Assembly (NCBI RefSeq): GCF_036898825.1
Contig: NZ_JARUND010000002.1
Location: forward strand, 682,001 to 746,000
DNA from: Streptomyces sp. B21-083
Lineage (GTDB): Bacteria > Actinomycetota > Actinomycetes > Streptomycetales > Streptomycetaceae
Direction of reading: 5' to 3'
Length of the DNA: 64,000 nt
A model generated the notes under the pieces. It did not search any database. It was not told where the DNA came from and worked only from the letters and a program-made list of their open reading frames with translations. Shown in pieces: positions 1 through 64,000 of this stretch. Every line of letters begins with the position of its first letter. The stretch's first letter is position 1. The position numbers and the translations under genes are program-made.

Positions 1-1
1 G

Positions 2-304
2 GCGTACGTCTTCCCCATCAACGCGGACGCGGACCGTGTCCCCGCCGACCGCCGCTGCCGGGTCTTCCGCACGGCGGACGCGGGCAAGAACTGGGAGCCC
101 CTGTCGGCGGGCCTGCCCCAGGGGGACCACTACGGCACGGTGCTGCGCGACGCCCTGTGCACGGACGACGCGGACCCGGCGGGCGTCTACTTCGGCAACC
201 GCAACGGCGAGGTGTACGCGTCGGCTGACGACGGCGACAGCTGGCAGCAGTTGGCGTCCCATCTGCCGGACGTCCTGTGCGTCCGGGCCGTGGTGATCGA
301 CTGA
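2..304 (+). CDS. BNR/Asp-box glycosidase-like protein, C-terminal fragment
   Basis: Only the last 100 codons are in the window; the gene begins to the left. The frame shows two Asp-box-like turns, TADAGKNWEPL near the start and SADDGDSWQQL near the end. These are the S/T-x-D-x-G-x-T/S-W signatures that close blades of sialidase/BNR and YVTN-type beta-propellers. A phrase ending in GVYFGNRNGEVYAS between them fits the next blade strand. Such proteins are often exo-acting sialidase-like hydrolases or simple propellers; the catalytic part is outside the window, so a reaction cannot be named. A strong hairpin follows the stop codon. Confidence 0.75.
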   Translation, partial: AYVFPINADADRVPADRRCRVFRTADAGKNWEPLSAGLPQGDHYGTVLRDALCTDDADPAGVYFGNRNGEVYASADDGDSWQQLASHLPDVLCVRAVVID

Positions 305-323
305 GGACGGGTCACAGAAGGAT

Positions 324-356
324 GTGCGGGTCCTGGCCGTCGGGCAGGACCCGCAC
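324..356. terminator. Hairpin between convergent genes
   Basis: A perfect 12-bp inverted repeat, gtgcgggtcctg (324-335) and caggacccgcac (345-356), has a 9-nt loop. It lies between the stop of the rightward BNR gene and the stop of the leftward ung gene, so it probably terminates both. There is no U-tract, which is usual for Streptomyces terminators. Confidence 0.7.
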
Positions 357-395
357 CCGATCCCGGGGAGGCTCGGCCGTGGCGACGGCCGTGGT

Positions 396-1073
396 CTACG
401 GCAGTTGCCAGTCCACCGGCTGGGCGCCCTGCTTGACGAGCAGGTCGTTGGTCCGGCTGAACGGCCGTGAGCCGAAGAACCCGCGGTCCGCCGACATCGG
501 AGACGGATGGGCGGACTCGATGGCCGGAAGATCACCCAGCAGCGGCCGCAGATTGCGCGCGTCACGCCCCCAGAGGACGGACACCAGCGGCTTGCCACGC
601 GCCACCAGCGCCCGGATCGCCTGTTCGGTGACTTCTTCCCACCCCTTGCCCCGGTGCGCCGCGGGACTGCGCGGTGCCGTGGTGAGCGCCCTGTTCAGCA
701 ACAGAACACCCTGCCTCGTCCACGGCGTCAGATCACCGTTCGACGGTCTGGACAGCCCCAAGTCCGTATGCAGCTCCCGGAAGATGTTCTCCAGGCTGCC
801 CGGCAACGAACGTACCTCGGGCGCCACCGCGAAACTCAGCCCGATCGCCATCCCCGGCGTGGGGTAGGGATCCTGACCGACGATCAGGACGCGGACGTCG
901 TCGAACGGTTGCTGGAAGGCCCGCAGGACGTTCGCCCCAGCCGGAAGGTAGGTCCGGCCGGCCGCTATCTCGGCCCGGAGGAAGTCCCCCATCGCGGCGA
1001 TGCGTTCGGCGGCGGGGTCAAGAGCCTTCGCCCAGCCCGCTTCTACAAGTTCATGCAAGGGTCGTGGTGCCAC
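396..1073 (-). CDS. ung: Uracil-DNA glycosylase (family 1)
   Basis: This 225-aa protein removes uracil from DNA as the first step of base-excision repair in the cytoplasm. The water-activating loop GQDPYP is at residues 66-71, with the catalytic Asp at 68. The minor-groove intercalation loop HPSP is at about 189-192, in the form HPSPMSA where HPSPLSA is more usual. Length and the N-terminal [14 protein letters not shown] match actinobacterial Ung. The start at 1073 is the natural N-terminus of the family. The gene stands alone, convergent with the BNR gene and divergent from the CbiX-like gene. Confidence 0.95.
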
Positions 1074-1334
1074 GACCCGTCACCCTACTGGCACACACCG
1101 AGGCCCCGCACAAAGAGGGCAGCCCCCGCACACCGACACCGCTGAACGACCGGCATATGAACCTGATGCCCGATTGCCGGACAGGAGACGACTCTTGGCC
1201 GCACCGGGCAAGTCCGCCCATTTCACCAAGTCTCGTCGGGCGCCACCGACCGCGCGCGGGTGACCAGCACAGACGTACGGGGTGGGTATGCCCGTCTTCT
1301 CCACCCTGAGGAGAGATGTCACATACTGATCACT

Positions 1335-1374
1335 TCTGATCCGTCCGTAACTCATCAGACAAAAGCGGACGGAT
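1335..1374 (+). promoter_or_regulatory. Two mutually exclusive hairpins upstream of the CbiX-like gene
   Basis: The 361-bp gap 1074-1434 holds no convincing gene. It does hold two nested inverted repeats that share bases: tctgat (1335-1340) with atcaga (1354-1359), and atccgtccg (1339-1347) with cggacggat (1366-1374). Forming one stem breaks the other, an arrangement seen in attenuators, but no leader peptide or U-tract is evident. It lies 60-100 bp before the downstream start codon. No cobalamin riboswitch elements were recognised. Function is inferred only. Confidence 0.35.
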
Positions 1375-1434
1375 ACCGCTCACCTGCCCCCTCCCCGAAC
1401 AAGGGAGCCCAATAAGCCAGTAACATGCGGCGCC

Positions 1435-2355
1435 ATGAGCTCCCCCACTGGGCCCGCCGGCCTGCCAGTACGAATGCCGCGCCCCCGCCAGCCGGGCCGG
1501 CACCGCCGCCCCGAGCCGCTGGCGGCTCCCGAGGGGGCGCCCGCGCTCGTCCTCGCGGTGCCGGGCATGCCCAGCGCCGCCACCCGGAGCCTCGCCGAGG
1601 AGGTCGTGAGCATCGCCCGCTCCGAGCTCCCCGGCCTCGACGCCCGCATCGGATACCTCGACGGTGACGACGCGGAGTTCCCCACGCTCCAGTTCGTGCT
1701 CACGCACGCCGCGCAGGAGCGCACCGCCCGCTATGAGCAGGCCCTCGCCGCCGGTGCGGACGTCAAGCAGCCCGAGGGGCCTGTCGCCGTCGTCGTGCCG
1801 CTGCTCGCCGGTCCGGACAACGCGCTGCTGCGTCAGGTCCGTCAGGCCGTCATGGAAAGCCGTATCGCGGCCGACCTCACCGACGTCCTCGGCCCGCACC
1901 CGCTGCTCGCCGAGGGACTGCACGTACGGCTGTCCGAGGCGGGCCTCGCGCGCGCCGACCGGGCCCGTCTGTTCACCGTGGCGACGGCCGCGGACGGCAT
2001 CATCCTGGCCTCGGTGGGTGGCGACGAGGCCGTGCAGGCGGCCGGGATCACGGGCATGCTGCTCGCCGCGCGCCTCGCCGTCCCGGTCATGGCGGCGGCC
2101 CTCGACCAGGACGGCTCGATCGCGGCCATCGCCGAACAGCTGCGGGGCTCGGGTTCGCAGAACCTCGCGCTGGCCCCGTATCTGATCGGCCCGGAGATCG
2201 ACGCCGGTCTGCTGGAGGCCGCGGCGACGGAGGCGGGCTGTGCCTCCTCCGACGCGCTCGGCCCCTACCCGGCCATCGGCAAGCTGGCGCTGGCCAAGTA
2301 CACGACAGCACTGGGCATCGCCCCGCAGCAGTCCCAGGGCGCCCCGGTCCGCTGA
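1435..2355 (+). CDS. CbiX/sirohydrochlorin-chelatase-like protein, metal ligands absent
   Basis: The 306-aa protein has the alpha/beta fold pattern of the CbiX/SirB chelatase family (metal insertion into sirohydrochlorin for cobalamin or sirohaem). A first strand LVLAVPGMPS sits near residue 40 and a second strand VAVVVPLLAGPDNALLRQV near 125, followed by a second half-domain. In active family members the first motif reads like VGHGS and the second like GxHxxxD, and both histidines bind the metal. Here they are VPGMPS and GPDNALL, so the chelating residues look lost. About 40 basic, Pro-rich residues precede the domain, and no clear ribosome-binding site marks the start, so translation may begin downstream. 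The gene is monocistronic with a strong terminator. Confidence 0.7.
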   Translation: MSSPTGPAGLPVRMPRPRQPGRHRRPEPLAAPEGAPALVLAVPGMPSAATRSLAEEVVSIARSELPGLDARIGYLDGDDAEFPTLQFVLTHAAQERTARYEQALAAGADVKQPEGPVAVVVPLLAGPDNALLRQVRQAVMESRIAADLTDVLGPHPLLAEGLHVRLSEAGLARADRARLFTVATAADGIILASVGGDEAVQAAGITGMLLAARLAVPVMAAALDQDGSIAAIAEQLRGSGSQNLALAPYLIGPEIDAGLLEAAATEAGCASSDALGPYPAIGKLALAKYTTALGIAPQQSQGAPVR

Positions 2356-2402
2356 CCCGGCAGCACCCCGTACGACGCAGTCCGACGACTGGAACATCTG
2401 GT

Positions 2403-2445
2403 ACGCCGAAGGGCCCGCTCCTTGTTGGGAGCGGGCCCTCGGCGT
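2403..2445. terminator. Long bidirectional terminator
   Basis: An extended inverted repeat of 7 plus 11 bp, with one bulged A at 2410, surrounds a 6-nt loop. The inner stem is gggcccgctcc (2411-2421) with ggagcgggccc (2428-2438); the outer arms are acgccga (2403-2409) and tcggcgt (2439-2445). It lies between the stops of two convergent genes. Confidence 0.85.
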
Positions 2446-2462
2446 GTCCGGGCGAGGGAGCC

Positions 2463-3965
2463 TCAGGCGCCGACGAGTGGCGCACCCGCCGGGCCGCGCA
2501 GCGAAATGGCCAGCTCGGCAAGGGCCCGTTCCACGGCGTGCAGGTGGGCAAGGGCCGGCTCCGTCGCGTGGGTCCGGTCGGCGGGGGCCGCGACGGAGTC
2601 GGCGCGGCCTTCCACAAGCGCCTCCACCGCGGTCTCCACCCGCTTGCAGGCGGCGGCGAGCCGGACGTCGTGAGCGGACTCCCGGTCGGCGGCCACGGCG
2701 GCCAGGCCGCGGATCTCGCGGGCACAGTCGTCGAGGAGCGCCAGTACCCGACGCGCGCGGCGCTTACGGGCGCGCACAGGGTTGAGCGGATGCACGAGCG
2801 GCGCGACCGACAGCCGGACACGCCCCAGCAGCAGTTCCAGCTCGGCCACGCGCGGGGCCGGGTCGGGGGCCGCACCGCCGAGGCCACCGCCGGGCGAACC
2901 GGCGAGCCGGGCGGCGGCCTCGGCGGTGCAGGCGTGGACGCAGCGCAGGGCGCGCTGGATCCATGCGTCGGTGGTGGCGTGCGTGGTGATCGGCAGCACG
3001 AGGACCACGGCCAGCAGGGCGCCCAGTGCGCCGACACCGGTCTCCGCGAGCCGTACGCCGAGCAGGGCGGGGTCGAGGACGCCCAGAAGCCCGTACAGGA
3101 GCTCGGCGAGCAGGGTGACCGAGAGCATCATCCAGGTGTACGACACGGCGGCCGAGTAGAAGATGCCGAACACGCATACGGCGACCAGGACGGCCGTGGG
3201 AACGACGGCGCCCGCCACCGGAACGGCGACAGCGAGGCCGAGCGCGATGCCGAGCACCGTCCCTAGGAGGCGGCGGAAGCCGCGGACCAGGGTCTCTCCG
3301 CGCGAGGTGGTGTTCACGAAGATCCACCAGGCGGCGCCGACGGCCCAGTACCAGCGGTCCCCGGACACCAGCTGGCCCATGACCAGCGCGAAGCCGGCGG
3401 CGACCGTCGCCTGGACGGCCTGACGGGTGGTGGCGCGGGCCAGGCCGCGTTCGCCGGCGGGCGCGAGGGGGGCCGTCGGCGGAGGCGTGCGGCGCTCGTA
3501 GCACCACAGTCCGAAGCGCAGCGCCGAGGCGGTGAGCAGGGACAGGAGGACAGCGCCGGACAGCTCGGGCAGTTGCGCCGGGACCGCGCGCAGGAACTGG
3601 GCGACGAAGAAGGTCATGAACGCGAAGACGCCCAGGCTGTGGCCGCGCGGCCCCCAGCGGCGCGCGTACACGCCGGCACCGACGACGGCGAGGAGGGCGA
3701 GGCCGCGGGCGGCCGGGTGGTCGTGGAGCCCGGCCGCGGCGGCGAGGACCGGGAGGCCGACAGCGGGCAGCAGCGCGGTCGTGACCGCCTGCCCGCGCAC
3801 CGTGGCGTCGGTGACCGTGAACAGGGCGAGCATCGCGGCGAGTCCGCCGGTCACGGCCCCGGTGAGCGAGTACCCGGCGAGACCGCAGACGGTGACGGCC
3901 AGGCCGATGCCGAGCACGGCCCGCACGGCGAAGCGCAGCCGGGCGCGCCCCGGGTCCGGCGCCAT
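2463..3965 (-). CDS. FUSC-family integral membrane protein
   Basis: The 500-aa protein has two bundles of hydrophobic helices: one from about residue 15 to 165 (for example VLGIGLAVTVCGLAGYS) and a second from about 225 to 350. A long, charged, cytoplasmic helical C-terminus follows. This duplicated layout is typical of the fusaric-acid-resistance-like / aromatic-acid exporter (FUSC) families, which are thought to export aromatic or amphipathic acids. The chosen ATG at 3965 begins MAPDPGRARLRFAVRA directly before the first membrane segment; the open frame upstream is non-coding in character. It is divergent from the Lrp-type regulator, a common sign of regulator-target pairing. Substrate is unknown. 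Confidence 0.8.
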   Translation of the reverse strand: MAPDPGRARLRFAVRAVLGIGLAVTVCGLAGYSLTGAVTGGLAAMLALFTVTDATVRGQAVTTALLPAVGLPVLAAAAGLHDHPAARGLALLAVVGAGVYARRWGPRGHSLGVFAFMTFFVAQFLRAVPAQLPELSGAVLLSLLTASALRFGLWCYERRTPPPTAPLAPAGERGLARATTRQAVQATVAAGFALVMGQLVSGDRWYWAVGAAWWIFVNTTSRGETLVRGFRRLLGTVLGIALGLAVAVPVAGAVVPTAVLVAVCVFGIFYSAAVSYTWMMLSVTLLAELLYGLLGVLDPALLGVRLAETGVGALGALLAVVLVLPITTHATTDAWIQRALRCVHACTAEAAARLAGSPGGGLGGAAPDPAPRVAELELLLGRVRLSVAPLVHPLNPVRARKRRARRVLALLDDCAREIRGLAAVAADRESAHDVRLAAACKRVETAVEALVEGRADSVAAPADRTHATEPALAHLHAVERALAELAISLRGPAGAPLVGA

Positions 3966-4178
3966 GAACACCCTCTTCAGCACTGCTGTCCCGCCCCACT
4001 GGAATCGGCATGAGAAAGGCGCCACGGAGTCCGCAGCGCCATCGACGGGAACATTGCAGCACTTCCACCGCGACCGGCTCAAGTCAGGGCGAATACGCTG
4101 GACCATTGGCACAGACACATCGGTCCGCGGGCATCCACCGTCGAACCAACGGACCATGTACACGAGGAGGGCGACACC

Positions 4179-4655
4179 ATGGCCGTGGACGAGCTGGACA
4201 GCCGCATCCTGCGGCTGCTGCTGGAACGGCCCCGCAGCAGCGTCCGCGAGTACGCGCGTGTACTCGGCATCGCGCGCGGCACCCTCCAGGCCCGCCTCGA
4301 CCGCCTCGAACGGGAAGGCGTGATCACCGGCACGGGTCCTTCCCTGTCCCCCGCCGCGCTCGGCCACCCCGTGCTCGCGTTCGTGCACATCGAGGTCACC
4401 CAGGGCCATCTCGACGAGGTCGGGGACGCGCTGGCGACCGTGCCGGAGATCGTCGAGGCGTTCTCGATCGCCGGGGGCGGTGATCTCCTCGCGCGGGTCG
4501 TGGCCCGCGACAACGCCCATCTGGAGGACGTGATCCAGTCGCTGATCAGCGTGCCGGGGGTGGTCCGCACCCGCACGGAGGTGGCCCTGCGCGAGCGCGT
4601 CCCGTACCGGCTGCTGCCCCTGGTGGAGTCGATCGGCCGTACGATCGCCGGCTGA
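4179..4655 (+). CDS. Lrp/AsnC-family transcriptional regulator
   Basis: The 158-aa protein has the family layout: an N-terminal HTH (residues about 4-50, LDSRILRLLLERPRSSVREYARVLG and following) and a RAM/AsnC ligand-binding domain (about 65-150, beginning LAFVHIEVTQGHLDEV). Proteins of this type sense amino acids or related metabolites and bind DNA as multimers. The ATG follows a good GAGGAGGG ribosome site. The 213-bp gap (3966-4178) to the divergent FUSC gene presumably carries its operators, so self-regulation and control of the exporter are the simplest inference. No clear operator was singled out by eye. Confidence 0.88.
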   Translation: MAVDELDSRILRLLLERPRSSVREYARVLGIARGTLQARLDRLEREGVITGTGPSLSPAALGHPVLAFVHIEVTQGHLDEVGDALATVPEIVEAFSIAGGGDLLARVVARDNAHLEDVIQSLISVPGVVRTRTEVALRERVPYRLLPLVESIGRTIAG

Positions 4656-4716
4656 TCACCACTCCCGGCCGCTCTCACGGCCCGGTTCCGTGCCCGGCTT
4701 CCAGGTCCCCGCGGTG

Positions 4717-5520
4717 CTACGACTTGCGGCGGGGCTTGCCCTGGCGGGCACCGCCGGTCTTGCCACCGCTGCGGGCGTTTCTGCCCGCCGCTCCGCTCTT
4801 TCCCGCGCCTCCGCCCCGGCCCGCCGACCTTCCGGCGGCGGGCTTGCGTGCCGTGCCCTCCGCACCAGCGCGCTTCCTGGCCTTCGGCTGCTCCGCCTCG
4901 GGCTCCTGGCGGCGTCCGCGTGAGCTGTTGACGGTGCGGCCCCGCACGATGCCGATGAAGTCCTCGACCAGGTCCGTCGTGCGGTCCTCCGGCCAGGACA
5001 GTGCGACCTGGGACTCGGGCGCGTCGGTGACCGGGCGGTAGGTGAGGTCCTTGCGGTGGTGGAGGCGGGCCAGGGACTGGGGGACGACGAGGACGCCGAT
5101 CCCGGCCGCGACCAGCTCGACGGCGTCCTCGGTGGTCGCGGGGCGCTCGATCGCGGGGAGGCCGGGTAGGCGCTCCCAGCCGAGGGCGTCGTCGAGGGGG
5201 TGCAGCACGATGTCGTCGGCGAGGTCCTCGGCGGTCACCTCGTCGACGGCGGCCACGACATGGTCCTTGGGGACCACGACCACCGACGTCTCGGTGTAGA
5301 GGGGGATCGCGCTGAGCACCGTACGGTCGACCGGCAGGCGGACGAGGGCCGCGTCGGCGTCGCCGGCCAGCATCAGGTCGCCCGCCTCGGCGGCGGACAC
5401 CTGGAGCAGGGTCAGGGGGACGTCGGTTCGCCGCTCGTTCCAGATCCGCACCCACTTGGCGGGGATCACTCCGGGGACGTACGCGAGCCGGAACGCGGGG
5501 GAATCTACCGAGCCAGTCAC
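4717..5520 (-). CDS. LysR-type substrate-binding protein without HTH, with basic tail
   Basis: The 267-aa protein starts directly in a LysR effector-binding fold: LAYVPGVIPAKWVRIWNERR at about residue 12, GDADAALVRLP near 55, and YTETSVVVVPKDH near 75. It lacks the usual N-terminal winged helix. After residue 190 it becomes a lysine-, arginine-, glycine- and alanine-rich low-complexity tail resembling the nucleic-acid-binding tails of some actinobacterial proteins. The pairing with the DUF5997 gene, which is divergent and 114 bp away, is one I recall as recurrent in Streptomyces. It might bind nucleic acid through the tail or act as a ligand sensor; this is inference. Confidence 0.75.
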   Translation of the reverse strand: MTGSVDSPAFRLAYVPGVIPAKWVRIWNERRTDVPLTLLQVSAAEAGDLMLAGDADAALVRLPVDRTVLSAIPLYTETSVVVVPKDHVVAAVDEVTAEDLADDIVLHPLDDALGWERLPGLPAIERPATTEDAVELVAAGIGVLVVPQSLARLHHRKDLTYRPVTDAPESQVALSWPEDRTTDLVEDFIGIVRGRTVNSSRGRRQEPEAEQPKARKRAGAEGTARKPAAGRSAGRGGGAGKSGAAGRNARSGGKTGGARQGKPRRKS

Positions 5521-5634
5521 CGCGCCAGGCTACCTGCCGTACTCCGTGCGCCGCGCTGCCCGCCCGGTTGGCGGTTCTCACCGCCCCGCCCCTCGTGGTC
5601 GGCGCTGGTTCATACGCTCGATACCCTTGACACC

Positions 5635-6039
5635 ATGACGACGCACCAGACCTCCCAGACCATGAAGCCCGCGACCGCGGCGAAGAAGCTGGGTGTGTAC
5701 CTCCAGGCCACCCCCGCCGAGTTCCAGGAGGGTGTCGTCACGCGAGCCGAGCTCACGGCGTTGCAGGCGGACCCGCCGGAGTGGCTGCGCGACCTGCGCC
5801 GCGACGGCCCGCACCCCCGTCCGGTGGTCGCGTCGAAGCTGAGCATCTCCATCGCGGGGCTCGCCCGCGGCGGGGTCACCGAGGCCCTCACCACCGAGCA
5901 GATCGAGGCCCTGAAGCAGGAGGCCCCCGAGTGGCTCCGGCACGAGCGCTCCGTGCAGGTCGATGTCCGCAAGGAGTCGGCGCGCATCAAGGAGCTGCAC
6001 CAGGAGCAGCAGGAAAAGCGGGAGAACCAGGGTAGGTAG
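5635..6039 (+). CDS. DUF5997 family protein
   Basis: This small soluble protein of 134 aa begins MTTHQTSQTMKPATAAKKLG. It has two similar segments, each ending in a PEWL motif (residues about 42-46, DPPEWLRDLR, and about 96-100, EAPEWLRHER). A charged coiled-coil-like C-terminus (RIKELHQEQQEKREN) follows. The ATG at 5635 is preferred because it matches the conserved N-terminus; the frame is open far upstream but overlaps the divergent gene. No biochemical role is known. The only clue is its linkage to the HTH-less LysR-like gene, with which it shares a promoter region. Confidence 0.8.
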   Translation: MTTHQTSQTMKPATAAKKLGVYLQATPAEFQEGVVTRAELTALQADPPEWLRDLRRDGPHPRPVVASKLSISIAGLARGGVTEALTTEQIEALKQEAPEWLRHERSVQVDVRKESARIKELHQEQQEKRENQGR

Positions 6040-6052
6040 ATAGGTAGGTAGG
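6031..6052. repeat. TAGG tetranucleotide microsatellite at a stop codon
   Basis: Five TAGG/TAGA units run through the end of the DUF5997 gene and past its TAG stop. A 4-bp repeat at this point could change the C-terminus by slippage: the loss or gain of one unit alters the reading frame of the last codons. Confidence 0.7.
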
Positions 6053-6058
6053 CGGACG

Positions 6059-6075
6059 GGGCCGGGAACCGGCCC
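6059..6075 (+). terminator. Short GC hairpin after DUF5997 gene
   Basis: gggccgg and ccggccc are separated by a gaa loop, 20 bp past the stop codon. The 7-bp perfect stem is a plausible weak terminator; no other role is apparent. Confidence 0.4.
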
Positions 6076-6180
6076 GGTCTCGATGCCGGGCGCCCGGTCT
6101 CGCCGGGAATGCGGTTGCGGAGCCGGTCGAAGCGGAACGGCGCGAGGGCCTCGGGGCGAGCCGGACGGCCGGTGCCGCGG

Positions 6181-6390
6181 GACACGATCACCGCCTGGTG
6201 CGGGAGCGGGTTCAACCTCGTGCGGACGTCCGCGGCCCTGCACATCCACCGCGACACCGTCGTCCACCGGATGAACAAGATCGAGCAGATCACCGGCCGC
6301 CCGCTGCGCGAACACCGAACCACCATGGCCCTGCACCTCGCCTGTCTGGCCGACGCACTGGGCGAGGGCGCCACCCCCGACGAAGGGTGA
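6181..6390 (+). pseudogene. PucR/CdaR-type regulator remnant (C-terminal HTH only)
   Basis: An open frame ends with the characteristic C-terminal helix-turn-helix of PucR-family regulators. It reads FNLVRTSAALHIHRDTVVHR, then MNKIEQITGRPL and a final helix MALHLACLADAL. Functional copies are several hundred residues long and carry this HTH at the far C-terminus. Here nothing upstream resembles the rest of the protein, there is no ribosome site, and a frame start at 6109 would give only 93 residues of largely random composition before the HTH. It is best read as the tail of a deleted regulator. It may once have controlled the neighbouring GH2 gene or another lost gene. Confidence 0.7.
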
Positions 6391-6415
6391 CGCCCCCGAG
6401 GTCACGCTCCCGCCG

Positions 6416-9400
6416 TCATCCTGCGGACTCCCCCGCTGTGGGCCGCCGTGAGGCCGCCATCGCCTCGTCGACGTCCGTCAGGGGGCGCAACCGGTAGCTG
6501 TACGAGTAGTCGCGGTTGGCGAAGAGCTTGTACTCGTCGTGGGTGTGCGCGCCCCAGCTGTTGTCGCCGCCGACGCCCATCTGACGGTGACTCAGACGCA
6601 GGACGATCTCGTCGCGCGGGGTGAGCTGGTAGTCGTGGCGCGCCCCCACCGACAGGTCCTCCGGCGTGAAGTGCGAGGCGTTGACCTCAAGGAGCGGTTC
6701 GGCGCAGACCAGCAGGCCGGCGCCCTTGCGGTCCGTCAGGGCGATCCAGCGGACGTCGGTCTTGTTGCCGTTCTCCTGCGGGCGCAGATAGCCGCTCCAC
6801 TGCCCGTCGACGGTGCCGGAGTAGAGGCCCACGTCGGTGGAGTTGTTGCGGTCCCAGTGGTTCTCCTCGGGACCGCGGCCGTAGTAGTGCAGCCTGTCCA
6901 GGCGGCCGGGCAGGAGGAGCAGGTTGCCGACCTCCGGGATGTACGGCAGTGAACTCGCCCCCGGGTGGAGGGTGTTGTCGACCTTGATCTCACCGTTGCC
7001 GAAGACGGTGTAGGTGGTGGTGTACGTCGATGCCGGCGTCGTCGGCAGTGTGCCGGCGACCTTGATCTCGACGGCCCGGTCCCGTAGGGCGCGGACGCTC
7101 ACGCCGGTCACCGCACGCCGGGCACCCGCGTCGCGCCAGGTCTGGTTGCGGGTGTGCTGGCCGTTGCCCCGGTCGTTGTCGGTGGGCGCCCGCCAGAAGT
7201 TCGGGGTGGGCCCGGAGGTGATCAGCTGGGCGCTGCCCGCCCTGTACGAGGTGATGGCGCCGGTCGACTTGTCGATGGTGACCGAGAAGTTCTTGCCCTT
7301 GACGGTGACCGACGCGTCGCCGTCCTCGTGGCGCAGCGCGGGGACACCCGTCAGCGGCCTGGGCGTGACGGCGGGGCTGCCCGCGTCGAGAGCGAGTTGC
7401 TGCCGGGCGACCTCGAAGCCGGCCTTGGCCCACTTCGTGCTCTGCCTGGTGGTGAAGGACAGCTGCAGGAAGTACTCCGCGCCCGGCGCCGGGTCGTCCG
7501 GCAGGTCGAAGGGCACGGTGATGTCCTTGGCGGACAGGGGCGCGACGTCGAGCTGGGCACGGGTCAGTTTTCCGCGCCGGACCACTTGGCCGTCGGCGAC
7601 CAGTTCCCAGCGTCCGTCGAACTCGCGGAGGTTGGTGAAGAGGTACTCGTTGGTGAGGGTGACCGCGCCCGGTGTCGCACCCGACGTGATCTGCACCGCC
7701 TGGTAGATCCGCTTGACCTCGGCGGACTTACCGGTGAGCCTGCGGTCGGCGGTGATGATGCCGTCCCCGGCGAAGGCCCCGTCGTTGGGGTTGTCGCCCC
7801 AGTCGCCGCCGTAGGCGTAGAACGTCTTGTCGCGGGGCCGCTTCTCGGTGAGGCCGACGGTGGCGGCGTCGAACCAGAACCGTACGCCGTCGTCGCCCGG
7901 GCCGCGGCTGTCGGAGGCCAGCTCGGCGGCGCTCAGCGCGCGGGCGTATACGCGGGCCCTGCGGATGGTGCCGCTGAACTCCCGGGTGGGGTTGTCGATG
8001 TCGGTGGCCAGGGCGAGGGACGCGGTGTTGTTGCTGGGCCGCTGGGTGGTGGTCCTGGTGGCTCGCGCCACGCCGTCGACGTGGAGCGTCAGGGTGCCGG
8101 CCGTCGCGTCGAAGACACCGGCGACGTGGTGCTCCTTACCGGTCCAGTCGGCGGGCAGCGACCAGTAGGCGCTGATCCACTGGCCGCCGCCGTAGATGAA
8201 GAACTCCAGGCCCCGGTCCGACTGCTTCAGGGCGTACTGGGTGTCGCCCTTGGCGATGATCGGCTGGTGGTAGCCGAGGAAGTGCGGGGTGATCCACGCC
8301 TCCAGGGTCAGGGACCCGGTGAGGTCGAGGCGCTCGTCGCGGGCGAAGACGGTGCCGCCGGAGACACCCTGGTCGCGGGTGAAGGTACCGGCGGGGGCGA
8401 TGATCTCGCCGTGGAGCGCGGCGGGCCCGGCCTCGGTGAGCAGCTTGCGCGTCGGGGTGGGCCAGCTGAGGGCCTGGTCGACGAAGTCCCAGATCCAGCC
8501 GCCCTGGAGGACCGGGTAGCGCCGGACGAGGTCCCAGTACTTCTTGAAGTTCCCGTTGGAGTTTCCCATGCCGTGGGAGTACTCGATCATGACGTACGGC
8601 CGGGTGTCGTTCGTGTCCTTCGCCCGCTGCTCGACGCGGGCGGGACTGTCGTACATCTCGGAGCGGATGTCACTCATCCCGGGACGGTCGTCGCCCTCGT
8701 ACTGGATGACCCGGGTGGTGTCGTAGGAGTGGATCCAGTCGTACATGGCGTTGAACGTGCTGCCGCCGCCCGCCTCGTTGCCGAGGGACCAGATGACGAC
8801 CGAGGCGTGGTTCTTGTCCCGGTGGACCATGTTCTGGGCGCGGGCCACGCACGCCGTGGTCCACTCGGAGTGGTTTCCGGGGTACTCGCCGCGGACGCCG
8901 TGGGTTTCGAGGTTGGTCTCGTCCACGAGGTACAGACCGTACTCGTCGGCGAGTTCCAGCCACTGCGGGTTGTTCGGGTAGTGCGAGGTACGGACGGTGT
9001 TGATGTTCAGCCGTTTGATGATGCCGATGTCCTGGACCATGTCCGCCCTGGTGAGGGCCGAGCCGTGGACGGGGTGCATCTCGTGCCGGTTGGTGCCCCG
9101 GAAGGAGACCGGCTTGCCGTTGATGCGCATCAGCCCGTCCTTGAGGGCGAACTCGCGCAGACCGACCCGGTGGGAGAGGGTCTCGATCACCTTGCCGGCC
9201 GGATCACGCAGGCGCAGCACGGCGGTGTACAGGTTGGGGTGTTCGGCCGACCACAGTCGCGGCGCGGGTACGGTCTTCGCGGCCTGTACGGACTTCTCCT
9301 CGCCGGCGGCGAGCGCGACGGTCTGCTGGAGCGGACGCGACCAGACCGGGTGCCCGTCGGCGTCGTACAGCTGCGTCTCGACGGAGTAGCCGCCGGCGCC

Positions 9401-10291
9401 CTTGCCGCCGTAGTCCCGCACGTTCGCGGTGACGAGAAGCTCGGCCGCCTTGTAGTCGTCGCTCAGCGGGGTGTCGAGGCGGAAGTCGCGCAGGCGCACG
9501 GCGGGCGTCGAGTACAGGTACACCGAGCGGAAGATGCCGCTCAGCCGGATCATGTCCTGGTCCTCCATCCAGTCGCCGTCGGAGTAGCGGTAGACCTCCA
9601 CGGCTATCTGGTTGGTGCCCGGCTTCAGGTGCTTGGTGATGTCGTACTCGGAGGGGTCGTACGAGTCCTCGTGGTAGCCGACCAGCGTGCCGTTGATCCA
9701 CACGTAGTGGGCCGACTTGACGCCCTCGAAGTGGAGGAACGTCCGCCGTCCCGACCAGTCGCGCGGAAGCGTGAAGGTGCGGCGGTACTGGCCCACGGGG
9801 TTGTGGACGGTCGGCGCGGCCGGCGGCTGCACATCCTCGCCCCGGCCGTTGGCGCCCCACCAGGGGTAGTCGCTGTTGATGTAGATCGGGCTGTCGTACC
9901 CGTGCAACTGCCAGGCGGAGGGGACCGGGATGGTGTCCCAGGCGCTGTCGTCGACGTCGGTGCGGTAGAAGTCGGTGGCCCGGTCGTCGGGGCGGTCGAC
10001 GTAGGCGAACTTCCAGGTGCCGTCGAGGCTCTGGCGGTACGGGGAGCGGGTGCGGTCGGCGGCGAGGGCCTGGGCGACGGTCGCGTACGGCATCAGCGTG
10101 GTGTGCGCGGGTTCGGTGCCGACGCGGAAGATGTCGATGTGGCCGTTCCACTCGGGGGTGACGTCCGACGCGTCCGCAGCGGCAGCCCGGTGGGCGGCGG
10201 CCGGTCCGGACAGGGCGAGCGCGCCGAGGACGGCGGCTCCTCCCTCCAGCAGACGGCGGCGGCTGACGGCGAACTCGTGGGGGTGCGGCAT
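6416..10291 (-). CDS. Exported GH2 beta-galactosidase with inserted LamG domain
   Basis: A 1291-aa secreted glycosidase. A twin-arginine signal (SRRRLLEGGAAVLGALALSG) lies at residues about 10-35. The GH2 sugar-binding jelly roll follows (about 85-250), then an Ig-like domain and the TIM barrel (NRHEMHPVHGSALTRADM near 410). The predicted acid/base is Glu506 in SLGNEAGGG and the nucleophile Glu570 in MIEYSHGMGN. A concanavalin-like LamG module (about 635-795) interrupts the barrel region between GGWIWDFVDQAL and YGGDWGDNPNDG. The C-terminus is the large beta-galactosidase small-chain/DUF4981 region. The ATG at 10291 is chosen because it starts the Tat signal; 36 upstream codons are also open. 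It hydrolyses beta-galactosides outside the cell; the LamG part probably binds polymer. Confidence 0.9.
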   Translation of the reverse strand: MPHPHEFAVSRRRLLEGGAAVLGALALSGPAAAHRAAAADASDVTPEWNGHIDIFRVGTEPAHTTLMPYATVAQALAADRTRSPYRQSLDGTWKFAYVDRPDDRATDFYRTDVDDSAWDTIPVPSAWQLHGYDSPIYINSDYPWWGANGRGEDVQPPAAPTVHNPVGQYRRTFTLPRDWSGRRTFLHFEGVKSAHYVWINGTLVGYHEDSYDPSEYDITKHLKPGTNQIAVEVYRYSDGDWMEDQDMIRLSGIFRSVYLYSTPAVRLRDFRLDTPLSDDYKAAELLVTANVRDYGGKGAGGYSVETQLYDADGHPVWSRPLQQTVALAAGEEKSVQAAKTVPAPRLWSAEHPNLYTAVLRLRDPAGKVIETLSHRVGLREFALKDGLMRINGKPVSFRGTNRHEMHPVHGSALTRADMVQDIGIIKRLNINTVRTSHYPNNPQWLELADEYGLYLVDETNLETHGVRGEYPGNHSEWTTACVARAQNMVHRDKNHASVVIWSLGNEAGGGSTFNAMYDWIHSYDTTRVIQYEGDDRPGMSDIRSEMYDSPARVEQRAKDTNDTRPYVMIEYSHGMGNSNGNFKKYWDLVRRYPVLQGGWIWDFVDQALSWPTPTRKLLTEAGPAALHGEIIAPAGTFTRDQGVSGGTVFARDERLDLTGSLTLEAWITPHFLGYHQPIIAKGDTQYALKQSDRGLEFFIYGGGQWISAYWSLPADWTGKEHHVAGVFDATAGTLTLHVDGVARATRTTTQRPSNNTASLALATDIDNPTREFSGTIRRARVYARALSAAELASDSRGPGDDGVRFWFDAATVGLTEKRPRDKTFYAYGGDWGDNPNDGAFAGDGIITADRRLTGKSAEVKRIYQAVQITSGATPGAVTLTNEYLFTNLREFDGRWELVADGQVVRRGKLTRAQLDVAPLSAKDITVPFDLPDDPAPGAEYFLQLSFTTRQSTKWAKAGFEVARQQLALDAGSPAVTPRPLTGVPALRHEDGDASVTVKGKNFSVTIDKSTGAITSYRAGSAQLITSGPTPNFWRAPTDNDRGNGQHTRNQTWRDAGARRAVTGVSVRALRDRAVEIKVAGTLPTTPASTYTTTYTVFGNGEIKVDNTLHPGASSLPYIPEVGNLLLLPGRLDRLHYYGRGPEENHWDRNNSTDVGLYSGTVDGQWSGYLRPQENGNKTDVRWIALTDRKGAGLLVCAEPLLEVNASHFTPEDLSVGARHDYQLTPRDEIVLRLSHRQMGVGGDNSWGAHTHDEYKLFANRDYSYSYRLRPLTDVDEAMAASRRPTAGESAG

Positions 10292-10351
10292 GACCGTGGC
10301 CTTCCTCGGTACGACAGGGCGCTGTTCGGACTGAGGGTGCGTCAGATCGTG

Positions 10352-10369
10352 TTCGTTACTGTTGACAAT
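10352..10369 (-). promoter_or_regulatory. Putative ROK operator upstream of GH2 gene
   Basis: Plus-strand bases 10352-10369 match 15 of 18 positions of a motif that also overlaps the ROK gene promoter at 59392-59409 (shared form TTCnTTnCTGTTGwCAAT). Its core TTGwCAA is palindromic. It sits 61 bp before the GH2 start in the same orientation relative to the gene as the ROK copy. This suggests the ROK repressor also controls the GH2 enzyme; the link is inferred from sequence only. Confidence 0.5.
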
Positions 10370-10554
10370 CGACCCGGAATCCGGCAGCGCTGTGGTCATC
10401 GGTGACGGCTCAACTCACCGGGGCGGTGCAGGAGTTGATATTGGGTCAGCACACAACTGCTGGTGACAGTGGGAGCTGCCGAGCCAGGCTCACCCTAGGA
10501 CTTACAACACAGCCGAAGCAATATTTTTGTCGGACTCTGTTTGATCCTGATGGC

Positions 10555-10815
10555 TCACTCGACGAGCGGTGCCTGCGCCCCCGCCTCCAAACCGGCGGGG
10601 GCGACCTCCCGCAGATGCCGGCGCAGGGCCGGGTATCCGCCGAAGCCGAGAGCGACCTCGAACCGTGTCACGGACGGCTGGCTGACGCCTGCCGGCTGGT
10701 CCGGCTGCACGCTCGCCAGGAAGGGCACGTCCGCCGCCCGCCGTACCGGACAGTGCGCTGTACGGCGTCGGGTCGGGGTGAGCCCGCGCCCCTCGAAGAG
10801 CTGGTGCAGCCGTAC
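10555..10815 (-). pseudogene. RpiR/MurR regulator remnant (N-terminal HTH)
   Basis: Eighty-six codons on the minus strand read as the HTH domain of an RpiR/MurR-type regulator. Telling parts are LHQLFEGRGLTPT, AADVPFLASV, AGVSQPSVTRFEVALGFGGY and PALRRHLREV. It stops at 10555 before any SIS sugar-phosphate-binding domain, and there is no start codon or ribosome site at the 5' end. Intact members are about 280-300 aa. It sits in the 780-bp stretch 10292-11072 between the GH2 and amidohydrolase genes, which otherwise holds only promoter DNA and another gene scrap. Confidence 0.7.
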
Positions 10816-10833
10816 GGAGGAGCCGCTCCCCTC

Positions 10834-10912
10834 GACCCTCCTTGTCGTTGACGAGCTTCTTCATCATCTCCAGCAGATCCTCGGTGGTGAGCTTCGCCGA
10901 GAGGGCGTGGAC
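10834..10912 (-). pseudogene. Fragment of betaine/choline-type ABC solute-binding protein
   Basis: A 26-codon stretch on the minus strand reads VHALSAKLTTEDLLEMMKKL then VNDKEG. This closely resembles the C-terminal helix of OpuBC/OsmF-type glycine-betaine binding proteins, where the phrase ends ...LTTxxLxxLNxxVxVDKxDP. Flanking codons do not continue the family. It lies just upstream of the RpiR remnant in a different frame. Both look like leftovers of one deletion event. The match is short, so confidence is moderate. Confidence 0.45.
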
Positions 10913-11072
10913 CCCGGTTCCCGCACCGGGCGCTCCGGGCGGCCGGGCCCCGGCTCGACGAAGACCGGCCCTGCGGGGTGGACGTGGAGGCGGTGAGTCA
11001 CGGCATCCTGGGGTCCGACGACGTCCGGCGCGCGCTGCTGGAAGAATCGTCAGCCCCGGCGGGAGGAACGTC

Positions 11073-11972
11073 ATGACCAGCGTCGACGTGCACCAGCATC
11101 TGTGGACCCCCTCGCTGGTGGCAGCCCTGCGCTCCCGCCGCGAGCCACCGTTCCTGGACGGCTGGACCTTGTATCTGCACGGTGAGCCGCCCTACGGGAT
11201 TTCGCCCGGCGATCACGACATCGCCCGCCGCGCCGAACTCGCCGCCGCCGACGGCCTCGGCCGGGTACTCGTCTCGCTGTCCGCCCCGATCGGCGTGGAG
11301 TGGCTGCCCGCCGCCGAGGCCCGGCCCCTCCTGGACGCGTATCACGAAGGATCGGCGGCACTCCCGAAACCGTTCGACGCCTGGGCCGCCGCCTGCGTAC
11401 GGGACATCGATGCCGACGCGACGGCCAAGGACCTCGACCGGGGATTCGCCGGCCTCCAGCTCCCGGCGAACGCGCTCACCGACGCGGCCGGTTACGGGCG
11501 CTGCGCCCCACTCCTCGACCTGCTCGAAGAACGCGACCTGCCGCTGTTCGTCCACCCGGGACCGGCGGCCGGCGAACCGGAGGGGCCCGGCTGGTGGCCC
11601 GCGATGGTCCCGTACGTCCAGCAGATGCACGCCGCCTGGTTCGCCTTCCGTGCCTTCGGCCGGCCCCGCCATCCCCACCTGCGCGTGTGCTTCGCCCTGC
11701 TGGCCGGACTCGCGCCGCTGCACGGGGAACGCCTCACCGCGCGGGGCGGTGGCTCGGAGCCCGCCACGGACCCGGGCGTCTTCGTCGACACCTCGTCCTA
11801 CGGTCCTCGTGCCGTCGACGCCATCGTCCGTGCCCTCGGCACGGGCGCCGTCGTCCAGGGCTCGGACCGGCCTTACGCGGAGCCGCCGCTGCACCCCGGG
11901 TTCGGCCTGGGCGGAGCGGCGGCGTACGCCTTCCGTATCGCCAATCCGAGGCGGCTGCTCACCGGGAAGTGA
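11073..11972 (+). CDS. Amidohydrolase-family (TIM-barrel) protein
   Basis: The 299-aa protein begins MTSVDVHQHLWTP, placing the first metal-binding HxH (HQH) at residues 7-9. Further family marks are FVHPGPAAGEP near 160 and the late barrel loop VVQGSDRPYAEPPLHPGFG near 270, where the Asp of GSDRPY would bind the metal or activate water. This is the amidohydrolase_2 pattern (decarboxylases and lactonases such as aminocarboxymuconate decarboxylase). The ATG follows a good GGGAGGAA site. Substrate is unknown. Local context is gene debris, so operon logic does not help. Confidence 0.8.
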   Translation: MTSVDVHQHLWTPSLVAALRSRREPPFLDGWTLYLHGEPPYGISPGDHDIARRAELAAADGLGRVLVSLSAPIGVEWLPAAEARPLLDAYHEGSAALPKPFDAWAAACVRDIDADATAKDLDRGFAGLQLPANALTDAAGYGRCAPLLDLLEERDLPLFVHPGPAAGEPEGPGWWPAMVPYVQQMHAAWFAFRAFGRPRHPHLRVCFALLAGLAPLHGERLTARGGGSEPATDPGVFVDTSSYGPRAVDAIVRALGTGAVVQGSDRPYAEPPLHPGFGLGGAAAYAFRIANPRRLLTGK

Positions 11973-12004
11973 CTGCGAAACATTTCGACATGAGAAGCGG
12001 ATGA

Positions 12005-12244
12005 TGCGAGGGGTATTGGTTCGAGGCCGCCAACATCTACCAGGTCCAGGGCAGCAACCAGTATCTGATGCTCGTCGAGACCGTCGGTTCCGACGGCGGG
12101 CGCTGGTTCCGCTCCCAGCCGCTCACCGTCCCGGCCACCAAGCTGCAGTACCTGTACCAGGGCATGAACCCCAACGCCACCGGCGACTGCAACGCCCTGC
12201 CGTGGCGCCTCGGCCTGCTCACCCAGACCACCTCGAACTGGTGA
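12005..12244 (+). pseudogene. GH62 alpha-L-arabinofuranosidase remnant
   Basis: The frame reads WFEAANIYQVQGSNQYLMLV then ETVGSDGGRWFRS, and after a jump LQYLYQGMNPNATGDCNALP then WRLGLLTQTTSNW and a stop. Both blocks are strongly reminiscent of the C-terminal third of GH62 arabinofuranosidases. The normal segment between them, which carries the aromatic wall and a GEMIR-like motif, is replaced by QPLTVPATK. There is no start: an in-frame TGA lies at 12002-12004. An internal deletion plus loss of the N-terminal two thirds explains it. It fills the gap 11973-12283 between the amidohydrolase and CoA-transferase genes. Confidence 0.75.
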
Positions 12245-12283
12245 CAGGACCCCGATCCCGATGACGAGCCGGGGTGCCGGGTT

Positions 12284-13048
12284 TTATGACCCGGTGCCCC
12301 GGCTCACCTCACGATCGCGCAGGCCGCTCGGGTCCACGACCTCGCGGATGAGCCGCAGTTCGGTCTCGTCGGGCAGGCGGGTCTCGGGGGCGTCGGTCGC
12401 GTCGAGCTCGAAGCCGGTGCCGGCGTGGACCTCGTCCGCGGTGACGCCGGGATGCAGGGAGCGCACGCGCAGCCGCCCGTCGTCCCCGTAGTCGAGGACC
12501 GCGAGGTTCGTGATGACCACGCCCAGGTCGTGGAACCTCAGCCCCTTCGCGCCACGCGCACGGTCGTTGCCCACTCCGCAGACCACGTCGACCTTCTCGA
12601 CGAAGACCTTCGGGGTGTGCCGGGCCACCCAGTAGTCGGTGCGGTGGTTGGCCGTGTTGCCCGGAGCGCCGCGCACACCGATGAGTTGCCGCGTGGGACG
12701 ACGCCAGTCTCCGATGAGGGAGATGTTCTGGTTTCCGTACCGGTCGATCTGGCTGGCGCCCATCATGCTCTGCCGGCGGCCACTGGCGACGATGTCGAAG
12801 ACCCGCCGGTACGGCACCCAGCCCTCGACCACACCCCCGTCCGCGGCGGTCCGCCCGAGGGGCGGCGGATCGCTCATGAAGTAGGCCTCGCCGTCGGTCA
12901 GCACCAGGTCCGGGCTGGTCGTCAGCCGGGCGAGGCGCGCTCCGATCGAGGGCAGCACCCCGGCCGTGTGCGCGAGCACCTCGCCGGCCCCGCGCCACGC
13001 GTCCGCGCAGGCGGCGGCACATACCTCGGCCCGGGTGATCTCCGTCAT
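12284..13048 (-). CDS. ipdB: CoA-transferase-like beta subunit, IpdB-type
   Basis: The 254-aa protein pairs with the upstream alpha subunit; their genes overlap by 4 bp (ATGA). Family marks include LPSIGARLARLTTSPDLVLT (about 33-52), MMGASQIDRYGNQNIS (about 93-108) and a conserved late block VITNLAVLDYGDDGRLRV. In actinobacterial steroid degradation, IpdAB uses a CoA-transferase fold to hydrolyse the last ring of cholesterol-derived COCHEA-CoA. The neighbours (IpdC-like flavoprotein, hydratase, paired acyl-CoA dehydrogenases, SDR) support this reading over an ordinary oxoacid CoA-transferase. Substrate in this organism is not proven. Confidence 0.75.
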   Translation of the reverse strand: MTEITRAEVCAAACADAWRGAGEVLAHTAGVLPSIGARLARLTTSPDLVLTDGEAYFMSDPPPLGRTAADGGVVEGWVPYRRVFDIVASGRRQSMMGASQIDRYGNQNISLIGDWRRPTRQLIGVRGAPGNTANHRTDYWVARHTPKVFVEKVDVVCGVGNDRARGAKGLRFHDLGVVITNLAVLDYGDDGRLRVRSLHPGVTADEVHAGTGFELDATDAPETRLPDETELRLIREVVDPSGLRDREVSRGTGS

Positions 13049-13923
13049 CGACCCTCCTCCTGGCCCGCGCGGTGAGCATGGAACTCCGCCACCGCCTCCT
13101 GGTACGCCTGTTCGTCGCCGTCGAGGAACGTCTTGCGGAACAGCTTCCAGGAGTCGGCGTCGCGCGCCGCCGACGCGTAGTGAGACTGGAAGGCCTCGTC
13201 CCGCCCGTAGTCGGGATCGCAGGAGGTGAAGTGGGCGCCGCGCGGTGCCTCGATGACCCCGTCGACGAAGAGACGGCTGATCAGCAGTGACTGCGCGGGC
13301 CCGGAGGCGAGCAGGTCCTCCGGGGCGACGATCCGCTCGGCGCTCACATAGCAACGGTCGGCCGCCATCGCGAACAGGTCGTCGAAGTACGGATCGGGGC
13401 CCAGGTACTGGGCGTTGCCCGCCCTGTCGGCGCGGTTGACGTGCACCAGGGCCACGTCGAGCCGCAGCGCCTTCATCGCGACGTACTCCTCGTCGTCGTA
13501 CGGGGAGGCGATCGTCACCAGGTCGGGGTTCATCGTGAGGACATCGGAACCGAGGCCCGCGCGGGTGGGCAGGAAGGACAGCCGGCTCGCGGCGGCCCGC
13601 AGCCCGGTGACGAACATGCCCTCGTCGTACTCGGCGGTCTCCACGTCACCCCGTTCCCGTACGGCGCGGAAGTGCGGGTCGAGGGCGATGCTGTCCAGCG
13701 AGACGAAGCCGTAGACGAGCTTGCGGACCCTGCCCGCCGCGCACAGCAGTCCCACGTCCGGGCCACCGAATGTGACGACCGTCAGATCCCGTACGTCGGC
13801 GCGCAGGAGCCCGCGCACCAGTGCCATCGGTTTGCGCCGCGATCCCCAGCCGCCGATACCGATCGTCATGCCCGACTCGACGGTGCCGGCGAAGTCCTCC
13901 AGGGACATCGACTTGTCACCCAT
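13045..13923 (-). CDS. ipdA: CoA-transferase-like alpha subunit, IpdA-type
   Basis: The 292-aa protein has the class I CoA-transferase nucleotide-like motif near the N-terminus (MTIGIGGWGSRRKPMALVRG). It also has DLTVVTFGGPDVGLLCAAG near 50 and TIASPYDDEEYVAMKALRLD near 145. The ATG at 13923 gives MGDKSMSLEDFAG; eight further upstream codons are open but lack a ribosome site. It forms a heteromer with the following beta subunit. The 147-bp gap to the divergent IpdC-like gene holds a palindrome that may be the operator for both transcripts. Confidence 0.75.
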   Translation of the reverse strand: MGDKSMSLEDFAGTVESGMTIGIGGWGSRRKPMALVRGLLRADVRDLTVVTFGGPDVGLLCAAGRVRKLVYGFVSLDSIALDPHFRAVRERGDVETAEYDEGMFVTGLRAAASRLSFLPTRAGLGSDVLTMNPDLVTIASPYDDEEYVAMKALRLDVALVHVNRADRAGNAQYLGPDPYFDDLFAMAADRCYVSAERIVAPEDLLASGPAQSLLISRLFVDGVIEAPRGAHFTSCDPDYGRDEAFQSHYASAARDADSWKLFRKTFLDGDEQAYQEAVAEFHAHRAGQEEGR

Positions 13924-13969
13924 GGACTGTTCCTCCCACGCTCTCACCCATACGGTGTCTTACCTAGCA

Positions 13970-13979
13970 AACAATTGTT
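13970..13979. promoter_or_regulatory. Palindromic operator in the divergent ipdA/ipdC promoter
   Basis: AACAATTGTT is a perfect 10-bp palindrome in the surrounding block CCTAGCAAACAATTGTTAGG. It stands midway between the two divergent operons, where one bound repressor could block both. The AACnnnnGTT spacing is the style used by TetR regulators of lipid and steroid catabolism, but no such regulator gene is in the window. Assignment is inference. Confidence 0.5.
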
Positions 13980-14070
13980 AGGTTACGTTGGCTCGACCGA
14001 CAACCCCCTCGGAAGCCGGGCCAGAGGATTCGTCCCCGCCCCGGCGAGCGGCGCGAGAAGGAGTCCCGGT

Positions 14071-15162
14071 ATGAGCGCCCCCACTGCCCCCGTCCATCCC
14101 GCCCTGCACACCGCGCTGTGCGACCTGGTCGGCGTCCGCTACCCGATCGTGCAGACCGGCATGGGGTATGTCTCCGGCCCGGAACTGACGGCTGCCACCG
14201 CCGCGGCCGGCGGGCTCGGCATCCTGGCCAGTGCGACGCTCTCCCTCGACGAGACCCGGGACGCCGTCCGTGCCGTCCGGGAGCGCACCGACGCGCCGTT
14301 CGGTGTGAACATGCGCGGCGACTCCCCCGACGTCCTGGAGCGCGGCGCCCTCCTGGTGCGCGAGGGCGTGAGAATCGCGTCCTTCGCCCTCGCGCCCCGT
14401 GAACGCGTCGTCCGCGAGCTGAAGGACTCCGGGCTCGTGGTCATCCCGTCCGTCGGTGCCCGCCGCCACGCCGAGAAGGTCCAGGCGTGGGGCGTGGACG
14501 CCGTCGTCGTCCAGGGCGGTGAGGGGGGCGGCCACACCGGGGGCGTACCCACCTCGATCCTGCTCCCGCAGGTAGTGGACGCCGTCGACATCCCGGTCAT
14601 CGCGGCCGGCGGGTTCCGCGACGGGCGGGGGCTGGTGGCCGCGCTCGCCCAGGGTGCCGTCGGCATCGCGATGGGCACCCGGTTCCTGCTGACCAGCGAC
14701 AGCACCGTGCGCGACTCGGTCAAGGCCGAGTACCTCGGGCGGGGCGTCGCCGACACCGTCGTCACCCCGGTCCTCGACGGCATCCCCCAGCGCGTACTGC
14801 GGACCGAGGCGGTGGAACGGCTGCTGAGGGAACGGGCGCCCGCGCGACTCGTCCGCTCACTGCGGCACGCCGTCGCGTTCCGGAAGGTCTCCGGCACCCC
14901 GTGGTCCGCGCTGGTCCGCGAGGGACTGGCGATGCGCCGCAGTCATGAACTGGGCTGGTCCCAGGTGGTGATGGCGGCCAACACCCCGATGATGCTGCGC
15001 GCCGCCATGGTCGACGGGCGGACGGACCTCGGGACCCTCGCCTCCGGCCAGGTGGCGGGCGTGATCGACGACCTGCCCAGCTGCGCCGAACTCGTCGAAC
15101 GCATCATCGCGGAGGCCGACGCCGTCCTCACCCGCCTGACCACCGCCGGAGCGAAACGGTGA
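14071..15162 (+). CDS. ipdC: Nitronate-monooxygenase-family flavoprotein, IpdC-like
   Basis: A 363-aa FMN-binding TIM-barrel protein. Features are YPIVQTGMGYVSGPELTAAT (about 25-44), GGLGILASATLSLDETR, VVVQGGEGGGHTGG (about 148-161) and IPVIAAGGFRDGRGLVAALA followed by GAVGIAMGTRFL. These are the phosphate- and flavin-binding loops of the 2-nitropropane dioxygenase family. In the steroid pathway the family member IpdC acts on the hydroxyindanone-CoA intermediate before IpdAB. An AAGGAG site 8 bp before the ATG supports the start. It begins a rightward operon with the hydratase, dehydrogenases and SDR. Confidence 0.78.
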   Translation: MSAPTAPVHPALHTALCDLVGVRYPIVQTGMGYVSGPELTAATAAAGGLGILASATLSLDETRDAVRAVRERTDAPFGVNMRGDSPDVLERGALLVREGVRIASFALAPRERVVRELKDSGLVVIPSVGARRHAEKVQAWGVDAVVVQGGEGGGHTGGVPTSILLPQVVDAVDIPVIAAGGFRDGRGLVAALAQGAVGIAMGTRFLLTSDSTVRDSVKAEYLGRGVADTVVTPVLDGIPQRVLRTEAVERLLRERAPARLVRSLRHAVAFRKVSGTPWSALVREGLAMRRSHELGWSQVVMAANTPMMLRAAMVDGRTDLGTLASGQVAGVIDDLPSCAELVERIIAEADAVLTRLTTAGAKR

Positions 15163-15209
15163 CCCCGGACGGCCGCCCAGCGATCCGGCCCCGCGACACA
15201 GGAGGTCCC

Positions 15210-15974
15210 ATGGGCACGGAAATCATCGAAACAGCCGTCGACGCGCATGGCATCGCCGAGGTCGTCGTCGACTGTCCGCCGGTCAACGCCCTGCCGGTGG
15301 CGGGCTGGTACCAGCTGGCGGAGACGGTCGAGCGACTTGGCCGCGACCCGGATGTGCGGGTGGTGCTGCTGCGTGCCGAGGGGCGCGGTTTCAACGCCGG
15401 TGTGGACGTCAAGGAGTTGCAGGCCGACACCGGCCACGCGGCCGTCATCGGGGTGAACCGGGGCTGCTTCGCCGCGTTCGCCGCGGTCTACGACTGTGCG
15501 GTGCCGGTCGTCACCGCGGTCCAGGGCTTCTGTCTGGGCGGCGGGATCGGGCTGGTCGGCAACTCGGACGTGATCGTCGCGGCCGACGACGCGTACTTCG
15601 GGCTGCCCGAGGTGGACCGGGGCGCGCTGGGCGCCGCGACGCATCTGTCCCGTCTCGTCCCGCAGCACCGGGCCAGGGCGATGATGTACACCTGTGCGAC
15701 CGCGACCGCCGCCGAACTGCACGCCTTCGGTTCGGTGTTGGACGTGGTCCCGGCCGTCCGGTTGCGGGGGCGGGCCCTGGAGGTCGCCGCCGAGATCGCC
15801 GGAAAGAACCCGGTGGTGATCCGCGCCGCCAAGGAAGCCTTCAACGGCATCGACCTGTGGGACGTCAAGCGCAGTTACCGCTACGAACAGGGCTTCACCT
15901 TCGAGATCAACCTCTCGGGTGTGGCCGCCGAGGTCCGCGACACCTTCGGCGGCCGTCCGGACGGGGAGCGGTGA
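15210..15974 (+). CDS. Enoyl-CoA hydratase/isomerase, EchA20-like
   Basis: The 254-aa crotonase-fold protein has the oxyanion-hole segments LRAEGRGFNAGVDVKEL (about 54-70) and FCLGGGIGLVGNSDVIVAAD (about 107-126), then YFGLPEVDRGALGAATHL. The start at 15210 follows GGAGG; an alternative overlapping the previous stop at 15159 is less likely. In steroid clusters of actinobacteria a crotonase of this size (EchA20) hydrolyses a ring of the indanone-CoA intermediate next to IpdAB and IpdC, which matches the present order. General beta-oxidation is the alternative. Confidence 0.82.
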   Translation: MGTEIIETAVDAHGIAEVVVDCPPVNALPVAGWYQLAETVERLGRDPDVRVVLLRAEGRGFNAGVDVKELQADTGHAAVIGVNRGCFAAFAAVYDCAVPVVTAVQGFCLGGGIGLVGNSDVIVAADDAYFGLPEVDRGALGAATHLSRLVPQHRARAMMYTCATATAAELHAFGSVLDVVPAVRLRGRALEVAAEIAGKNPVVIRAAKEAFNGIDLWDVKRSYRYEQGFTFEINLSGVAAEVRDTFGGRPDGER

Positions 15975-15977
15975 GCC

Positions 15978-17108
15978 GTGGATCTCACGTGGAGTCCTGA
16001 GGAGGAGGCCTTCCGGCAGGAGGCGCGGGAGTGGCTCGCGGCGAACGTGCCCAAGCGCCCGCTGCCTTCCGGTGACACCCGTGGGGGGTTCGCCGCCCAT
16101 CTGGAGTGGGAGCGGGCACTGTTCGAAGCCCGCTGGTCGGTCGTGTCCTGGCCCGAGGCGTACGGCGGCCGGGACGCGTCACTGTGGCAGTGGCTGGTGT
16201 TCGAGGACGAGTACCACCGGGCCGGGGCGCCCGCCAGGGTCACTCAGAACGGCATCTTCCTGCTGGCCCCGACCGTGTTCGCGTTCGGTACGGAGGAGCA
16301 GCGGCGGCGCGTTCTGCCGAGGATGGCCGCCGCGCAGGATCTGTGGGCGCAGGGCTGGTCCGAGCCGGGCGCGGGCAGCGACCTCGCCGGCATCCGCAGC
16401 CGGGCGGTCCGCGACGAGGGGGCCGGGGGCTGGCGGCTGACCGGCCAGAAGACCTGGACGACCCGCGGCGCCTTCTGCACACACCTGTTCGGCCTCTTCC
16501 GCACGGACCCGGCCGCGGAGCGCCACCGCGGCCTCACCTACTTCCTCGTCTCCCTGGACGCACCCGGTGTGACGGTCCGCGGCTTCGAACGCCTCGACGG
16601 CGACGAGGGGTTCGCCGAGGTCTTCCTCGACGACGTCCTCGTGCCCGACGCCGATGTGCTCGGCGGGGTCGGGGAAGGCTGGCGGGTGGCGATGGCGACT
16701 ACCGGGTCCGAGCGCGGGCTGACCCTGCGCTCCCCCGGCCGCTTCCTGCACACGGCCGACCGTCTGCTCGATCTGGCGCGGGCGGCCGGGCCGAGGACAC
16801 ATCGGGACCGGGTCGTGCAGTCGTGGATCGAGGCCCAGGCCTATGAGTTGTTCACCCTGGAACAGGTGACCTCGATCGTCGAGGGCCGGCAGATCGGCGC
16901 CGAGTCCAGCCTGAACAAGCTGTTCTGGTCCCAGCTCGACATCGCGCTGCACGAGACGGCCGCCGACCTGCTCGGTGCCGAGGCCGAGGTCGACGGTCCC
17001 TGGAGCCGGGGGTTCCTCTTCTCGTTGGCCGGCCCCATCTACGCCGGGACCAACGAGATCCAGCGCAACATCGTCGCCGAGCGGCTGCTCGGCCTGCCGA
17101 GGAGGTGA
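15978..17108 (+). CDS. Acyl-CoA dehydrogenase, subunit 1 (IpdE1/FadE-like)
   Basis: The 376-aa FAD-dependent dehydrogenase begins with the GTG of VDLTWSPEEEAFRQEAREWL, 3 bp after the hydratase stop. It has WAQGWSEPGAGSDLAGIRSR (about 122-141) for FAD and substrate contacts, WRLTGQKTWTT, and a final flavin-binding loop GPIYAGTNEIQRNIVAERLL. The adjacent second gene is divergent in its active-site regions. This is the hallmark of heteromeric steroid acyl-CoA dehydrogenases, where two different subunits share FAD sites. Probably oxidises a ring-derived acyl-CoA. Confidence 0.85.
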   Translation: MDLTWSPEEEAFRQEAREWLAANVPKRPLPSGDTRGGFAAHLEWERALFEARWSVVSWPEAYGGRDASLWQWLVFEDEYHRAGAPARVTQNGIFLLAPTVFAFGTEEQRRRVLPRMAAAQDLWAQGWSEPGAGSDLAGIRSRAVRDEGAGGWRLTGQKTWTTRGAFCTHLFGLFRTDPAAERHRGLTYFLVSLDAPGVTVRGFERLDGDEGFAEVFLDDVLVPDADVLGGVGEGWRVAMATTGSERGLTLRSPGRFLHTADRLLDLARAAGPRTHRDRVVQSWIEAQAYELFTLEQVTSIVEGRQIGAESSLNKLFWSQLDIALHETAADLLGAEAEVDGPWSRGFLFSLAGPIYAGTNEIQRNIVAERLLGLPRR

Positions 17109-17117
17109 CCGGAAGCG

Positions 17118-18152
17118 ATGCGCTTCGCCGTGACCGAACGGGACGCGGCTCTCGCCGAGGCCGCCGGTGAGGTGCTGGCCAAGCAGGCCGGCGCCGAGCA
17201 GATCCGGGCCGGGTGGCCGGGTGGCCGCACCGAGATTGTCGACGCCGTGTGGCGCACCCTGGCCGGAGTAGGTGTCGCCGGCGCGCTGGTCGCCGAGGGA
17301 GCCGACGGCCTCGGCCTCGACGAGAACGCGCTTCCGCCGTTGATGGAGGCTCTGGGCCGCTGTGGCCTGCCGGTCCCCGCCGCCGAGACGGTGGCCGTGG
17401 GCGCCCCTCTGCTCGCCGCCGCGGGCGCGCCCCAACTCCCGTCCGTCATCGGGGGATCGGCGCTGCTCACGGTGTCTCTCACTCCCGCTGCTCCGGTCCC
17501 CTTCGCCGCGCGCGCCGAGTTGATCGCCGTAGCTGACAAGGAACAGCTGCGCCTGTACACGCGTGACGAGGTGGAGACCGAGCCCGTCGAATCGGTCGAC
17601 GGCTCACGGCAGTTGGCCCTGGTCCGGGTGCCGGCGGGCGGTGGGCTGTTGCTGGCCGAGGGGCCCGCCGAGTTGGCCGTCGCCTACCGGCGCGGGGTGC
17701 TGGCCACGGCCGCCCTGCTGGTCGGGCTCTCCGGGCGGATGCTCGAAATGACCGTGGCGCATGTCCGGGAGCGGCACCAGTTCGGCGTACCGGTCGGTTC
17801 GTTCCAGGCGGTCAAGCACGCCCTGGCCGATGTGGAGCTGGCGGTGCGGTTCGCCCGGCCGGCGGTCCTCGCGGCGGGCTGGGCCCAGGCGGCCCGGGAT
17901 CCGGAGGCCGCCGTACGGACATCGATGGCGAAGGTACTCGCCTCGGAGGCGGCCAGGCAGGCGGCCCGTACGGCGATCCAGTGCCACGGTGCCATGGGGT
18001 ACACCACCGAGTACGACCTCCATCTGTACGCGAAACGGGCCTGGGCGCTGGCCGCCGACTGGGGCGGGCCCGCCGAGCACCGGGAGTTCATCGCGCGCCG
18101 GCTGGGACTCGCCGGGGCGGCCGGCTATGTCGTTGAAGGGGCGGGAACGTGA
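17118..18152 (+). CDS. Acyl-CoA dehydrogenase, subunit 2 (IpdE2/FadE-like)
   Basis: The 344-aa protein is shorter and more divergent than its neighbour. The N-terminal helical domain starts MRFAVTERDAALAEAAGEVL, the middle domain is reduced, and the C-terminal domain has VRERHQFGVPVGSFQAVKHA (about 217-236) and IQCHGAMGYTTEYDLHLYAK (about 290-309). The arginine of RxQFG and the CHGAMGYT loop contact FAD. Reduced partners like this form alpha2beta2 enzymes with a full-length subunit. It overlaps the SDR gene by 4 bp. Confidence 0.83.
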   Translation: MRFAVTERDAALAEAAGEVLAKQAGAEQIRAGWPGGRTEIVDAVWRTLAGVGVAGALVAEGADGLGLDENALPPLMEALGRCGLPVPAAETVAVGAPLLAAAGAPQLPSVIGGSALLTVSLTPAAPVPFAARAELIAVADKEQLRLYTRDEVETEPVESVDGSRQLALVRVPAGGGLLLAEGPAELAVAYRRGVLATAALLVGLSGRMLEMTVAHVRERHQFGVPVGSFQAVKHALADVELAVRFARPAVLAAGWAQAARDPEAAVRTSMAKVLASEAARQAARTAIQCHGAMGYTTEYDLHLYAKRAWALAADWGGPAEHREFIARRLGLAGAAGYVVEGAGT

Positions 18153-19030
18153 GCGGAATCTGTCGGGACCGGGTCGTCGTCGTCACCGGAGGGGGGCAGG
18201 GTCTGGGGCGCGAGCACGCCCTCGCGCTGGCGGCCGAGGGAGCGCGGGTCGTGGTCAACGACCTGGGCGAGGCCGCGAAAGCCGTGGTCGAGGAGATCGA
18301 GGCCGCCGGGGGCACCGCTGTCGCCGACCTGGGCGACGTCAGCGACTGGGGTTACGCGGAGCGGCTGATCGGGCGGGCGGTCGACGAGTTCGGCGGGTTG
18401 CACGCGCTGGTGAACAACGCGGGCATCAACCGCGACCGGATGCTGGTCTCCATGACCGAGGCGGACTGGGACCTGGTCGTGAAGGTCGACCTCAAGGGGC
18501 ATGCGGCACCGCTGCGGCACGCTGCCGCGTACTGGCGGGAGATGAGCAAACAGGGCAGGCCGGTCGACGCCAGGATCGTCAACACCAGCTCGGGTGCCGG
18601 GCTGTCGGGCAGTGTCGGCCAGGGCAACTACGGCGCCGCGAAGGCGGGTATCGCGGCGCTCACCGTGATCGCCGCCGCCGAACTGGCCCGGTACGGCGTC
18701 ACCGTGAACGCGATCGCGCCCTCCGCCCGGACTCCGATGACCGAGGCGGTCGAGGCGTTCGCCGAGCAGATGCGGGCACCGGAGTCCGGCTTCGACGCCC
18801 CGCACCCCGGCAACGTCTCACCCCTGGTGGTGTGGCTGGCCTCCGCGGGGTCGGGCGACGTCACCGGCCGCGTCTTCGAGGTCGAGGGCGGCACGATCGG
18901 CCTCGCCGACGGCTGGCAGCACGGCCCCAGGCGGGTCCGCGACCGCCGCTGGACTCCCGCCGAGACAGGCCCGGCGGTACGCGAACTGCTCACCGAAGCA
19001 CCCCCACCCACACCGGTGTACGGCACCTGA
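18149..19030 (+). CDS. Short-chain dehydrogenase/reductase (IpdF-like candidate)
   Basis: A 293-aa Rossmann enzyme: cofactor loop VVVTGGGQGLGREHALALAA at 8-27, NNAGINRD at about 91-98, Ser of NTSSGAGLSGS near 152, and catalytic YGAAKAG at about 164-170. The Lys two turns after the Tyr completes the triad. In steroid catabolism an SDR (IpdF type) reduces the C5 ketone of the indanone propionate; others act as beta-hydroxyacyl-CoA dehydrogenases. The GTG start overlaps the upstream stop (GTGA), so it is translated with the dehydrogenases. Last gene of this operon. Confidence 0.83.
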   Translation: MSGICRDRVVVVTGGGQGLGREHALALAAEGARVVVNDLGEAAKAVVEEIEAAGGTAVADLGDVSDWGYAERLIGRAVDEFGGLHALVNNAGINRDRMLVSMTEADWDLVVKVDLKGHAAPLRHAAAYWREMSKQGRPVDARIVNTSSGAGLSGSVGQGNYGAAKAGIAALTVIAAAELARYGVTVNAIAPSARTPMTEAVEAFAEQMRAPESGFDAPHPGNVSPLVVWLASAGSGDVTGRVFEVEGGTIGLADGWQHGPRRVRDRRWTPAETGPAVRELLTEAPPPTPVYGT

Positions 19031-19241
19031 GCACGCGGCCCGGGGATACGCGGCCCGAACACTCACCCGTCGAGCGCCCCAAGGTGTCCGGGAGCCGGTG
19101 GTGCGGGGAGTTCCGTCGGCCCTCTGCGTCGCCCAGTAGACCGAACCGGCCTCCCCACCCGGTCCGCCGTTGGTGGGCCCGGCGGCCGAGCCGGCGAGCC
19201 GAAGTCACGCCGACCTCCGGCGCCCCCACAGCGTGGCCGCG

Positions 19242-20642
19242 TCAGCGGCCGGTGCGGATCAGCCCCGTCAGATAGCGCCACAGCGACGAACGCTGCCGTG
19301 CCGACGGGTCCGGGAGTTCCGTCTCGGCCGACGGGCCCGCCTGGTCGTACGCCAAGCGTCGCTCGGGCACCGGGGCGAGTTCGTACCGGACGGGCAGTGA
19401 CCGCAGGCCGCGCATGAACGGCGAGGAGCGCCATGGCAGTTGGTCGACGGGGAGGGCGAGGTCCAGGTGGGAGAACCGCTCGAACAGCCGGCCCACGCCG
19501 ACCGACGCCACCGTCGACGCGAGCTCACGCGCCGGGCACTGGCGTGGTCCGGCACCCCAGGACAGATGCGCCCGGGTGCTGACCGTGGTGCTCGGACACA
19601 CGTTCTCGGCGAAGAGGGGGTCGGCGTGCGCCGCGGCGGAGGAGACCCACACCGGGTCGCCCGCGCGGATCGTGTAGTTGCCCAGCACGGCGTCCCTGGC
19701 AGCGAAGCGGGGCACGAAGTTGACCAGCGGCGGCTTGCGCATGACGACCCGGTTCATCGTCTCCCGGACCATCCCGGCGGACAGACTGGCCCGTACCCCG
19801 CCCTCGCCCGAGATGACCTCGACCACCGTGTTGGAGACGAGGATGCCGACGTGGTCGGAGGTCATGCCCAGCAGCATGAACAGCTCGCGGGCCAGTTCGT
19901 CGAGCGAGAGCCCCGGGTGCGCGGCAATCAGGTACGAGGGGAAGTCGTCCCCGGGCTTGTCCAGTTTCACCGCCGCGAGTTCGGCCAGTGTCGCGAGCAG
20001 CCGCTCCAGAGCGGGCTCCGCGTCGGGGCCGGCGTCCAGCACCCGCCACATGTCCATCAGCGCGTCGTCGCCCTGCGAACCGGGGAAGCCCAGCAGGCGG
20101 CTGGCGACCATCAGCGGCAGGGGCCGGGAGAACTGGGCGGACAGATCCGCGAGGCCCGTACCGCCGCCCTGGCCCATCAGGCTGATCAGTTCGTCGGCGT
20201 ATGCGGTGACGGCCCTCTTGAGCCCCTTCGCCTGCGGGTGGGCCGGATCCTGGAACGGTTTCAGCGCCACGTCCCACGCCGCCCGCAGCGGCCGGTAGCC
20301 GGGGCCGCCCTGGATCAGCACATGGTTGACCTCGAGGGACGGTCCGAGCGGCCAGTCGGACGGCACTCTGCCCTCCGAGCGGGCCCGCCACTTCTCAAGT
20401 CCCTTCGGCCAGCCGTCGTCGTCCTGGAGTACCTGGAGCGACTCCTTGTAGCCCAGGACCAGCCAGGCGGGCACGCCCAGCAGGTCGACCGGTGCGACCG
20501 GGCCGTGCCGCTGCCGCAGCCGTTCGTACACGAGCGCCGGACGCGTCTCGTAGTCCCTGGTCAGCAGCGGTTCAGGGGTCATCTCCTCCAGCCGTGTGTC
20601 GTCCAGGTCCACGGATCCGCCGTCGCCCCACTGGGATTTCAT
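19242..20642 (-). CDS. Cytochrome P450 without the ExxR motif (CYP157-like)
   Basis: The 466-aa haem protein has the cysteine loop LSWGAGPRQCPARELA with the haem ligand at Cys369. This variant lacks the usual Phe and final Gly and resembles CYP157-type Streptomyces P450s. The K-helix, where ExxR is normally invariant, reads RETMNRVVMRKPPLVNF: aligned on the PP, the Glu and Arg positions are Arg and Met. An I-helix-like stretch is LFMLLGMTSDHVGILVSNT. Related P450s often sit in conservons, but none of the partner genes are here. It is convergent with the catabolic operon; 211 bp without a clear feature separate them. Electron donor and substrate are unknown. Confidence 0.85.
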   Translation of the reverse strand: MKSQWGDGGSVDLDDTRLEEMTPEPLLTRDYETRPALVYERLRQRHGPVAPVDLLGVPAWLVLGYKESLQVLQDDDGWPKGLEKWRARSEGRVPSDWPLGPSLEVNHVLIQGGPGYRPLRAAWDVALKPFQDPAHPQAKGLKRAVTAYADELISLMGQGGGTGLADLSAQFSRPLPLMVASRLLGFPGSQGDDALMDMWRVLDAGPDAEPALERLLATLAELAAVKLDKPGDDFPSYLIAAHPGLSLDELARELFMLLGMTSDHVGILVSNTVVEVISGEGGVRASLSAGMVRETMNRVVMRKPPLVNFVPRFAARDAVLGNYTIRAGDPVWVSSAAAHADPLFAENVCPSTTVSTRAHLSWGAGPRQCPARELASTVASVGVGRLFERFSHLDLALPVDQLPWRSSPFMRGLRSLPVRYELAPVPERRLAYDQAGPSAETELPDPSARQRSSLWRYLTGLIRTGR

Positions 20643-20830
20643 CTACGCGCCGCCCCTCCAACACTCCCCGTACCGGCTTACGTTCAGCCGGTAGTTGGAA
20701 ACGGTGGGGACCCTACCGCAGGGGGTACGGCAGAGTGACGACGGGGGCGCAACTCACAGGTACGGCCGCGCCGACGACACCGTCCACGTGGCCTCCGCGG
20801 GGTCTCCACATCGCCTCCACGCGCGGGTTC

Positions 20831-21937
20831 TCAGGCAGCCGTGTATCCGAGCTGGCGCCGCATGTACGGGGTCAGGAGGGTCTTGGCCTTGGCCAGGGTG
20901 GCGGTACGGCCCCCGAGAACCGCGGTCTCGCCGCCTGGCACGGGCACCATGGTCACTCCGTCGGCAGGGCCGAACGGCACGACGAGCGGGGTGCGGTGGA
21001 TCGGGCGGTAGAAGCGCGGACGCCTGCGATGTTTGCCCGAACTCTGAAGGTAGGCACGGATGTTGTGGACGGCGAGGTCCGCCTGGGCGAGGGCGACAGG
21101 AGTGATCTTGAGTTCGCTGACGTCGTTCACGTCGCCGACCGCGAACACGTCCGGCCGTCCCTCGACCCGGAGGGTGCGGTCGACCCGCACATGACCGGAG
21201 TCGTTCAGCCAGTCGCTGTGGCCGGCCATGCGCAGCCAGAACGTGTTGGGGGTGGTGCCCGTGGCCCAGAAGGAGCGGTCGGCCTCGATGACATGGCCGC
21301 GGGCATCGCGGTAGGTGCCGAAGTCGTTGCCGGGCGACATGAAGGAGTCGAGCCGGACGTCCACGTCGTGGGACTCCAGCCAGGCACGGGCCCTTTTCCC
21401 GGCGCGTTCGCTGCCCGTGGCGTGGAGCAGCGCCGGCCCCGAGTGGGCGAGGGTGACCCGGGCGTCGGGCCGGGCCAGGCGGATCTCGGCGGCGAGTTCG
21501 ACGCCGGAGGGCCCGCCGCCGACGACGAGGAGATGATCCGCGGCGGCGATGCTCCGCTGGTGCTCGGCGAACGACTGGGCCGCCTCCTCGACGGTCGTGC
21601 CGGCGAACCGGGCCGGTTCCGGGTAGTCGGCGCCGGTGGCGATCACCACCACGTCGTACGGGAGGCGTTCACCCGAGGCCAGGACAACCTGCCGCTCGGC
21701 GGTGTCGATACGGACCGCCTTGCCCACGGCGATGCGGCCGTTGCGCAGCAACCGGTCGTACGGGATGAACGGAGTGACCGTCCATTCGGGGTGCACTCCC
21801 GCCCGCAGGGAGGCAATACGGTGGAAGAAGACGTCCTTGCGGTCCACCAGCGTGACCCGCGCCGTCTCGTCCAGTCGTCGCGCCAGCCGTACGCCCGCGT
21901 AGCCGCCGCCGATCACCACTACGTCGCCTTCGCGCAC
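20831..21937 (-). CDS. NDH-2-like FAD-dependent NAD(P)H oxidoreductase
   Basis: The 368-aa flavoprotein has an N-terminal FAD loop VVVIGGGYAGVRLARRL, a second nucleotide loop HLLVVGGGPSGVELAAEI near 150, ATGADYP, and a late FAD contact VFAVGDVNDV near 270. This is the AIF/type II NADH dehydrogenase layout, in which NAD(P)H reduces quinone or a soluble partner. No C-terminal membrane anchor is obvious. The GTG at 21937 puts the GGGYAG loop at the normal distance from the N-terminus; 20 more codons upstream are open but Arg/His-rich. It might serve the P450 as reductase, but the 188-bp gap and start sites suggest separate transcripts. Confidence 0.82.
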   Translation of the reverse strand: MREGDVVVIGGGYAGVRLARRLDETARVTLVDRKDVFFHRIASLRAGVHPEWTVTPFIPYDRLLRNGRIAVGKAVRIDTAERQVVLASGERLPYDVVVIATGADYPEPARFAGTTVEEAAQSFAEHQRSIAAADHLLVVGGGPSGVELAAEIRLARPDARVTLAHSGPALLHATGSERAGKRARAWLESHDVDVRLDSFMSPGNDFGTYRDARGHVIEADRSFWATGTTPNTFWLRMAGHSDWLNDSGHVRVDRTLRVEGRPDVFAVGDVNDVSELKITPVALAQADLAVHNIRAYLQSSGKHRRRPRFYRPIHRTPLVVPFGPADGVTMVPVPGGETAVLGGRTATLAKAKTLLTPYMRRQLGYTAA

Positions 21938-22019
21938 GTCGCGTCTCCTGTGCCTGTGGGGGGAACCGAGCACCGGGGCGTGGGGGCCGTCGGCCACTCG
22001 ACTGACGCCGAGCCTAGCG

Positions 22020-22033
22020 CTTGAAACTTAAAG
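22020..22033. promoter_or_regulatory. Imperfect palindrome, MarR-type operator candidate
   Basis: cttgaaacttaaag matches its reverse complement at 10 of 14 positions. It is the most AT-rich point in the 307-bp divergent gap 21938-22244, 83 bp before the flavoprotein start. The CTTnAA..TTnAAG pattern is like operators of MarR-family redox regulators. No such regulator is encoded nearby, so the assignment is tentative. Confidence 0.35.
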
Positions 22034-22167
22034 AGCTGATGAACTTCGGTGTGCATTCTGTGAAGTGACGGCGCGGACGACTGCTCTCGCGCCGCCCACC
22101 TCCAACTCGCCGTACCGGGCGGCGCAGGGGCGGCACGGTCGGGCACCGGCCATCGTCGCCCGCCGAT

Positions 22168-22189
22168 CCGGCGTAAGTCCGGCATAAGT
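22168..22189 (+). repeat. Tandem 11-bp direct repeats before the polysaccharide locus
   Basis: ccggcgtaagt and ccggcataagt lie head to tail with one mismatch, 56 bp upstream of the first rightward polysaccharide gene. An 11-bp spacing puts both copies on the same helix face, as in binding sites of SARP and PhoP-type activators; the bases do not fit the PHO box. Confidence 0.5.
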
Positions 22190-22244
22190 ATGGTGATCCC
22201 GTGAAGGCGCTGTTGTTGCCCAGCGAGCAGAAAGGTTCAACCAG

Positions 22245-22844
22245 GTGAGCTCCAGGATCCAACCGACCGCGCAGGTCGACGAGACGGCCACGATCGGCGA
22301 CGGGACGACGGTCTGGGATCTGGCCCAGATACGCGAGGACGCCCGGCTGGGCACCGGGTGCATCGTGGGCCGGGGAGCGTATGTCGGCCCGGGGGTGCGG
22401 ATCGGCGACAACGTGAAACTCCAGAACTACGCGCTGGTCTACGAGCCCGCGGTGCTCGGCGACGGGGTGTTCGTCGGCCCGGCGGCGGTCTTCACCAACG
22501 ACTACTTCCCGCGCTCGGTGGACCCGGAGGGCCGGCTGAAGCGCGGTGGCGACTGGGAGGCCGTCGCGGTGGTCGTCGACGAGGGGGCGTCGCTGGGGGC
22601 CCGTTCGGTGTGTGTGGCGCCGGTGCGCATCGGGCGCTGGGCGCTGGTCGCGGCGGGCGCCGTGGTGACCCGGGACGTGCCCGACTTCGCGCTCGTGGTC
22701 GGCGTACCGGCGCGGAGGATCGGCTGGGTCGGCCGGGCCGGCGTACGGCTCGGCGAGCGGGAAGGCGAGCCGGGCGTGTGGGAGTGCCCCGAAACGAGCG
22801 CGCTGTACGACGAGAAGGACGGCGAACTCGTCGAGCGCGCGTAA
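22245..22844 (+). CDS. Left-handed beta-helix N-acetyltransferase (WlbB/WbpD-like)
   Basis: The 199-aa protein is built of hexapeptide repeats (for example IGDGTTVWDLAQIREDARLG, IGDNVKLQNYALVYE, LGDGVFVGPAAVFTND). The phrase VWDLAQIRE resembles enzymes that acetylate the 3-amino group of UDP-GlcNAc3NA, where a conserved VWHFxHI occurs; FTNDYFPRS also fits them. The C-terminus ends in a VGVPARRIGWVGRAG helix. A start GTG follows AAAGG by 9 bp. With the dehydrogenase, aminotransferase and epimerase genes of the same locus it would complete synthesis of a diacetamido-uronic acid. Confidence 0.82.
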   Translation: MSSRIQPTAQVDETATIGDGTTVWDLAQIREDARLGTGCIVGRGAYVGPGVRIGDNVKLQNYALVYEPAVLGDGVFVGPAAVFTNDYFPRSVDPEGRLKRGGDWEAVAVVVDEGASLGARSVCVAPVRIGRWALVAAGAVVTRDVPDFALVVGVPARRIGWVGRAGVRLGEREGEPGVWECPETSALYDEKDGELVERA

Positions 22845-22921
22845 CTTTTCAGTCCCACAAATCGCAAATCTTCGAACATCTACAGGCATAACATGTGTGC
22901 GAAGTATGCGGAGCACGCACA

Positions 22922-23023
22922 ATGAGCACACTGACCAGTGCCCAGGGGGGGTTACCGGGTGGATACGCCTGTGCCAAAAGCGAGGAGCGACAACCGCTCC
23001 GGCGCCGCATGGCTGATTTCTGA
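22922..23023 (+). CDS. Possible 33-aa leader ORF
   Basis: A short ORF MSTLTSAQGGLPGGYACAKS and 13 more residues has a GGAG sequence about 9 bp before its ATG. It ends inside the 21-bp repeat block that precedes the next gene. No homologue is recognised. It could be a leader peptide or chance. It lies in the 333-bp gap 22845-23177, whose first 80 bp are unusually AT-rich for this genome. Confidence 0.25.
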   Translation: MSTLTSAQGGLPGGYACAKSEERQPLRRRMADF

Positions 23024-23090
23024 CGCCTGACGCCTGATTTCTGACGCCTGGCGTCCGAATCTCCGGCGTCCGACGTCCGTTCGTCCGACG
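23013..23090 (+). repeat. Degenerate short repeats upstream of the toroid-protein gene
   Basis: ctgatttctgacgcctg occurs exactly at 23013-23029 and 23034-23050 (period 21 bp). It merges into gacgcc-t-ggcgtc, a small palindrome, and then into runs of GTCCGAC. The whole block can fold back on itself. It ends 88 bp before the next start codon and may be regulatory or a slippage product. Confidence 0.65.
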
Positions 23091-23177
23091 TTTGCTTCCG
23101 CCGCGTGCCCATCCGTGCCGCGGCGGTCACCAGTCTGTTCACCACAGGACCCACAGGGGGGTTGGTGTGCCCAAACC

Positions 23178-24344
23178 ATGACCACAACACGTCTGGCAGC
23201 GCTCGGTCGTGAGGAACCGCCGCTGCTCGCGCTGGCCCAACGCCTCCTCACCGTCGCCGAGGCAGGCCTTCCGTCGATGCTGCTTCCTGGCGGCGAGGCC
23301 TTCGTCTTCACCATGGCCGGGCGGGAAACCCCCGGCGGCTCCTGGACCCTGGAGCGGCGCGGGACCAGTACCCGGTACGCGGCCATCACCGTGCTGGGCG
23401 CCCAGTTCCTCCCCGAGGACCGCCAGCGCGCGGTGCTCGGCGGGCACACGGCCCAGGAGTTCACGGGGCTGCTGGTCCAGTCACTGCCCACGGTGACCAA
23501 CCTCGGCGACGCCGCGCTGATCGCCTGGGCCGCCGCCGAGACCGACCATCCCAAACTGTCCGACGCCCTCGCGCGGCTGGACGCCCTGGACGACGAGGGC
23601 CGGCCGCAGTACACCGTCGAGGCGGCGTGGGTGCTGTCCGCGCTCGCGGCGGCTCGGCACACGATGGATGTGGAGCAACGTTTCTCCGCAGCCCGGGACC
23701 GCCTTCTGCGGGCCCGCATCGGGGACAGTCCGCTCTTCCCGCACGCCACCGGGCCCGGCCTGGTGCCCTGGTACCGGTCGCACGTGAGCTGCTTCGCCGA
23801 CCAGACGTACCCACTCCAGGCCCTGGCCCGCGCACACGCCAGCGGCGACGGTGCCGGCGATCCCGAGGCACTGGCCGCCTCCGAGGCGTGCGCCGCCCGT
23901 ATCTGCGAACTGCAGGGCGACGGCGGGCAGTGGTGGTGGCACTACGACGCGCGCACCGGCGGTGTCGTGGAGGGCTACCCGGTCTACAGCGTCCACCAGC
24001 ACGCGATGGCGCCGACCGCCCTGTTCGATCTGACCGACGCCGGCGGCAGCGACTTCGGCGCGGCGATCCGCAAGGGCCTGCGCTGGATGACGGACGTGCC
24101 CGAACTGGCCGCCGGGAACGAGGAGCCGATGATCCTCGACGAGCTCGGCGTCACCTGGCGCAAGGTCTACCGGGGCGACCCGAAGAAGGCGGTGCGCGCC
24201 GCCCGGGGACTCGGCACCCGAGTCGCTCCGAACCTCCGGCTCAAAGCCCTGGACCGGGTGTACCAGCCCGTCTCCGTGGACCGCGAATGCCGGCCGTACG
24301 AATTCGGCTGGATGCTCCACGCCTGGCTGGGGAGACGAATATGA
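23178..24344 (+). CDS. Alpha/alpha-toroid-like protein of polysaccharide locus
   Basis: The 388-aa protein is predicted soluble and rich in repeated helix pairs with aromatic and His/Asp loops (SCFADQTYPLQALARAHASG near 205, GQWWWHYDARTGGVVEGYPV near 250, YSVHQHAMAPTALFDL). This is the style of prenyltransferase/terpene-cyclase or glycan-lyase toroids. No catalytic motif could be assigned. The ATG at 23178 is the first start after the repeats; the last codon overlaps the next gene (ATGA), so it is co-translated with the WecG-type transferase. Possible roles are glycan lyase, epimerase or lipid-carrier enzyme. Function not known. Confidence 0.6.
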   Translation: MTTTRLAALGREEPPLLALAQRLLTVAEAGLPSMLLPGGEAFVFTMAGRETPGGSWTLERRGTSTRYAAITVLGAQFLPEDRQRAVLGGHTAQEFTGLLVQSLPTVTNLGDAALIAWAAAETDHPKLSDALARLDALDDEGRPQYTVEAAWVLSALAAARHTMDVEQRFSAARDRLLRARIGDSPLFPHATGPGLVPWYRSHVSCFADQTYPLQALARAHASGDGAGDPEALAASEACAARICELQGDGGQWWWHYDARTGGVVEGYPVYSVHQHAMAPTALFDLTDAGGSDFGAAIRKGLRWMTDVPELAAGNEEPMILDELGVTWRKVYRGDPKKAVRAARGLGTRVAPNLRLKALDRVYQPVSVDRECRPYEFGWMLHAWLGRRI

Positions 24345-25111
24345 GCGAGCGCCGGACCCTGTTCGGGGTCGAGCTGGACCCGCTGACCATGGACGAGACC
24401 GTCGAGCGCTGCCTCGAAGCCGTCCGTGACGACAGACAGTTGGAGATCGGCGTCGTCAACGCCGCGAAACTGGTGAACATGCGGCGCGACCAGCGGCTCG
24501 CCGACGCCGTGTCCGGCTGCGATCTCGTCGTCGCCGACGGACAGGCCGTGGTCTGGGCCGGCCGGGTGCTGCGCGCCCCGCTGCCGGAACGGGTCGCCGG
24601 TATCGACCTGTTCCTGCGGCTGCTGGCCGAGGCCGAGTCGGCGGGTATCTCCGTGTACTTCCTCGGCGCCAAGGAAGAGGTGCTGGAGGAGATGCTGCGC
24701 CGGGTGGCCGACCGCTTCCCCGGCCTGAAGGTGGCCGGCAGCCGCAACGGCTACTTCGACGACTCCCAGCAGGAAGCCATCGCCGGCGCGATCGCCGAGA
24801 GCGGCGCCCGGATGCTGTTCCTCGGCATGACCTCGCCGAAGAAGGAGATCTTCACCGCCGCTTACGGGATACGCACCGGCGCCCGCGTCGTGCACGGCGT
24901 CGGCGGCTCCTTCGACATCCTCGCGGGGATCACCAAGCGCGCCCCCGAGACCTGGCAGCGGCTGGGAGTCGAGTGGCTCTACCGCGCGCTGCAGGAGCCG
25001 CGCCGCCTGGGCCGGCGCTACCTCACCACCAATGCCGCCTTCGTCCTCATGACGGCCCGGGAGTTCATCCGGCCCACCCCGTCACCCGCTACCGCGAACA
25101 GGAGCCACTGA
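24341..25111 (+). CDS. WecG/TagA/CpsF-family glycosyltransferase
   Basis: The 256-aa GT26 enzyme has LFGVELDPLTMDETVERC at the N-terminus, the Asp motif DLVVADGQAVVWAGR (about 63-77) and the conserved MLFLGMTSPKKEIF (about 163-176), then HGVGGSFDILAG. Members transfer ManNAc or ManNAcA to an undecaprenyl-linked GlcNAc. The next two genes could make UDP-ManNAcA or a 3-amino derivative, so this enzyme is a good candidate to add that sugar as second residue. Overlaps both neighbours, indicating coupled translation. Confidence 0.9.
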   Translation: MSERRTLFGVELDPLTMDETVERCLEAVRDDRQLEIGVVNAAKLVNMRRDQRLADAVSGCDLVVADGQAVVWAGRVLRAPLPERVAGIDLFLRLLAEAESAGISVYFLGAKEEVLEEMLRRVADRFPGLKVAGSRNGYFDDSQQEAIAGAIAESGARMLFLGMTSPKKEIFTAAYGIRTGARVVHGVGGSFDILAGITKRAPETWQRLGVEWLYRALQEPRRLGRRYLTTNAAFVLMTAREFIRPTPSPATANRSH

Positions 25112-26370
25112 TGCGCGTCGTCGTGGTCGGACAGGGATACGTCGGTCTGCCGCTGGCCATCCGAGCCGCCGAGGTCGGACACGAGGTGATCGGCTACGAC
25201 GTCGACTCCCGGCGGATCAAGACCCTCGCCGCCGGTGAGTCGTTCGTCGAGGACGTGTCCTCCCAGCGGATCCGCGCGGCACTGGACAACGGCTCGTACC
25301 GCCCGAGCGAAGCGGCCCGCGACTGCGGCGGTTTCGACATGGCCGTGGTGACCGTCCCGACTCCTTTGCACGAGGGCACTCCCGACCTGCGCTACATCAG
25401 GGACTCGGCGGCCACCCTGGCCCGGTATCTGCGCCCCGGAGCGACCGTCGTCCTGGAGTCGACGACGTATCCCGGGACCACGCAGGAGCTGTTCGCGCCG
25501 ATCCTGGAGGACGGCTCGGGCCTGACCGCGGGTACCGACTTCCACCTCGGGTACAGCCCGGAGCGGATCGACCCCGGAAACGCCGTCTGGGGCTTCAAGG
25601 AGACCCCGAAGGTCGTCTCCGGGGTCAACGAGGCCTCGCTCAAGGCCGTTCAGGACTTCTACGCGCAACTCGTCGACACCACCGTGCCGGTGAGCTCGCC
25701 GAAGGAGGCCGAACTCGCCAAGCTCCTGGAGAACACCTTCCGGCATGTGAACATCGCGCTGGTCAACGAGATCGCGATGTTCGCCCACCACCTGGACATC
25801 GACGTCTGGCAGGCCATCGACGCGGCCTCCACCAAGCCGTTCGGCTTCATGAAGTTCACGCCAGGACCGGGTGTCGGCGGCCACTGCCTGCCGATCGACC
25901 CCTCGTACCTGTCCTGGCGGGTACAGCGTGAACTCGGCCAGAGTTTCCGCTTCGTGGAGCTGGCCAACGACATCAACAACCACATGCCCGAGTACGTGGC
26001 GCGTCGGATCAGCGACCTCTTCAACGAGAGACGCCGTTCAGTGAACGGCTCACGCATCCTGCTGCTCGGCCTCGCGTACAAGAAGAACACCAGTGACGCC
26101 CGCGAGTCGCCGGCCCTGCGCATCTCCCAGCTCCTGCTCGACATGGGGGCGCAGGTCAGGGCCGCGGACCCGCACGTGGTCGAGAGTCTGCCGGTGGACA
26201 GCCGCCTGGTGCGGGTCGAACTGACCCCGGACGAGCTGACGGCCGCCGATGTGGTGGTCCTGCTCACCGACCACGACAGCTTCGACTACGAACTCGTGGC
26301 CGAACACGCCCCCTTTGTCCTCGACTGCCGCCGCCGGCTGTCGTCGGGACCCACGATCGAGGTGCTCTGA
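25111..26370 (+). CDS. Nucleotide-sugar 6-dehydrogenase (WbpA/WecC type)
   Basis: A 419-aa enzyme of the UDP-glucose/UDP-ManNAc dehydrogenase family. NAD loop VVVVGQGYVGLPLA at residues 3-16, TVPTPLHEGTPDL near 85, YSPERIDPG near 149, catalytic Cys259 in PGVGGHCLPIDP, and C-terminal LLLGLAYKKNTSDARESPAL. It oxidises C6 of UDP-HexNAc to a uronic acid in two NAD-dependent steps. ATG overlaps the previous stop by one base (TGATG). Context allows UDP-GlcNAc (WbpA-type) or UDP-ManNAc (WecC-type) as substrate. Confidence 0.92.
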   Translation: MRVVVVGQGYVGLPLAIRAAEVGHEVIGYDVDSRRIKTLAAGESFVEDVSSQRIRAALDNGSYRPSEAARDCGGFDMAVVTVPTPLHEGTPDLRYIRDSAATLARYLRPGATVVLESTTYPGTTQELFAPILEDGSGLTAGTDFHLGYSPERIDPGNAVWGFKETPKVVSGVNEASLKAVQDFYAQLVDTTVPVSSPKEAELAKLLENTFRHVNIALVNEIAMFAHHLDIDVWQAIDAASTKPFGFMKFTPGPGVGGHCLPIDPSYLSWRVQRELGQSFRFVELANDINNHMPEYVARRISDLFNERRRSVNGSRILLLGLAYKKNTSDARESPALRISQLLLDMGAQVRAADPHVVESLPVDSRLVRVELTPDELTAADVVVLLTDHDSFDYELVAEHAPFVLDCRRRLSSGPTIEVL

Positions 26371-26373
26371 GCC

Positions 26374-27507
26374 ATGCCGCGCATCGTCTGCGTCGCCGGG
26401 GCGCGCCCCAACTACATGAAGATCAAACCGGTGATGGACGCCCTGGAGAGCCGGGGCGCCGAGGTCGTCCTCGTCCACACCGGCCAGCACTACGACCCGG
26501 CCATGAACGACGTGTTCTTCGCCGACCTCGGCATCCGTCCGCCCGACCGCTTCCTCGGGGTCGGTTCGGGCAGCCACGCCGAGCAGACCGGCCGCGTGAT
26601 GACCGCGTTCGAGCCGCTCCTCGACGAGGTGTCCCCGGACATCGTCGTGGTGGTCGGGGACATCAACTCCACCCTGGCCTGCGCCCTGGTCACCGCGAAG
26701 GCCGGGCCGCTGCTCGCCCATGTCGAGTCGGGTCTGCGCAGCCGCGACTGGAGCATGCCGGAGGAGGTCAACCGCGTCGCCACCGACCGGGTCAGCGACT
26801 ATCTGCTGGCCCCCTCCCCCGACGCCGCCGAGAACCTGCGCGCGGAGGGTTACCGGGACGACCAGATCCACCTGGTCGGCAACGTCATGATCGACACGTT
26901 GCTGGCCAACCTGGAGCGGGCCAGGGCCTCGTCCGTCCTGGACGAATACGGCCTGGCCAAGGGCGAGTACGGCCTCGTCACCCTGCACCGCCCGGCCAAT
27001 GTGGACGACCCCGAGGTGCTCACCGGGCTGCTGAAGGCCCTCGGGGAGATCGCCGGGCGTCTTCCGCTCGTGCTGCCCGTGCATCCGCGCGCCTCGCGGC
27101 GGCTGGCCGAGATCGGCGTCCCCGGGGGCATCCGGCTCGTACCGCCCGCCGGATACCTGGACTTCATCGCCCTCCAGGACTCCGCTCGCGTCGTGCTGAC
27201 CGACTCCGGTGGCATCCAGGAGGAGACCACCGCGCTGGGCGTGTCCTGTGTGACTCTGCGGGACAACACCGAGCGGCCCATCACCGTCGAGCAGGGCACC
27301 AATGTGCTGGCGGGCCGGGATCCGGCGCGGATCGTGTCCACCGTGAACGGGGTACTGGACGCTCCGCCCGCGCCGCGCAGACCCGAACTGTGGGACGGCC
27401 ACGCGAGCGACCGCATCGCGGACGTGCTGCTGGAGGGGGGCACCGCCAGCACGCGGCGGCGACCGACCGACCTGCCGAGAACCAAGGATCGAACGTTCCC
27501 CATATGA
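26374..27507 (+). CDS. Non-hydrolysing UDP-HexNAc 2-epimerase (WecB/WbpI type)
   Basis: The 377-aa GT-B fold enzyme opens with GARPNYMKIKPVMDAL and LVHTGQHYDPAMNDVFF, as in all WecB proteins. It has catalytic DINSTLACALVTAKAGPLLA, HVESGLRSRDWSMPEEVNR near 114, and the UDP site LTDSGGIQEE near 277. It interconverts gluco and manno forms of UDP-HexNAc by anti elimination and re-addition of UDP. It may act on UDP-GlcNAc or, as WbpI/WlbD does, on UDP-GlcNAc3NAcA. It lies 3 bp after the dehydrogenase gene. Confidence 0.92.
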   Translation: MPRIVCVAGARPNYMKIKPVMDALESRGAEVVLVHTGQHYDPAMNDVFFADLGIRPPDRFLGVGSGSHAEQTGRVMTAFEPLLDEVSPDIVVVVGDINSTLACALVTAKAGPLLAHVESGLRSRDWSMPEEVNRVATDRVSDYLLAPSPDAAENLRAEGYRDDQIHLVGNVMIDTLLANLERARASSVLDEYGLAKGEYGLVTLHRPANVDDPEVLTGLLKALGEIAGRLPLVLPVHPRASRRLAEIGVPGGIRLVPPAGYLDFIALQDSARVVLTDSGGIQEETTALGVSCVTLRDNTERPITVEQGTNVLAGRDPARIVSTVNGVLDAPPAPRRPELWDGHASDRIADVLLEGGTASTRRRPTDLPRTKDRTFPI

Positions 27508-27558
27508 TCCGCTTGAAACACATGCTCGTAGAACATTTGGCCGCAAGGGGGGACCACC

Positions 27559-28437
27559 ATGGATCTCGCTGAGATCTTCCGGGTCATGCGCAGGCGTTGG
27601 TACGTCCTGCTGCCCGGACTGCTGCTGACCGCCGGTCTGGTGGCCGCCGTGGTGCTGGTGGTTCCGGTCACCTATCAGTCGCAGAGCACGGTGCAGCTTC
27701 TGAACTCCCCGAAGGCCACCGTCGCCTACGGCGGCAACCCCTTCCTGAGCACGCAGACCTCGCTCACCGGCATGGCCGACAGCCTTGCCCGCAACCTCAA
27801 CTCCGACGACTCCGTCAGGGAACTCAAGTCCCGTGGCGCCACCGGTACGTTCGAGGCCAAGATCGCCGACAACGCCCAGGGGCCGCTCATGTGGCTCACG
27901 GTCACCGGCACCGGCAAGGCCTCCGTCCTGGCCTCGGACCGCATTCTGACCGCGTATGCCAAGGACCGGCTGGAGCAGTTCCAGAAGCAGCAGTCGGTCG
28001 AACCGAAGGCCATGATCCAGATGATGACGATCGTGGTCCCGCAGCCGCCGATGGCGCAGACCAAGACCCGGCTCGAGTACATGATCATGGCCGGGGGCGG
28101 GGGTCTGGTCCTGACCCTGGCCGCCTGTTTCTACGTGGAGGCACGCCGCCGGTCGCGTCCGCCGGTGCGGCCGGAAGAACCCGAGCAGCCGGCCGAAGTC
28201 CCCGAACCGGCCGCCGAACCCCGTGTCACCGCCCCTCGGCCGTCGGCCGAGGAGTCGCCCGCGGAACGGACCATCGCCCTGCGGACGCCGCCCGCCTGGG
28301 CACGGTCCGCCGTGAACAGTCCCCCCGCGGAGCCGAGGACGGGACGGACCGCCACGGTCGTGGCACCCGCCGCCGAGCCGCTCGACGAGGAGTCGACTCA
28401 TGGACAGCGTCCGCACACCGGACAGCGAGACCGCTGA
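27559..28437 (+). CDS. Wzz-like chain-length/co-polymerase membrane protein
   Basis: The 292-aa protein has the two-helix Wzz plan: short N-terminal cytoplasmic part with FRVMRRRWYVLLPGLLLTAG leading into TM1 (about 14-36), an extracytoplasmic domain, then TM2 (about 176-196, YMIMAGGGGLVLTLAACFYV). There is no tyrosine-kinase domain; instead a Pro/Glu/Ala-rich cytoplasmic tail of about 95 residues follows. Such proteins set polysaccharide length with Wzy. The C-terminus overlaps the flippase gene by 38 bp in another frame. Confidence 0.82.
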   Translation: MDLAEIFRVMRRRWYVLLPGLLLTAGLVAAVVLVVPVTYQSQSTVQLLNSPKATVAYGGNPFLSTQTSLTGMADSLARNLNSDDSVRELKSRGATGTFEAKIADNAQGPLMWLTVTGTGKASVLASDRILTAYAKDRLEQFQKQQSVEPKAMIQMMTIVVPQPPMAQTKTRLEYMIMAGGGGLVLTLAACFYVEARRRSRPPVRPEEPEQPAEVPEPAAEPRVTAPRPSAEESPAERTIALRTPPAWARSAVNSPPAEPRTGRTATVVAPAAEPLDEESTHGQRPHTGQRDR

Positions 28438-29950
28438 ACCGAGCGACACCCCCGCTCCGGCCGCCGCCTCCCTGGGCGGCAAGGTCCGTTCCGCCGCGCG
28501 CTGGAGCCTGATCAACACCGTCGTGATGCGGCTGGGCAACTTCGCGACCGGCATCCTGCTGGCGCGGTTCGCCCTCGGGCCGGCGGAGTGGGGGGTCTAC
28601 GGCATCTCCCAGACGGTACTGCTGGTCCTGCTGTCCGCGAACGAGTTGGGCGTGGGCCTGGCCATCGTGCGCTGGGAGGGCGACGCACGGCGGTTCGCGC
28701 CGACCGTGCTGACCCTCAGCGCCCTCTCCAGCGGCGTGCTGTACGTGGCGCTGTTCGCGGCGGCACCGACGGTGGCGGGCCTGCTCGGCTCGCCCGACGC
28801 CGCGGGCGTGCTCCGGGTGATGTGCCTGTGCGTGGTGATCGACGGGATCGCACAGGTACCGGCCGGCTTCCTCACCCGTGAGTTCGCCCAGGGCAAGCGG
28901 ATGATCATCGACGGGCTCAACTTCGTGGCCAGCACCGCGGTGACGCTGCTGCTGGCCTTCGAGGGCTGGGGCGCGATGAGCTTCGCCTGGGGAGCCGTGG
29001 CGGGGAACGTCGTTGCGCTGATCGGATGCGGGCTGGCGGCCCCGGGCACCCTGAAGTTCGGCTGGGACCCCGGCCAGGCCCGGGCGCTGCTCAGGTTCGG
29101 GCTTCCGCTGGCGGGGGCGAGCATGCTGGCCCTCGCGGTGGTCAACGTCGACACCATGGTGGTGGGCGCGACGCTGGGCAACGTGGCTCTGGGCTTCTAC
29201 GTGCTCGCCTTCAACATGTCCGGCTGGCCCGTGCGGATCATCTCCGAGGCCGCCCGCCGGGTCTCCTTCGCCGGGTTCTCCCGACTGGCCGACTCGCCAC
29301 AGGCCCTCGCCCAGGGCTTCAGCCGCGCACTGGGTGTGGTCATCACCGGCACCGTCCCGCTCTGCGTCCTGCTCGCCTGTCTCGCCGAGCCGGCCATCGT
29401 GACCATCTACGGGGACCGGTGGGGGCCCGCCGCCGCGGCACTGCCCTGGCTGATGGTCCTCGGCCTGATCCGCATCGGCAGCGAACTCGCCTATGACTGT
29501 CTGGTCGCGATCGGACAGCGCCGGTCGCTCTTCCTGGTGCAGGGTCTGTGGCTGGCGGCCCTGGTCCCGGTACTGCTCGCCGCCGCCAAACTCAACGGCA
29601 TCGTGGGCGTCTCACAGGCCCATGTCCTGGTCGCCGGCGGCCTGGTGGTGCCCGTGTTCCTGGTCGCCCTCCGCCGAGGCGGCATCGGTGTCGGCCGGGT
29701 CGCCCAGGCCTGCGCCTGGCCGTTCTTCGGCGGGGCCGTGATGGCCGGGATCGTCCTCGGTCTGCAGCGCCTGCTCGGCGACGGGCGGCTCGCCCTTGTC
29801 GCCATCAGCGCGATCGCCCTGGCCGGTTACACGCTGTGCGTCCTGCCCAGCCGTGACTTCCTGCGCGGTGGCGGCCGCGGCGACCGGCCCCACCGCGGCC
29901 GCCACCGGTCCCCCGCACCGGTCCGGCACACCCAGAAGGACATGAGGTGA
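28400..29950 (+). CDS. Wzx-type polysaccharide flippase (MOP superfamily)
   Basis: The 516-aa membrane protein has about 12-14 helices and a typical MATE/Wzx opening (ARWSLINTVVMRLGNFATGI then LLARFALGPAEWGVYG). LGLIRIGSELAYDCLVAIGQ lies in the second half and the C-terminus is basic. It would flip the lipid-linked repeat unit across the membrane. Lies between the Wzz-like protein and a lipoprotein, with overlaps at both ends. Confidence 0.88.
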   Translation: MDSVRTPDSETAEPSDTPAPAAASLGGKVRSAARWSLINTVVMRLGNFATGILLARFALGPAEWGVYGISQTVLLVLLSANELGVGLAIVRWEGDARRFAPTVLTLSALSSGVLYVALFAAAPTVAGLLGSPDAAGVLRVMCLCVVIDGIAQVPAGFLTREFAQGKRMIIDGLNFVASTAVTLLLAFEGWGAMSFAWGAVAGNVVALIGCGLAAPGTLKFGWDPGQARALLRFGLPLAGASMLALAVVNVDTMVVGATLGNVALGFYVLAFNMSGWPVRIISEAARRVSFAGFSRLADSPQALAQGFSRALGVVITGTVPLCVLLACLAEPAIVTIYGDRWGPAAAALPWLMVLGLIRIGSELAYDCLVAIGQRRSLFLVQGLWLAALVPVLLAAAKLNGIVGVSQAHVLVAGGLVVPVFLVALRRGGIGVGRVAQACAWPFFGGAVMAGIVLGLQRLLGDGRLALVAISAIALAGYTLCVLPSRDFLRGGGRGDRPHRGRHRSPAPVRHTQKDMR

Positions 29951-31098
29951 ACCCGATGTCACGGCGCATCAGCCGGAACTCGCTCGTGGGAGTGCTGCTC
30001 GCGGCCCTGCTGGCGGTCCTGGGCTCGGCCTGCTCGGGATCGGGCCGGTCCGTGTCGCAGGACTGCGCGAAGGACGGGCCGACCTGCCGTACGAGCGGAT
30101 CCTCGGCGTCACCGAGCCCGGATCCGTCGGCCACGGTCGGCGAGGCGACGAGCAGCCCCACCGCCTCACCGTCCCCGACCGTGAAGCCCGCCCCGGCCAA
30201 GACGCCGGCCCCGACGAAGAAGCCCCCAGCGACGGCGGGCACCGGCGGTGTGTCCGGCGCACCCGTGGCCAGGACCAACTGTGCCTCGCCCGGCGACTGC
30301 GGCTTCCCCGACGCCGACACCACCGGTCCGCGCATCACCCTCAAGCCCAAAAAGACCGGCTACTGGGCGGTCCGTACCGACGGGCTCGTCATCCGGGGCT
30401 GGGACATCACCGGCACGCTCGACATCTACGCGAACAACGTCACCGTCATCGACACCAAGATCACCTCGGACAGCTGGTGGGGCGTCAACCTGCGCCCCGG
30501 ATACAGCGGCCTGAAGGTCCTGCACTCCACCATCACGGCCGTACCCGGCAAGGGTCCGGACAACGGCGGCGTGGACTACGCGGTGTCGAACATGGGGGTC
30601 AGCTCCGTCGAGGTCGGCTGGTGCGACGTCTCGGTGTTCGGTGACGCCCTGTCCATGGGGCAGGGGAACCTGCACGACAACTACGTGCACGACATCGTTC
30701 CGTTCATCAACCTGGGCGGCGAGTGGCAGCACACCAACACGGTGATCAGCGGCGGCGGCAACACCGGGCACCTGATCATCCGCCACAACACCCTGCTGAA
30801 CCCGACCAGCCTCAAGCAGGGTGCCTCGGGCAGCATCGGCCTCTTCGCCGACACCGGCGTGGTCCGCAACGTCACCGTGGACGACAACTGGATAGCCGGC
30901 GGCGCGTACGCCCTGTACGGCGGTGACACGGGTGCCACCGGGATCAGGGTCACCGACAACATCTTCTCCACGGAGTACCACCCCGGGTCCGGCGGCTACG
31001 GCGTGGTCGCCCACTGGAACGCGGGCGGCGCCGGAAACGTGTGGAGCAACAACCGGATGTCCGACGGCCGCCTGGTCAAGCCGGAGCCGTCGTCGTGA
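29947..31098 (+). CDS. Lipoprotein with right-handed parallel beta-helix
   Basis: The 383-aa protein has a lipobox (LLAVLGSACSG, Cys near 29) followed by a Ser/Pro/Thr/Lys linker to about residue 100. The rest shows repeated short strands such as ITLKPKKTGYWAVRTDGLVI, DNYVHDIVPFINLGGEWQH and TVDDNWIAGGAYALYGG, typical of PbH1 repeats in pectin-lyase-like folds. It is probably anchored outside the membrane and binds, cleaves or epimerises the polysaccharide. The GTG start overlaps the previous stop. No catalytic residue assigned. Confidence 0.75.
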   Translation: MNPMSRRISRNSLVGVLLAALLAVLGSACSGSGRSVSQDCAKDGPTCRTSGSSASPSPDPSATVGEATSSPTASPSPTVKPAPAKTPAPTKKPPATAGTGGVSGAPVARTNCASPGDCGFPDADTTGPRITLKPKKTGYWAVRTDGLVIRGWDITGTLDIYANNVTVIDTKITSDSWWGVNLRPGYSGLKVLHSTITAVPGKGPDNGGVDYAVSNMGVSSVEVGWCDVSVFGDALSMGQGNLHDNYVHDIVPFINLGGEWQHTNTVISGGGNTGHLIIRHNTLLNPTSLKQGASGSIGLFADTGVVRNVTVDDNWIAGGAYALYGGDTGATGIRVTDNIFSTEYHPGSGGYGVVAHWNAGGAGNVWSNNRMSDGRLVKPEPSS

Positions 31099-31892
31099 GC
31101 GGGGTCGTGCGCCGGATCGCACGGGCGCCCTGGACCCTGCTCAAGGCGCTGTTCGGCTGGCTGGTGCTCTTCGAGGTCAGGAACAAGGTCCTGTTGGCCC
31201 CCACCGCGGTGCGGCTGCGCCGGATCGAGGACGCCGAGACCCGGCGGCTGGCCGCCGGCCTGCCGTCGCCGCCCTCGGCGCTGGTCGCCACGGTGATCGC
31301 CACCCACCGACGCCCCGAGGCGCTGCGTGCGGCGGTGCGCTCGGCTCTGGACCAGACCGTTCGCGACCAGGTCGTCATCGTGGTCGACGACGGTGCCGGA
31401 CTGCCCGAACTCCCCGACGACCCAAGGGTGTTCGCGGTCTCCCTGGCAGCCAACACCGGGGTCGCGGGAGTCGTGCGCAATGTGGGCATCCGCCTCAGCC
31501 GCTCGCGGTACGTGGCGTTCCTGGACGACGACAACCTGTGGGAACGCGACCATCTGGAACGGACTCTGGCGGTCCTGGAGTCCCCGGACGGGCCCGACGG
31601 CGTCTACACGGCACTGCGCCGCGTTCTGCCCGACGGCAGCGAGAGGGACGTCCTGTCGGTGCCCTACGACCGGCGCAGGGCGGCCCGCGAGTCCTTCCTG
31701 GACACCAACGCCTTCGTCGCCCGCCGAGATCGCTCCCTTCGCTTCAGCCGTCTGCGCCGGACACCGGAGGTGATGCCCCGCGAGGACTGGGAGCTGATCC
31801 ACCGGTACGCGCGTGGGCACCGGGTGCTCCATGTGCCGCATCCCACCGTCCGATACCTGGTGAACCCGGCCAGCTTCTACACCCAGTGGTGA
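31095..31892 (+). CDS. GT2-family glycosyltransferase
   Basis: The 265-aa GT-A enzyme has LVATVIATHRRPEALRAAVR near 55, VVIVVDDGAG near 83 and the metal-binding DDD motif in RYVAFLDDDNLWERDHL near 137, then REDWELIHRY near 230 in place of the usual ED. An N-terminal basic/hydrophobic segment (ARAPWTLLKALFGWLVLFEV) may anchor it to the membrane. The GTG start overlaps the upstream stop. Adds one sugar to the lipid-linked repeat; donor unknown. Confidence 0.87.
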   Translation: MSGVVRRIARAPWTLLKALFGWLVLFEVRNKVLLAPTAVRLRRIEDAETRRLAAGLPSPPSALVATVIATHRRPEALRAAVRSALDQTVRDQVVIVVDDGAGLPELPDDPRVFAVSLAANTGVAGVVRNVGIRLSRSRYVAFLDDDNLWERDHLERTLAVLESPDGPDGVYTALRRVLPDGSERDVLSVPYDRRRAARESFLDTNAFVARRDRSLRFSRLRRTPEVMPREDWELIHRYARGHRVLHVPHPTVRYLVNPASFYTQW

Positions 31893-31912
31893 CAGCGGGA
31901 TGAATCGACCCT

Positions 31913-31957
31913 GCTCCGCCGACCGTTACTCCGTCGGCCATTACTCCGCCGACCGTT
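31913..31957 (+). repeat. Three tandem 15-bp repeats
   Basis: Units rctccgycgrccrtt are repeated three times with a degenerate fourth, in the 101-bp gap between the GT2 and methyltransferase genes. The three-base period keeps any reading frame open; in the minus frame it encodes SNGRR repeats. No gene is read through it in the plus frames used by neighbours. Confidence 0.75.
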
Positions 31958-31993
31958 GCTCCTCTCCCGTTCCGAACACAGGTGGTTGATCCC

Positions 31994-32680
31994 ATGCCCC
32001 GCTCCCGCGCCCTCAGGAACAAGTTCGTCGACGCGCCCGGCTCGCTGGGCGAACGGATGCGCGTCGCACGCTGGGAGCGGTTCCGGCGCTGCTTCCCCGG
32101 CATCGAGAACATGAGCGTCCTCGACCTGGGCGGAACGGCCGAGATGTGGCTGCGCGCACCGGTGCGCGCCAAGCACGTCCACCTGATCAACCTGGCGGAA
32201 CACCCCGCCGAACTCCCGGACTGGATCACCGCGGAGGTCGCCGACGTCACCGACGAGGCGGTCGCTGCCGAGCTGAGCGCCAAGGGCGGTTACGACCTGG
32301 TGTTCTCCAACTCGACCATCGAGCACGTGGGCGGCCACAGCCAGCGCCGCAAGTTCGTCTCGGCCGTGGAGTCACTGGCGCCGCTGCACTGGATCCAGAC
32401 GCCGTACCGCTACTTCCCCGTCGAGCCCCACTTCGTGGCGCCCGGCTTCCAGTTCCTGCCGCTGGCCGCCAGGGCCCGTCTCGTACGGCGCTGGCCCCTC
32501 GTCCACAGCCGCCCCGACAGCCCGGAGTCGGCGATGGACGCGGTGATCAACATCGAGCTGCTGACCCGCACCGAGATGCGCTACCTGTTCCCCAGGTCGG
32601 TGCTGCTCAGCGAGCGGGTGCTCGGTGCCCCGAAGTCACTCATAGCCGTCAGAACGGAGCCCGTATGCTCAACAACCTGA
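31994..32680 (+). CDS. Class I SAM-dependent methyltransferase
   Basis: A 228-aa protein with SAM loop MSVLDLGGTAEMWLRAPVRA near 40 and AEVADVTDEA for the ribose acidic position. YDLVFSNSTIEHVGGHSQRR near 102 is of the methyltransferase_11 type, and the later HWIQTPYRYFPVEPHF is common in glycan O-methyltransferases near GT genes. The ATG at 31994 is nearest a plausible ribosome site (aggtgg). Its last 16 bp overlap the next methyltransferase frame. Confidence 0.8.
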   Translation: MPRSRALRNKFVDAPGSLGERMRVARWERFRRCFPGIENMSVLDLGGTAEMWLRAPVRAKHVHLINLAEHPAELPDWITAEVADVTDEAVAAELSAKGGYDLVFSNSTIEHVGGHSQRRKFVSAVESLAPLHWIQTPYRYFPVEPHFVAPGFQFLPLAARARLVRRWPLVHSRPDSPESAMDAVINIELLTRTEMRYLFPRSVLLSERVLGAPKSLIAVRTEPVCSTT

Positions 32681-33650
32681 TCAACAGACATGACGCGGAC
32701 CGGTTACTGCGCAAGGTACGGCGATTAGAACTCGACCCGGTCCTGGCCAAGTTACGGGTGCGGGGCGGCGCGCGGGTGATCCAGCACTGGTCCCGCGTCG
32801 ACCCGTCGCTGACCGAATGGTGGGCGATACCGGCGGTGGTCAGACGCTGGAACCTGCTGATGACCGGCGATCCCGACACCTCATTTCCCGAGTACGTGGC
32901 CGCCGAGCACTTCGCGCCACGCACCGGTCTGCGCGGCCTGTCCCTCGGGTGCGGCACCGGCGGCAACGAGCTTCTCTGGGCGAAGACCGGCGCCTTCTCC
33001 CTCCTGGCGGGCGTGGACGTGGCGCCGGAGCGCATCGACTTCGCCACCCGCGCCGCCGCCGAGCACGGTCTCGCCGACGTCCTGCGCTTCCGCGTCACCG
33101 ACGTCAACCGGATGACCGCCGAAGGGGAACGCTACGACGTACTCCTCGGTCTCCAGTCGCTGCACCATTTCGACGACCTCGACGCCGGCCTGCCGAGGCT
33201 CTCCCAACTCATCGAACCCGACGGCATGTTCGTGGTCGACGAGTTCGTCGGCCCCACCCGGTTCCAGTGGACCGACGCTCAACTGGACGCCGCGAACGCC
33301 CTGTTGGCCCAGCTCCCCGAGGAGCGGCGGCGCCAGGCGGACGGCCGGATCAAGCGCCGTGTCGTGCGGCCCAGCAGCTGTCGATGGTGCTGGACGACCC
33401 CTCGGAGGCGGTCGACGCGGCGGCGCTGCTGCCGGGTCTGCGGCGCGAGTTCGACGTCGTCGAGGAACGGCCGTACGGGGGTACGTTGTTGCACCTCGCG
33501 TTCTCGGGGATCGCACACAACTTCCTTGACCAGGAGCCGGAGACGTTGGCTCTGCTGGAGCGGTGCTTTGCTTTGGAGGACGCAGTCCTCCCCGGCGTGG
33601 GGCATGACTTCGTCGCCATGGTGTGCCGGCCCCGGAGTTTTGCTGGCTAA
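32665..33650 (+). pseudogene. SAM methyltransferase split by a frameshift
   Basis: The first frame (32665 to about 33375) encodes a methyltransferase start MLNNLINRHDADRLLRKVRR, SAM loop LRGLSLGCGTGGNELLWAKT and LLGLQSLHHFDDLDAGLPRL. It reaches RIKRRVVRPSS and then degenerates to Arg/Cys codons. The neighbouring frame continues the protein as LSMVLDDPSEAVDAAALLPG and FDVVEERPYGGTLLHLAFSG, to a TAA at 33650. A 1-base loss (or 2-base gain) near 33373-33382 explains it. Either a real inactivation or a sequence error. The whole would be about 328 aa, likely a polysaccharide-modifying methyltransferase. Confidence 0.8.
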
Positions 33651-33689
33651 GGGGGTGCCGGAGGGCGTTGTATGCCGGCTGCTGCGCCA

Positions 33690-33730
33690 TCGTGGCTTGT
33701 CGCGCAGTTCCCCGCGCCCCTATTACGGGG
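33690..33730. repeat. Dispersed Streptomyces intergenic repeat
   Basis: The segment cgtggcttgtcgcgcag followed by ttccccgcgcccctattacggggc matches, from memory, a motif found many times in Streptomyces intergenic DNA (form: tggctggtcgcgcag / ttccccgcgcccctta). It ends in a hairpin (gcgcccc..ggggc) and lies between convergent genes. The last codons and stop of the following GT2 gene are inside it. Confidence 0.6.
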
Positions 33731-34622
33731 CCGGTGTTTTATTTAGGGTGCCCGGGGTTGCCAGGGCCTTTGCCGCCGCTCGGGCTGCTGGGCGGCCCAG
33801 GGCTGCGCGGGAGGTCTCCCGGAGGAGGACGGCTGTGCGGAAGGCCGCCGTGGCGAGGGGGCCGTGGCGTTTGCGGTACAGGCGGACTCGGTTGACGGTG
33901 AGGATGGTCCAGAGGCGGGGCGACACCTGGGAGTCGCCGCCCAGGTGGACGGCCTCGGCTGTCGGCTCCAGCTGAGTGGCGTAGCCCAGGTCCCGCGCGC
34001 GCAGGCAGTACTCGGTCTCCTCCGAGTAGAGGAAGAAGGACTCGTCCCACCGGCCGCAGGCGGCCAGACAGTCCCCCGAGATGGCCATGAGCGCGCCAGT
34101 CGCCCAGTCCGCGCGCGTGGACCGCTGATACGCGGCGGGGTCGGTCACCAGCTCGCTCAGACGCGGGAAGCGTCCGGCGCGGGTGTTTCCGATCAGGGCC
34201 TCGCCGAGCGCCCGGGTCACGCTCGACTCGCGGCGCAGCGAGCGGTGAGGCGTGTCCCTGCCCTCTTCGTACAGAAGCGGTACGGCGATCCCGACACCCT
34301 CACCGAGACTGTCCATCAGGCGTTTGGCGCAGCCCTCCCGCATCCTGATGTCGGGGTTGCAGATGAGCACGGCCTCGTACTCCCCGGCCGCCCCCAGCGC
34401 CGCGTTGACCCCGGCCGCGTACCCGGCGTTGCGGCCGGTCTGGACGACGGTGGCGTCGGGGGCCAGTGTCCGGAGCACCTCGACGGTGTCGTCGGCGGAG
34501 TCGTTGTCGGCGACGACGAGCCGCCAGTCGAGGCCGGCCATGCCGTCGGGAAGCGCGGCGAGGAACCCGGGGAGCACCGAGGCGCTGTTCCAGGTGACGA
34601 CGATGACGGCGACGGGACTCAT
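33723..34622 (-). CDS. GT2 rhamnosyl/galactofuranosyl-type glycosyltransferase
   Basis: The 299-aa enzyme has VAVIVVTWNSASVLPGFLAA at the start, VVADNDSADDT near 36, LICNPDIRMREG near 88 and a late acidic motif WDESFFLYSEETEYCLRARD near 190. This WbbL-like pattern is common for rhamnosyl and related transferases acting on lipid-linked glycans. The stop codon falls within a dispersed repeat, so the C-terminal tail (TPGTLNKTPAP) may be altered from the ancestral one. It follows the Wzz-Wzy fusion gene with a 4-bp overlap. Confidence 0.88.
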   Translation of the reverse strand: MSPVAVIVVTWNSASVLPGFLAALPDGMAGLDWRLVVADNDSADDTVEVLRTLAPDATVVQTGRNAGYAAGVNAALGAAGEYEAVLICNPDIRMREGCAKRLMDSLGEGVGIAVPLLYEEGRDTPHRSLRRESSVTRALGEALIGNTRAGRFPRLSELVTDPAAYQRSTRADWATGALMAISGDCLAACGRWDESFFLYSEETEYCLRARDLGYATQLEPTAEAVHLGGDSQVSPRLWTILTVNRVRLYRKRHGPLATAAFRTAVLLRETSRAALGRPAARAAAKALATPGTLNKTPAP

Positions 34623-36676
34623 CGGGACTCCGCGAGTTGGGGGACCTGGGCCTCGGATGCCTCACGGGGTGCGGGGACCGGGACGGCTTCGTCCGCCGCT
34701 GCCGCTGTCGCCGACTCGGCCGCCTCGCGGCGGATGAAGCCGAGGTAACTGCCGCCTGCGCCCAGGGTCAGGAAGAACATCCCGGCGTACATGGGGAAGC
34801 TGAGCGCGTCGAAGGTGGCGCTGATGACCAGGGCGACCAGCGCCGAGGCGAGGAACGCCTGTCCGAGTTCCCGGTCCGAGTCGTCGCGGGCGAGGCGGCG
34901 GATGGCGCCGCCGGTGTGTATCCCGGTGACGAACAGGGCGACCAGCGCGACGAGCCCCACGAAGCCCATCTCGGCCAGGGTCAGCATGTACTGGTTGTCG
35001 GTGAAGAAGTACAGGTCGGGGGTGAAGGTGCCGAAGCCACGTCCGAACCAGGGGTGTTCGTCGAGATAGGGGACGATCGCGCCGTACTTCACGGTGCGTG
35101 CCTGGGTACTGCTGTCGGAACCGGCGAAGAACGTGGCGAACAGGTTGGTGATGGTGCCGATCAGCCCGGGAATGATCACCTTGAAGCCGGCCACCGAACC
35201 CAGGATGATCCCGATCGCGGCCCAGCGACGACCCGGCTTCCAGCGGGGCACCATCACCAGGATCACGATGGCGGCGCCGATGATGGACGTCCTGGACACC
35301 GTCAGCGGAAGCGCGCCCGCCATGATCGCCACCGGGGCCCAGCGGCGCATCGCGCCCGCGTGACGGCGTACCGGATCGAACGCCTGGTGGACGGCGAAGG
35401 GGACCAGGATGGCCAGCATCCCGCCGAACTCCAGCGGATGGGCCGTGGTGGAGCGCGGGCGGGTGAACGAGCCGCGGTCCATGGCGCTGATCCCCGCGGT
35501 GCTGGACTGCAGGCCGGGGATGTGGATGGAGTCGGCGATGTTGGTCGCCGCGAAGAAGTCGTAGTAGCCGATCAGGGCGACGACCGTGCCCAGGACGACG
35601 AGCCGGCGCATCAGGGTCTCCAGCCGGCCGCGCTCCTGGATGCCGGCCGAGGCCAGCACCACCAGCGCCACCCACACGCCGAGTCCGATGAGCCCCCGGT
35701 CGGCCCCGAGGACCTCCTCGTGCGAGCTGTCGCGGCCGGCGTCCGCGAGGTACGACAGCAGCACGGCCACGGCGAGCAGGCACATCGCCACGCGCGGCAG
35801 CCTGGTGCCCTCGGCGGGCCGGATCCGGCCGCCGAGCCAGGTCGCGAGATACCAGAGAAGTCCCAGCAGGGCGAAGACGTTGGCCGGGGTGCCGACGCCC
35901 CCGAGCGCCGGCAGGGTGAGGTTGGACGGGACGAAGAAGGCCAGCACCAGATAGCCGGTGAGGATCGTCGTGGCGTCCAGCTTCCGCACCAGCAGGCCTC
36001 TGGGCGCCCGCTCGGGGGGCTGGGCGCGATGGCGCCGGGGCACGTAGCCGGCCGTGGCGCGACCGCGTCGGCGGACCACCGCGACGCCCTCGGCCAGGAT
36101 GGACAGCAGGAACGCGCTGACCATCCCGACGATGAGCACCGACGCGATGTTCTGGTAGCGGGCCTTCGACTGCGAGACCGGTGTCTGCGGCAGCACGACC
36201 GGCGCGGCCTGCACGGAGTACTTCGCCGGCACCTTGGAGGCGGCCTGGAGGGCCTTCAGCTGCTCCCCGGTGAACCTGGTGAGGGTGGTGGTCTCCCGCA
36301 GCACCTTCGCCCGGTCGGTGCCGGTGACGCCCAGGGTGAGCAGCGGGCTGTCGGCCTCGGGCGCGAAGCCGACCGTGTACCGGTCGGTGACGCCCCGGGA
36401 GTGCAGTTCCTTGGCCGAGTCGCTCGACTGGAGTGTCCTGATGAGCACGTCGGCCGTGACGACCAGCGTGCCGCCCGCGTTCGATATGGGGTTGCCGAAG
36501 GTGGGTGCCAGATCGGCGACCGCCGTGGAGTCGAGCAGCGTGACGGAACTCTGCGACTCGTAGGACACCGGGATGGTCCGGTACAGATAGCCGCCCGCGA
36601 AAAGACTGAGCAGGGTGAGGGGCACCATGAAGTACCAACGCCTGCACATGATCGCCCAGATGTCGCCAAGGCTCAT
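34619..36676 (-). CDS. Wzz-Wzy fusion: chain-length domain joined to O-antigen ligase/polymerase
   Basis: The 685-aa membrane protein combines two functions. Residues 1-205 follow the Wzz plan: MCRRWYFMVPLTLLSLFAGG as TM1, an outer domain with SYESQSSVTLLDSTAVADLA, and TM2 near 175-197. Residues about 235-660 hold some ten further helices with a large loop containing HPLEFGGMLAILVPFA, WFGRGFGTFTPDLYFFTDNQ and YMLTLAEMGFVG. These last phrases are typical of the O-antigen ligase/Wzy family. Wzz and Wzy are normally separate, interacting proteins. Start ATG at 36676 is preferred over an upstream in-frame start because it begins the conserved MSLGDIWAIM. Confidence 0.85.
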   Translation of the reverse strand: MSLGDIWAIMCRRWYFMVPLTLLSLFAGGYLYRTIPVSYESQSSVTLLDSTAVADLAPTFGNPISNAGGTLVVTADVLIRTLQSSDSAKELHSRGVTDRYTVGFAPEADSPLLTLGVTGTDRAKVLRETTTLTRFTGEQLKALQAASKVPAKYSVQAAPVVLPQTPVSQSKARYQNIASVLIVGMVSAFLLSILAEGVAVVRRRGRATAGYVPRRHRAQPPERAPRGLLVRKLDATTILTGYLVLAFFVPSNLTLPALGGVGTPANVFALLGLLWYLATWLGGRIRPAEGTRLPRVAMCLLAVAVLLSYLADAGRDSSHEEVLGADRGLIGLGVWVALVVLASAGIQERGRLETLMRRLVVLGTVVALIGYYDFFAATNIADSIHIPGLQSSTAGISAMDRGSFTRPRSTTAHPLEFGGMLAILVPFAVHQAFDPVRRHAGAMRRWAPVAIMAGALPLTVSRTSIIGAAIVILVMVPRWKPGRRWAAIGIILGSVAGFKVIIPGLIGTITNLFATFFAGSDSSTQARTVKYGAIVPYLDEHPWFGRGFGTFTPDLYFFTDNQYMLTLAEMGFVGLVALVALFVTGIHTGGAIRRLARDDSDRELGQAFLASALVALVISATFDALSFPMYAGMFFLTLGAGGSYLGFIRREAAESATAAAADEAVPVPAPREASEAQVPQLAESR

Positions 36677-36801
36677 GACTTCTCCCCCAGGCCCCGTGCC
36701 GCGTGACCGGACGTCCGGGCTTCGGCCAAGCATAGGCCTCGTGATCTGGTGGCGATCCGCCCCCGCGCCTGCGAGGATCGGTGCCGACGGAAGGAATCCC
36801 C

Positions 36802-37473
36802 GTGTCGCCCCGTGACGTCGCCGAAGCGCTGCTCCGCCGCTGGTACGTGCTTGTTCTCGCGCTTTTGCTGACGGCAGCCGGGGCCTACCCGGTGATCCGT
36901 CCGGCCCCGCAGTACCTGAGTTCGGCGGTCGTGGTCCTCAAACCGCCGGTGACGGGGAACCAGCCGAACCAGCTGACCAATCTCCAACCGCCGCTCGCCA
37001 CCCTCTCGTACGGTGTCATCCAGCAGCTCGAATCGCCCGCCGGGCGGGGGGAACTGAGCTCTGCGGGCGTCCACGGGACGTACCAGCTGATCCCGCGCAA
37101 CAGCGGCACCAGCGCGACGCCCGCCTATCTGATCCCCTCGTTGCAGGTTCAGGCGCGGGCGGCCGACCCGGCCGAGGCCGACACGGCGGTCCGCCGGATC
37201 ATCGCCGTCTACGCCGGGCATGTGGCGGACGTCCAGGAGGCGCAGGGGATCTCGGCCGGTGCGCGGATCAACGCCTCTGTCCTGGTCGCCCCGAGCGCGG
37301 CCCAGGTGCTCGGCACCAAGAGCCGCGCGCTGGCCGGCACCGTCCTGCTGGGTGCGACGGCCGCGCTCCTGAGCGCGCTGTGGTTCGACCAGTACGCGCT
37401 GCGCCGCAGGAGCAGGAAGGGCACCTCGCCGGATCCGCGTCAGCACCCCGGCGGGATTCCGGTGACGGGCTGA
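36802..37473 (+). CDS. Small Wzz-like membrane protein
   Basis: The 223-aa protein has TM1 (VLVLALLLTAAGAYPVI, about 16-32), an outer domain and TM2 (about 178-196, ALAGTVLLGATAALLSALWF) with a short basic tail. The GTG at 36802 follows GGAAGGA by 6 bp; another GTG 21 bp upstream lacks a ribosome site. It is the third Wzz-like domain in the locus and lies divergently from the fusion gene across a 125-bp promoter region. It may modulate the same polymerase or a second glycan. Confidence 0.75.
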   Translation: MSPRDVAEALLRRWYVLVLALLLTAAGAYPVIRPAPQYLSSAVVVLKPPVTGNQPNQLTNLQPPLATLSYGVIQQLESPAGRGELSSAGVHGTYQLIPRNSGTSATPAYLIPSLQVQARAADPAEADTAVRRIIAVYAGHVADVQEAQGISAGARINASVLVAPSAAQVLGTKSRALAGTVLLGATAALLSALWFDQYALRRRSRKGTSPDPRQHPGGIPVTG

Positions 37474-37538
37474 GCCCCGAAGCGGGCGCAGGGCGTCTCG
37501 GCACCGGTCGGTCACGGTCTTCGCACTGAACGGGAGCA

Positions 37539-38585
37539 TCAGATGCCGCGGCGCTTCCACGACTCCCACCACAGCCACTCCCGCCCGCGTTCGGCCACTG
37601 CCGACCACACGAGCGGTTGCAGATAGGGCATCGTCTTCGCTCCGATCCGCTGTCTGAGCCGCAGCGCGCGGTACTCGGACAGCGCCTCGTACTCCGGGAG
37701 GCACTCCCCGGCGAAGGCCACGAGTTCGTCGACCGGGACGACCTCGGTGCGTCCCCGGTCGTAGGCGCGGTAGGCGCGGCGTAGTGCGAAGCGGGCGAGG
37801 CGGGTGTGCACGGCCTCCGCGAGCCGGTCGGCCTGGGGCAGCAGGTCGGCGCACTTGTCGAGTACGGAGTCGTAGGCGACGAGGCGTTGGCGCAGGTCGT
37901 CGAGCTGGCCGCCGAAGTCGGTGGTGGACATGTTGTTGCCGTGGACGCGGTAGAAGGCCTGGTCGGCCCCCCGTACGTAGCCGACGTCGGCGCGGGCGGC
38001 GAGGCGCATCCACATCTCGATGTCGCCGGCGTGGGGAAGCGTGGGGTCGTAGCCGCCCACCTCGCGCTGCAGGCCGGTGCGGACGACGACCTCGGGTGAG
38101 GTGATGCAGCCGGTGCCTTCGCGGAACCGGCGGTCCAGCCACCAGTGTCCGGGGTAGACGGTCGAACCGGTGCCGCTCGTACGGGCCTTGGGCAGCGGGC
38201 CGCCGTGCTGGAAGCGCAGGGGGCGGCCGTAGGCGAACCCCGCCTCCGGGTGGGCGTCGAGCAGGGCGGCCGCGCGCACCAGGGCGCCGGGGACCAGCCG
38301 GTCGTCGGCGGAGAGAAGTGCGACGTAGTCACCGTCCGCCCATTCGAGGAGGCCCTCGTTGTAGGTGGCGATGTGTCCCTTGTTGGTTTCGTGGACGCGG
38401 ACCTGGATGCGTGAGTCGGCGGCGGCCAGTTTGAGCGCGGTCTCCGCCGAGTCGTCGGGAGAGGCGTCGTCGATGATGAGTACCCGGACGTCAACGCCGT
38501 CCTGCTCGTCCAGGACGCTGCTCACGCAGTCGGCGAGGAAATGGCCGTACTTGTAGCACGGGATCACGACACTGACGGTGCTCAT
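37539..38585 (-). CDS. GT2-family glycosyltransferase
   Basis: The 348-aa enzyme has VSVVIPCYKYGHFLADCVSS at 4-23, VRVLIIDDASPDDSAE near 33, and the DxD-like DGDYVALLSADDRLVPGAL near 88 with DIEMWMRLAARADVGYV near 195. A C-terminal extension of about 100 aa contains several basic helices. Convergent with the small Wzz gene. Probable addition of one residue to the repeat unit; donor unknown. Confidence 0.88.
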   Translation of the reverse strand: MSTVSVVIPCYKYGHFLADCVSSVLDEQDGVDVRVLIIDDASPDDSAETALKLAAADSRIQVRVHETNKGHIATYNEGLLEWADGDYVALLSADDRLVPGALVRAAALLDAHPEAGFAYGRPLRFQHGGPLPKARTSGTGSTVYPGHWWLDRRFREGTGCITSPEVVVRTGLQREVGGYDPTLPHAGDIEMWMRLAARADVGYVRGADQAFYRVHGNNMSTTDFGGQLDDLRQRLVAYDSVLDKCADLLPQADRLAEAVHTRLARFALRRAYRAYDRGRTEVVPVDELVAFAGECLPEYEALSEYRALRLRQRIGAKTMPYLQPLVWSAVAERGREWLWWESWKRRGI

Positions 38586-38609
38586 CGGTTGGGAAAGCCA
38601 ATCCCCGGC

Positions 38610-38641
38610 GGTGGCCTCCCGCGAGTGTGCGGGAGGCCACC
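38610..38641 (-). terminator. Terminator after the large secreted DMFA-like gene
   Basis: A perfect 13-bp stem ggtggcctcccgc (38610-38622) / gcgggaggccacc (38629-38641) with a 6-nt loop. It follows the stop of the leftward 38661-42272 gene and precedes the GT2 start, so it separates two leftward transcripts. Confidence 0.8.
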
Positions 38642-38660
38642 GACAGTGGGTTGTGGTCGG

Positions 38661-41600
38661 TCAGTTCTTCTTGCGGACGGTCTTGCTGGTGAGGGTCCAG
38701 ACCCGGGCCGTCACCGTGTGGTGCTGCTTGTCCCGGGCCGTGACCGTGATCCTGAACCGGGTGCCGTCAGGCAGCGGGGAGGACAGATGGACGGACACCT
38801 TGTGGGTGGCCCGGTTGTAGGAGAGGACGGCCTTGACCTTGAGCTTCCCGGCGGCCGCTGCCTTCGCGCCCGGCAGGACGGTCACTGTCGCCTTCACCGT
38901 GGACAGCTTGGCCGTGCTGGGCAGGGAGGCGACCAGCGCGTTGTCCGCGTCCGCGGTGTGTGCCAGCGAGGAGCTGGTCACCTCCGAGGAGGACGTGCCC
39001 GACGTCAGCGACGCGGACGGGTCGTCGGCGGTGAAGACGGGGCCGACCCAGTAGTTCGCGGATCCGTAGGAGCCGTTGGGGAAGGCCACGTCACTGCCGT
39101 ACCGGTACAGCCCGTTGTGGGCCGTGCTGATGTCGGCGGTGGCGGTCAGCGGGTAGGACTTGTGGGCCGACGCGAAGTAGCCGCCGTCCACCGCGTAGTT
39201 GCCGTTGGGTGCGTGGTAGGAGACGACGTACGCCGTGTCGGCGCTGATGGCGACCGGGGTCGCGAACGTCATCGTCTGCCAGCCGGTGGCGGACTCGGTG
39301 GTGAAGGTGCCGGAGGCGAGGAGCGTGCCGTCGGCGGACCAGAGGCTGCCGGTGTGGGTGCCGGTGTTCGTGGCGCCCTTGTAGAAGGTGACGCCGGTGA
39401 CCCAGCCGCTCGCCGAGGACTGGAACCTGGTGCCCAGTTCGAGGGAGTTGGGGTCGTCGGTGACGGCCGTCCTGGCCGGCACGGTGCTGGTGTTCCACAG
39501 CGTGCAGGGGCAGGTCACCGCGGGCGGCGTGGAGCTGGTGGTGAACGACCACGTCACCGGGGCCGTCATGGCGTTGCCCCACAGGTCCTCGGCCTGGACG
39601 GACGCGGTGTACGTGGTGTGCAGTTCCAGTTCCGTCGACGGGGTGAAGGTCGCCTTGTTCGACGCGGGGAGCGTGTTGGTGCCCGGCACGGTGTTGCCGT
39701 TCGCGTCCTTCAAGGTGAACGTCAGCGTGTCGGCGTCGATGGCGTGGTCGAAGACGGCCGACACCGGCGCCGTGATCGACGCGCCGGTCGCCCCCGACGT
39801 CGGTGAGGTCGAGGTGACGACGGGCGGGGTCGTACTGGCCGACGCGGTGTCCAGCACCACGTCCACCCAGTAGTTGCTGCCCGAGGACGCCGAGGACGGG
39901 AAGGCGCTGGTCGAGCTGTAGCGGTAGACGCCGTTGCCGCCGTCGGTACCGGACTGGAGCGCGGTGAGCGGGGCCAGGCCGGCCGCGCTGCCGGAGAAGT
40001 AGCCGCCGTCGTAGGAGTATCCGCCGTTCGGGGCGAAGTACGAGGCGACGTAGGTGGTGTTGGCCTTGACGGTCACCGGGGTGGCGAAGTTCAGCTGCTG
40101 CCAGCCGGAGGCCGTCTCGTTGGTGAAGGTGCCGGTGGCCAGGCGGGTGCCGGAGGCGCTCCACAGGCTGCCGGTGTGGGTGCCGGTGTTGGCGGGTGAC
40201 TTGTAGAAGCGGACGCCGGTGATCGAACCGGCCACCGTGGTACGGATCTTGACCCCGAGCTCCAGCGGACCGGCGTCACCCGCGTTGAGGGTGCCGGGCA
40301 CGGCCGTGGCGGGCCAGACGGTGCAGGGGCAGGCCTGGGGGCCGACGGTCACCGGGCGGGTGGTGACGGCGCCGATGTTGACGCTGTCATCGACCGCGCG
40401 GACCTTGATGGAGGCGGCGCCCGGGGCTGTCGGCGTCCAGCTGTAGCTCCAGGACGTCAGTCCGGTGGCCGCGTTCCAGGTCGTCCCGCCGTCGGTGGAC
40501 ACCTCGACACGGGCCACCACACCCCCACCGGAGTCGGTGGCGGTGCCACTGATGGTGACCGGCTTCAGCGCCGGGACGGTGACCCCGGAGGCCGGGCTGG
40601 TCACGGTGATGGCCGGGCCGGTGGTGTCGGTGGTCGCCGTGGCGCTGACGAGGTTGCTCTGCAGGGTCAGCGGCTGGACGCCCATGTCGGCGAGGATGTT
40701 CACCGTCGCCTGCTGCATACGGGTGTCCTCGGTGACCACCGCGTCATCGGGGTTGTACGTGGGGAGGTTGGTGAGACCCCACGACCACTGCACGGTCCCC
40801 GACCCGAACACCAGGGCACCGGAGTCCTGGTCGCGGAACTCGACGAGACTGTGCGTCGCCGTGCCGTTGCCGTACATGTTGCCCCAGTCGAGGCGGTACT
40901 TGCCGTCGTTGATGTCCACTGTCGTGGACGACACGTTGATCGCTCCGGCGGGTCTGGTGCTGTTGACGATGTCGCTGTCCCACTCGTAGCCGAGGGTGCC
41001 GGTCGGGAAGGTGGCGGTCTGGCTCGCTGTGAGGTTGGCGATGGAGGTGTTGCGCCAGATCCGGTTCTTGCCGTACGAGCCGGGGACCGTGATCGCGTCG
41101 TCGCGGGAGCCGTTCACCTGGAACATGGAGCCGGTGAGGATGTTCGGCGGCTGGTAGGTCTGACCGTAGGAGGTGCTGGTCGGGTCCATCCAGGTGCCGG
41201 TCCAGGTGCCGCTGGGGTCGGCGATGCCGTTGCCCTGCGCCATCTTGGTCATCTTGTAGCAGACCAGGGTCCGGTTCGCGGTGCTCGTACCGTCGTTGCT
41301 CGCGGCGAGCCGGGTCTTCCAGAAGACCTCGTTGCCACTGAAGAAGGCCTGCCGGACGCCTGCCTTCCTGGCCGCCAGGACGTTGGAGTACTGGCTCTGC
41401 GTCCAGTACTCGTCGTGCCCGGAGGACAGGTACACCTTGTGCTTCGGCAGCAGGGTGGCGCCGTTGGTCGACACGTCCACGCCCGACAGATAACTGACGT
41501 CGTAGCCGTTGCGCTCCAGCCAGGACAGCATCATGAACTCGGAGCCGTAGATGCCGTTGTCACCGCCTATGTCCAGCGGCCGGTTGTAACTGACCTCGTA

Positions 41601-42272
41601 GGCGCGGCCGTCCGGCGCGGGGCCCGCGCCCCCGTAGAGGTCCTGGCCTCCGTAGTCGTTGTAGGCCTGCCAGGTCTCGTCGCTGGTCTGCACGACGATG
41701 TTGGAGGTGCTGGAGTCCTTGCGCACGACGAACGGGTACGGCATCAAACCGTCGCCGTCGTTCTGCGTCAGGTTCGCGATGTACAGGCCGGACACCGCGT
41801 CGCTGGGCACCGTCCAGTTCACCGTGACGGGCCAGTTGCCGCAGTCGACCAGGCCTGTGCTGCTCTTGGTGGTGCAACTGGCCGGATTGGCGTTCGAGTT
41901 GTAGTTGGCCGGATAGTTCACGGCCACCTGGGCCGCGGTCGAGATCAGACGCGCCCCGTCGCCGCCGTACCAGCCCAGCCGGTAGATCTCCACGTGGTAC
42001 GTGACCGGCGACTGGATCTTGAACTGGACGGTGTCACCGGCCTGGACGCTCTCCTTGGTGGAGAATCCCTTGATGTCACCGTAGGCGTTGGGCGAGTACC
42101 AGTCGGACATGGGGCTGCCCGTCTTGGAGTTCTCGCAGACGACCGGGTTCGAGCCCGTTCCGCACGGATCGGACGCGGCCTGGGCGGAGATGGCCTGCGG
42201 AAGCACCGCCCATATCAATGCTGCTACGACGGCGAGGCGGCCGCCCCGGATCCGTCTGCTCCATCTGTTCAT
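38661..42272 (-). CDS. Large secreted protein: DMFA-beta-like domain, Ig domains and two DUF4082 modules
   Basis: The 1203-aa protein has a Sec signal (about 1-33, ending AISAQAAS). The first 530 residues resemble the C-terminal domain of N,N-dimethylformamidase large subunit (YGDIKGFSTKESVQAGDTVQ, SSGHDEYWTQSQYSNV, AFFSGNEVFWKTRL). An Ig-like domain follows (about 560-640), then DUF4082 (about 642-804, beginning CPCTVWPATAVPG), a Big_5-like Ig domain, and a second DUF4082 (about 924-1080, beginning CPCTLWNTSTVPA). The two DUF4082 copies are close in sequence. It ends the leftward aminosugar operon and probably decorates or modifies the surface polymer. True DMFase activity is unlikely without further evidence. 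Confidence 0.8.
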   Translation of the reverse strand: MNRWSRRIRGGRLAVVAALIWAVLPQAISAQAASDPCGTGSNPVVCENSKTGSPMSDWYSPNAYGDIKGFSTKESVQAGDTVQFKIQSPVTYHVEIYRLGWYGGDGARLISTAAQVAVNYPANYNSNANPASCTTKSSTGLVDCGNWPVTVNWTVPSDAVSGLYIANLTQNDGDGLMPYPFVVRKDSSTSNIVVQTSDETWQAYNDYGGQDLYGGAGPAPDGRAYEVSYNRPLDIGGDNGIYGSEFMMLSWLERNGYDVSYLSGVDVSTNGATLLPKHKVYLSSGHDEYWTQSQYSNVLAARKAGVRQAFFSGNEVFWKTRLAASNDGTSTANRTLVCYKMTKMAQGNGIADPSGTWTGTWMDPTSTSYGQTYQPPNILTGSMFQVNGSRDDAITVPGSYGKNRIWRNTSIANLTASQTATFPTGTLGYEWDSDIVNSTRPAGAINVSSTTVDINDGKYRLDWGNMYGNGTATHSLVEFRDQDSGALVFGSGTVQWSWGLTNLPTYNPDDAVVTEDTRMQQATVNILADMGVQPLTLQSNLVSATATTDTTGPAITVTSPASGVTVPALKPVTISGTATDSGGGVVARVEVSTDGGTTWNAATGLTSWSYSWTPTAPGAASIKVRAVDDSVNIGAVTTRPVTVGPQACPCTVWPATAVPGTLNAGDAGPLELGVKIRTTVAGSITGVRFYKSPANTGTHTGSLWSASGTRLATGTFTNETASGWQQLNFATPVTVKANTTYVASYFAPNGGYSYDGGYFSGSAAGLAPLTALQSGTDGGNGVYRYSSTSAFPSSASSGSNYWVDVVLDTASASTTPPVVTSTSPTSGATGASITAPVSAVFDHAIDADTLTFTLKDANGNTVPGTNTLPASNKATFTPSTELELHTTYTASVQAEDLWGNAMTAPVTWSFTTSSTPPAVTCPCTLWNTSTVPARTAVTDDPNSLELGTRFQSSASGWVTGVTFYKGATNTGTHTGSLWSADGTLLASGTFTTESATGWQTMTFATPVAISADTAYVVSYHAPNGNYAVDGGYFASAHKSYPLTATADISTAHNGLYRYGSDVAFPNGSYGSANYWVGPVFTADDPSASLTSGTSSSEVTSSSLAHTADADNALVASLPSTAKLSTVKATVTVLPGAKAAAAGKLKVKAVLSYNRATHKVSVHLSSPLPDGTRFRITVTARDKQHHTVTARVWTLTSKTVRKKN

Positions 42273-42348
42273 GTGTACCTCTCAGCGGTGCTGTGCTCTG
42301 TGCAGGGCCGACCCAGGGGTCGGGGTGGAGCGGGAGTGTGGGGGCCGA

Positions 42349-43467
42349 TCAGCTTTCGAGCGCCTTGGCGAGCGTGTCCACGACGCGCTGCTGCTGATCG
42401 GGGCTTATTTGGGGGAAGAGCGGCAGTGACAGGATCCGGTCCGCCGCCTTCTCGGCGTGCGGGAAGTCGCCCCGGGCGTGGCCGAGATGCCGGTAGGCCT
42501 CGGTGAGGTGGACGGGGGCGGGGTAGTGCACCCCGGCGCCGATGCCCTCCGCGTTGAGCTTGCCCACAAGGTCGTCGCGGTCCGTGCCGGACACCTGGAC
42601 GACGTAGAGGTGCCAGACGTGCAGGTTGCCGGCGGCGGTGACCGGGAGCACGACGCGCCCGGCGGACACCAGGTCGGCGAGCAGCGCGTCGTAGCGGGCC
42701 GCCGCCGATCGCCGGGCCGTGTTGCCGTCCGCGAGCCGCGCCAGTTTCGCCCGCAGGACGACGGCCTGCAGCCCGTCCAGCCGGCTGTTGAACCCGGGGA
42801 CGTCGTGGCGGTACTTGGCGACGCCGCCGTGGTTGGCCATCGCGCGGACCAGGTCGGCCGACTCCTCGTCGTCGGTGAGCACCGCGCCCGCGTCGCCGTA
42901 GGCGCCCAGGTTCTTGCCGGGGTAGAAGCTGGTCGCCGCGATTCCGCCGCTGCCCGGTGACCGGCCGTCGCGGGTGGCGCCCTGGCACTGGGCGGCGTCC
43001 TCGACGACCCTTACGTGGTCGGGCAGTTGGCCGGCCAGTCGCGTCACTTCGGCCATCTGGCCGTACAGGTGCACCGGGACGACCGCACGGGTGGCCGGGC
43101 CAACCGCGTCGAGGGCGGCCTGCGGGTCGAGCAGGTAGGTGTCGGGCAGGCAGTCGGCCAGGACGGGCCGCGCGCCGATCCTGGCCACGGCTCCCGCGGT
43201 GGCGATGAAGGTGTTGGCGGGTATGACGACCTCGTCGCCGGGCCCGACCCCGCTGACACGCAGGGCGAGTTCGACGGCGTCGGTGCCGTTGGCGACGCCC
43301 ACGCAGTGCGCGACACCGCCGAAGTCGGCGTACTCGCGCTCGAAGGCCCGCACCTCGTCGCCGCCGATGAAGGCGGTGTTGGCCAGGACTCGTTCGAATC
43401 CGGCCCGTACCTCGTCGGCGACCTCTTCGTGGGCCGCCTTGAGGTCCACCAGCGGAATATGGTTCAT
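42349..43467 (-). CDS. DegT/DnrJ/EryC1 aminotransferase (WbpE/WlbC-like)
   Basis: A 372-aa PLP enzyme: MNHIPLVDLKAAHEEVADEV, GVANGTDAVELALRVSGVGP (about 57-76), EDAAQCQGAT (about 156-165) and the Schiff-base Lys185 in SFYPGKNLGAYGD, then NSRLDGLQAVVLRAKL. Closest in style to WbpE/WlbC, which aminates C3 of UDP-3-keto-GlcNAcA using glutamate; the DLKAQ-like N-terminus is typical. Works with the Gfo/Idh enzyme and the acetyltransferase of the same locus. Overlaps the next upstream gene by 4 bp. Confidence 0.88.
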   Translation of the reverse strand: MNHIPLVDLKAAHEEVADEVRAGFERVLANTAFIGGDEVRAFEREYADFGGVAHCVGVANGTDAVELALRVSGVGPGDEVVIPANTFIATAGAVARIGARPVLADCLPDTYLLDPQAALDAVGPATRAVVPVHLYGQMAEVTRLAGQLPDHVRVVEDAAQCQGATRDGRSPGSGGIAATSFYPGKNLGAYGDAGAVLTDDEESADLVRAMANHGGVAKYRHDVPGFNSRLDGLQAVVLRAKLARLADGNTARRSAAARYDALLADLVSAGRVVLPVTAAGNLHVWHLYVVQVSGTDRDDLVGKLNAEGIGAGVHYPAPVHLTEAYRHLGHARGDFPHAEKAADRILSLPLFPQISPDQQQRVVDTLAKALES

Positions 43468-44153
43468 GCGACTGGTCCCCCCAGTTGCTGTGTCAACAGT
43501 TCGTCGAGCGCGGGCGCCGCAGCCTCACGCAGCCGGCGGGCCGGGCTCCCCACCCAGACCTCGCCCGGCGGCACATCACCGAGTACGGCGCTTCCCATCC
43601 CGATCAGTGACCAGGCGCCGACCACCGTGCCCTCCCTGACCAGGGCACCGGAGCCCACATAGGCGCCCCGCTCCAGCCGCGCTCCCCCGCCCAGCCGGAC
43701 GCCGGAGGCGAGCGTGGCGAAGTCCTCGACGACGTCGTCATGGGTGAGGACGACCTGCGGCATCACCGCGACATGGGCGCCCACCTCCACGGCGGCGGTC
43801 AGGACGCAGTGCGCGAGCAGCACCGAGCCGTGGCCGACCCGCGAGGTCGCCGACACCGACGCCGTCGGGTGGATCACGGTGGCGTAGCGGTCCGCGGGCA
43901 GGCCGAGCCTGCGGACCAGGCGGGCGCGGGCCGCGTAGTCCCGGGGGTTGCCCACACAGATCACGACCCGCGCCGACGGCAGGTCGTGGACCAGGTCGCA
44001 GCCGCCGAGTACGGGGACTCCGTCCACCTCGGTGCCGTGCAGGGCGGAGTTGTCGTCGAGGTGCCCGAGCAGCTCGGTGCCACCCGCGTCCCGTACGGCC
44101 TGGGCGGTCTCCCGGGCGAAGCCGCCCGCGCCGATGATCAGCAGTCCGCTCAT
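43464..44153 (-). CDS. NeuD/PglD-family sugar O/N-acetyltransferase
   Basis: The 229-aa protein has an N-terminal Rossmann-like UDP-sugar domain (MSGLLIIGAGGFARETAQAV, GVPVLGGCDLV) and a C-terminal hexapeptide helix (GHGSVLLAHCVLTAAVEVGA, THDDVVEDFATLASGVRLGG, VGSPARRLRE). The conserved His of THDD is the expected base. PglD-type enzymes acetylate the 4-amino group of UDP-amino-sugars made by the adjacent DegT enzyme; NeuD types O-acetylate. 4-bp overlaps at both ends. Confidence 0.87.
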   Translation of the reverse strand: MSGLLIIGAGGFARETAQAVRDAGGTELLGHLDDNSALHGTEVDGVPVLGGCDLVHDLPSARVVICVGNPRDYAARARLVRRLGLPADRYATVIHPTASVSATSRVGHGSVLLAHCVLTAAVEVGAHVAVMPQVVLTHDDVVEDFATLASGVRLGGGARLERGAYVGSGALVREGTVVGAWSLIGMGSAVLGDVPPGEVWVGSPARRLREAAAPALDELLTQQLGGPVA

Positions 44154-45289
44154 CTTCGGGCCTGTTCGCGCAGGGCCGCCACGACGCGGTCCTGCTGGGC
44201 CTCGGTGAGCGTGTGGAACAGCGGCAGGATCAGCGAGTCGCGGCTGATCCGCTCGGTGACCGGCAGGGGGGCGCTGGGATGGCCCTCGTAGGCAGGTTCG
44301 AGGTGCGAGGCCATGATCCCGCGCCGGGCGGACACGCCGGCCTCGGCGAGCGCGCCGAGCAGATCGTCCCGGCCGACGGGGAAGTCCTCGTCCAGCAGCA
44401 CCCAGTAGGACTGGAAGTTGCTCTGCCCGTGCTCGGGGTCGCGTACGGGGGTGAGCCCGGGGACGTCTCGCAGCAACGCGTCGTAGCGGGCCGCCAGTTC
44501 GCGGCGGCGGGCGATCATCGCGTCGAGTTTGGCGAGCTGGACCAGGCCGATCGCGGCCTGGACGTCCGTCATCCGGTAGTTGTAGCCGACTTCGAGGTAG
44601 CTCTCCAGGACCGGCTTGCTGCTCGAATGGCGTTCGGCGGCCGAGGCGTTCATCCCGTGCTCGCGCAGCCTGCGCAGACGTACCGCCCACTCGGCGTCGT
44701 CCGTGGTGATCATGCCGCCCTCGCCGGTGGTGACGAGCTTGCGGGGGTGGAAGGACCAGGCGGCGATCAGCGCGCCCTGTCCGACGGGCTTGCCGCCGAC
44801 GGTCGAGCCGATGGCGCAGGCCGCGTCCTCGACGAGGGGCAGGTCCCAGTCGGCGCAGGCGGCGCGCAGGCTGTGCACGTCGGCCGGTACGCCGCCCTGA
44901 TGGACGGCGAGAACGGCCTTGGTGCGGGGGGTGCGGACCGCGTCCACGGTGGCCGTGGTCAGGTTGCCGGTGTCGGGGTCGACGTCGGCGAACACGGGTT
45001 CGGCGCCGACGTAGCGCACGGCGTTGGCGGTGGCGATGAACGACAGCGAGGGCACCACGACCTCGTCGCCGGGCCCGAGTCCGAGGGCGACGAGCGCGAG
45101 GTGGAGTGCGGTGGTGCAGGAGCTGACGGCGATGCCGTGCTCGGCGCCCACCCGCTCGGCGAAGGCCTGCTCGAAGGCGGCGACCCGGGGGCCCTGGGCG
45201 ACCCACCCGGACAGCACCGCGTCGGAGGCCGCCTTGGCCTCCTCCTCGCCGAGCCAGGGGATCATCACCGGGATGCGGTCGGTGCTCAC
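44150..45289 (-). CDS. DegT/DnrJ/EryC1 aminotransferase (PglE/WecE-like)
   Basis: A 379-aa PLP enzyme: IPVMIPWLGEEEAKAASDAV, GIAVSSCTTALHLALVALGL (about 52-71), LVEDAACAIGST and the PLP Lys184 in WSFHPRKLVTTGEGGMI. The HPRK-TTGEGG form is common in C4-aminotransferases such as PglE that make 4-amino-4,6-dideoxy sugars. It pairs with the downstream NeuD/PglD acetyltransferase. The GTG at 45289 overlaps the epimerase stop (GTGA); 17 upstream in-frame codons are arginine-rich and not part of the family. Confidence 0.88.
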   Translation of the reverse strand: MSTDRIPVMIPWLGEEEAKAASDAVLSGWVAQGPRVAAFEQAFAERVGAEHGIAVSSCTTALHLALVALGLGPGDEVVVPSLSFIATANAVRYVGAEPVFADVDPDTGNLTTATVDAVRTPRTKAVLAVHQGGVPADVHSLRAACADWDLPLVEDAACAIGSTVGGKPVGQGALIAAWSFHPRKLVTTGEGGMITTDDAEWAVRLRRLREHGMNASAAERHSSSKPVLESYLEVGYNYRMTDVQAAIGLVQLAKLDAMIARRRELAARYDALLRDVPGLTPVRDPEHGQSNFQSYWVLLDEDFPVGRDDLLGALAEAGVSARRGIMASHLEPAYEGHPSAPLPVTERISRDSLILPLFHTLTEAQQDRVVAALREQARR

Positions 45290-46314
45290 TTGGCCGCCTC
45301 CGCAGCGGCGGCGTCGGCGGCGCGCTCGGCACGCCACCACTCCACCAGGTCCTTCAGGCCCGTACGCATGTCGATCCGCGCCGTGAAGCCGAGCCGCTCG
45401 GCGGCCTGGGTGGTGTCGGCGAGCCGCCGGACCACTCCGTTCACCGCGCGGGCGGGTCCGTGCTCCGGCTCCAGGCCGGACGCGCCCATGGCCTCCAGCA
45501 GGCCGTCGGCGAGCTGGCGCAGCGAGGTCTCCGTGCCGCTGGCGACGTTGAACACCTCGTCCGTCACATCCGACTCGGCGGCCAGCACATTGGCTCTGGC
45601 GATGTCCCGGACGTCGACGAAGTCCATGGTCTGCGTGCCGTCGCCGAGGATCAGCGGGGGCTCGCCCGCCTCGATGCGTTCCATCCAGCGGATGAGCACC
45701 TCGGTGTAGAGGCCGTGGATGTCCATCCGGGGGCCGTAGACGTTGAAGTAGCGCAGCGCCACGTAGTCCAGTCCGTACATGGCGTGGAAGCTGCGCAGCA
45801 TGCCCTCGTTGAAGGCCTTCGCCGCGCCGTAGAAGGTGTCGTTGTTGTAGGCGTGGTGGCGCTCGGTCGTCGGGAAGGTCTCGGCCATGCCGTAGACGGA
45901 GGCCGAGGACGAGGCGATCACCTTGCCCACTCCGGCTTCCGCAGCCGCCTCAAGGACGTTGAAGGTGCCGTCGACCATGACCTCGTTGGCGAGGCGGGGT
46001 TCCTGCGCGCACTGGGTGATGCGGATCGCGGCGAGGTGGAACACCAGGTCGGCGCCCTCGGTGACCTTCCGTACGGTGGCGGCGTCGCGGATGTCGCCCT
46101 CGACGACCTCCACGACCCCGCTGGGCATGGCCTTGGCGAGGTTGGCCCGCCGACCCCGGACGAAGTTGTCCAGCACCACGATCTCGCGGGCGCCACCCTC
46201 GGCCAGGAGGTCGACAAGGTTGGAGCCGATGGTGCCGGCTCCCCCGGTGACCAGGATCTTCTTGCCTCGTACGCTGCTCAACTGCCCTGCCCTCTCAGTG
46301 ATGGTGACCGTCAA
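45286..46314 (-). CDS. NAD-dependent sugar epimerase/dehydratase (extended SDR)
   Basis: The 342-aa enzyme has the NAD loop ILVTGGAGTIGSNLVDLLAE near 20, DGTFNVLEAAAEAG near 114, SSSASVYG near 134, catalytic FYGAAKAFNEGML near 161, and RYFNVYGPRMD near 186. TGGAGTIGS instead of GGAGFIGS is notable. Likely UDP-Glc/GlcNAc 4-epimerase-like; the 4,6-dehydratase signature (TDE) is not evident, as SSSASVYG is followed by MAETFPTTE. It overlaps the aminotransferase by 4 bp. Confidence 0.85.
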   Translation of the reverse strand: MTVTITERAGQLSSVRGKKILVTGGAGTIGSNLVDLLAEGGAREIVVLDNFVRGRRANLAKAMPSGVVEVVEGDIRDAATVRKVTEGADLVFHLAAIRITQCAQEPRLANEVMVDGTFNVLEAAAEAGVGKVIASSSASVYGMAETFPTTERHHAYNNDTFYGAAKAFNEGMLRSFHAMYGLDYVALRYFNVYGPRMDIHGLYTEVLIRWMERIEAGEPPLILGDGTQTMDFVDVRDIARANVLAAESDVTDEVFNVASGTETSLRQLADGLLEAMGASGLEPEHGPARAVNGVVRRLADTTQAAERLGFTARIDMRTGLKDLVEWWRAERAADAAAAEAAK

Positions 46315-47390
46315 CGGCCGGCACGCAGGCCGACGACCGCGCCCTTGAATTCCAGACTCCGGGACGCCGCCTCAAGGATGTCCAGCACCCGCAGGCCCGC
46401 CCGGCCGTCGGTCAGCGGCGCCCGGCGCTGTCTGATCGCGTCGCCGAACTCGTCGACCATGCTGCGCAGCGCTTCCTTCTCGCCGATGGCGGGCGCGACC
46501 ATGTCTCCTGAGCGGTACGAGACGAGCATGTCCCGGCGCTCGTCCGCACCGATCTCCTGGGGCGCGGCCAGGTCCACACCCCGGTCGAAGATCGCCACGC
46601 GCTGTGCGGGGTTGAGGTCGTCCCAGATCAGGGTGCGTTTGGCGCCGCCCACCATGGTGGTGCGTACCTTGGTCGGGGACAGCCAGTTGACGTGCACGTG
46701 GGCGATGGCCCCGGTGTTGAGCTGCAGCGTCAGATAGGCCACGCAGGCCTGTCCGGCACCGATCGGGTCGGCGCCGTGGGCGGCGACGGCGACCGGCTCC
46801 ACGTTGTCGGGAAGGATGAAGTCCAGGATCGACAGGTCGTGCGGGGCCAGGTCCCACATCACGTCGATGTCCTTCTGGACCAGCCCCAGGTTGATGCGTA
46901 CCGAGTCGACGAAGTGGATCTCGCCGAGTTCCCCGGAGCGGACCAGTTCCCGGATGCGGCCCACGGCGGGCGTGTAGCAGTAGGTGTGGTCGCACATCAG
47001 GGTGAGGCCGCGCTCTTCCGCCTCGGTGACCAGGCGCATCCCGTCGGCGTAGGTCGCCGCGAGCGGCTTCTCCACGAGGACGTGCTTTCCGGCGCGCAGG
47101 GCGGCCAGGGCGATGTCGAGGTGGGTGCCGGCGGGCGTGGCCACGGCGATGGCGTCGACGGAGGGGTCGGCGAGGACGGCCGCGTAGTCCGAGGTGGCCT
47201 GGACTGTCGAGTAGCCGCCGAGAACCCGCTGGGCCCGGTCCACGTCGAGGTCGCACAGCCAGCGCAGCCGGAACTGCTCGCTGGCCTGGAAGTTGCGTAC
47301 GAGGTTGGGGCCCCAGTAGCCCGCCCCGACGACCGCGATCCCCAACGGCTCCGTGGTCTGCGTCACTTGGCTCTTCTTCCCTCGGTCCAT
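46311..47390 (-). CDS. Gfo/Idh/MocA oxidoreductase (WbpB/WlbA-like)
   Basis: A 359-aa NAD-dependent dehydrogenase: LGIAVVGAGYWGPNLVRNFQ at about 16-35, AVATPAGTHLDIALAALRAG near 78, the EKP motif HVLVEKPLAATYADGMRL near 100, and DLAPHDLSILDFILPDNVEP near 178. WbpB/WlbA oxidises C3 of UDP-GlcNAcA before amination. AGYWGPNLVRNF is a common hallmark of that branch. The ATG at 47390 shares one base with the sugar-transferase stop (TGATG). Confidence 0.88.
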   Translation of the reverse strand: MDRGKKSQVTQTTEPLGIAVVGAGYWGPNLVRNFQASEQFRLRWLCDLDVDRAQRVLGGYSTVQATSDYAAVLADPSVDAIAVATPAGTHLDIALAALRAGKHVLVEKPLAATYADGMRLVTEAEERGLTLMCDHTYCYTPAVGRIRELVRSGELGEIHFVDSVRINLGLVQKDIDVMWDLAPHDLSILDFILPDNVEPVAVAAHGADPIGAGQACVAYLTLQLNTGAIAHVHVNWLSPTKVRTTMVGGAKRTLIWDDLNPAQRVAIFDRGVDLAAPQEIGADERRDMLVSYRSGDMVAPAIGEKEALRSMVDEFGDAIRQRRAPLTDGRAGLRVLDILEAASRSLEFKGAVVGLRAGR

Positions 47391-48829
47391 CAGTAGGCCC
47401 CCGTTCCGCGCACCACCGCGGACCCGGTGCGCGCCAGAATCTCCAGGTCGAGTCCCATCGACCAGTTGTCCACGTATCCGAGATCGAGCCGCACCGCCTC
47501 GTCCCAGGGCAGGTCGGAGCGTCCGCTGACCTGCCACAGCCCGGTGAGGCCGGGCTTGACCAGCAGTCGGCGCTTGACCTCCGGCGTGTACTCCTCGACC
47601 TCCTCCGGCAGCGGCGGGCGGGGGCCGACGAGCGACATGTGACCGCCGAGCACGTTGATCAGCTGTGGCAGTTCGTCGATCGACGTGCGGCGCAGCACCG
47701 AGCCGACGCGGGTGATCCGCGGGTCCTCCTTCACCTTGAACAGCAGGCCGTCGCTGTTCTCGTTGAGGTGCTCCAGTTCCGCGCGGAGGGACTCCGAGTC
47801 GGGCCGCATGGTGCGGAACTTGAACATGGTGAAGTGGTCGCCGTACCGGCCCACCCGCTGCTGCCTGAACAGCGTCGGCCCGGAGCTGTCCAGCCGCACG
47901 ATCAGGGCGATCAGCAACAGGGGCAGCGCGAGGACCGCCAGGAGTACCGCCGCGAGCGAGCGGTCCAGGAGTTCCTTGGGCAGCCGGGAGATCCGGGTGA
48001 GATTGGGTGCCTGTATCCGTACCAGCGGCACCCCGTTGGTGGGGCGTACCGCCAGCCGGGACGCGGACACGTCGGTGAGTACGGGGGCCAGCAGGAAGTC
48101 GACGCCCTGCACGGCCGCGGTCCAGGACATCCGGCGCAGGACGGAGGCGTCGGCCTCGGGGACGGGCAGCGCGACCACGGTGCTGATGCCCATGACCCGG
48201 ACGACGTCGTCCATGTCACCGATGCCGCCGAGGACGGGAAGCCCCAGCTCGTGGATCTCCGCCCGGTTCTTCGGATCGCTCAGGCAGACCCCGGCGACGT
48301 GCAGTTCCTGTGCGCCGCCGCGACGCAGTACGGCGACCAGCTCCACGATGCCGCGAGAGGGCCCGACCAGAAGGGTCGCGCTCCGGTCCCGGCCGCGCGC
48401 CCATCTTCGGTGCAGCCGGCGGCGGAGTGCGTAGCGCCCCGGCAGGGCGATCACGACAGCCGGCACCGTGGCCATGATCATGTCATGGAGGAGTCCCTCG
48501 TCGTGCGCGAACACATAGTGCGCGACCGCGGCCAGCGCCGGGAGCACCAGGGCCCCACGAAGCACCCGTCGGTACTCCTCGGTTCCCAGACCCAGGGCGG
48601 TGCGGTCGTAGGAACGGTGGGCGATCATGACGACGATCCACATCGGGGGCAGCACCAGGGCCACCGCCCAGCGGCCGTACACCGCGTGGATCAGGAAGGC
48701 CGCGGCAACGGCGGCGAAGCCGTCCGCGACCAACAGGGCGATCCGGTATTTGCGATCCCAACGTCTTCGGCGAGCTTCCGGAGTCCTGCGTTCCACAACC
48801 AGTTGCTCATGCGTGACCTCAATGGCCAT
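47390..48829 (-). CDS. Undecaprenyl-phosphate sugar phosphotransferase (priming enzyme, WbaP/WcaJ type)
   Basis: The 479-aa membrane protein has about four helices in residues 25-130, a nucleotide-binding-like middle domain (CoA_binding_3 type, about 145-270) and a C-terminal bacterial sugar transferase domain from about 285. Marks are KELLDRSLAAVLLAVLALPL, FRQQRVGRYGDHFTMFKFRT, RTSIDELPQLINVLGGHMSL and VGPRPPLPEEVEEY, then KPGLTGLWQVSGRSDLPW. It starts repeat-unit assembly by moving a sugar-1-phosphate to undecaprenyl phosphate. First gene of a leftward operon whose six genes, down to 42349, overlap by 1-4 bp at every junction. Confidence 0.93.
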   Translation of the reverse strand: MAIEVTHEQLVVERRTPEARRRRWDRKYRIALLVADGFAAVAAAFLIHAVYGRWAVALVLPPMWIVVMIAHRSYDRTALGLGTEEYRRVLRGALVLPALAAVAHYVFAHDEGLLHDMIMATVPAVVIALPGRYALRRRLHRRWARGRDRSATLLVGPSRGIVELVAVLRRGGAQELHVAGVCLSDPKNRAEIHELGLPVLGGIGDMDDVVRVMGISTVVALPVPEADASVLRRMSWTAAVQGVDFLLAPVLTDVSASRLAVRPTNGVPLVRIQAPNLTRISRLPKELLDRSLAAVLLAVLALPLLLIALIVRLDSSGPTLFRQQRVGRYGDHFTMFKFRTMRPDSESLRAELEHLNENSDGLLFKVKEDPRITRVGSVLRRTSIDELPQLINVLGGHMSLVGPRPPLPEEVEEYTPEVKRRLLVKPGLTGLWQVSGRSDLPWDEAVRLDLGYVDNWSMGLDLEILARTGSAVVRGTGAY

Positions 48830-49066
48830 GCTCCCCCCACCACATGCGCGGCTACCCCCCGATCGAAGTGCCCTCCACACAGCGACACTGGAAAGCGAGG
48901 GAGCGTGAGCGGTTCCCCAACCGCCTCATGCCCCCCAGCATGCTTTTACTACAAGTTCAAATTCGTGCAAAAAGCCGCACCGTGACATGTAGTCAAGGAC
49001 AAGTTCCCCACCCAAACCGGTCCGGCGGCACTCAATCTAGACCACCAAACGCAGTGACGGGAACGG

Positions 49067-49094
49067 TTGAACGAAACACACATCGCATTAGTGA
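49067..49094 (+). promoter_or_regulatory. Candidate promoter for the rightward GT2 gene
   Basis: TTGAAC (49067-49072) and TAGTGA (49089-49094) are 16 bp apart, 21 bp before the GTG at 49116. They lie in the 286-bp AT-rich divergent gap 48830-49115, which must also hold the promoter of the leftward priming-transferase operon. That strand has a TTGACT box at about 48990, without a clear -10. No operator was recognised. Confidence 0.35.
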
Positions 49095-49115
49095 CACAGA
49101 CGGCATACTGCCCAC

Positions 49116-49964
49116 GTGACGAGCATCGTGATACCGGCCCACAACGAGGCACGAGTCATCGGCCGACTCCTCGATTCGCTGGTGGCCGACTCCCCCGAGG
49201 ACGAGACCGACATCGTCGTCGTGTGCAACGGCTGCACTGACGACACCGCGCGAATCGCTGCCGCGTACGGACCGCGCGTCCGGGTGGTCGAGATCCCCAC
49301 CCCCTCGAAGCACGCCGCTCTGCGGGCGGGCGACGACCACGCCCACGGCTTCCCCCGCCTCTACGTGGACGCCGACGTAGTGATCACGGGCGTGGACGTA
49401 CGGGCGTTGACCGAGCCCCTGGACGACGACACTTCGGACATCCTCGCCACCGCCCCCGACCGGCGGATCCCGCTGGCCGGCTGTGCCTGGCGGGTCCGCG
49501 CCTACTACCGGGTGTGGCAGCAACTCCCCGCCGTCCGCGAAGGGCTGTTCGGCCGGGGTGTCATCGCGGTCTCCAAGACCGGGCACGCCAGAATCGCCGC
49601 GCTGCCCCCGCTGATGGCGGACGACCTGGCCGCCTCCCTGGCGTTCACCCCGCAGGAGCGGCTCGTGGTCGACGGGGCCGGTGTCGTGGTCCACCCGCCG
49701 CGCACCTGGCCGGACCTGATGAGACGACGCGTCCGGGCCGCGGTGTCCACCGCCCAGGTGGAACAGCAGCAGGGACCGGAGGAAGCCTCGGCGCGCACGA
49801 GCGTGGCGGATCTGAAAGCCCTGGTCCGCAGGGATCCGAAGCTCCTGCCCAGTGTCGTAGTCTTCGTCGCGGCGGCGGTCGCGGCCCGGCGGAAGGCCGC
49901 AAAGGCCATCCGGGCACAGGACTTCGGCACCTGGCTACGGGACGAGAGCAGCCGGCAGAACTGA
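49116..49964 (+). CDS. GT2-family glycosyltransferase
   Basis: The 282-aa GT-A protein has TSIVIPAHNEARVIGRLLDS at the start, IVVVCNGCTDDTARIAAAYG near 34 and the DxD of RLYVDADVVITGVDVRALTE near 81, followed by PPLMADDLAASLAFTPQERL near 167 in place of ED. Short leader, GTG start. It may work on the same polysaccharide although it stands on the outside of the priming-enzyme operon. Confidence 0.88.
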   Translation: MTSIVIPAHNEARVIGRLLDSLVADSPEDETDIVVVCNGCTDDTARIAAAYGPRVRVVEIPTPSKHAALRAGDDHAHGFPRLYVDADVVITGVDVRALTEPLDDDTSDILATAPDRRIPLAGCAWRVRAYYRVWQQLPAVREGLFGRGVIAVSKTGHARIAALPPLMADDLAASLAFTPQERLVVDGAGVVVHPPRTWPDLMRRRVRAAVSTAQVEQQQGPEEASARTSVADLKALVRRDPKLLPSVVVFVAAAVAARRKAAKAIRAQDFGTWLRDESSRQN

Positions 49965-49988
49965 GCACCGCACCTGGAGTTCTCGATC

Positions 49989-51260
49989 ATGTATCTCACC
50001 GACCGTTCCGCCCCCGGACAGGCGGACACCGAACAGGGCCGAAGACGTGGCCCGGGGCGCAGGGTCGCCCCGGTGGTGCTGGTGCTGGGCTCGGTCAGCC
50101 TGATAACCGACATCTCCTCGGAGATGGTCACCGCCGTTCTGCCGCTCTACCTCGTCACCACGCTCGGCTTCACACCGCTGGTGTTCGGCACCCTCGACGG
50201 TGTCTACAACGGCGTCAGCGCGCTGGTCCAGCTCACCGGTGGCCACATCGCCGACCGGGTCCGCAACCACAAGCTGATGGCCGGGCTCGGGTACGGCCTG
50301 TCCGCGCTGTGCAAACCGCTGCTCCTGCTCGTGAGCAGCGTCGGCGCCCTCGGCACAGTCCTCGCCCTGGACCGGACCGGCAAGGGCCTGCGTACCGCCC
50401 CGCGCGACGCGATGATCTCCCTGTCCACACCTCCCGAGCGACAGGGCCGCGCCTTCGGCGTGCACCGGGCGATGGACACCACGGGCGCGATGCTGGGCCC
50501 GCTGGCCGCCTTCTTCATCCTGCGCGCGGCGACCGACGGCTATGACGCCGTGTTCGGCGTGAGCGCGTGCGTCGCCGTGCTCGGTGTGCTCGTACTGGTG
50601 CTGTTCGTTCCGGGCAGACGGCGGGACACGCGGCCGGACGAAGCGGGCGTGGCGGACAGCAGGCCGCCCGTGCGCGTACGGGAAGCGCTGGCGCTGTTGC
50701 GGATCCCCCGGCTGCGGGCGCTGGCCCTCTGCGCGGCGCTGCTCGGCCTGACGACGGTCAGCGACGCCTTCGTCTACCTGCTCCTGCAACGGCGTGCGGG
50801 CATCGCCGACGAGTGGTTCCCGCTGCTGCCGCTGGGCACCGCCGCCGTGTTCCTGCTGCTGGCCGTGCCCTTCGGCGCGCTGGCCGACCGGATCGGGCGC
50901 CGCACCGTCTTCCTCGCCGGGCACGTCAGTCTGCTCACCGGCTACGCCCTTCTGCTGTGGGCGCCGGCCACGCCGGCCCTGCCCTTCCTCGTACTCGCCC
51001 TGCACGGCGTGTTCTACGCGGCCACGGACGGCGTGCTCCCGGCCGCCCTGGCCGACGTCGTGCCCGAGCAACTGCGCGCCAGCGGCCTCGCCATCGTCGG
51101 GACCAGCCAGGCGCTGGCCCGGTTCTGCTGCTCACTCGCCTTCGGCGCCGCCTGGACGGTGTGGGGCGACGGTCCAGCCCTGGCCGGATCGGCGATCGGC
51201 CTGCTGTGCTGCGCGGTCGTCGCGGGCATGGTGCTGCGGCCGACCGGTGAGACCCGATGA
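49989..51260 (+). CDS. MFS transporter
   Basis: The 423-aa protein has 12 predicted helices. Loop motif A-like TGGHIADRVRNHKLMAGLGY lies between helices 2 and 3, GKGLRTAPRDAMISLSTPPE near 130 and a repeat motif GALADRIGRRTVFLAGHVS in the second half. The GKGLRTAPRDA signature is seen in a small MFS group of bacteria lacking a defined substrate. It follows the GT2 gene by 24 bp, so a transported glycan precursor or lipid is possible; no direct evidence. Confidence 0.85.
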   Translation: MYLTDRSAPGQADTEQGRRRGPGRRVAPVVLVLGSVSLITDISSEMVTAVLPLYLVTTLGFTPLVFGTLDGVYNGVSALVQLTGGHIADRVRNHKLMAGLGYGLSALCKPLLLLVSSVGALGTVLALDRTGKGLRTAPRDAMISLSTPPERQGRAFGVHRAMDTTGAMLGPLAAFFILRAATDGYDAVFGVSACVAVLGVLVLVLFVPGRRRDTRPDEAGVADSRPPVRVREALALLRIPRLRALALCAALLGLTTVSDAFVYLLLQRRAGIADEWFPLLPLGTAAVFLLLAVPFGALADRIGRRTVFLAGHVSLLTGYALLLWAPATPALPFLVLALHGVFYAATDGVLPAALADVVPEQLRASGLAIVGTSQALARFCCSLAFGAAWTVWGDGPALAGSAIGLLCCAVVAGMVLRPTGETR

Positions 51261-51291
51261 CCACCACAGCCCCGATGCCCCAAGGATCCGG

Positions 51292-52314
51292 ATGACTTCG
51301 CTGCGCCGTCGCCTGCTCATACTCGTCGCGGGAGCACTGGTCCTCGCCGGCGTGGGAACCGGTGTGGTCCTGCACGCCGCCGACCGCGCGGACCGGGCGA
51401 ACCGGTCGCAGGCGGGCGGCCCCGCCGTCAGTACGGGCAAGCTGACACTCGACCAGAAGAGCCGCCTGACGTTCGTCAACGCCGCCGCCGGCCCGCACCG
51501 CACCGCGGTCGCCTCGGTCCCGTCCGCCGACCCCGGCGCCGGCCGGACCGCCTCGGACCTCAAGTGCGCGCGCTTCTACGCGGCGGCCGGCACGGGCGTC
51601 TGCCTCCAGTCCGTCCCCGGGGTCCTCAAGCAGAGCAACCGCGCCCTGCTCCTGGACGCGAACCTCCGCACCGTACGCACCTATCCGCTCGCCGGCGCCC
51701 CCAGCCGGGCCCGGGTCTCCCCCAGTGGCCGCTTCGTCGCCTGGACCGTCTTCGTGTCCGGCGAGTCCTACGCGTCCGCCTTCTTCTCCACCCGGACCTC
51801 GGTCCTGGACACCCGCTCCATGAAGCTGACTCCCAGCCTGGAGACGTTCTCCGTCGTCCTGGACGGCAAGCCGCACCGCGCCTCGGACATCAACTTCTGG
51901 GGCGTCACCTTCGCCTCCGACGACGACACCTTCTACGCCACCCTCAACACCGGCAACAAGACCTATCTGGTCCGGGGTTCGCTCTCCGAGCGCAAGGTCA
52001 CCACCCTGATCGAGAACGTGGAGTGCCCCTCACTCTCCCCGGACGGGACGCGGGTCGCCTTCAAGAAGCGGGTCCTGTCCCGTACGGCCCTCTGGCACGA
52101 GTACGTCCTCGACCTCGGCACGCTCAAGGAAACGGCGCTCGCCGAACGCCACAGCGTCGACGACCAGGCCACCTGGCTCGACAACGACACGATCGCCTAC
52201 GCGCTGCCCACCAACGGCAAGGTCGGCAGCAGTGACCTGTGGACCGTACCCGCGAACGGGACGGGCAGCCCCCGTCTGCTGATCCCGGGGGCCTCGTCCC
52301 CGGCACCCCTGTAG
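51292..52314 (+). CDS. Membrane-anchored TolB-like beta-propeller protein
   Basis: The 340-aa protein has a signal or anchor helix (RRRLLILVAGALVLAGVGTG, about 5-24) and a beta-rich outer domain. TolB-like blade motifs are RARVSPSGRFVAWTVFVSGE, ECPSLSPDGTRVAFKKRVLS and DDQATWLDNDTIAYALP. These resemble WD40-like PD40 repeats. Probably a periplasm-side scaffold. Starts 31 bp after the MFS gene; a hairpin terminator follows. Confidence 0.75.
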   Translation: MTSLRRRLLILVAGALVLAGVGTGVVLHAADRADRANRSQAGGPAVSTGKLTLDQKSRLTFVNAAAGPHRTAVASVPSADPGAGRTASDLKCARFYAAAGTGVCLQSVPGVLKQSNRALLLDANLRTVRTYPLAGAPSRARVSPSGRFVAWTVFVSGESYASAFFSTRTSVLDTRSMKLTPSLETFSVVLDGKPHRASDINFWGVTFASDDDTFYATLNTGNKTYLVRGSLSERKVTTLIENVECPSLSPDGTRVAFKKRVLSRTALWHEYVLDLGTLKETALAERHSVDDQATWLDNDTIAYALPTNGKVGSSDLWTVPANGTGSPRLLIPGASSPAPL

Positions 52315-52337
52315 GCGGCGAGACGGCGAGAGCACGG

Positions 52338-52367
52338 GACGCCCGCGTCCAGGTGGACGCGGGCGTC
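52338..52367. terminator. Hairpin between convergent genes
   Basis: gacgcccgcgtcc (52338-52350) pairs perfectly with ggacgcgggcgtc (52355-52367) around an aggt loop. It follows the TolB-like gene and faces the end of the leftward GDSL gene, so it can end both transcripts. Confidence 0.85.
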
Positions 52368-52384
52368 GGGCATGCTCGCCGGGT

Positions 52385-53659
52385 TCAGGGAGCGTCGCGG
52401 TCGCAGGCCAGATCCGGCAGCCGCACCGCGTCGGCCATCGCCTGCATACCGGTGTCGTTGGGGTGCAGGTGATCGCCGTTGTCGAAGAACGGCAGGATCC
52501 GCTCATGGTCGTAGGGGCTGCGCAGGACGCGGTCGAAGTCGGCCACGGCGTCGAACTCGCCGCCGCCACGGATGAATTCGTTGACCTCCCGGCGTACGGA
52601 CTCGGCCGGCGCGTCCCACTCGGACCAGCCCTTGAAGGGCCCGACCGTGGCCCCGACGACGCACACGCCGGCCGTATGGGCGCGGTCGATGATCCGGCGG
52701 TAGCCGTCGATCAGCTCCGCGGCCGTGACACCGGAGTGGGCCTTGATGTCGTTGACGCCCTCGAAGAGGAGGACCGTGCGGACGCCGGGGTGGGAGAGCA
52801 CGTCCCGGTCCAGTCTGTTCAGGGCGCTCTGGCCGGCTCCGTCGGCGAGGACCTTGTTGCCGGAGATCCCCTCGTTGGCCACTCCCCCGATGCCGGTGTC
52901 GGCGCCTGCGTCGGTCTGGAGGCGGCGGGCCAGGTAGTCCGGCCAGCGCCGGTTCAGGCCGGTGCTGGACTGCCAGCCGTCGGTGATGGAATCGCCCAGC
53001 GCGACGACCGCACCGATGTCCGAGTCTGTCCGCACGGTGACGGCGTCCAGATAGAACCAGGAGCCGGTGGTGCCGGTCCAGTTGTCCGGGCCCTCCTCCG
53101 CAACGTGATCGCCCGCGGAGGTGTAGGACGTCTGCATGGCCATGCCATGCCCCGTCGCCGGGCCGCCCGCCTCGGCGGCGTACAGGCTGACCAGCAGCGA
53201 GGTGGCGGCCGGCAGCCGTCCGGGCAGCGGATCACTGAGGACGGTCTCACCGGCGGGCAGGGTGACGGACCGCTTCCCGCCGAACGTCAGAGGCCTGTTG
53301 CTGCCACGGACCAGGGCGGCACCCTCCTTCTGTAGACCCACGTACCCCCGGCCGAGGGTCAGGGGCCGGTCGCCGAAGGCGTTGGACAGCCGGACGCGCA
53401 GGTGGGTTCCGCCCGCACTGGTCCGTACGACGAGCCGGTAACCACGGTCCGAGGCGGCCTCGCCCATCCGGTCGGCGCTCGCACCCCAGGTGACGATCTC
53501 GTGCGTCGTGGCAGTCGCGGCAGTCACGGAACTCGGGGCACGCGCGGCAGGGGCTGCCGTCGCCGGTCCGGTGAACAGCTGCGCGGCGGCGGCCGACGCG
53601 ACGACCGCCACGGCGAGCCGCCGCAGTACGCCTGCGGCACTGACGGTGTGTTGGCGCAC
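52385..53659 (-). CDS. Secreted SGNH/GDSL hydrolase
   Basis: The 424-aa protein has a signal peptide (about 1-36, ending ATAAPAA), an N-terminal beta domain (about 50-210) and an SGNH hydrolase domain. The nucleophile is Ser224 in VVALGDSITDGW, block III is FEGVNDIKAH near 300, and the catalytic Asp/His are in FDNGDHLHPNDTGMQ near 400. It probably removes acetyl or other acyl groups from polysaccharides. It is 4 bp downstream of the GH95 gene, so it is part of the sugar-scavenging operon. Confidence 0.9.
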   Translation of the reverse strand: MRQHTVSAAGVLRRLAVAVVASAAAAQLFTGPATAAPAARAPSSVTAATATTHEIVTWGASADRMGEAASDRGYRLVVRTSAGGTHLRVRLSNAFGDRPLTLGRGYVGLQKEGAALVRGSNRPLTFGGKRSVTLPAGETVLSDPLPGRLPAATSLLVSLYAAEAGGPATGHGMAMQTSYTSAGDHVAEEGPDNWTGTTGSWFYLDAVTVRTDSDIGAVVALGDSITDGWQSSTGLNRRWPDYLARRLQTDAGADTGIGGVANEGISGNKVLADGAGQSALNRLDRDVLSHPGVRTVLLFEGVNDIKAHSGVTAAELIDGYRRIIDRAHTAGVCVVGATVGPFKGWSEWDAPAESVRREVNEFIRGGGEFDAVADFDRVLRSPYDHERILPFFDNGDHLHPNDTGMQAMADAVRLPDLACDRDAP

Positions 53660-53663
53660 CGAG

Positions 53664-56081
53664 TCACCGCCCCAGGTCGCGCAGCGTCACGGAACGGCCG
53701 GGCGACAGGGTGACCTTCCGAGACCTGTCCCCGTACGCCACCGCTGTCGTGCGACCGCCGACACTCGTCACCGTGACCTCGGTCGGTCTGCCATCCCGCC
53801 AGCTCAGATCCACGGTGAAGCCACCGCGTACACCCACGCCCGTGATCGATCCCGACTCGGACCAGGCCTCGGGCAGCGCCGGCAGCAGCTCGACATGGCC
53901 GGGACGGGAGTACACCAGCATCTCGATCATCGCGGCGGGCGTGCCGAAGTTGCCGTCGATCTGGAAGATGCCCCGGCCTCGCTCGACCTCGTAGATGTCG
54001 AACAGGTTGGGCGCGGTGCCGTTGCTGCCGTCGGCGGAGGGCCGCAGGTTGTTCACGACGAGCCGGTAGGCGTTGTCGGCGTTCTTCAGCCGGGCCCAGC
54101 ACAGACCGCGCCAGGCGTTCGCCCAGCCGAAGCTCTCCATGCCGCGCGCGGTGAGCAGCGCCGTCGCGCCCTCGACGATCTCAGCGGGCGTCGAGCCGTC
54201 CGGGCGGATCCGGTCGCCGGGGAACAACTGGACGAGCGGGGACAGATGCCGGTGAGTGGTCTCCCCCAGGTTGTCGGGGGACATCCACTCCTCCAACCAG
54301 CCTGTTCTCGGGCTCACTTGAGGCAGGTAGAGCTGCTTCTGCAGGCCGGCGACCGTCCGGGCGTACGCACCGTCCCTGCCCAACACCCCGCACGTCGTGC
54401 GGTAGTTGTCGAACAGGGCCCAGACCAGCTCCTGGGCGTAGGTGATGCCCTTGGCGTCGAGCGGGCCGTGCTCGGGCGACCAGTCGCTGTCGGCGACGAG
54501 GACCTCGCGCGTCTCGCCGGTGCCCGGGTCCGTGACAGTCGTCGTCAGCAGCCTCGCCTCCCAGAACTCACAGGCCCCCTTGAGCATCGGGTGGATACGG
54601 GCGAGATGGGCTCGGTCCTGGGTGAACTCGTAGTGCTCGTAGAGGGAGTTGCACAGCCAGGCGTTGCCGGCGGGGTGCCACCACCAGCCCATGCCGCCGT
54701 GGATGTTGGTGGAGACGGCGACGGTCCAGCCCGCGATCTTCCCGGTGGAGTTGCGGTAGCGGTTGCGGGGATCGTTGAAGTGGGTGCGGGTGAGCTCGGT
54801 CCAGGAGGGCAGCTGGGCCAGGCAGTAGTCGGTGAAGGCGTCGAAACAGTCGGACAGGGCAGCCCGGTCGGCCATCCAGTAGTTCATCTGGAGGTTGATG
54901 TCGGTGTGGTAGTCGCCCATCCAGTCCGGGTCGTTGCCGTCGAGCCACAGGCCCTGGAGGTTCAGCGGCAGACTGCCGCGTGAGCCGGCGATCATCAGAT
55001 AGCGCCCGAACTGAAGGTAGGACGCCTCCAGTTCGGGGTCGGGCGTGTCATCGGTGTGACGTGCCCCGATCCGCTCCCAGGTGTCCATTCCACGTTGTAG
55101 CGCGGTGGAGGTACCGAGGGACACATCCATGCGCTCGAACAGCCTTCGGTGGTCGGCGACATGGGTGTGCAGCAGGGTGGTCGCGGAGTGCTCGGCGGCG
55201 TCGAGCACCTTGGCGCGGGCGAGTTTTCGCGGGTCGAGCGACGGATCGCGGTAGTCGGCGGCCGCGTCGGGCGCGTAGTCGGTGCCGCCGGTGACGATCA
55301 CCGTGAGGCTCCCGCAGTTCCGGAACGAGATCCGTGCCCCCTCGACGGCGACGGTTCCTCCGCTCCCGTACGCGGTGACGGCCGCCCCGTACCGCAGTCC
55401 GTTGGGGAACTCGGCGCCGTAGGAGGCGTATCGGCCCGAGGGTACGCCCGTGGTGGTCTCACCGTGGGTGCCGTCCAGGCTGACGGCGCCGGTGTACCGG
55501 CCGCCTCCGTCCTGGGTGAAGTGCAGGACCACGACATCGTCGGGGAGGCTGGCGAAGACCTGCCGCCGGTACGTCACACCGGAGCGCACGTAGGAGGCGG
55601 TGACCAGTCCCTGGCGGAGGTCGAGGGCGCGTCGGTAGCCGGAGACGGCCGAGAGGTCGTGGTCGGGTATGTCGACGGTCAGCTTGCCCAGCAGGGTGAA
55701 CGACCCGAAGTCCGCGCGGCCGTACGGGAACTGACCGTCGTCGTCGAGGGTGCTGTTGGGTCCGCCGGTCCACATGGTGGCGTCGGTGAGGAACAGCCGT
55801 TCCCGGCCCGGGTCGTTGCTCACGAGCGCGCCGAGGCGGCCGTTGCCGACCGGCAGACCCTGGGTGATCATCGAGCCGTCGTCGGCGGGTGCCTGCCACC
55901 ACAGTTCGGTGCTGGTGCCCTTGGACAGCATCGGGGAGTCGGTGGGTCTCGTGGGTGCGGCGGAGGCGGCGAAGGCGGGCGTCCCGCCGAGAGCGGCGAG
56001 GGCTCCGGAGACGGCGGCGAAGGAGAGAAGGCCGCGTCGGCTGGGGTGGGGCGGTGGCGAATCGGGGCGTGGGGTGTCCAT
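53664..56081 (-). CDS. Exported GH95-family glycosidase (alpha-L-fucosidase-like)
   Basis: The 805-aa enzyme has a twin-arginine-type signal (SRRGLLSFAAVSGALAAL, about 14-31). The GH95 N-terminal beta domain includes GLPVGNGRLGALVSNDPGRE and FLTDATMWTGGPN. The (alpha/alpha)6 barrel has LPLNLQGLWLDGNDPDWMGD, YHTDINLQMNYW, HGGMGWWWHPAGNAWLC and IDGNFGTPAAMIEMLVYS. GH95 members hydrolyse alpha-1,2-L-fucosides or alpha-L-galactosides with an Asn-activated water. Together with the GH27 enzyme this fits removal of terminal residues from xyloglucan, pectin side chains or host-like glycans. Confidence 0.9.
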   Translation of the reverse strand: MDTPRPDSPPPHPSRRGLLSFAAVSGALAALGGTPAFAASAAPTRPTDSPMLSKGTSTELWWQAPADDGSMITQGLPVGNGRLGALVSNDPGRERLFLTDATMWTGGPNSTLDDDGQFPYGRADFGSFTLLGKLTVDIPDHDLSAVSGYRRALDLRQGLVTASYVRSGVTYRRQVFASLPDDVVVLHFTQDGGGRYTGAVSLDGTHGETTTGVPSGRYASYGAEFPNGLRYGAAVTAYGSGGTVAVEGARISFRNCGSLTVIVTGGTDYAPDAAADYRDPSLDPRKLARAKVLDAAEHSATTLLHTHVADHRRLFERMDVSLGTSTALQRGMDTWERIGARHTDDTPDPELEASYLQFGRYLMIAGSRGSLPLNLQGLWLDGNDPDWMGDYHTDINLQMNYWMADRAALSDCFDAFTDYCLAQLPSWTELTRTHFNDPRNRYRNSTGKIAGWTVAVSTNIHGGMGWWWHPAGNAWLCNSLYEHYEFTQDRAHLARIHPMLKGACEFWEARLLTTTVTDPGTGETREVLVADSDWSPEHGPLDAKGITYAQELVWALFDNYRTTCGVLGRDGAYARTVAGLQKQLYLPQVSPRTGWLEEWMSPDNLGETTHRHLSPLVQLFPGDRIRPDGSTPAEIVEGATALLTARGMESFGWANAWRGLCWARLKNADNAYRLVVNNLRPSADGSNGTAPNLFDIYEVERGRGIFQIDGNFGTPAAMIEMLVYSRPGHVELLPALPEAWSESGSITGVGVRGGFTVDLSWRDGRPTEVTVTSVGGRTTAVAYGDRSRKVTLSPGRSVTLRDLGR

Positions 56082-56114
56082 GTATGCGCTCCCTTGCGAC
56101 GTGCGAGTGGGCCG

Positions 56115-57914
56115 TCAGGACAGGTTCGGTACGTCGACCCGGTCGATGTCGGGGGCGTAGCCGTCGCCGCTGTCTAGGGTGATGGTGTTGGTGCCGGCCT
56201 TCAGATCGAGCGGCACGCTCACCGTCTCGACGGTTCCCCAGTCGCCCGTGGAGGAGAACTTGTGGCCGGTGGCGGCCCCGGCGTTGGCGGAGATCCGTAG
56301 GGAGCGCGCGTCGCCGCTGACGTAGGCGATGTCCACCACGTACCGCCCCGCCTTCGCGACCTTGATCCCGTTCAGGGTGAGCTTTCCGCCGAGGTAGAGA
56401 TTGCCGACCTTCTTGGCTCCGGAGCAGGCGCCGCAGCCGGCCACCGAGGCGTTGCCGCTGAGGGTGCTGGCCCCCGCCTCCGCCTCGTAGGCCGTCTTCG
56501 TCAGGGCAGGACCCTGCGGGGTGACGGTGAACAGGCGCGAGCCGTGCGTGGGCAATGCCTGGGTGACCTTGTCCTTGTACGTGCCGAGGTTCTCGTGGTT
56601 CCACAGGTCGCGGACTTTGGCCTTGCCGGAGAACCCGAGGGCGGACCAGTCGGCGGTGACGGAAGCGGGCGCGTTACCGAGGTTGAACAGGGCGACCGTG
56701 AAGGTGCCGTCGGAGTTCTTCGCCGCCCAGACCTGCTGGTCGTCGGAGGGGGTGATCGGCCTGGCGGGCGGGGTGTCGCCCTGGTCGACCGCGATGACCT
56801 CCCTGTTGGTGAGGAGGGAGAGCCCGTAGGAGTCGAGGCGTGTCAGGTCGTCACCGGTGTAGAGGGGCGACTTGGCGATCGCCCACAAGGTGGCGTAGCT
56901 CTGCCGCTCGGCCTTGGTGAGCCCGTCCATCTCGCCGTTGCCGACGTTGAGGGAGTCCAGGTCGTTCCAGCCGCCGGGGCCGGCGTGGCGGGTCCAGGCG
57001 GGAGTGTCGTCCCAGCGGTCCTCGACGGAGTTCTCCCAGGTGACCAGCGTGTTGCAGTAGCACTCGACGTCGGTGTCGATACGCCAGCCGTTGGAGTACC
57101 GCTTCCAGTCGGCGGCATGGCCGATGTCGAGGGACCAGGACAGTTCGAGATGGATCGGCCGTCCGGTGGCGGCTATCGCCTTCTGCCATGCGGCGACGTC
57201 GGCGACGTTGTCGTAGTTGTCCCCGCTCTTGAACGAGCCGGGGCCGACACCGTCGAGTTTGAGGAAGTCGTAGCCCCAGTCGGCGAACAACCGCGCCTGG
57301 GAGTCGATGTACTTCTGGGCGCAGGGCCGCGAGAAGTCGAGTTTGTACGCGCTGTCCCACCCGTTGGTGGTGCGCAGGTCGCCGTACACCACGTCGGCGG
57401 TCGTGCAGCCCTCGGCGTTCCACACAGGCACCCTGCCCTCGCCGTACGCCTCCTTCTCCAGCCCGGCCGGCAGATAGATGCCGGCCTTCAGCCCCTTGGC
57501 GTGGAGGTCGTCGGCGACGGCCTTCATCCCTCGGGGGAAGCGCCCGGGATCTGCGGCCTGTCGACCGTACCCGTCGAAGCGGGGCTTCCAGGCCGTGTCC
57601 CGCCACCAGCCGGCGTCGATGTTGACGTACTCGTAGCCGTACGGCTTGAGCTTGGCGGCGAGTGCGTCGGCCTGCTTCAGCACGTTCTTCTCGGTCAGAT
57701 AGCTGTAGTCGCCGTCCGGGTTGAGTCCCGGGTACTTGGACGACTGCATGCTCCAGCTCGTCCAGCCCATGTACGGCCGGGTCGTGGGCGCGGGGACGGC
57801 GTCCGCCACCGGGGTGGCCGTGGCGGCGGGGGTGAGCGCCGCGAGGCCCGCGGTCAGGGCGAGGACGAGCAGGGCTCTGCCTGTGCGGTGGGCGTGGTGG
57901 GGGGACAACGGCAT
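56115..57914 (-). CDS. Secreted GH27 alpha-galactosidase with C-terminal CBM35
   Basis: The 599-aa protein has a signal peptide (about 1-34) then RPYMGWTSWSMQSSKYPGLN, YEYVNIDAGWWRDTAWKPRF, the nucleophile region DWGYDFLKLDGVGPGSFKSG, and GPGGWNDLDSLNVGNGEMDG with the acid/base Asp expected near. Both catalytic regions are intact by eye. A Greek-key domain follows (about 390-460), then a CBM35-like module from about 472 (AYEAEAGASTLSGNASVAGC to DIDRVDVPNLS). Removes terminal alpha-galactose or beta-L-arabinopyranose. Start ATG at 57914. Confidence 0.9.
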   Translation of the reverse strand: MPLSPHHAHRTGRALLVLALTAGLAALTPAATATPVADAVPAPTTRPYMGWTSWSMQSSKYPGLNPDGDYSYLTEKNVLKQADALAAKLKPYGYEYVNIDAGWWRDTAWKPRFDGYGRQAADPGRFPRGMKAVADDLHAKGLKAGIYLPAGLEKEAYGEGRVPVWNAEGCTTADVVYGDLRTTNGWDSAYKLDFSRPCAQKYIDSQARLFADWGYDFLKLDGVGPGSFKSGDNYDNVADVAAWQKAIAATGRPIHLELSWSLDIGHAADWKRYSNGWRIDTDVECYCNTLVTWENSVEDRWDDTPAWTRHAGPGGWNDLDSLNVGNGEMDGLTKAERQSYATLWAIAKSPLYTGDDLTRLDSYGLSLLTNREVIAVDQGDTPPARPITPSDDQQVWAAKNSDGTFTVALFNLGNAPASVTADWSALGFSGKAKVRDLWNHENLGTYKDKVTQALPTHGSRLFTVTPQGPALTKTAYEAEAGASTLSGNASVAGCGACSGAKKVGNLYLGGKLTLNGIKVAKAGRYVVDIAYVSGDARSLRISANAGAATGHKFSSTGDWGTVETVSVPLDLKAGTNTITLDSGDGYAPDIDRVDVPNLS

Positions 57915-58050
57915 GACTGTGACCTCCGGGTCGGTGAAGGACGTGCGGGTTGCCGGTGCTGGGACGCCCGGTCGCGGGCGTGCGGGATCACGCCCCGGGA
58001 CTGGTGCGTCCGGGGCGGGAGACGGGGGTAGAGGGAGGAGGCGGTGGGCC

Positions 58051-58188
58051 TCAGCGTTCTCCGCGTCCGATGACGGTCTTCGGGCGAACGGTGGCCCCTG
58101 GCCTGGACATGCCGTCCGGCTCGCCACGGCGGGCGCCGGGGCCGGCCGCGGCCGGTTCCTGTGACGTGAAGCGGCTCTGCGACGACAT
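58051..58188 (-). CDS. Small ORF of 45 codons between ROK and GH27 genes
   Basis: The ATG at 58188 lies behind a strong AAGGAG ribosome site, 2 bp after the ROK stop. It encodes MSSQSRFTSQEPAAAGPGAR then a Gly/Arg/Pro-rich tail ending TVIGRGER. No homologue or membrane segment is recognised. The strong site and coupling argue for translation. It may be a true small protein, or the kept N-terminus of a lost ABC-permease gene; N-termini of this kind (SQSRxxSxEPAAA) are common there. The 136 bp to the GH27 start hold no other feature. Confidence 0.45.
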   Translation of the reverse strand: MSSQSRFTSQEPAAAGPGARRGEPDGMSRPGATVRPKTVIGRGER

Positions 58189-58190
58189 CG

Positions 58191-59372
58191 CTACTCCTTG
58201 GGCGTGTCTGATCTGATGAAGGACTGGATGGCGGTGGCCGCCGCTCCCCGTGCCCACTCCTCGAAGGGCAGCGGACGCGTCCTGACGTCGCATCGCGCGG
58301 CGGCACCGAAGGCGGAGGCGGTGAAGGTGTCCCTGATCCGCTCGGCGAACAGGTCGTAGGCGGCGAGCCCTTCGCCGGAGATGATCACTCGTTCAGGTCC
58401 GAGCAGATTGACCACGGATCCGATGGCCCGTCCGATGGCCTCGCCGGCACGCGCGTACACCTCACGGGCTCCGGCATCGCCGCGGTGGGCCAGTTCCAGG
58501 GCCTCGGCAGCGTCCGCCACGTCGATCCCGGTCTCGGCCCGCACGTCGCGCACGATCGCCGAGTCGGAGGCGATGGCCTCCACACAGCCCCGGTTGCCGC
58601 AGTGGCACGGGGGGCCCGCCGGGTCGAGGGAGAGATGCCCGATCTCACCGGCCACCCCATGCGCGCCGGAGACCACCCGGCCCCCCACGACGAGCCCGCA
58701 GCCGATGCCGGCGCCCACCGTCACCAGCGCGAAGTCGGACAGCCCCACGCCCGCGCCGAACCACTGTTCGGCGACGGTGAGCGCACGGACGTCGTTGTCG
58801 ACGGTGACCGGCAGACCGGTGGTCATGGCGGCGAGGTCGGCGAGCGGGACGTCCCGCCAGTCGAGGAACGGGGAGTACCGCACCATGCCCTCCGCACGGT
58901 CCACATCGCCCGAGACGGCGATCCCCATGCCCCTGACCGGCGCCCCGAACTCTTCGGCAGCGGTGCGCAGTTCGAGGACGAGGTCGCTCAGGGTGGCGAG
59001 AACACCCCCGGGCCGTCGGTCGTCGAGCGGGATGTGCCGGGCGATCCTGATACGGCAGCAGAGATCCGTCAGTACGGCGATGATCTCGTCGCCGGTCACC
59101 TTGACCCCGAGGAACAGCGCACGATCACCGTCGACCCGCACCGGGTTGGCGGGTCGACCGAGCGCCCGCCGGTGCTCCTCGTCGATGTCCTCCAGCAGGT
59201 ATCCCGTCTCGATCAGCGGCCGGACCGCCTTGGTCACCGCCGCGGGGGACAGTGCGGCCCGCCGTGCGATCTCCGCGCGGGTGAGCGGGCCGTGGGAGAG
59301 CACGATGGTGAAGATCTGGGCGGCGGCGGGTGTATGGGCCGGGAACGTCTCGGAGTGGGGCGACGGTCGCAT
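58191..59372 (-). CDS. ROK-family transcriptional repressor
   Basis: The 393-aa protein has an N-terminal winged helix (FTIVLSHGPLTRAEIARRAA, LSPAAVTKAVRPLIE) and a ROK sugar-kinase-like domain with the degenerate ATP motif FLGVKVTGDEIIAVLTDL. Zinc-site CHCGNRGCVEA is near 265, with EIGHLSLDP just before it. Loss of DxGGT suits a sensor rather than a kinase. The ATG probably coincides with the transcript start. The repressor likely binds the inverted repeat at its own promoter and is released by a sugar from the GH27/GH95 reactions. Confidence 0.92.
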   Translation of the reverse strand: MRPSPHSETFPAHTPAAAQIFTIVLSHGPLTRAEIARRAALSPAAVTKAVRPLIETGYLLEDIDEEHRRALGRPANPVRVDGDRALFLGVKVTGDEIIAVLTDLCCRIRIARHIPLDDRRPGGVLATLSDLVLELRTAAEEFGAPVRGMGIAVSGDVDRAEGMVRYSPFLDWRDVPLADLAAMTTGLPVTVDNDVRALTVAEQWFGAGVGLSDFALVTVGAGIGCGLVVGGRVVSGAHGVAGEIGHLSLDPAGPPCHCGNRGCVEAIASDSAIVRDVRAETGIDVADAAEALELAHRGDAGAREVYARAGEAIGRAIGSVVNLLGPERVIISGEGLAAYDLFAERIRDTFTASAFGAAARCDVRTRPLPFEEWARGAAATAIQSFIRSDTPKE

Positions 59373-59378
59373 GGCCGG

Positions 59379-59416
59379 AACGTACGGTTCATTCTTTTCT
59401 GTTGTCAATAAAAGAA
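59379..59416 (-). promoter_or_regulatory. ROK promoter and operator
   Basis: On the minus strand TTGACA (59408-59403) and TACGTT (59384-59379) are 18 bp apart and would start RNA close to the A of the ATG at 59372, so the message is probably leaderless; no ribosome site precedes the ATG. The inverted repeat ttctttt (59392-59398) / aaaagaa (59410-59416), with 11-bp spacer, spans the -35 box. It includes the 18-bp motif shared with the GH2 gene. The 274-bp gap 59373-59646 holds no other clear feature. Confidence 0.6.
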
Positions 59417-59646
59417 GCAGGATTCCTGTGAAGTCGCTGTCCGCGCTCCGGCGCCCACCCCGTGCGCCTCGCGCGCCCCGCACATCAGCCGGACTCCGGC
59501 GAGGATGGTGCGGGTCCGCAGGTCGCGGCCGGTCTGCGACGAAGAACCCATGGTGACCGGGCATCCGGGCTAGAGTGATCCTTTCTGCCGCTTCATCTGC
59601 CGAGTGGGATGACCGCCGGGAGTCGTAAGATCCGGTCTCAGATCCC

Positions 59647-60969
59647 GTGAAGGTTCAGTTGGTGCGCTCCGCCCGACGCAACGAACCATGGGCCTTCCTC
59701 CCTCCGGATGCGCGGCCTGCCGCACCGCCGCGGGTCCACTTCGAGCCGATCGCCTCGGGCGACGTACTGCTCGGCTTCCGTGACTCGGAGACGGCCCGCC
59801 GGATCCGCCGGCACTACAACGACGCCGTGGCCATCGACATGGAGAGCCACGGCGTCACCCACGCGGCCAGGATGAACCGCGCGGTACGGGCTCTCTCCAT
59901 CCGCGGCATCAGCGACCTCGCCGACGCGGACAAGGCCACGCGCGACGCCGCCGGCTCCCAGGAGACCGCGGCGCGGCACGCCGCGGCCTTCGCACTGCGA
60001 GTACTGCGCGACCTGCGACCCGCCGGGCGACCGGCCCAGGCGCGGCCTCCGGGGCCCGCCGTCATCGTGGTGTCCGGCCCCGACCGTGACCCCGGCCCAG
60101 CGGCCTGGGACAGCCGACCTGTCATCAGGGTCGAGGGACGGGAGTACCTGCTCTACGAAGGCCCTGGAGACCTCCTTCACGAGTCGCGGGACGGCGACGT
60201 GCTACGGCGTCAGGCCGTGGCGCGGGTGGTGTCTGACGGGGACACCACCCGCGGCACCTACGCCTGGCTGCGCCAGGTCGAGTGGACACGGCCTCTGCCC
60301 GGCCCGGGCCGCTTCGACCCTCTGGCCGCGCTCGAACAGGAAGCCCGGCTGTGCCGTGGTCTCCGCGGCCCTGACGTCGTACAGCTGACCCGTAGCGGGA
60401 ACACCGCCACTCTCGCTCTGGCCTGGCCCGGCGACCCCGAGCTCGGCCGCCCCCTGAAGACCCTCCACGAGCTGCTGCCCGAACCTGCGGTGCCGACGGA
60501 TCCACTGCGCCTGTGGTCAATCGTCAGAGGGCTCGCCCAAGTTGCCGAGGTCCTTGAGCGGCTGAGTGGCGAGCGGTTGTCGCACCGGGCGCTCCAGCCG
60601 ACCGTGGTCGTCATGCACCGACCACACATGGTGCTGCGGGACTTCGGTCTCGCCACCGTGCCACCACGGCCGGGCGAGAACCCCGGTCCCTATCAGGCGC
60701 CGGAGCAGCGGTACGGCTCCGGCGTCCGCCCCGGGCCCGCCACCGACGTCTACCAACTGGGCGCACTGCTGTACCGCGCGCTGACCGGCCGCGTCCCCGA
60801 GCCCGGGCTGCCTCCCTACCGCGGCTCGGCCTCCGTACCGGACGGTCTTGTCCATGCGGTCGCCGAGGCCCTGCGGGAGGACCCAGGGGGCCGACCAGCC
60901 GTCCGCACGCTGCGCCTCGCTCTACTCGCCGCCGCACGCGAGCTGATGTCAGTCCCGCCCCCGCGCTGA
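59647..60969 (+). CDS. Truncated nucleoside-phosphorylase domain fused to a pseudokinase
   Basis: A 440-aa protein. Residues about 30-120 match the C-terminal half of MTA/SAH-nucleosidase-type phosphorylases: VHFEPIASGDVLL, AVAIDMESHGVTHAAR with the ribose-binding Glu, and ALSIRGISDLAD with the catalytic Asp. The N-terminal half of that fold is missing, and an in-frame TAA at 59626 prevents an upstream start. Residues about 165-440 form a protein-kinase-like domain. The usual Lys is not evident and HRD is LSHRALQPTVVVM, but DFG (LRDFGLATVP) and APE (YQAPEQRYG) remain, so it is probably a pseudokinase. Kinases and phosphorylases in this mix occur in bacterial conflict operons. The GTG has no clear ribosome site. 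Confidence 0.75.
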   Translation: MKVQLVRSARRNEPWAFLPPDARPAAPPRVHFEPIASGDVLLGFRDSETARRIRRHYNDAVAIDMESHGVTHAARMNRAVRALSIRGISDLADADKATRDAAGSQETAARHAAAFALRVLRDLRPAGRPAQARPPGPAVIVVSGPDRDPGPAAWDSRPVIRVEGREYLLYEGPGDLLHESRDGDVLRRQAVARVVSDGDTTRGTYAWLRQVEWTRPLPGPGRFDPLAALEQEARLCRGLRGPDVVQLTRSGNTATLALAWPGDPELGRPLKTLHELLPEPAVPTDPLRLWSIVRGLAQVAEVLERLSGERLSHRALQPTVVVMHRPHMVLRDFGLATVPPRPGENPGPYQAPEQRYGSGVRPGPATDVYQLGALLYRALTGRVPEPGLPPYRGSASVPDGLVHAVAEALREDPGGRPAVRTLRLALLAAARELMSVPPPR

Positions 60970-60981
60970 GGAGCGTCACCC

Positions 60982-61242
60982 ATGTCCATCGCCACCGTCA
61001 CCTTGCGGGCTCCACTGGTGCTCGTCCCGGGGCGCGGCCTTGACGAACAGCTCCGTACCAAAGCTGAATCCAGCGCGGGCATGCCGCCCCACGTGTCGCA
61101 GATCGTCCGCGATCTGAACCAGCTCGAAGGCGGCGCCGCCGTGAGTGTGAGCCCGGCGAACGGCAGGTACAAAGCATCGTTGCTGGTTCACACGCGCACG
61201 TATCGCTTGCGCCTCGAGGCCACGAACCGAGGTACCGGCTGA
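60982..61242 (+). CDS. Small CU044_2847-like protein
   Basis: The 86-aa protein begins MSIATVTLRAPLVLVPGRGL, with Gly/Asp loops and SQIVRDLNQLEGGAAVSVSP. It ends in a strand pair (YKASLLVHTRTYRLRLEATN). It resembles, from memory, small proteins of the CU044_2847 family that accompany trypsin-like, kinase or AAA components in actinobacterial conflict systems; their function is unknown. ATG follows GGAG by 9 bp, 12 bp after the pseudokinase gene. Its TGA overlaps the ATG of the third gene (TGATGA), which the intron splits. Confidence 0.6.
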   Translation: MSIATVTLRAPLVLVPGRGLDEQLRTKAESSAGMPPHVSQIVRDLNQLEGGAAVSVSPANGRYKASLLVHTRTYRLRLEATNRGTG

Positions 61243-61245
61243 TGA

Positions 61246-61337
61246 GTCGGCACGGAGCGCGGTGCCGGTGTTGCCATCGGTCCGTTTCTCCGTGCCGCTC
61301 GCCGAACCCGGCGTGCGGCTCTCACCGCACCGGGCTC
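61246..61337 (-). ncRNA. Group II intron domains V and VI
   Basis: Domain V (61337-61304 on the minus strand) folds as an 8-bp stem gagcccgg/ccgggttc, a small ACG bulge, an upper stem gcggt/gccgc and a GAGA (GNRA) tetraloop; the AGC triad is in the lower stem. Domain VI follows with a 9-bp basal stem (ctccgtgcc / ggcacggag on the plus strand, 61288-61296 and 61249-61257). The stem and short tail reach the 3' end at 61246. The branch-point A could not be fixed. Confidence 0.8.
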
Positions 61338-61354
61338 TCCACGGTCTCTGCCGT

Positions 61355-62818
61355 TCAAGCGTGGTTGAGTGTCCAGGGATTGGGGATCGTGTTGCCCCGG
61401 TAGCGATAGCGGGTGACCGCCGTCGAGACCATGGGGAACAGTTCGATCCCGTCCGCCGAGAGCCTGTGCCACCGGCCGTTGCGGTCGGTGAAGCGTCGGC
61501 GGACGTCCTTCCACCTCCAGCGGTGCAGCACCATCCACCAGCTGGTCACCCGTCGCCATACGAACTGGTCCAGGGCTTTCAGCGTGGTCTTGCATACCGC
61601 ATGCTTGAAGTAGTTGACCCAGCCGCGCAGAATCGAGTTGATCCTCTTGAGCACGGTCCCCGGGTCCTGCTGCGACGTTCTGTTCGTCAGGGCACGGATC
61701 TTGTCCTTCAAGTGCCGGATGGGCCTCTCGGCGATGAAGGTGTAGACGTACCACTTGTTCGAGCCTCGCTTGCGGCGCCACTGGATGTGGAACCCCAGGA
61801 AGTCGAACCCGTCCGACATGTGCACGATCTGGGTCTTGGCCGGTGACAGCCTCAGCCCGAGAGGGTGCAGTACGTCGGCGATGTCCTCGCGCAGGCGGGC
61901 GACGTCGTCACGGCTGCCGTCGACCAGCACAACGAAATCGTCCGCGTAGCGGACGATGCGCCAGTTCGGGCGGCCGTGGTGACGGTGGTGCGCCCGCCTG
62001 CCTCTGGTGGACATCCGACCGCCTGGTTCCCACGGCCCCATCACGTGCTCGTCGAGCTCGGACAGAGCGATGTTCGCCAGAAGCGGGGAGAGGATGCCGC
62101 CCTGCGGGGTGCCGGTGAAGGTCTCTTCGCGGCCGCCGCCCTCGGTGAGGGCGCCGGCCTTGAGGAACGCCTTGACCAGCCGCAGCACACGCTTGTCCTT
62201 GACCCTCGCGCGCACCCGGTCCAGCAGGGCCGTGTGGTCGATGGAGTCAAAACACGCCTCGATGTCCGCGTCCAGCACCCAGCGATAGCCGTTGGTGCCG
62301 TAGCGGTGGATCTCGGCGATCGCGTCGTGTGCGCGCCGCATGGGCCGGAAACCGTAGGAGACCGGCAGGAAGTCGGCCTCGAAAATCGGCTCCAGCACCA
62401 GTTTGAGGGCTGCCTGGACCACACGGTCGGAGACGGTCGGGATGCCGAGCTTGCGCACCTTCCCGCTCCCGCCGGGTTTGGGGATCTTGCGCTCGCGCAC
62501 CGGCAGCGGGCGAAATTCACCCGTCTTCAGTACGCGTCGTAGGTCCTCCAGGTAGCCCGGGAGGCCGAGTTCCCGTTCAACGTTGACGACGGTGAGGCCG
62601 TCGACGCCCGGGGTCCGGGCTCCCTTGTTTCCCGCGACCCGTTCGAACGCCACGAGCAGCGTCGCCGGGTCGCATACGAGGTTGAACAGATCGTCGAACC
62701 TGCGGCCATGGTCGGCCGCCGCCCAACGGTGAAGCTTGGTCTGCATCCCCGATACCCGCTGGTGAGACCCCAACGGGGCCTCGGGAGCACTGCTGTTCAG
62801 CAGCGCGTCTTTCGGCAT
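61355..62818 (-). CDS. ltrA: Group II intron reverse transcriptase/maturase
   Basis: The 487-aa protein has RT blocks: NKGARTPGVDGLTVVNVERE (about 54-73), VRKLGIPTVSDRVVQAALKL, SYGFRPMRRAHDAIAEIHRY, GTPQGGILSPLLANIALSEL, the catalytic YADDFVVLV and LSPAKTQIVHMSDGFDFLGF. The maturase (X) domain is near 380-450 (LKRINSILRGWVNYFKHAVC, TWWMVLHRW-like region). No HNH endonuclease domain follows, so mobility may rely on nicks at replication forks or single-stranded targets. AAGGAGG precedes the ATG at 62818. Catalytic residues are intact, so the intron may be active. Confidence 0.92.
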   Translation of the reverse strand: MPKDALLNSSAPEAPLGSHQRVSGMQTKLHRWAAADHGRRFDDLFNLVCDPATLLVAFERVAGNKGARTPGVDGLTVVNVERELGLPGYLEDLRRVLKTGEFRPLPVRERKIPKPGGSGKVRKLGIPTVSDRVVQAALKLVLEPIFEADFLPVSYGFRPMRRAHDAIAEIHRYGTNGYRWVLDADIEACFDSIDHTALLDRVRARVKDKRVLRLVKAFLKAGALTEGGGREETFTGTPQGGILSPLLANIALSELDEHVMGPWEPGGRMSTRGRRAHHRHHGRPNWRIVRYADDFVVLVDGSRDDVARLREDIADVLHPLGLRLSPAKTQIVHMSDGFDFLGFHIQWRRKRGSNKWYVYTFIAERPIRHLKDKIRALTNRTSQQDPGTVLKRINSILRGWVNYFKHAVCKTTLKALDQFVWRRVTSWWMVLHRWRWKDVRRRFTDRNGRWHRLSADGIELFPMVSTAVTRYRYRGNTIPNPWTLNHA

Positions 62819-63413
62819 TGCAGCCTCCTTCCCTTCTCGAAACCGCTGCCGCCCTTCCCCATGTGCCGGGCTCTCCCCGGCTCGGAGTACTACGGCGGCT
62901 CCGCCCCGTCCCGGCCCGATCGGCCGACGATGGACCCAGCCCATCCGCCGTGCTGGAGGCGCGGTTTGAGGGCGGGGGCCGGGACGGTTCCCGTGTTCAC
63001 TCGCTGTTCGATCGTCGGAGTAGGAGCCCGGCTATGCCCCCGCGGCCTCGCCACGGCTACCCCGCAGCACTTCACCGTGGCCTCCCCGCGCGACCGAAGT
63101 AGACCGCGCGGAAAGTTCCCCGCCAACGGACCAACCAGCGGGGACGCACCGCATCCAGCCCAGATCCACCAGGTTCGAGCTGGCGTGCCTTAAGGAGGCG
63201 TAGACGCCGGTTCCTCGCGTACTCCTCTCCGTCTCGCTCGCCGGACCCGCACCATCTGGCAGTACTGGCACGTCCCGGCTTTGTCAGGGCTGCTTCCCGC
63301 CCTCCCCGGCACCTCCCGGGTCAGGCTGCCCCCAGCTTCAACCGCCCTGCTGCGACAGCGCGGCGGTGGTGGTCTTTCACCTCCACTCGAACAACAAGCG
63401 CCTCACGGCGCAC

Positions 63414-64000
63414 ACCTCGTCAAGCACATCGATCCGCTCCGCCTCGCCGATCACGCGCGTCTCGCGCGCTCCTGCCTCCTGGTGCGCCCGCGGTCCTGGC
63501 AGCTGGTGTTCGAACTGATGGCTGTGCCCGAGGGCTCGGACGCCCAGTGGCAGGACCTTGAGAAGGCCTGGCAGAGCCTTGGCCAAGCACAGACGCAGCA
63601 GCGGGAAACGCCTTCCGTCAGCGAAGCCCAGTCGGAATTCCTCGACACGGTGGACCGGCTGATCGACGCGACCGAGGAGATCACCACCCGGGAGGAGCGC
63701 GCGGCCGCCCCGTTCCCGTATCAGCGCCTCACGACCACAGGAGGCAAGCGCAGCAGCACTCCGCAGTCGGTCTACGAATTCCACCTCGTCGGGCCGGAGC
63801 TACCGCCGGCCGGCGCCTTCGTCCGCATACAGGGCGACACGGAGAGCCGGGGGAAAGTGAACCGAGCGGCGGGACGTTCCGTCACTGTCCGCTTCGATCA
63901 GCCCGTGTCGTGGGAGCGGCTGCCGGCGCGCGGTGCTCTGGAACTCATCCCGAGCAGCGTGATCTTCAACAAGCAGCGACAGGCCTCCGCACGTGGGGCA
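63414..64000 (+). pseudogene. Third gene of the pseudokinase operon, cut at codon 2 by the intron; partial
   Basis: The frame from 63414 is open to the window end. If joined to ATGA at 61242-61245 it reads MNLVKHIDPLRLADHARLAR, with later blocks DTVDRLIDATEEITTREER and VYEFHLVGPELPPAGAFVRI, QGDTESRGKVNRAAG, and SWERLPARGALELIPSSVIF NKQRQ. The last parts resemble the region before the ATPase core of large AAA/SF1-helicase-like proteins, but no Walker A box is in view, so this is a weak guess. Without the intron its start would overlap the previous stop (TGATGA). Expression could restart from internal GTG or ATG codons (63482, 63518). Native function is likely impaired. Confidence 0.7.

Follow-up and report, generated by a model that had tools for sequence, protein, structure and literature searches.

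An antisense group II intron splits codon 87 of a Mokosh-like helicase gene in Streptomyces

Results

A Mokosh-like operon with a divided helicase gene

The window, by which we mean the whole 64,000-nt stretch of Streptomyces DNA analysed here, ends within a helicase gene that is divided by a group II intron lying on the opposite strand (Table 1). An intact counterpart of this gene is found in genome G117, where it belongs to a three-gene operon (L093:2846-8853); the same operon is broken in the window, from 59647 to 64000 and beyond. The G117 helicase has the Pfam domains AAA_11 and AAA_12, and PADLOC run on the intact operon matched it to MkoA (2.5e-102) and the next gene to MkoB (7e-17). 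The host gene encodes an SF1-type helicase akin to MkoA, a component of the Mokosh defence system. The gene preceding the helicase in G117 encodes PNP_UDP_1 fused with a kinase-like region, the latter with a score under the Pfam cut-off; the kinase-like and helicase parts, which are joined in the MkoA profile, are on separate proteins in G117. NERD and PLD-like are among the domains tabulated for Mokosh type I (PMC10952713); in a Pfam search of the three G117 proteins, neither was detected at E ≤ 0.01. Because these two domains were not found and a PNP-containing protein, not the helicase, carries the kinase-like part, we call the operon Mokosh-like only. A literature search for Mokosh with a nucleosidase yielded no paper.

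Table 1. Features of the interrupted locus (window coordinates).
Feature	Position	Strand	Basis
Gene 1 of operon, PNP_UDP_1 + kinase-like, 5′ part missing	59647..60969	+	G314 homology from 59656
Host helicase gene, part before intron (codons 1-86 and first base of codon 87)	60982..61240	+	blastp/blastn to G314, other intact homologues
Group II intron, 2173 nt, 5′ GTGCG / 3′ CATC	61241..63413	-	Family ends, empty site G314, identical copy L002
Domains V + VI	61241..61339	-	Rfam RF00029, 49 bits
Intron-encoded reverse transcriptase/maturase, 529 aa from first ATG	61355..62944	-	ORF, RVT_1, GIIM, TIGR04416
EBS1 (putative), intron nt 314-319	63095..63100	-	Exon covariation over 85 introns; 6/6 paired
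EBS2 (putative), intron nt 224-230	63184..63190	-	Exon covariation over 85 introns; 7/7 paired
Host helicase gene, part after intron, continuing beyond window	63414..64000	+	blastp/blastn to G314, other intact homologues
5′ exon: IBS1 63414-63419, IBS2 63422-63428	63414..63428	-	Pairing 13/13
10-bp deletion with frameshift relative to G314	63985..63986	+	blastn gap

The intron and its protein

A first-pass annotation, made from the letters of the window, had recognized a minus-strand group II intron with a GNRA loop in domain V and an intact maturase, and both features are borne out. The Rfam RF00029 match, running from 61339 to 61241, exceeds the gathering score of 40, and the domain V loop is GAGA. 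The maturase frame is open without a stop over its full length, contains the Pfam domains RVT_1 and GIIM, and passes NCBIfam TIGR04416 with 375 bits against a cut-off of 300. Pfam reported no endonuclease domain in the intron protein at E 0.1. By sequence, its best solved relatives are the GsI-IIC RT and LtrA; it also matched many PADLOC RT and HEase profiles, which we attribute to its RT region. Most of the closest intron loci come from actinobacteria, including several from Streptomyces.

An empty site defines the intron ends

Most family alignments, made with relatives from 79 loci, begin at the base homologous to 63413, where the window intron reads GUGCG; the GUGYG 5′ end annotated at this position therefore holds. 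The common 3′ end of the family is GACYCAAC, and its counterpart in the window is GACTCATC, ending at 61241. The same ends emerge from an intron-free site in genome G314 (locus L126). Its upstream flank aligns gap-free up to window position 61240 (217/240 identical) and its downstream flank begins at 63414 (260/301 identical; a single 3-base gap lies further along). As 61240 and 63414 are adjacent bases in G314, the intron occupies 61241-63413, and relative to G314 the host has neither gained nor lost a base. The two identical copies of the intron in this genome (see below) cannot fix the ends by themselves, because the neighbouring bases agree at 2 or 3 positions on each side; beyond these the flanks differ. 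A 5′ end at 63415 (GTGTG) was rejected because most family alignments start from 63413 and host homology from 63414, and a 3′ end at 61242 (AU) was ruled out by the absence of base 61241 from the empty site.

The first-pass annotation had placed the 3′ end at 61246, with an AY terminus. This is five bases off: the length is 2173 rather than 2168 nt, and the intron ends in UC (CATC). Fitting the covariance model, one of the checks it had proposed, upheld the intron RNA core, with the RF00029 match running to 61241. The proposed search for empty-site homologues gave a junction other than the predicted one: G314 lacks 61241-61245, bases that had been assigned to the host.

Two apparent genes are one

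The five-base shift changes the meaning of the locus to one gene with no overlap. The earlier model had a TGATGA stop/start overlap followed by a separate third gene beginning ATG AAC CTC GTC. The apparent overlap arises from the intron end: TGATGA consists of a host T and the intron's own 3′ end bases, so that the stop after residue 86 is made by the intron, and the downstream frame belongs to the same gene, whose codon 87 (Tyr, T|AC) is split. When searched separately, the 86-aa ORF (60982-61242) and the downstream frame aligned to consecutive parts of a single protein in four genomes; the identities to the G314 protein are 88% over residues 1-86 and 87% over residues 89-278. All four intron-free homologues (G314, G416, G257 and G117) read through the intron site without a stop or restart, with a Tyr at or one residue from the split site. 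The G117 helicase is 986 aa long without a stop, and those of G314, G416 and G257 are open for 907-909 aa, read to the edge of the locus sequence. Among 392 genomes of the genus, 16 gave a match, namely the window's own genome, these four and 11 others in which the match begins no earlier than query residue 187 and so covers just the helicase part. A tblastn search of plasmids with the downstream helicase piece yielded no match.

It is scarcely credible, then, that an intron of 61246-63413 interrupts a third gene after its second codon, with the ATG of that gene overlapping the preceding stop. Its excision does leave an open frame from an ATG in the window sequence, and an AC end is available at 61246/61247; against this, bases 61241-61245 are missing from G314, the four homologues are one protein through the site, and the family 3′ ends align to 61241. 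The target site that this excision seemed to fix is thus wrong, as the G314 empty site demonstrates. In the corrected gene model, an antisense retroelement has cut a single gene into what look like two, and the bases that misled are derived from the intron.

Further lesions in the operon

Gene 1 of the window matches only positions 140-233 of the PNP_UDP_1 profile. The 10-bp deletion in the helicase gene at 63985/63986 is a lesion independent of the intron, and the helicase motifs beyond the window continue in another frame after it. Being ten bases long, this deletion is less likely to be a sequencing error than a single-base gap would be. Pairwise dN/dS values of the three pieces against G314 are 0.20-0.22, which implies that the pieces diverged mostly under constraint.

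These lesions bear on whether the antisense intron has been kept to regulate the operon, for instance through an antisense RNA or by restarting the downstream half. In favour, the intron is intact and contains a TTG at 63281 from which an open frame enters the downstream helicase half. That frame, however, stops soon past the 10-bp deletion without including the helicase motifs, which are in another frame; gene 1 is truncated, and all other copies of the operon that we saw are intron-free. We regard a regulatory role as very unlikely. The earlier statement that the intron inactivates or rewires a third gene survives in its first part, as the insertion is gene-disrupting, and is weakened in its second, there being no third gene, a 10-bp frameshift and a gene 1 without its 5′ part. 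The Mokosh-like operon can be marked as broken in the window strain and as uninterrupted at this site in four relatives.

The insertion site pairs fully with the intron

We searched for exon-binding sequences by comparing the pairing of each intron with its own exon against shuffled exons (SD from 30 permutations), after 89 introns had been cut to 85 by identical exon. Intron nt 224-230 covaried with exon positions -15 to -9 (z up to 13.3) and nt 314-319 with positions -6 to -1 (z 10-11), while the best unrelated place reached a z of about 5. From this covariation we read the two segments as the probable EBS2 and EBS1. With G-U pairs counted, the window site pairs at 13/13 positions and is the sole such position among 127,970 on both strands of the window. 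Pairing of the 13 positions is also complete for L094, and amounts to 12 for L075, 11 for L002 and L003, 10 for L038 and 9 for L008. Across the 85 introns the mean at these fixed places is 7.6/13 for the own exon versus 5.5 for non-own exons, so many distant members are not fully paired there. Across the window's own genome, two unoccupied sites fit the pairing pattern in full, a number equalled by the reversed control pattern.

Group IIC introns are without an EBS2-IBS2 interaction and insert after terminators. Assignment of the window intron to this group was rejected, as EBS2-IBS2 covariation is present and the insertion is within coding sequence.

Other copies and their orientation

A second copy in the same genome (L002, C2:315915-318104) is identical across the whole intron. 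This copy, L003 and L075 each interrupt a transposase gene in antisense orientation. In all three, the frame past the intron aligns to DDE_Tnp_4 starting at profile position 22, with L003 scoring below the Pfam curated cut-off; on the opposite flank, HTH_Tnp_4 is recognized at L002 and L075, with L002 below the cut-off. L003 (G000:C2:1131584-1132181) is a 5′ remnant of a related intron with 94% identity, and L004 (G000:C1:1306779-1306886) a 3′ remnant with 79% identity; both are in the window's own genome. The 3′ flank of L007, the flank considered at this locus, contains a DUF4096 transposase frame in antisense, L038 has a weak HTH_Tnp_4 hit in the adjoining sense frame, and the L094 flank has no domain hit.

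The position of L002 within a transposase gene could be taken to mean that DNA recombination or transport within an IS, and not reverse splicing of its RNA, brought the intron to the helicase gene. Since the flanks of the two identical copies differ beyond a few bases, and the insertion relative to G314 is clean, we hold such an arrival to be extremely unlikely.

In a composition-based survey of 58 introns with both flanks classified, 12 were in-phase sense, four in-phase antisense (L002, L075, L065 and L072), three mismatched and 39 weak; sense insertion is thus commoner than antisense in the wider family. The flank of L065 encodes an aromatic-ring hydroxylase domain, which indicates that antisense insertion in the wider family is not limited to transposases. 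The window intron is itself classed as weak in this survey, and its orientation rests on homology.

Five relatives (L075, L038, L007, L008 and L094) have the same 5′ end and ~85-86% DNA identity to the window intron. Their EBS letters and sites differ from those of the window intron, the EBS regions of L075, L038, L008 and L094 being at the same places, and only L075 among the five is shown inside a transposase gene.

Terminal nucleotides

Both identical copies end in CATC (61241-61244 in the window), whereas L007, L038 and L075 end in CAAC and L094 in CTAC. We compared termini across the family, starting from 94 introns with a 5′ end; 32 of these had no placed 3′ end, leaving 62, in which the 3′ ends of distant introns are extrapolated and possibly off by at least one base. 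Forty-four begin with G and end in AC, nine begin with T and end in GC, two (the window and L002 copies) begin with G and end in UC, and seven have other ends, some perhaps misplaced. The nine UUGCG...GC introns, which include L010, L011, L017 and L019, form a sub-lineage. A T at position 1 goes with a penultimate G in 9/9 introns and a G at position 1 with a penultimate A in 44/53, which suggests that the first and penultimate nucleotides covary naturally. These nucleotides are described as interacting (PMC3669008, PMC4238363). The intron RmInt1 is described as ending in CC, which makes AY a consensus rather than a strict rule, and changing its penultimate C is reported to impair the second splicing step, most severely with G and U (PMC4238363). 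Given the pyrimidine at its own penultimate position, this interaction and the RmInt1 mutants, the UC-ended window copy may splice or move poorly.

Discussion

The locus is very probably the product of an ectopic move of an IS-associated intron, on the minus strand, into codon 87 of an MkoA-like helicase gene that was thereby unconditionally disrupted. A mobile intron, whose lineage also lies antisense within IS transposase genes, would have recognized an ectopic minus-strand site by full pairing with its EBS1 and EBS2, and recent retrotransposition would have broken the gene there. The clean insertion and the EBS/IBS pairing point to this route. The host transcript would carry only the complement of the intron and would be unspliceable, so the gene should be broken unconditionally; the first-pass annotation had likewise reasoned that splicing of the host mRNA could not remove the intron, and antisense group II insertions are described as impossible to splice out (PMC3898094). 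A movement from the IS site to the helicase gene is a plausible direction, with the counterpoint that the identical copy there pairs at only 11/13 positions.

The insertion is ordinary in kind, though cleanly resolved: it is a natural case of what appears to be unconditional disruption, the target matching the intron at all 13 guide positions, and an identical copy lies in an IS. More tentatively, and with somewhat more doubt than belief, we consider that the regular home of the lineage is antisense in an IS transposase gene, and that a change in EBS1 relative to L075 created full pairing with the helicase site, at the cost of the gene. If so, every homing event would permanently kill a transposase, with no sparing by splicing. 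A search for Streptomyces, group II intron and antisense returned no title on natural antisense introns among the titles screened.

Among known systems, RmInt1 of Sinorhizobium meliloti (bacterial class D/IIB3) is likened to the window intron by features, not by class. As described, both are associated with IS elements, have no endonuclease domain and enter ectopic, IBS-like genic sites (PMC4238363, PMC5894124), and both have an unusual pyrimidine at the penultimate position (PMC4238363). The usual target of RmInt1 is an IS, and its reported ectopic entry into oxi1, which has a similar IBS (PMC5894124), is a close precedent for the window insertion. The host groups of the two introns differ, and RmInt1 is described as needing to splice for the transposase to be expressed, whereas the IS copies of the window lineage are antisense. 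Antisense targetron insertions, which are described as disrupting a gene unconditionally because its transcript carries the intron complement (PMC3898094), resemble the window intron in this respect; targetrons are engineered for laboratory use, whereas the insertion in the window is natural.
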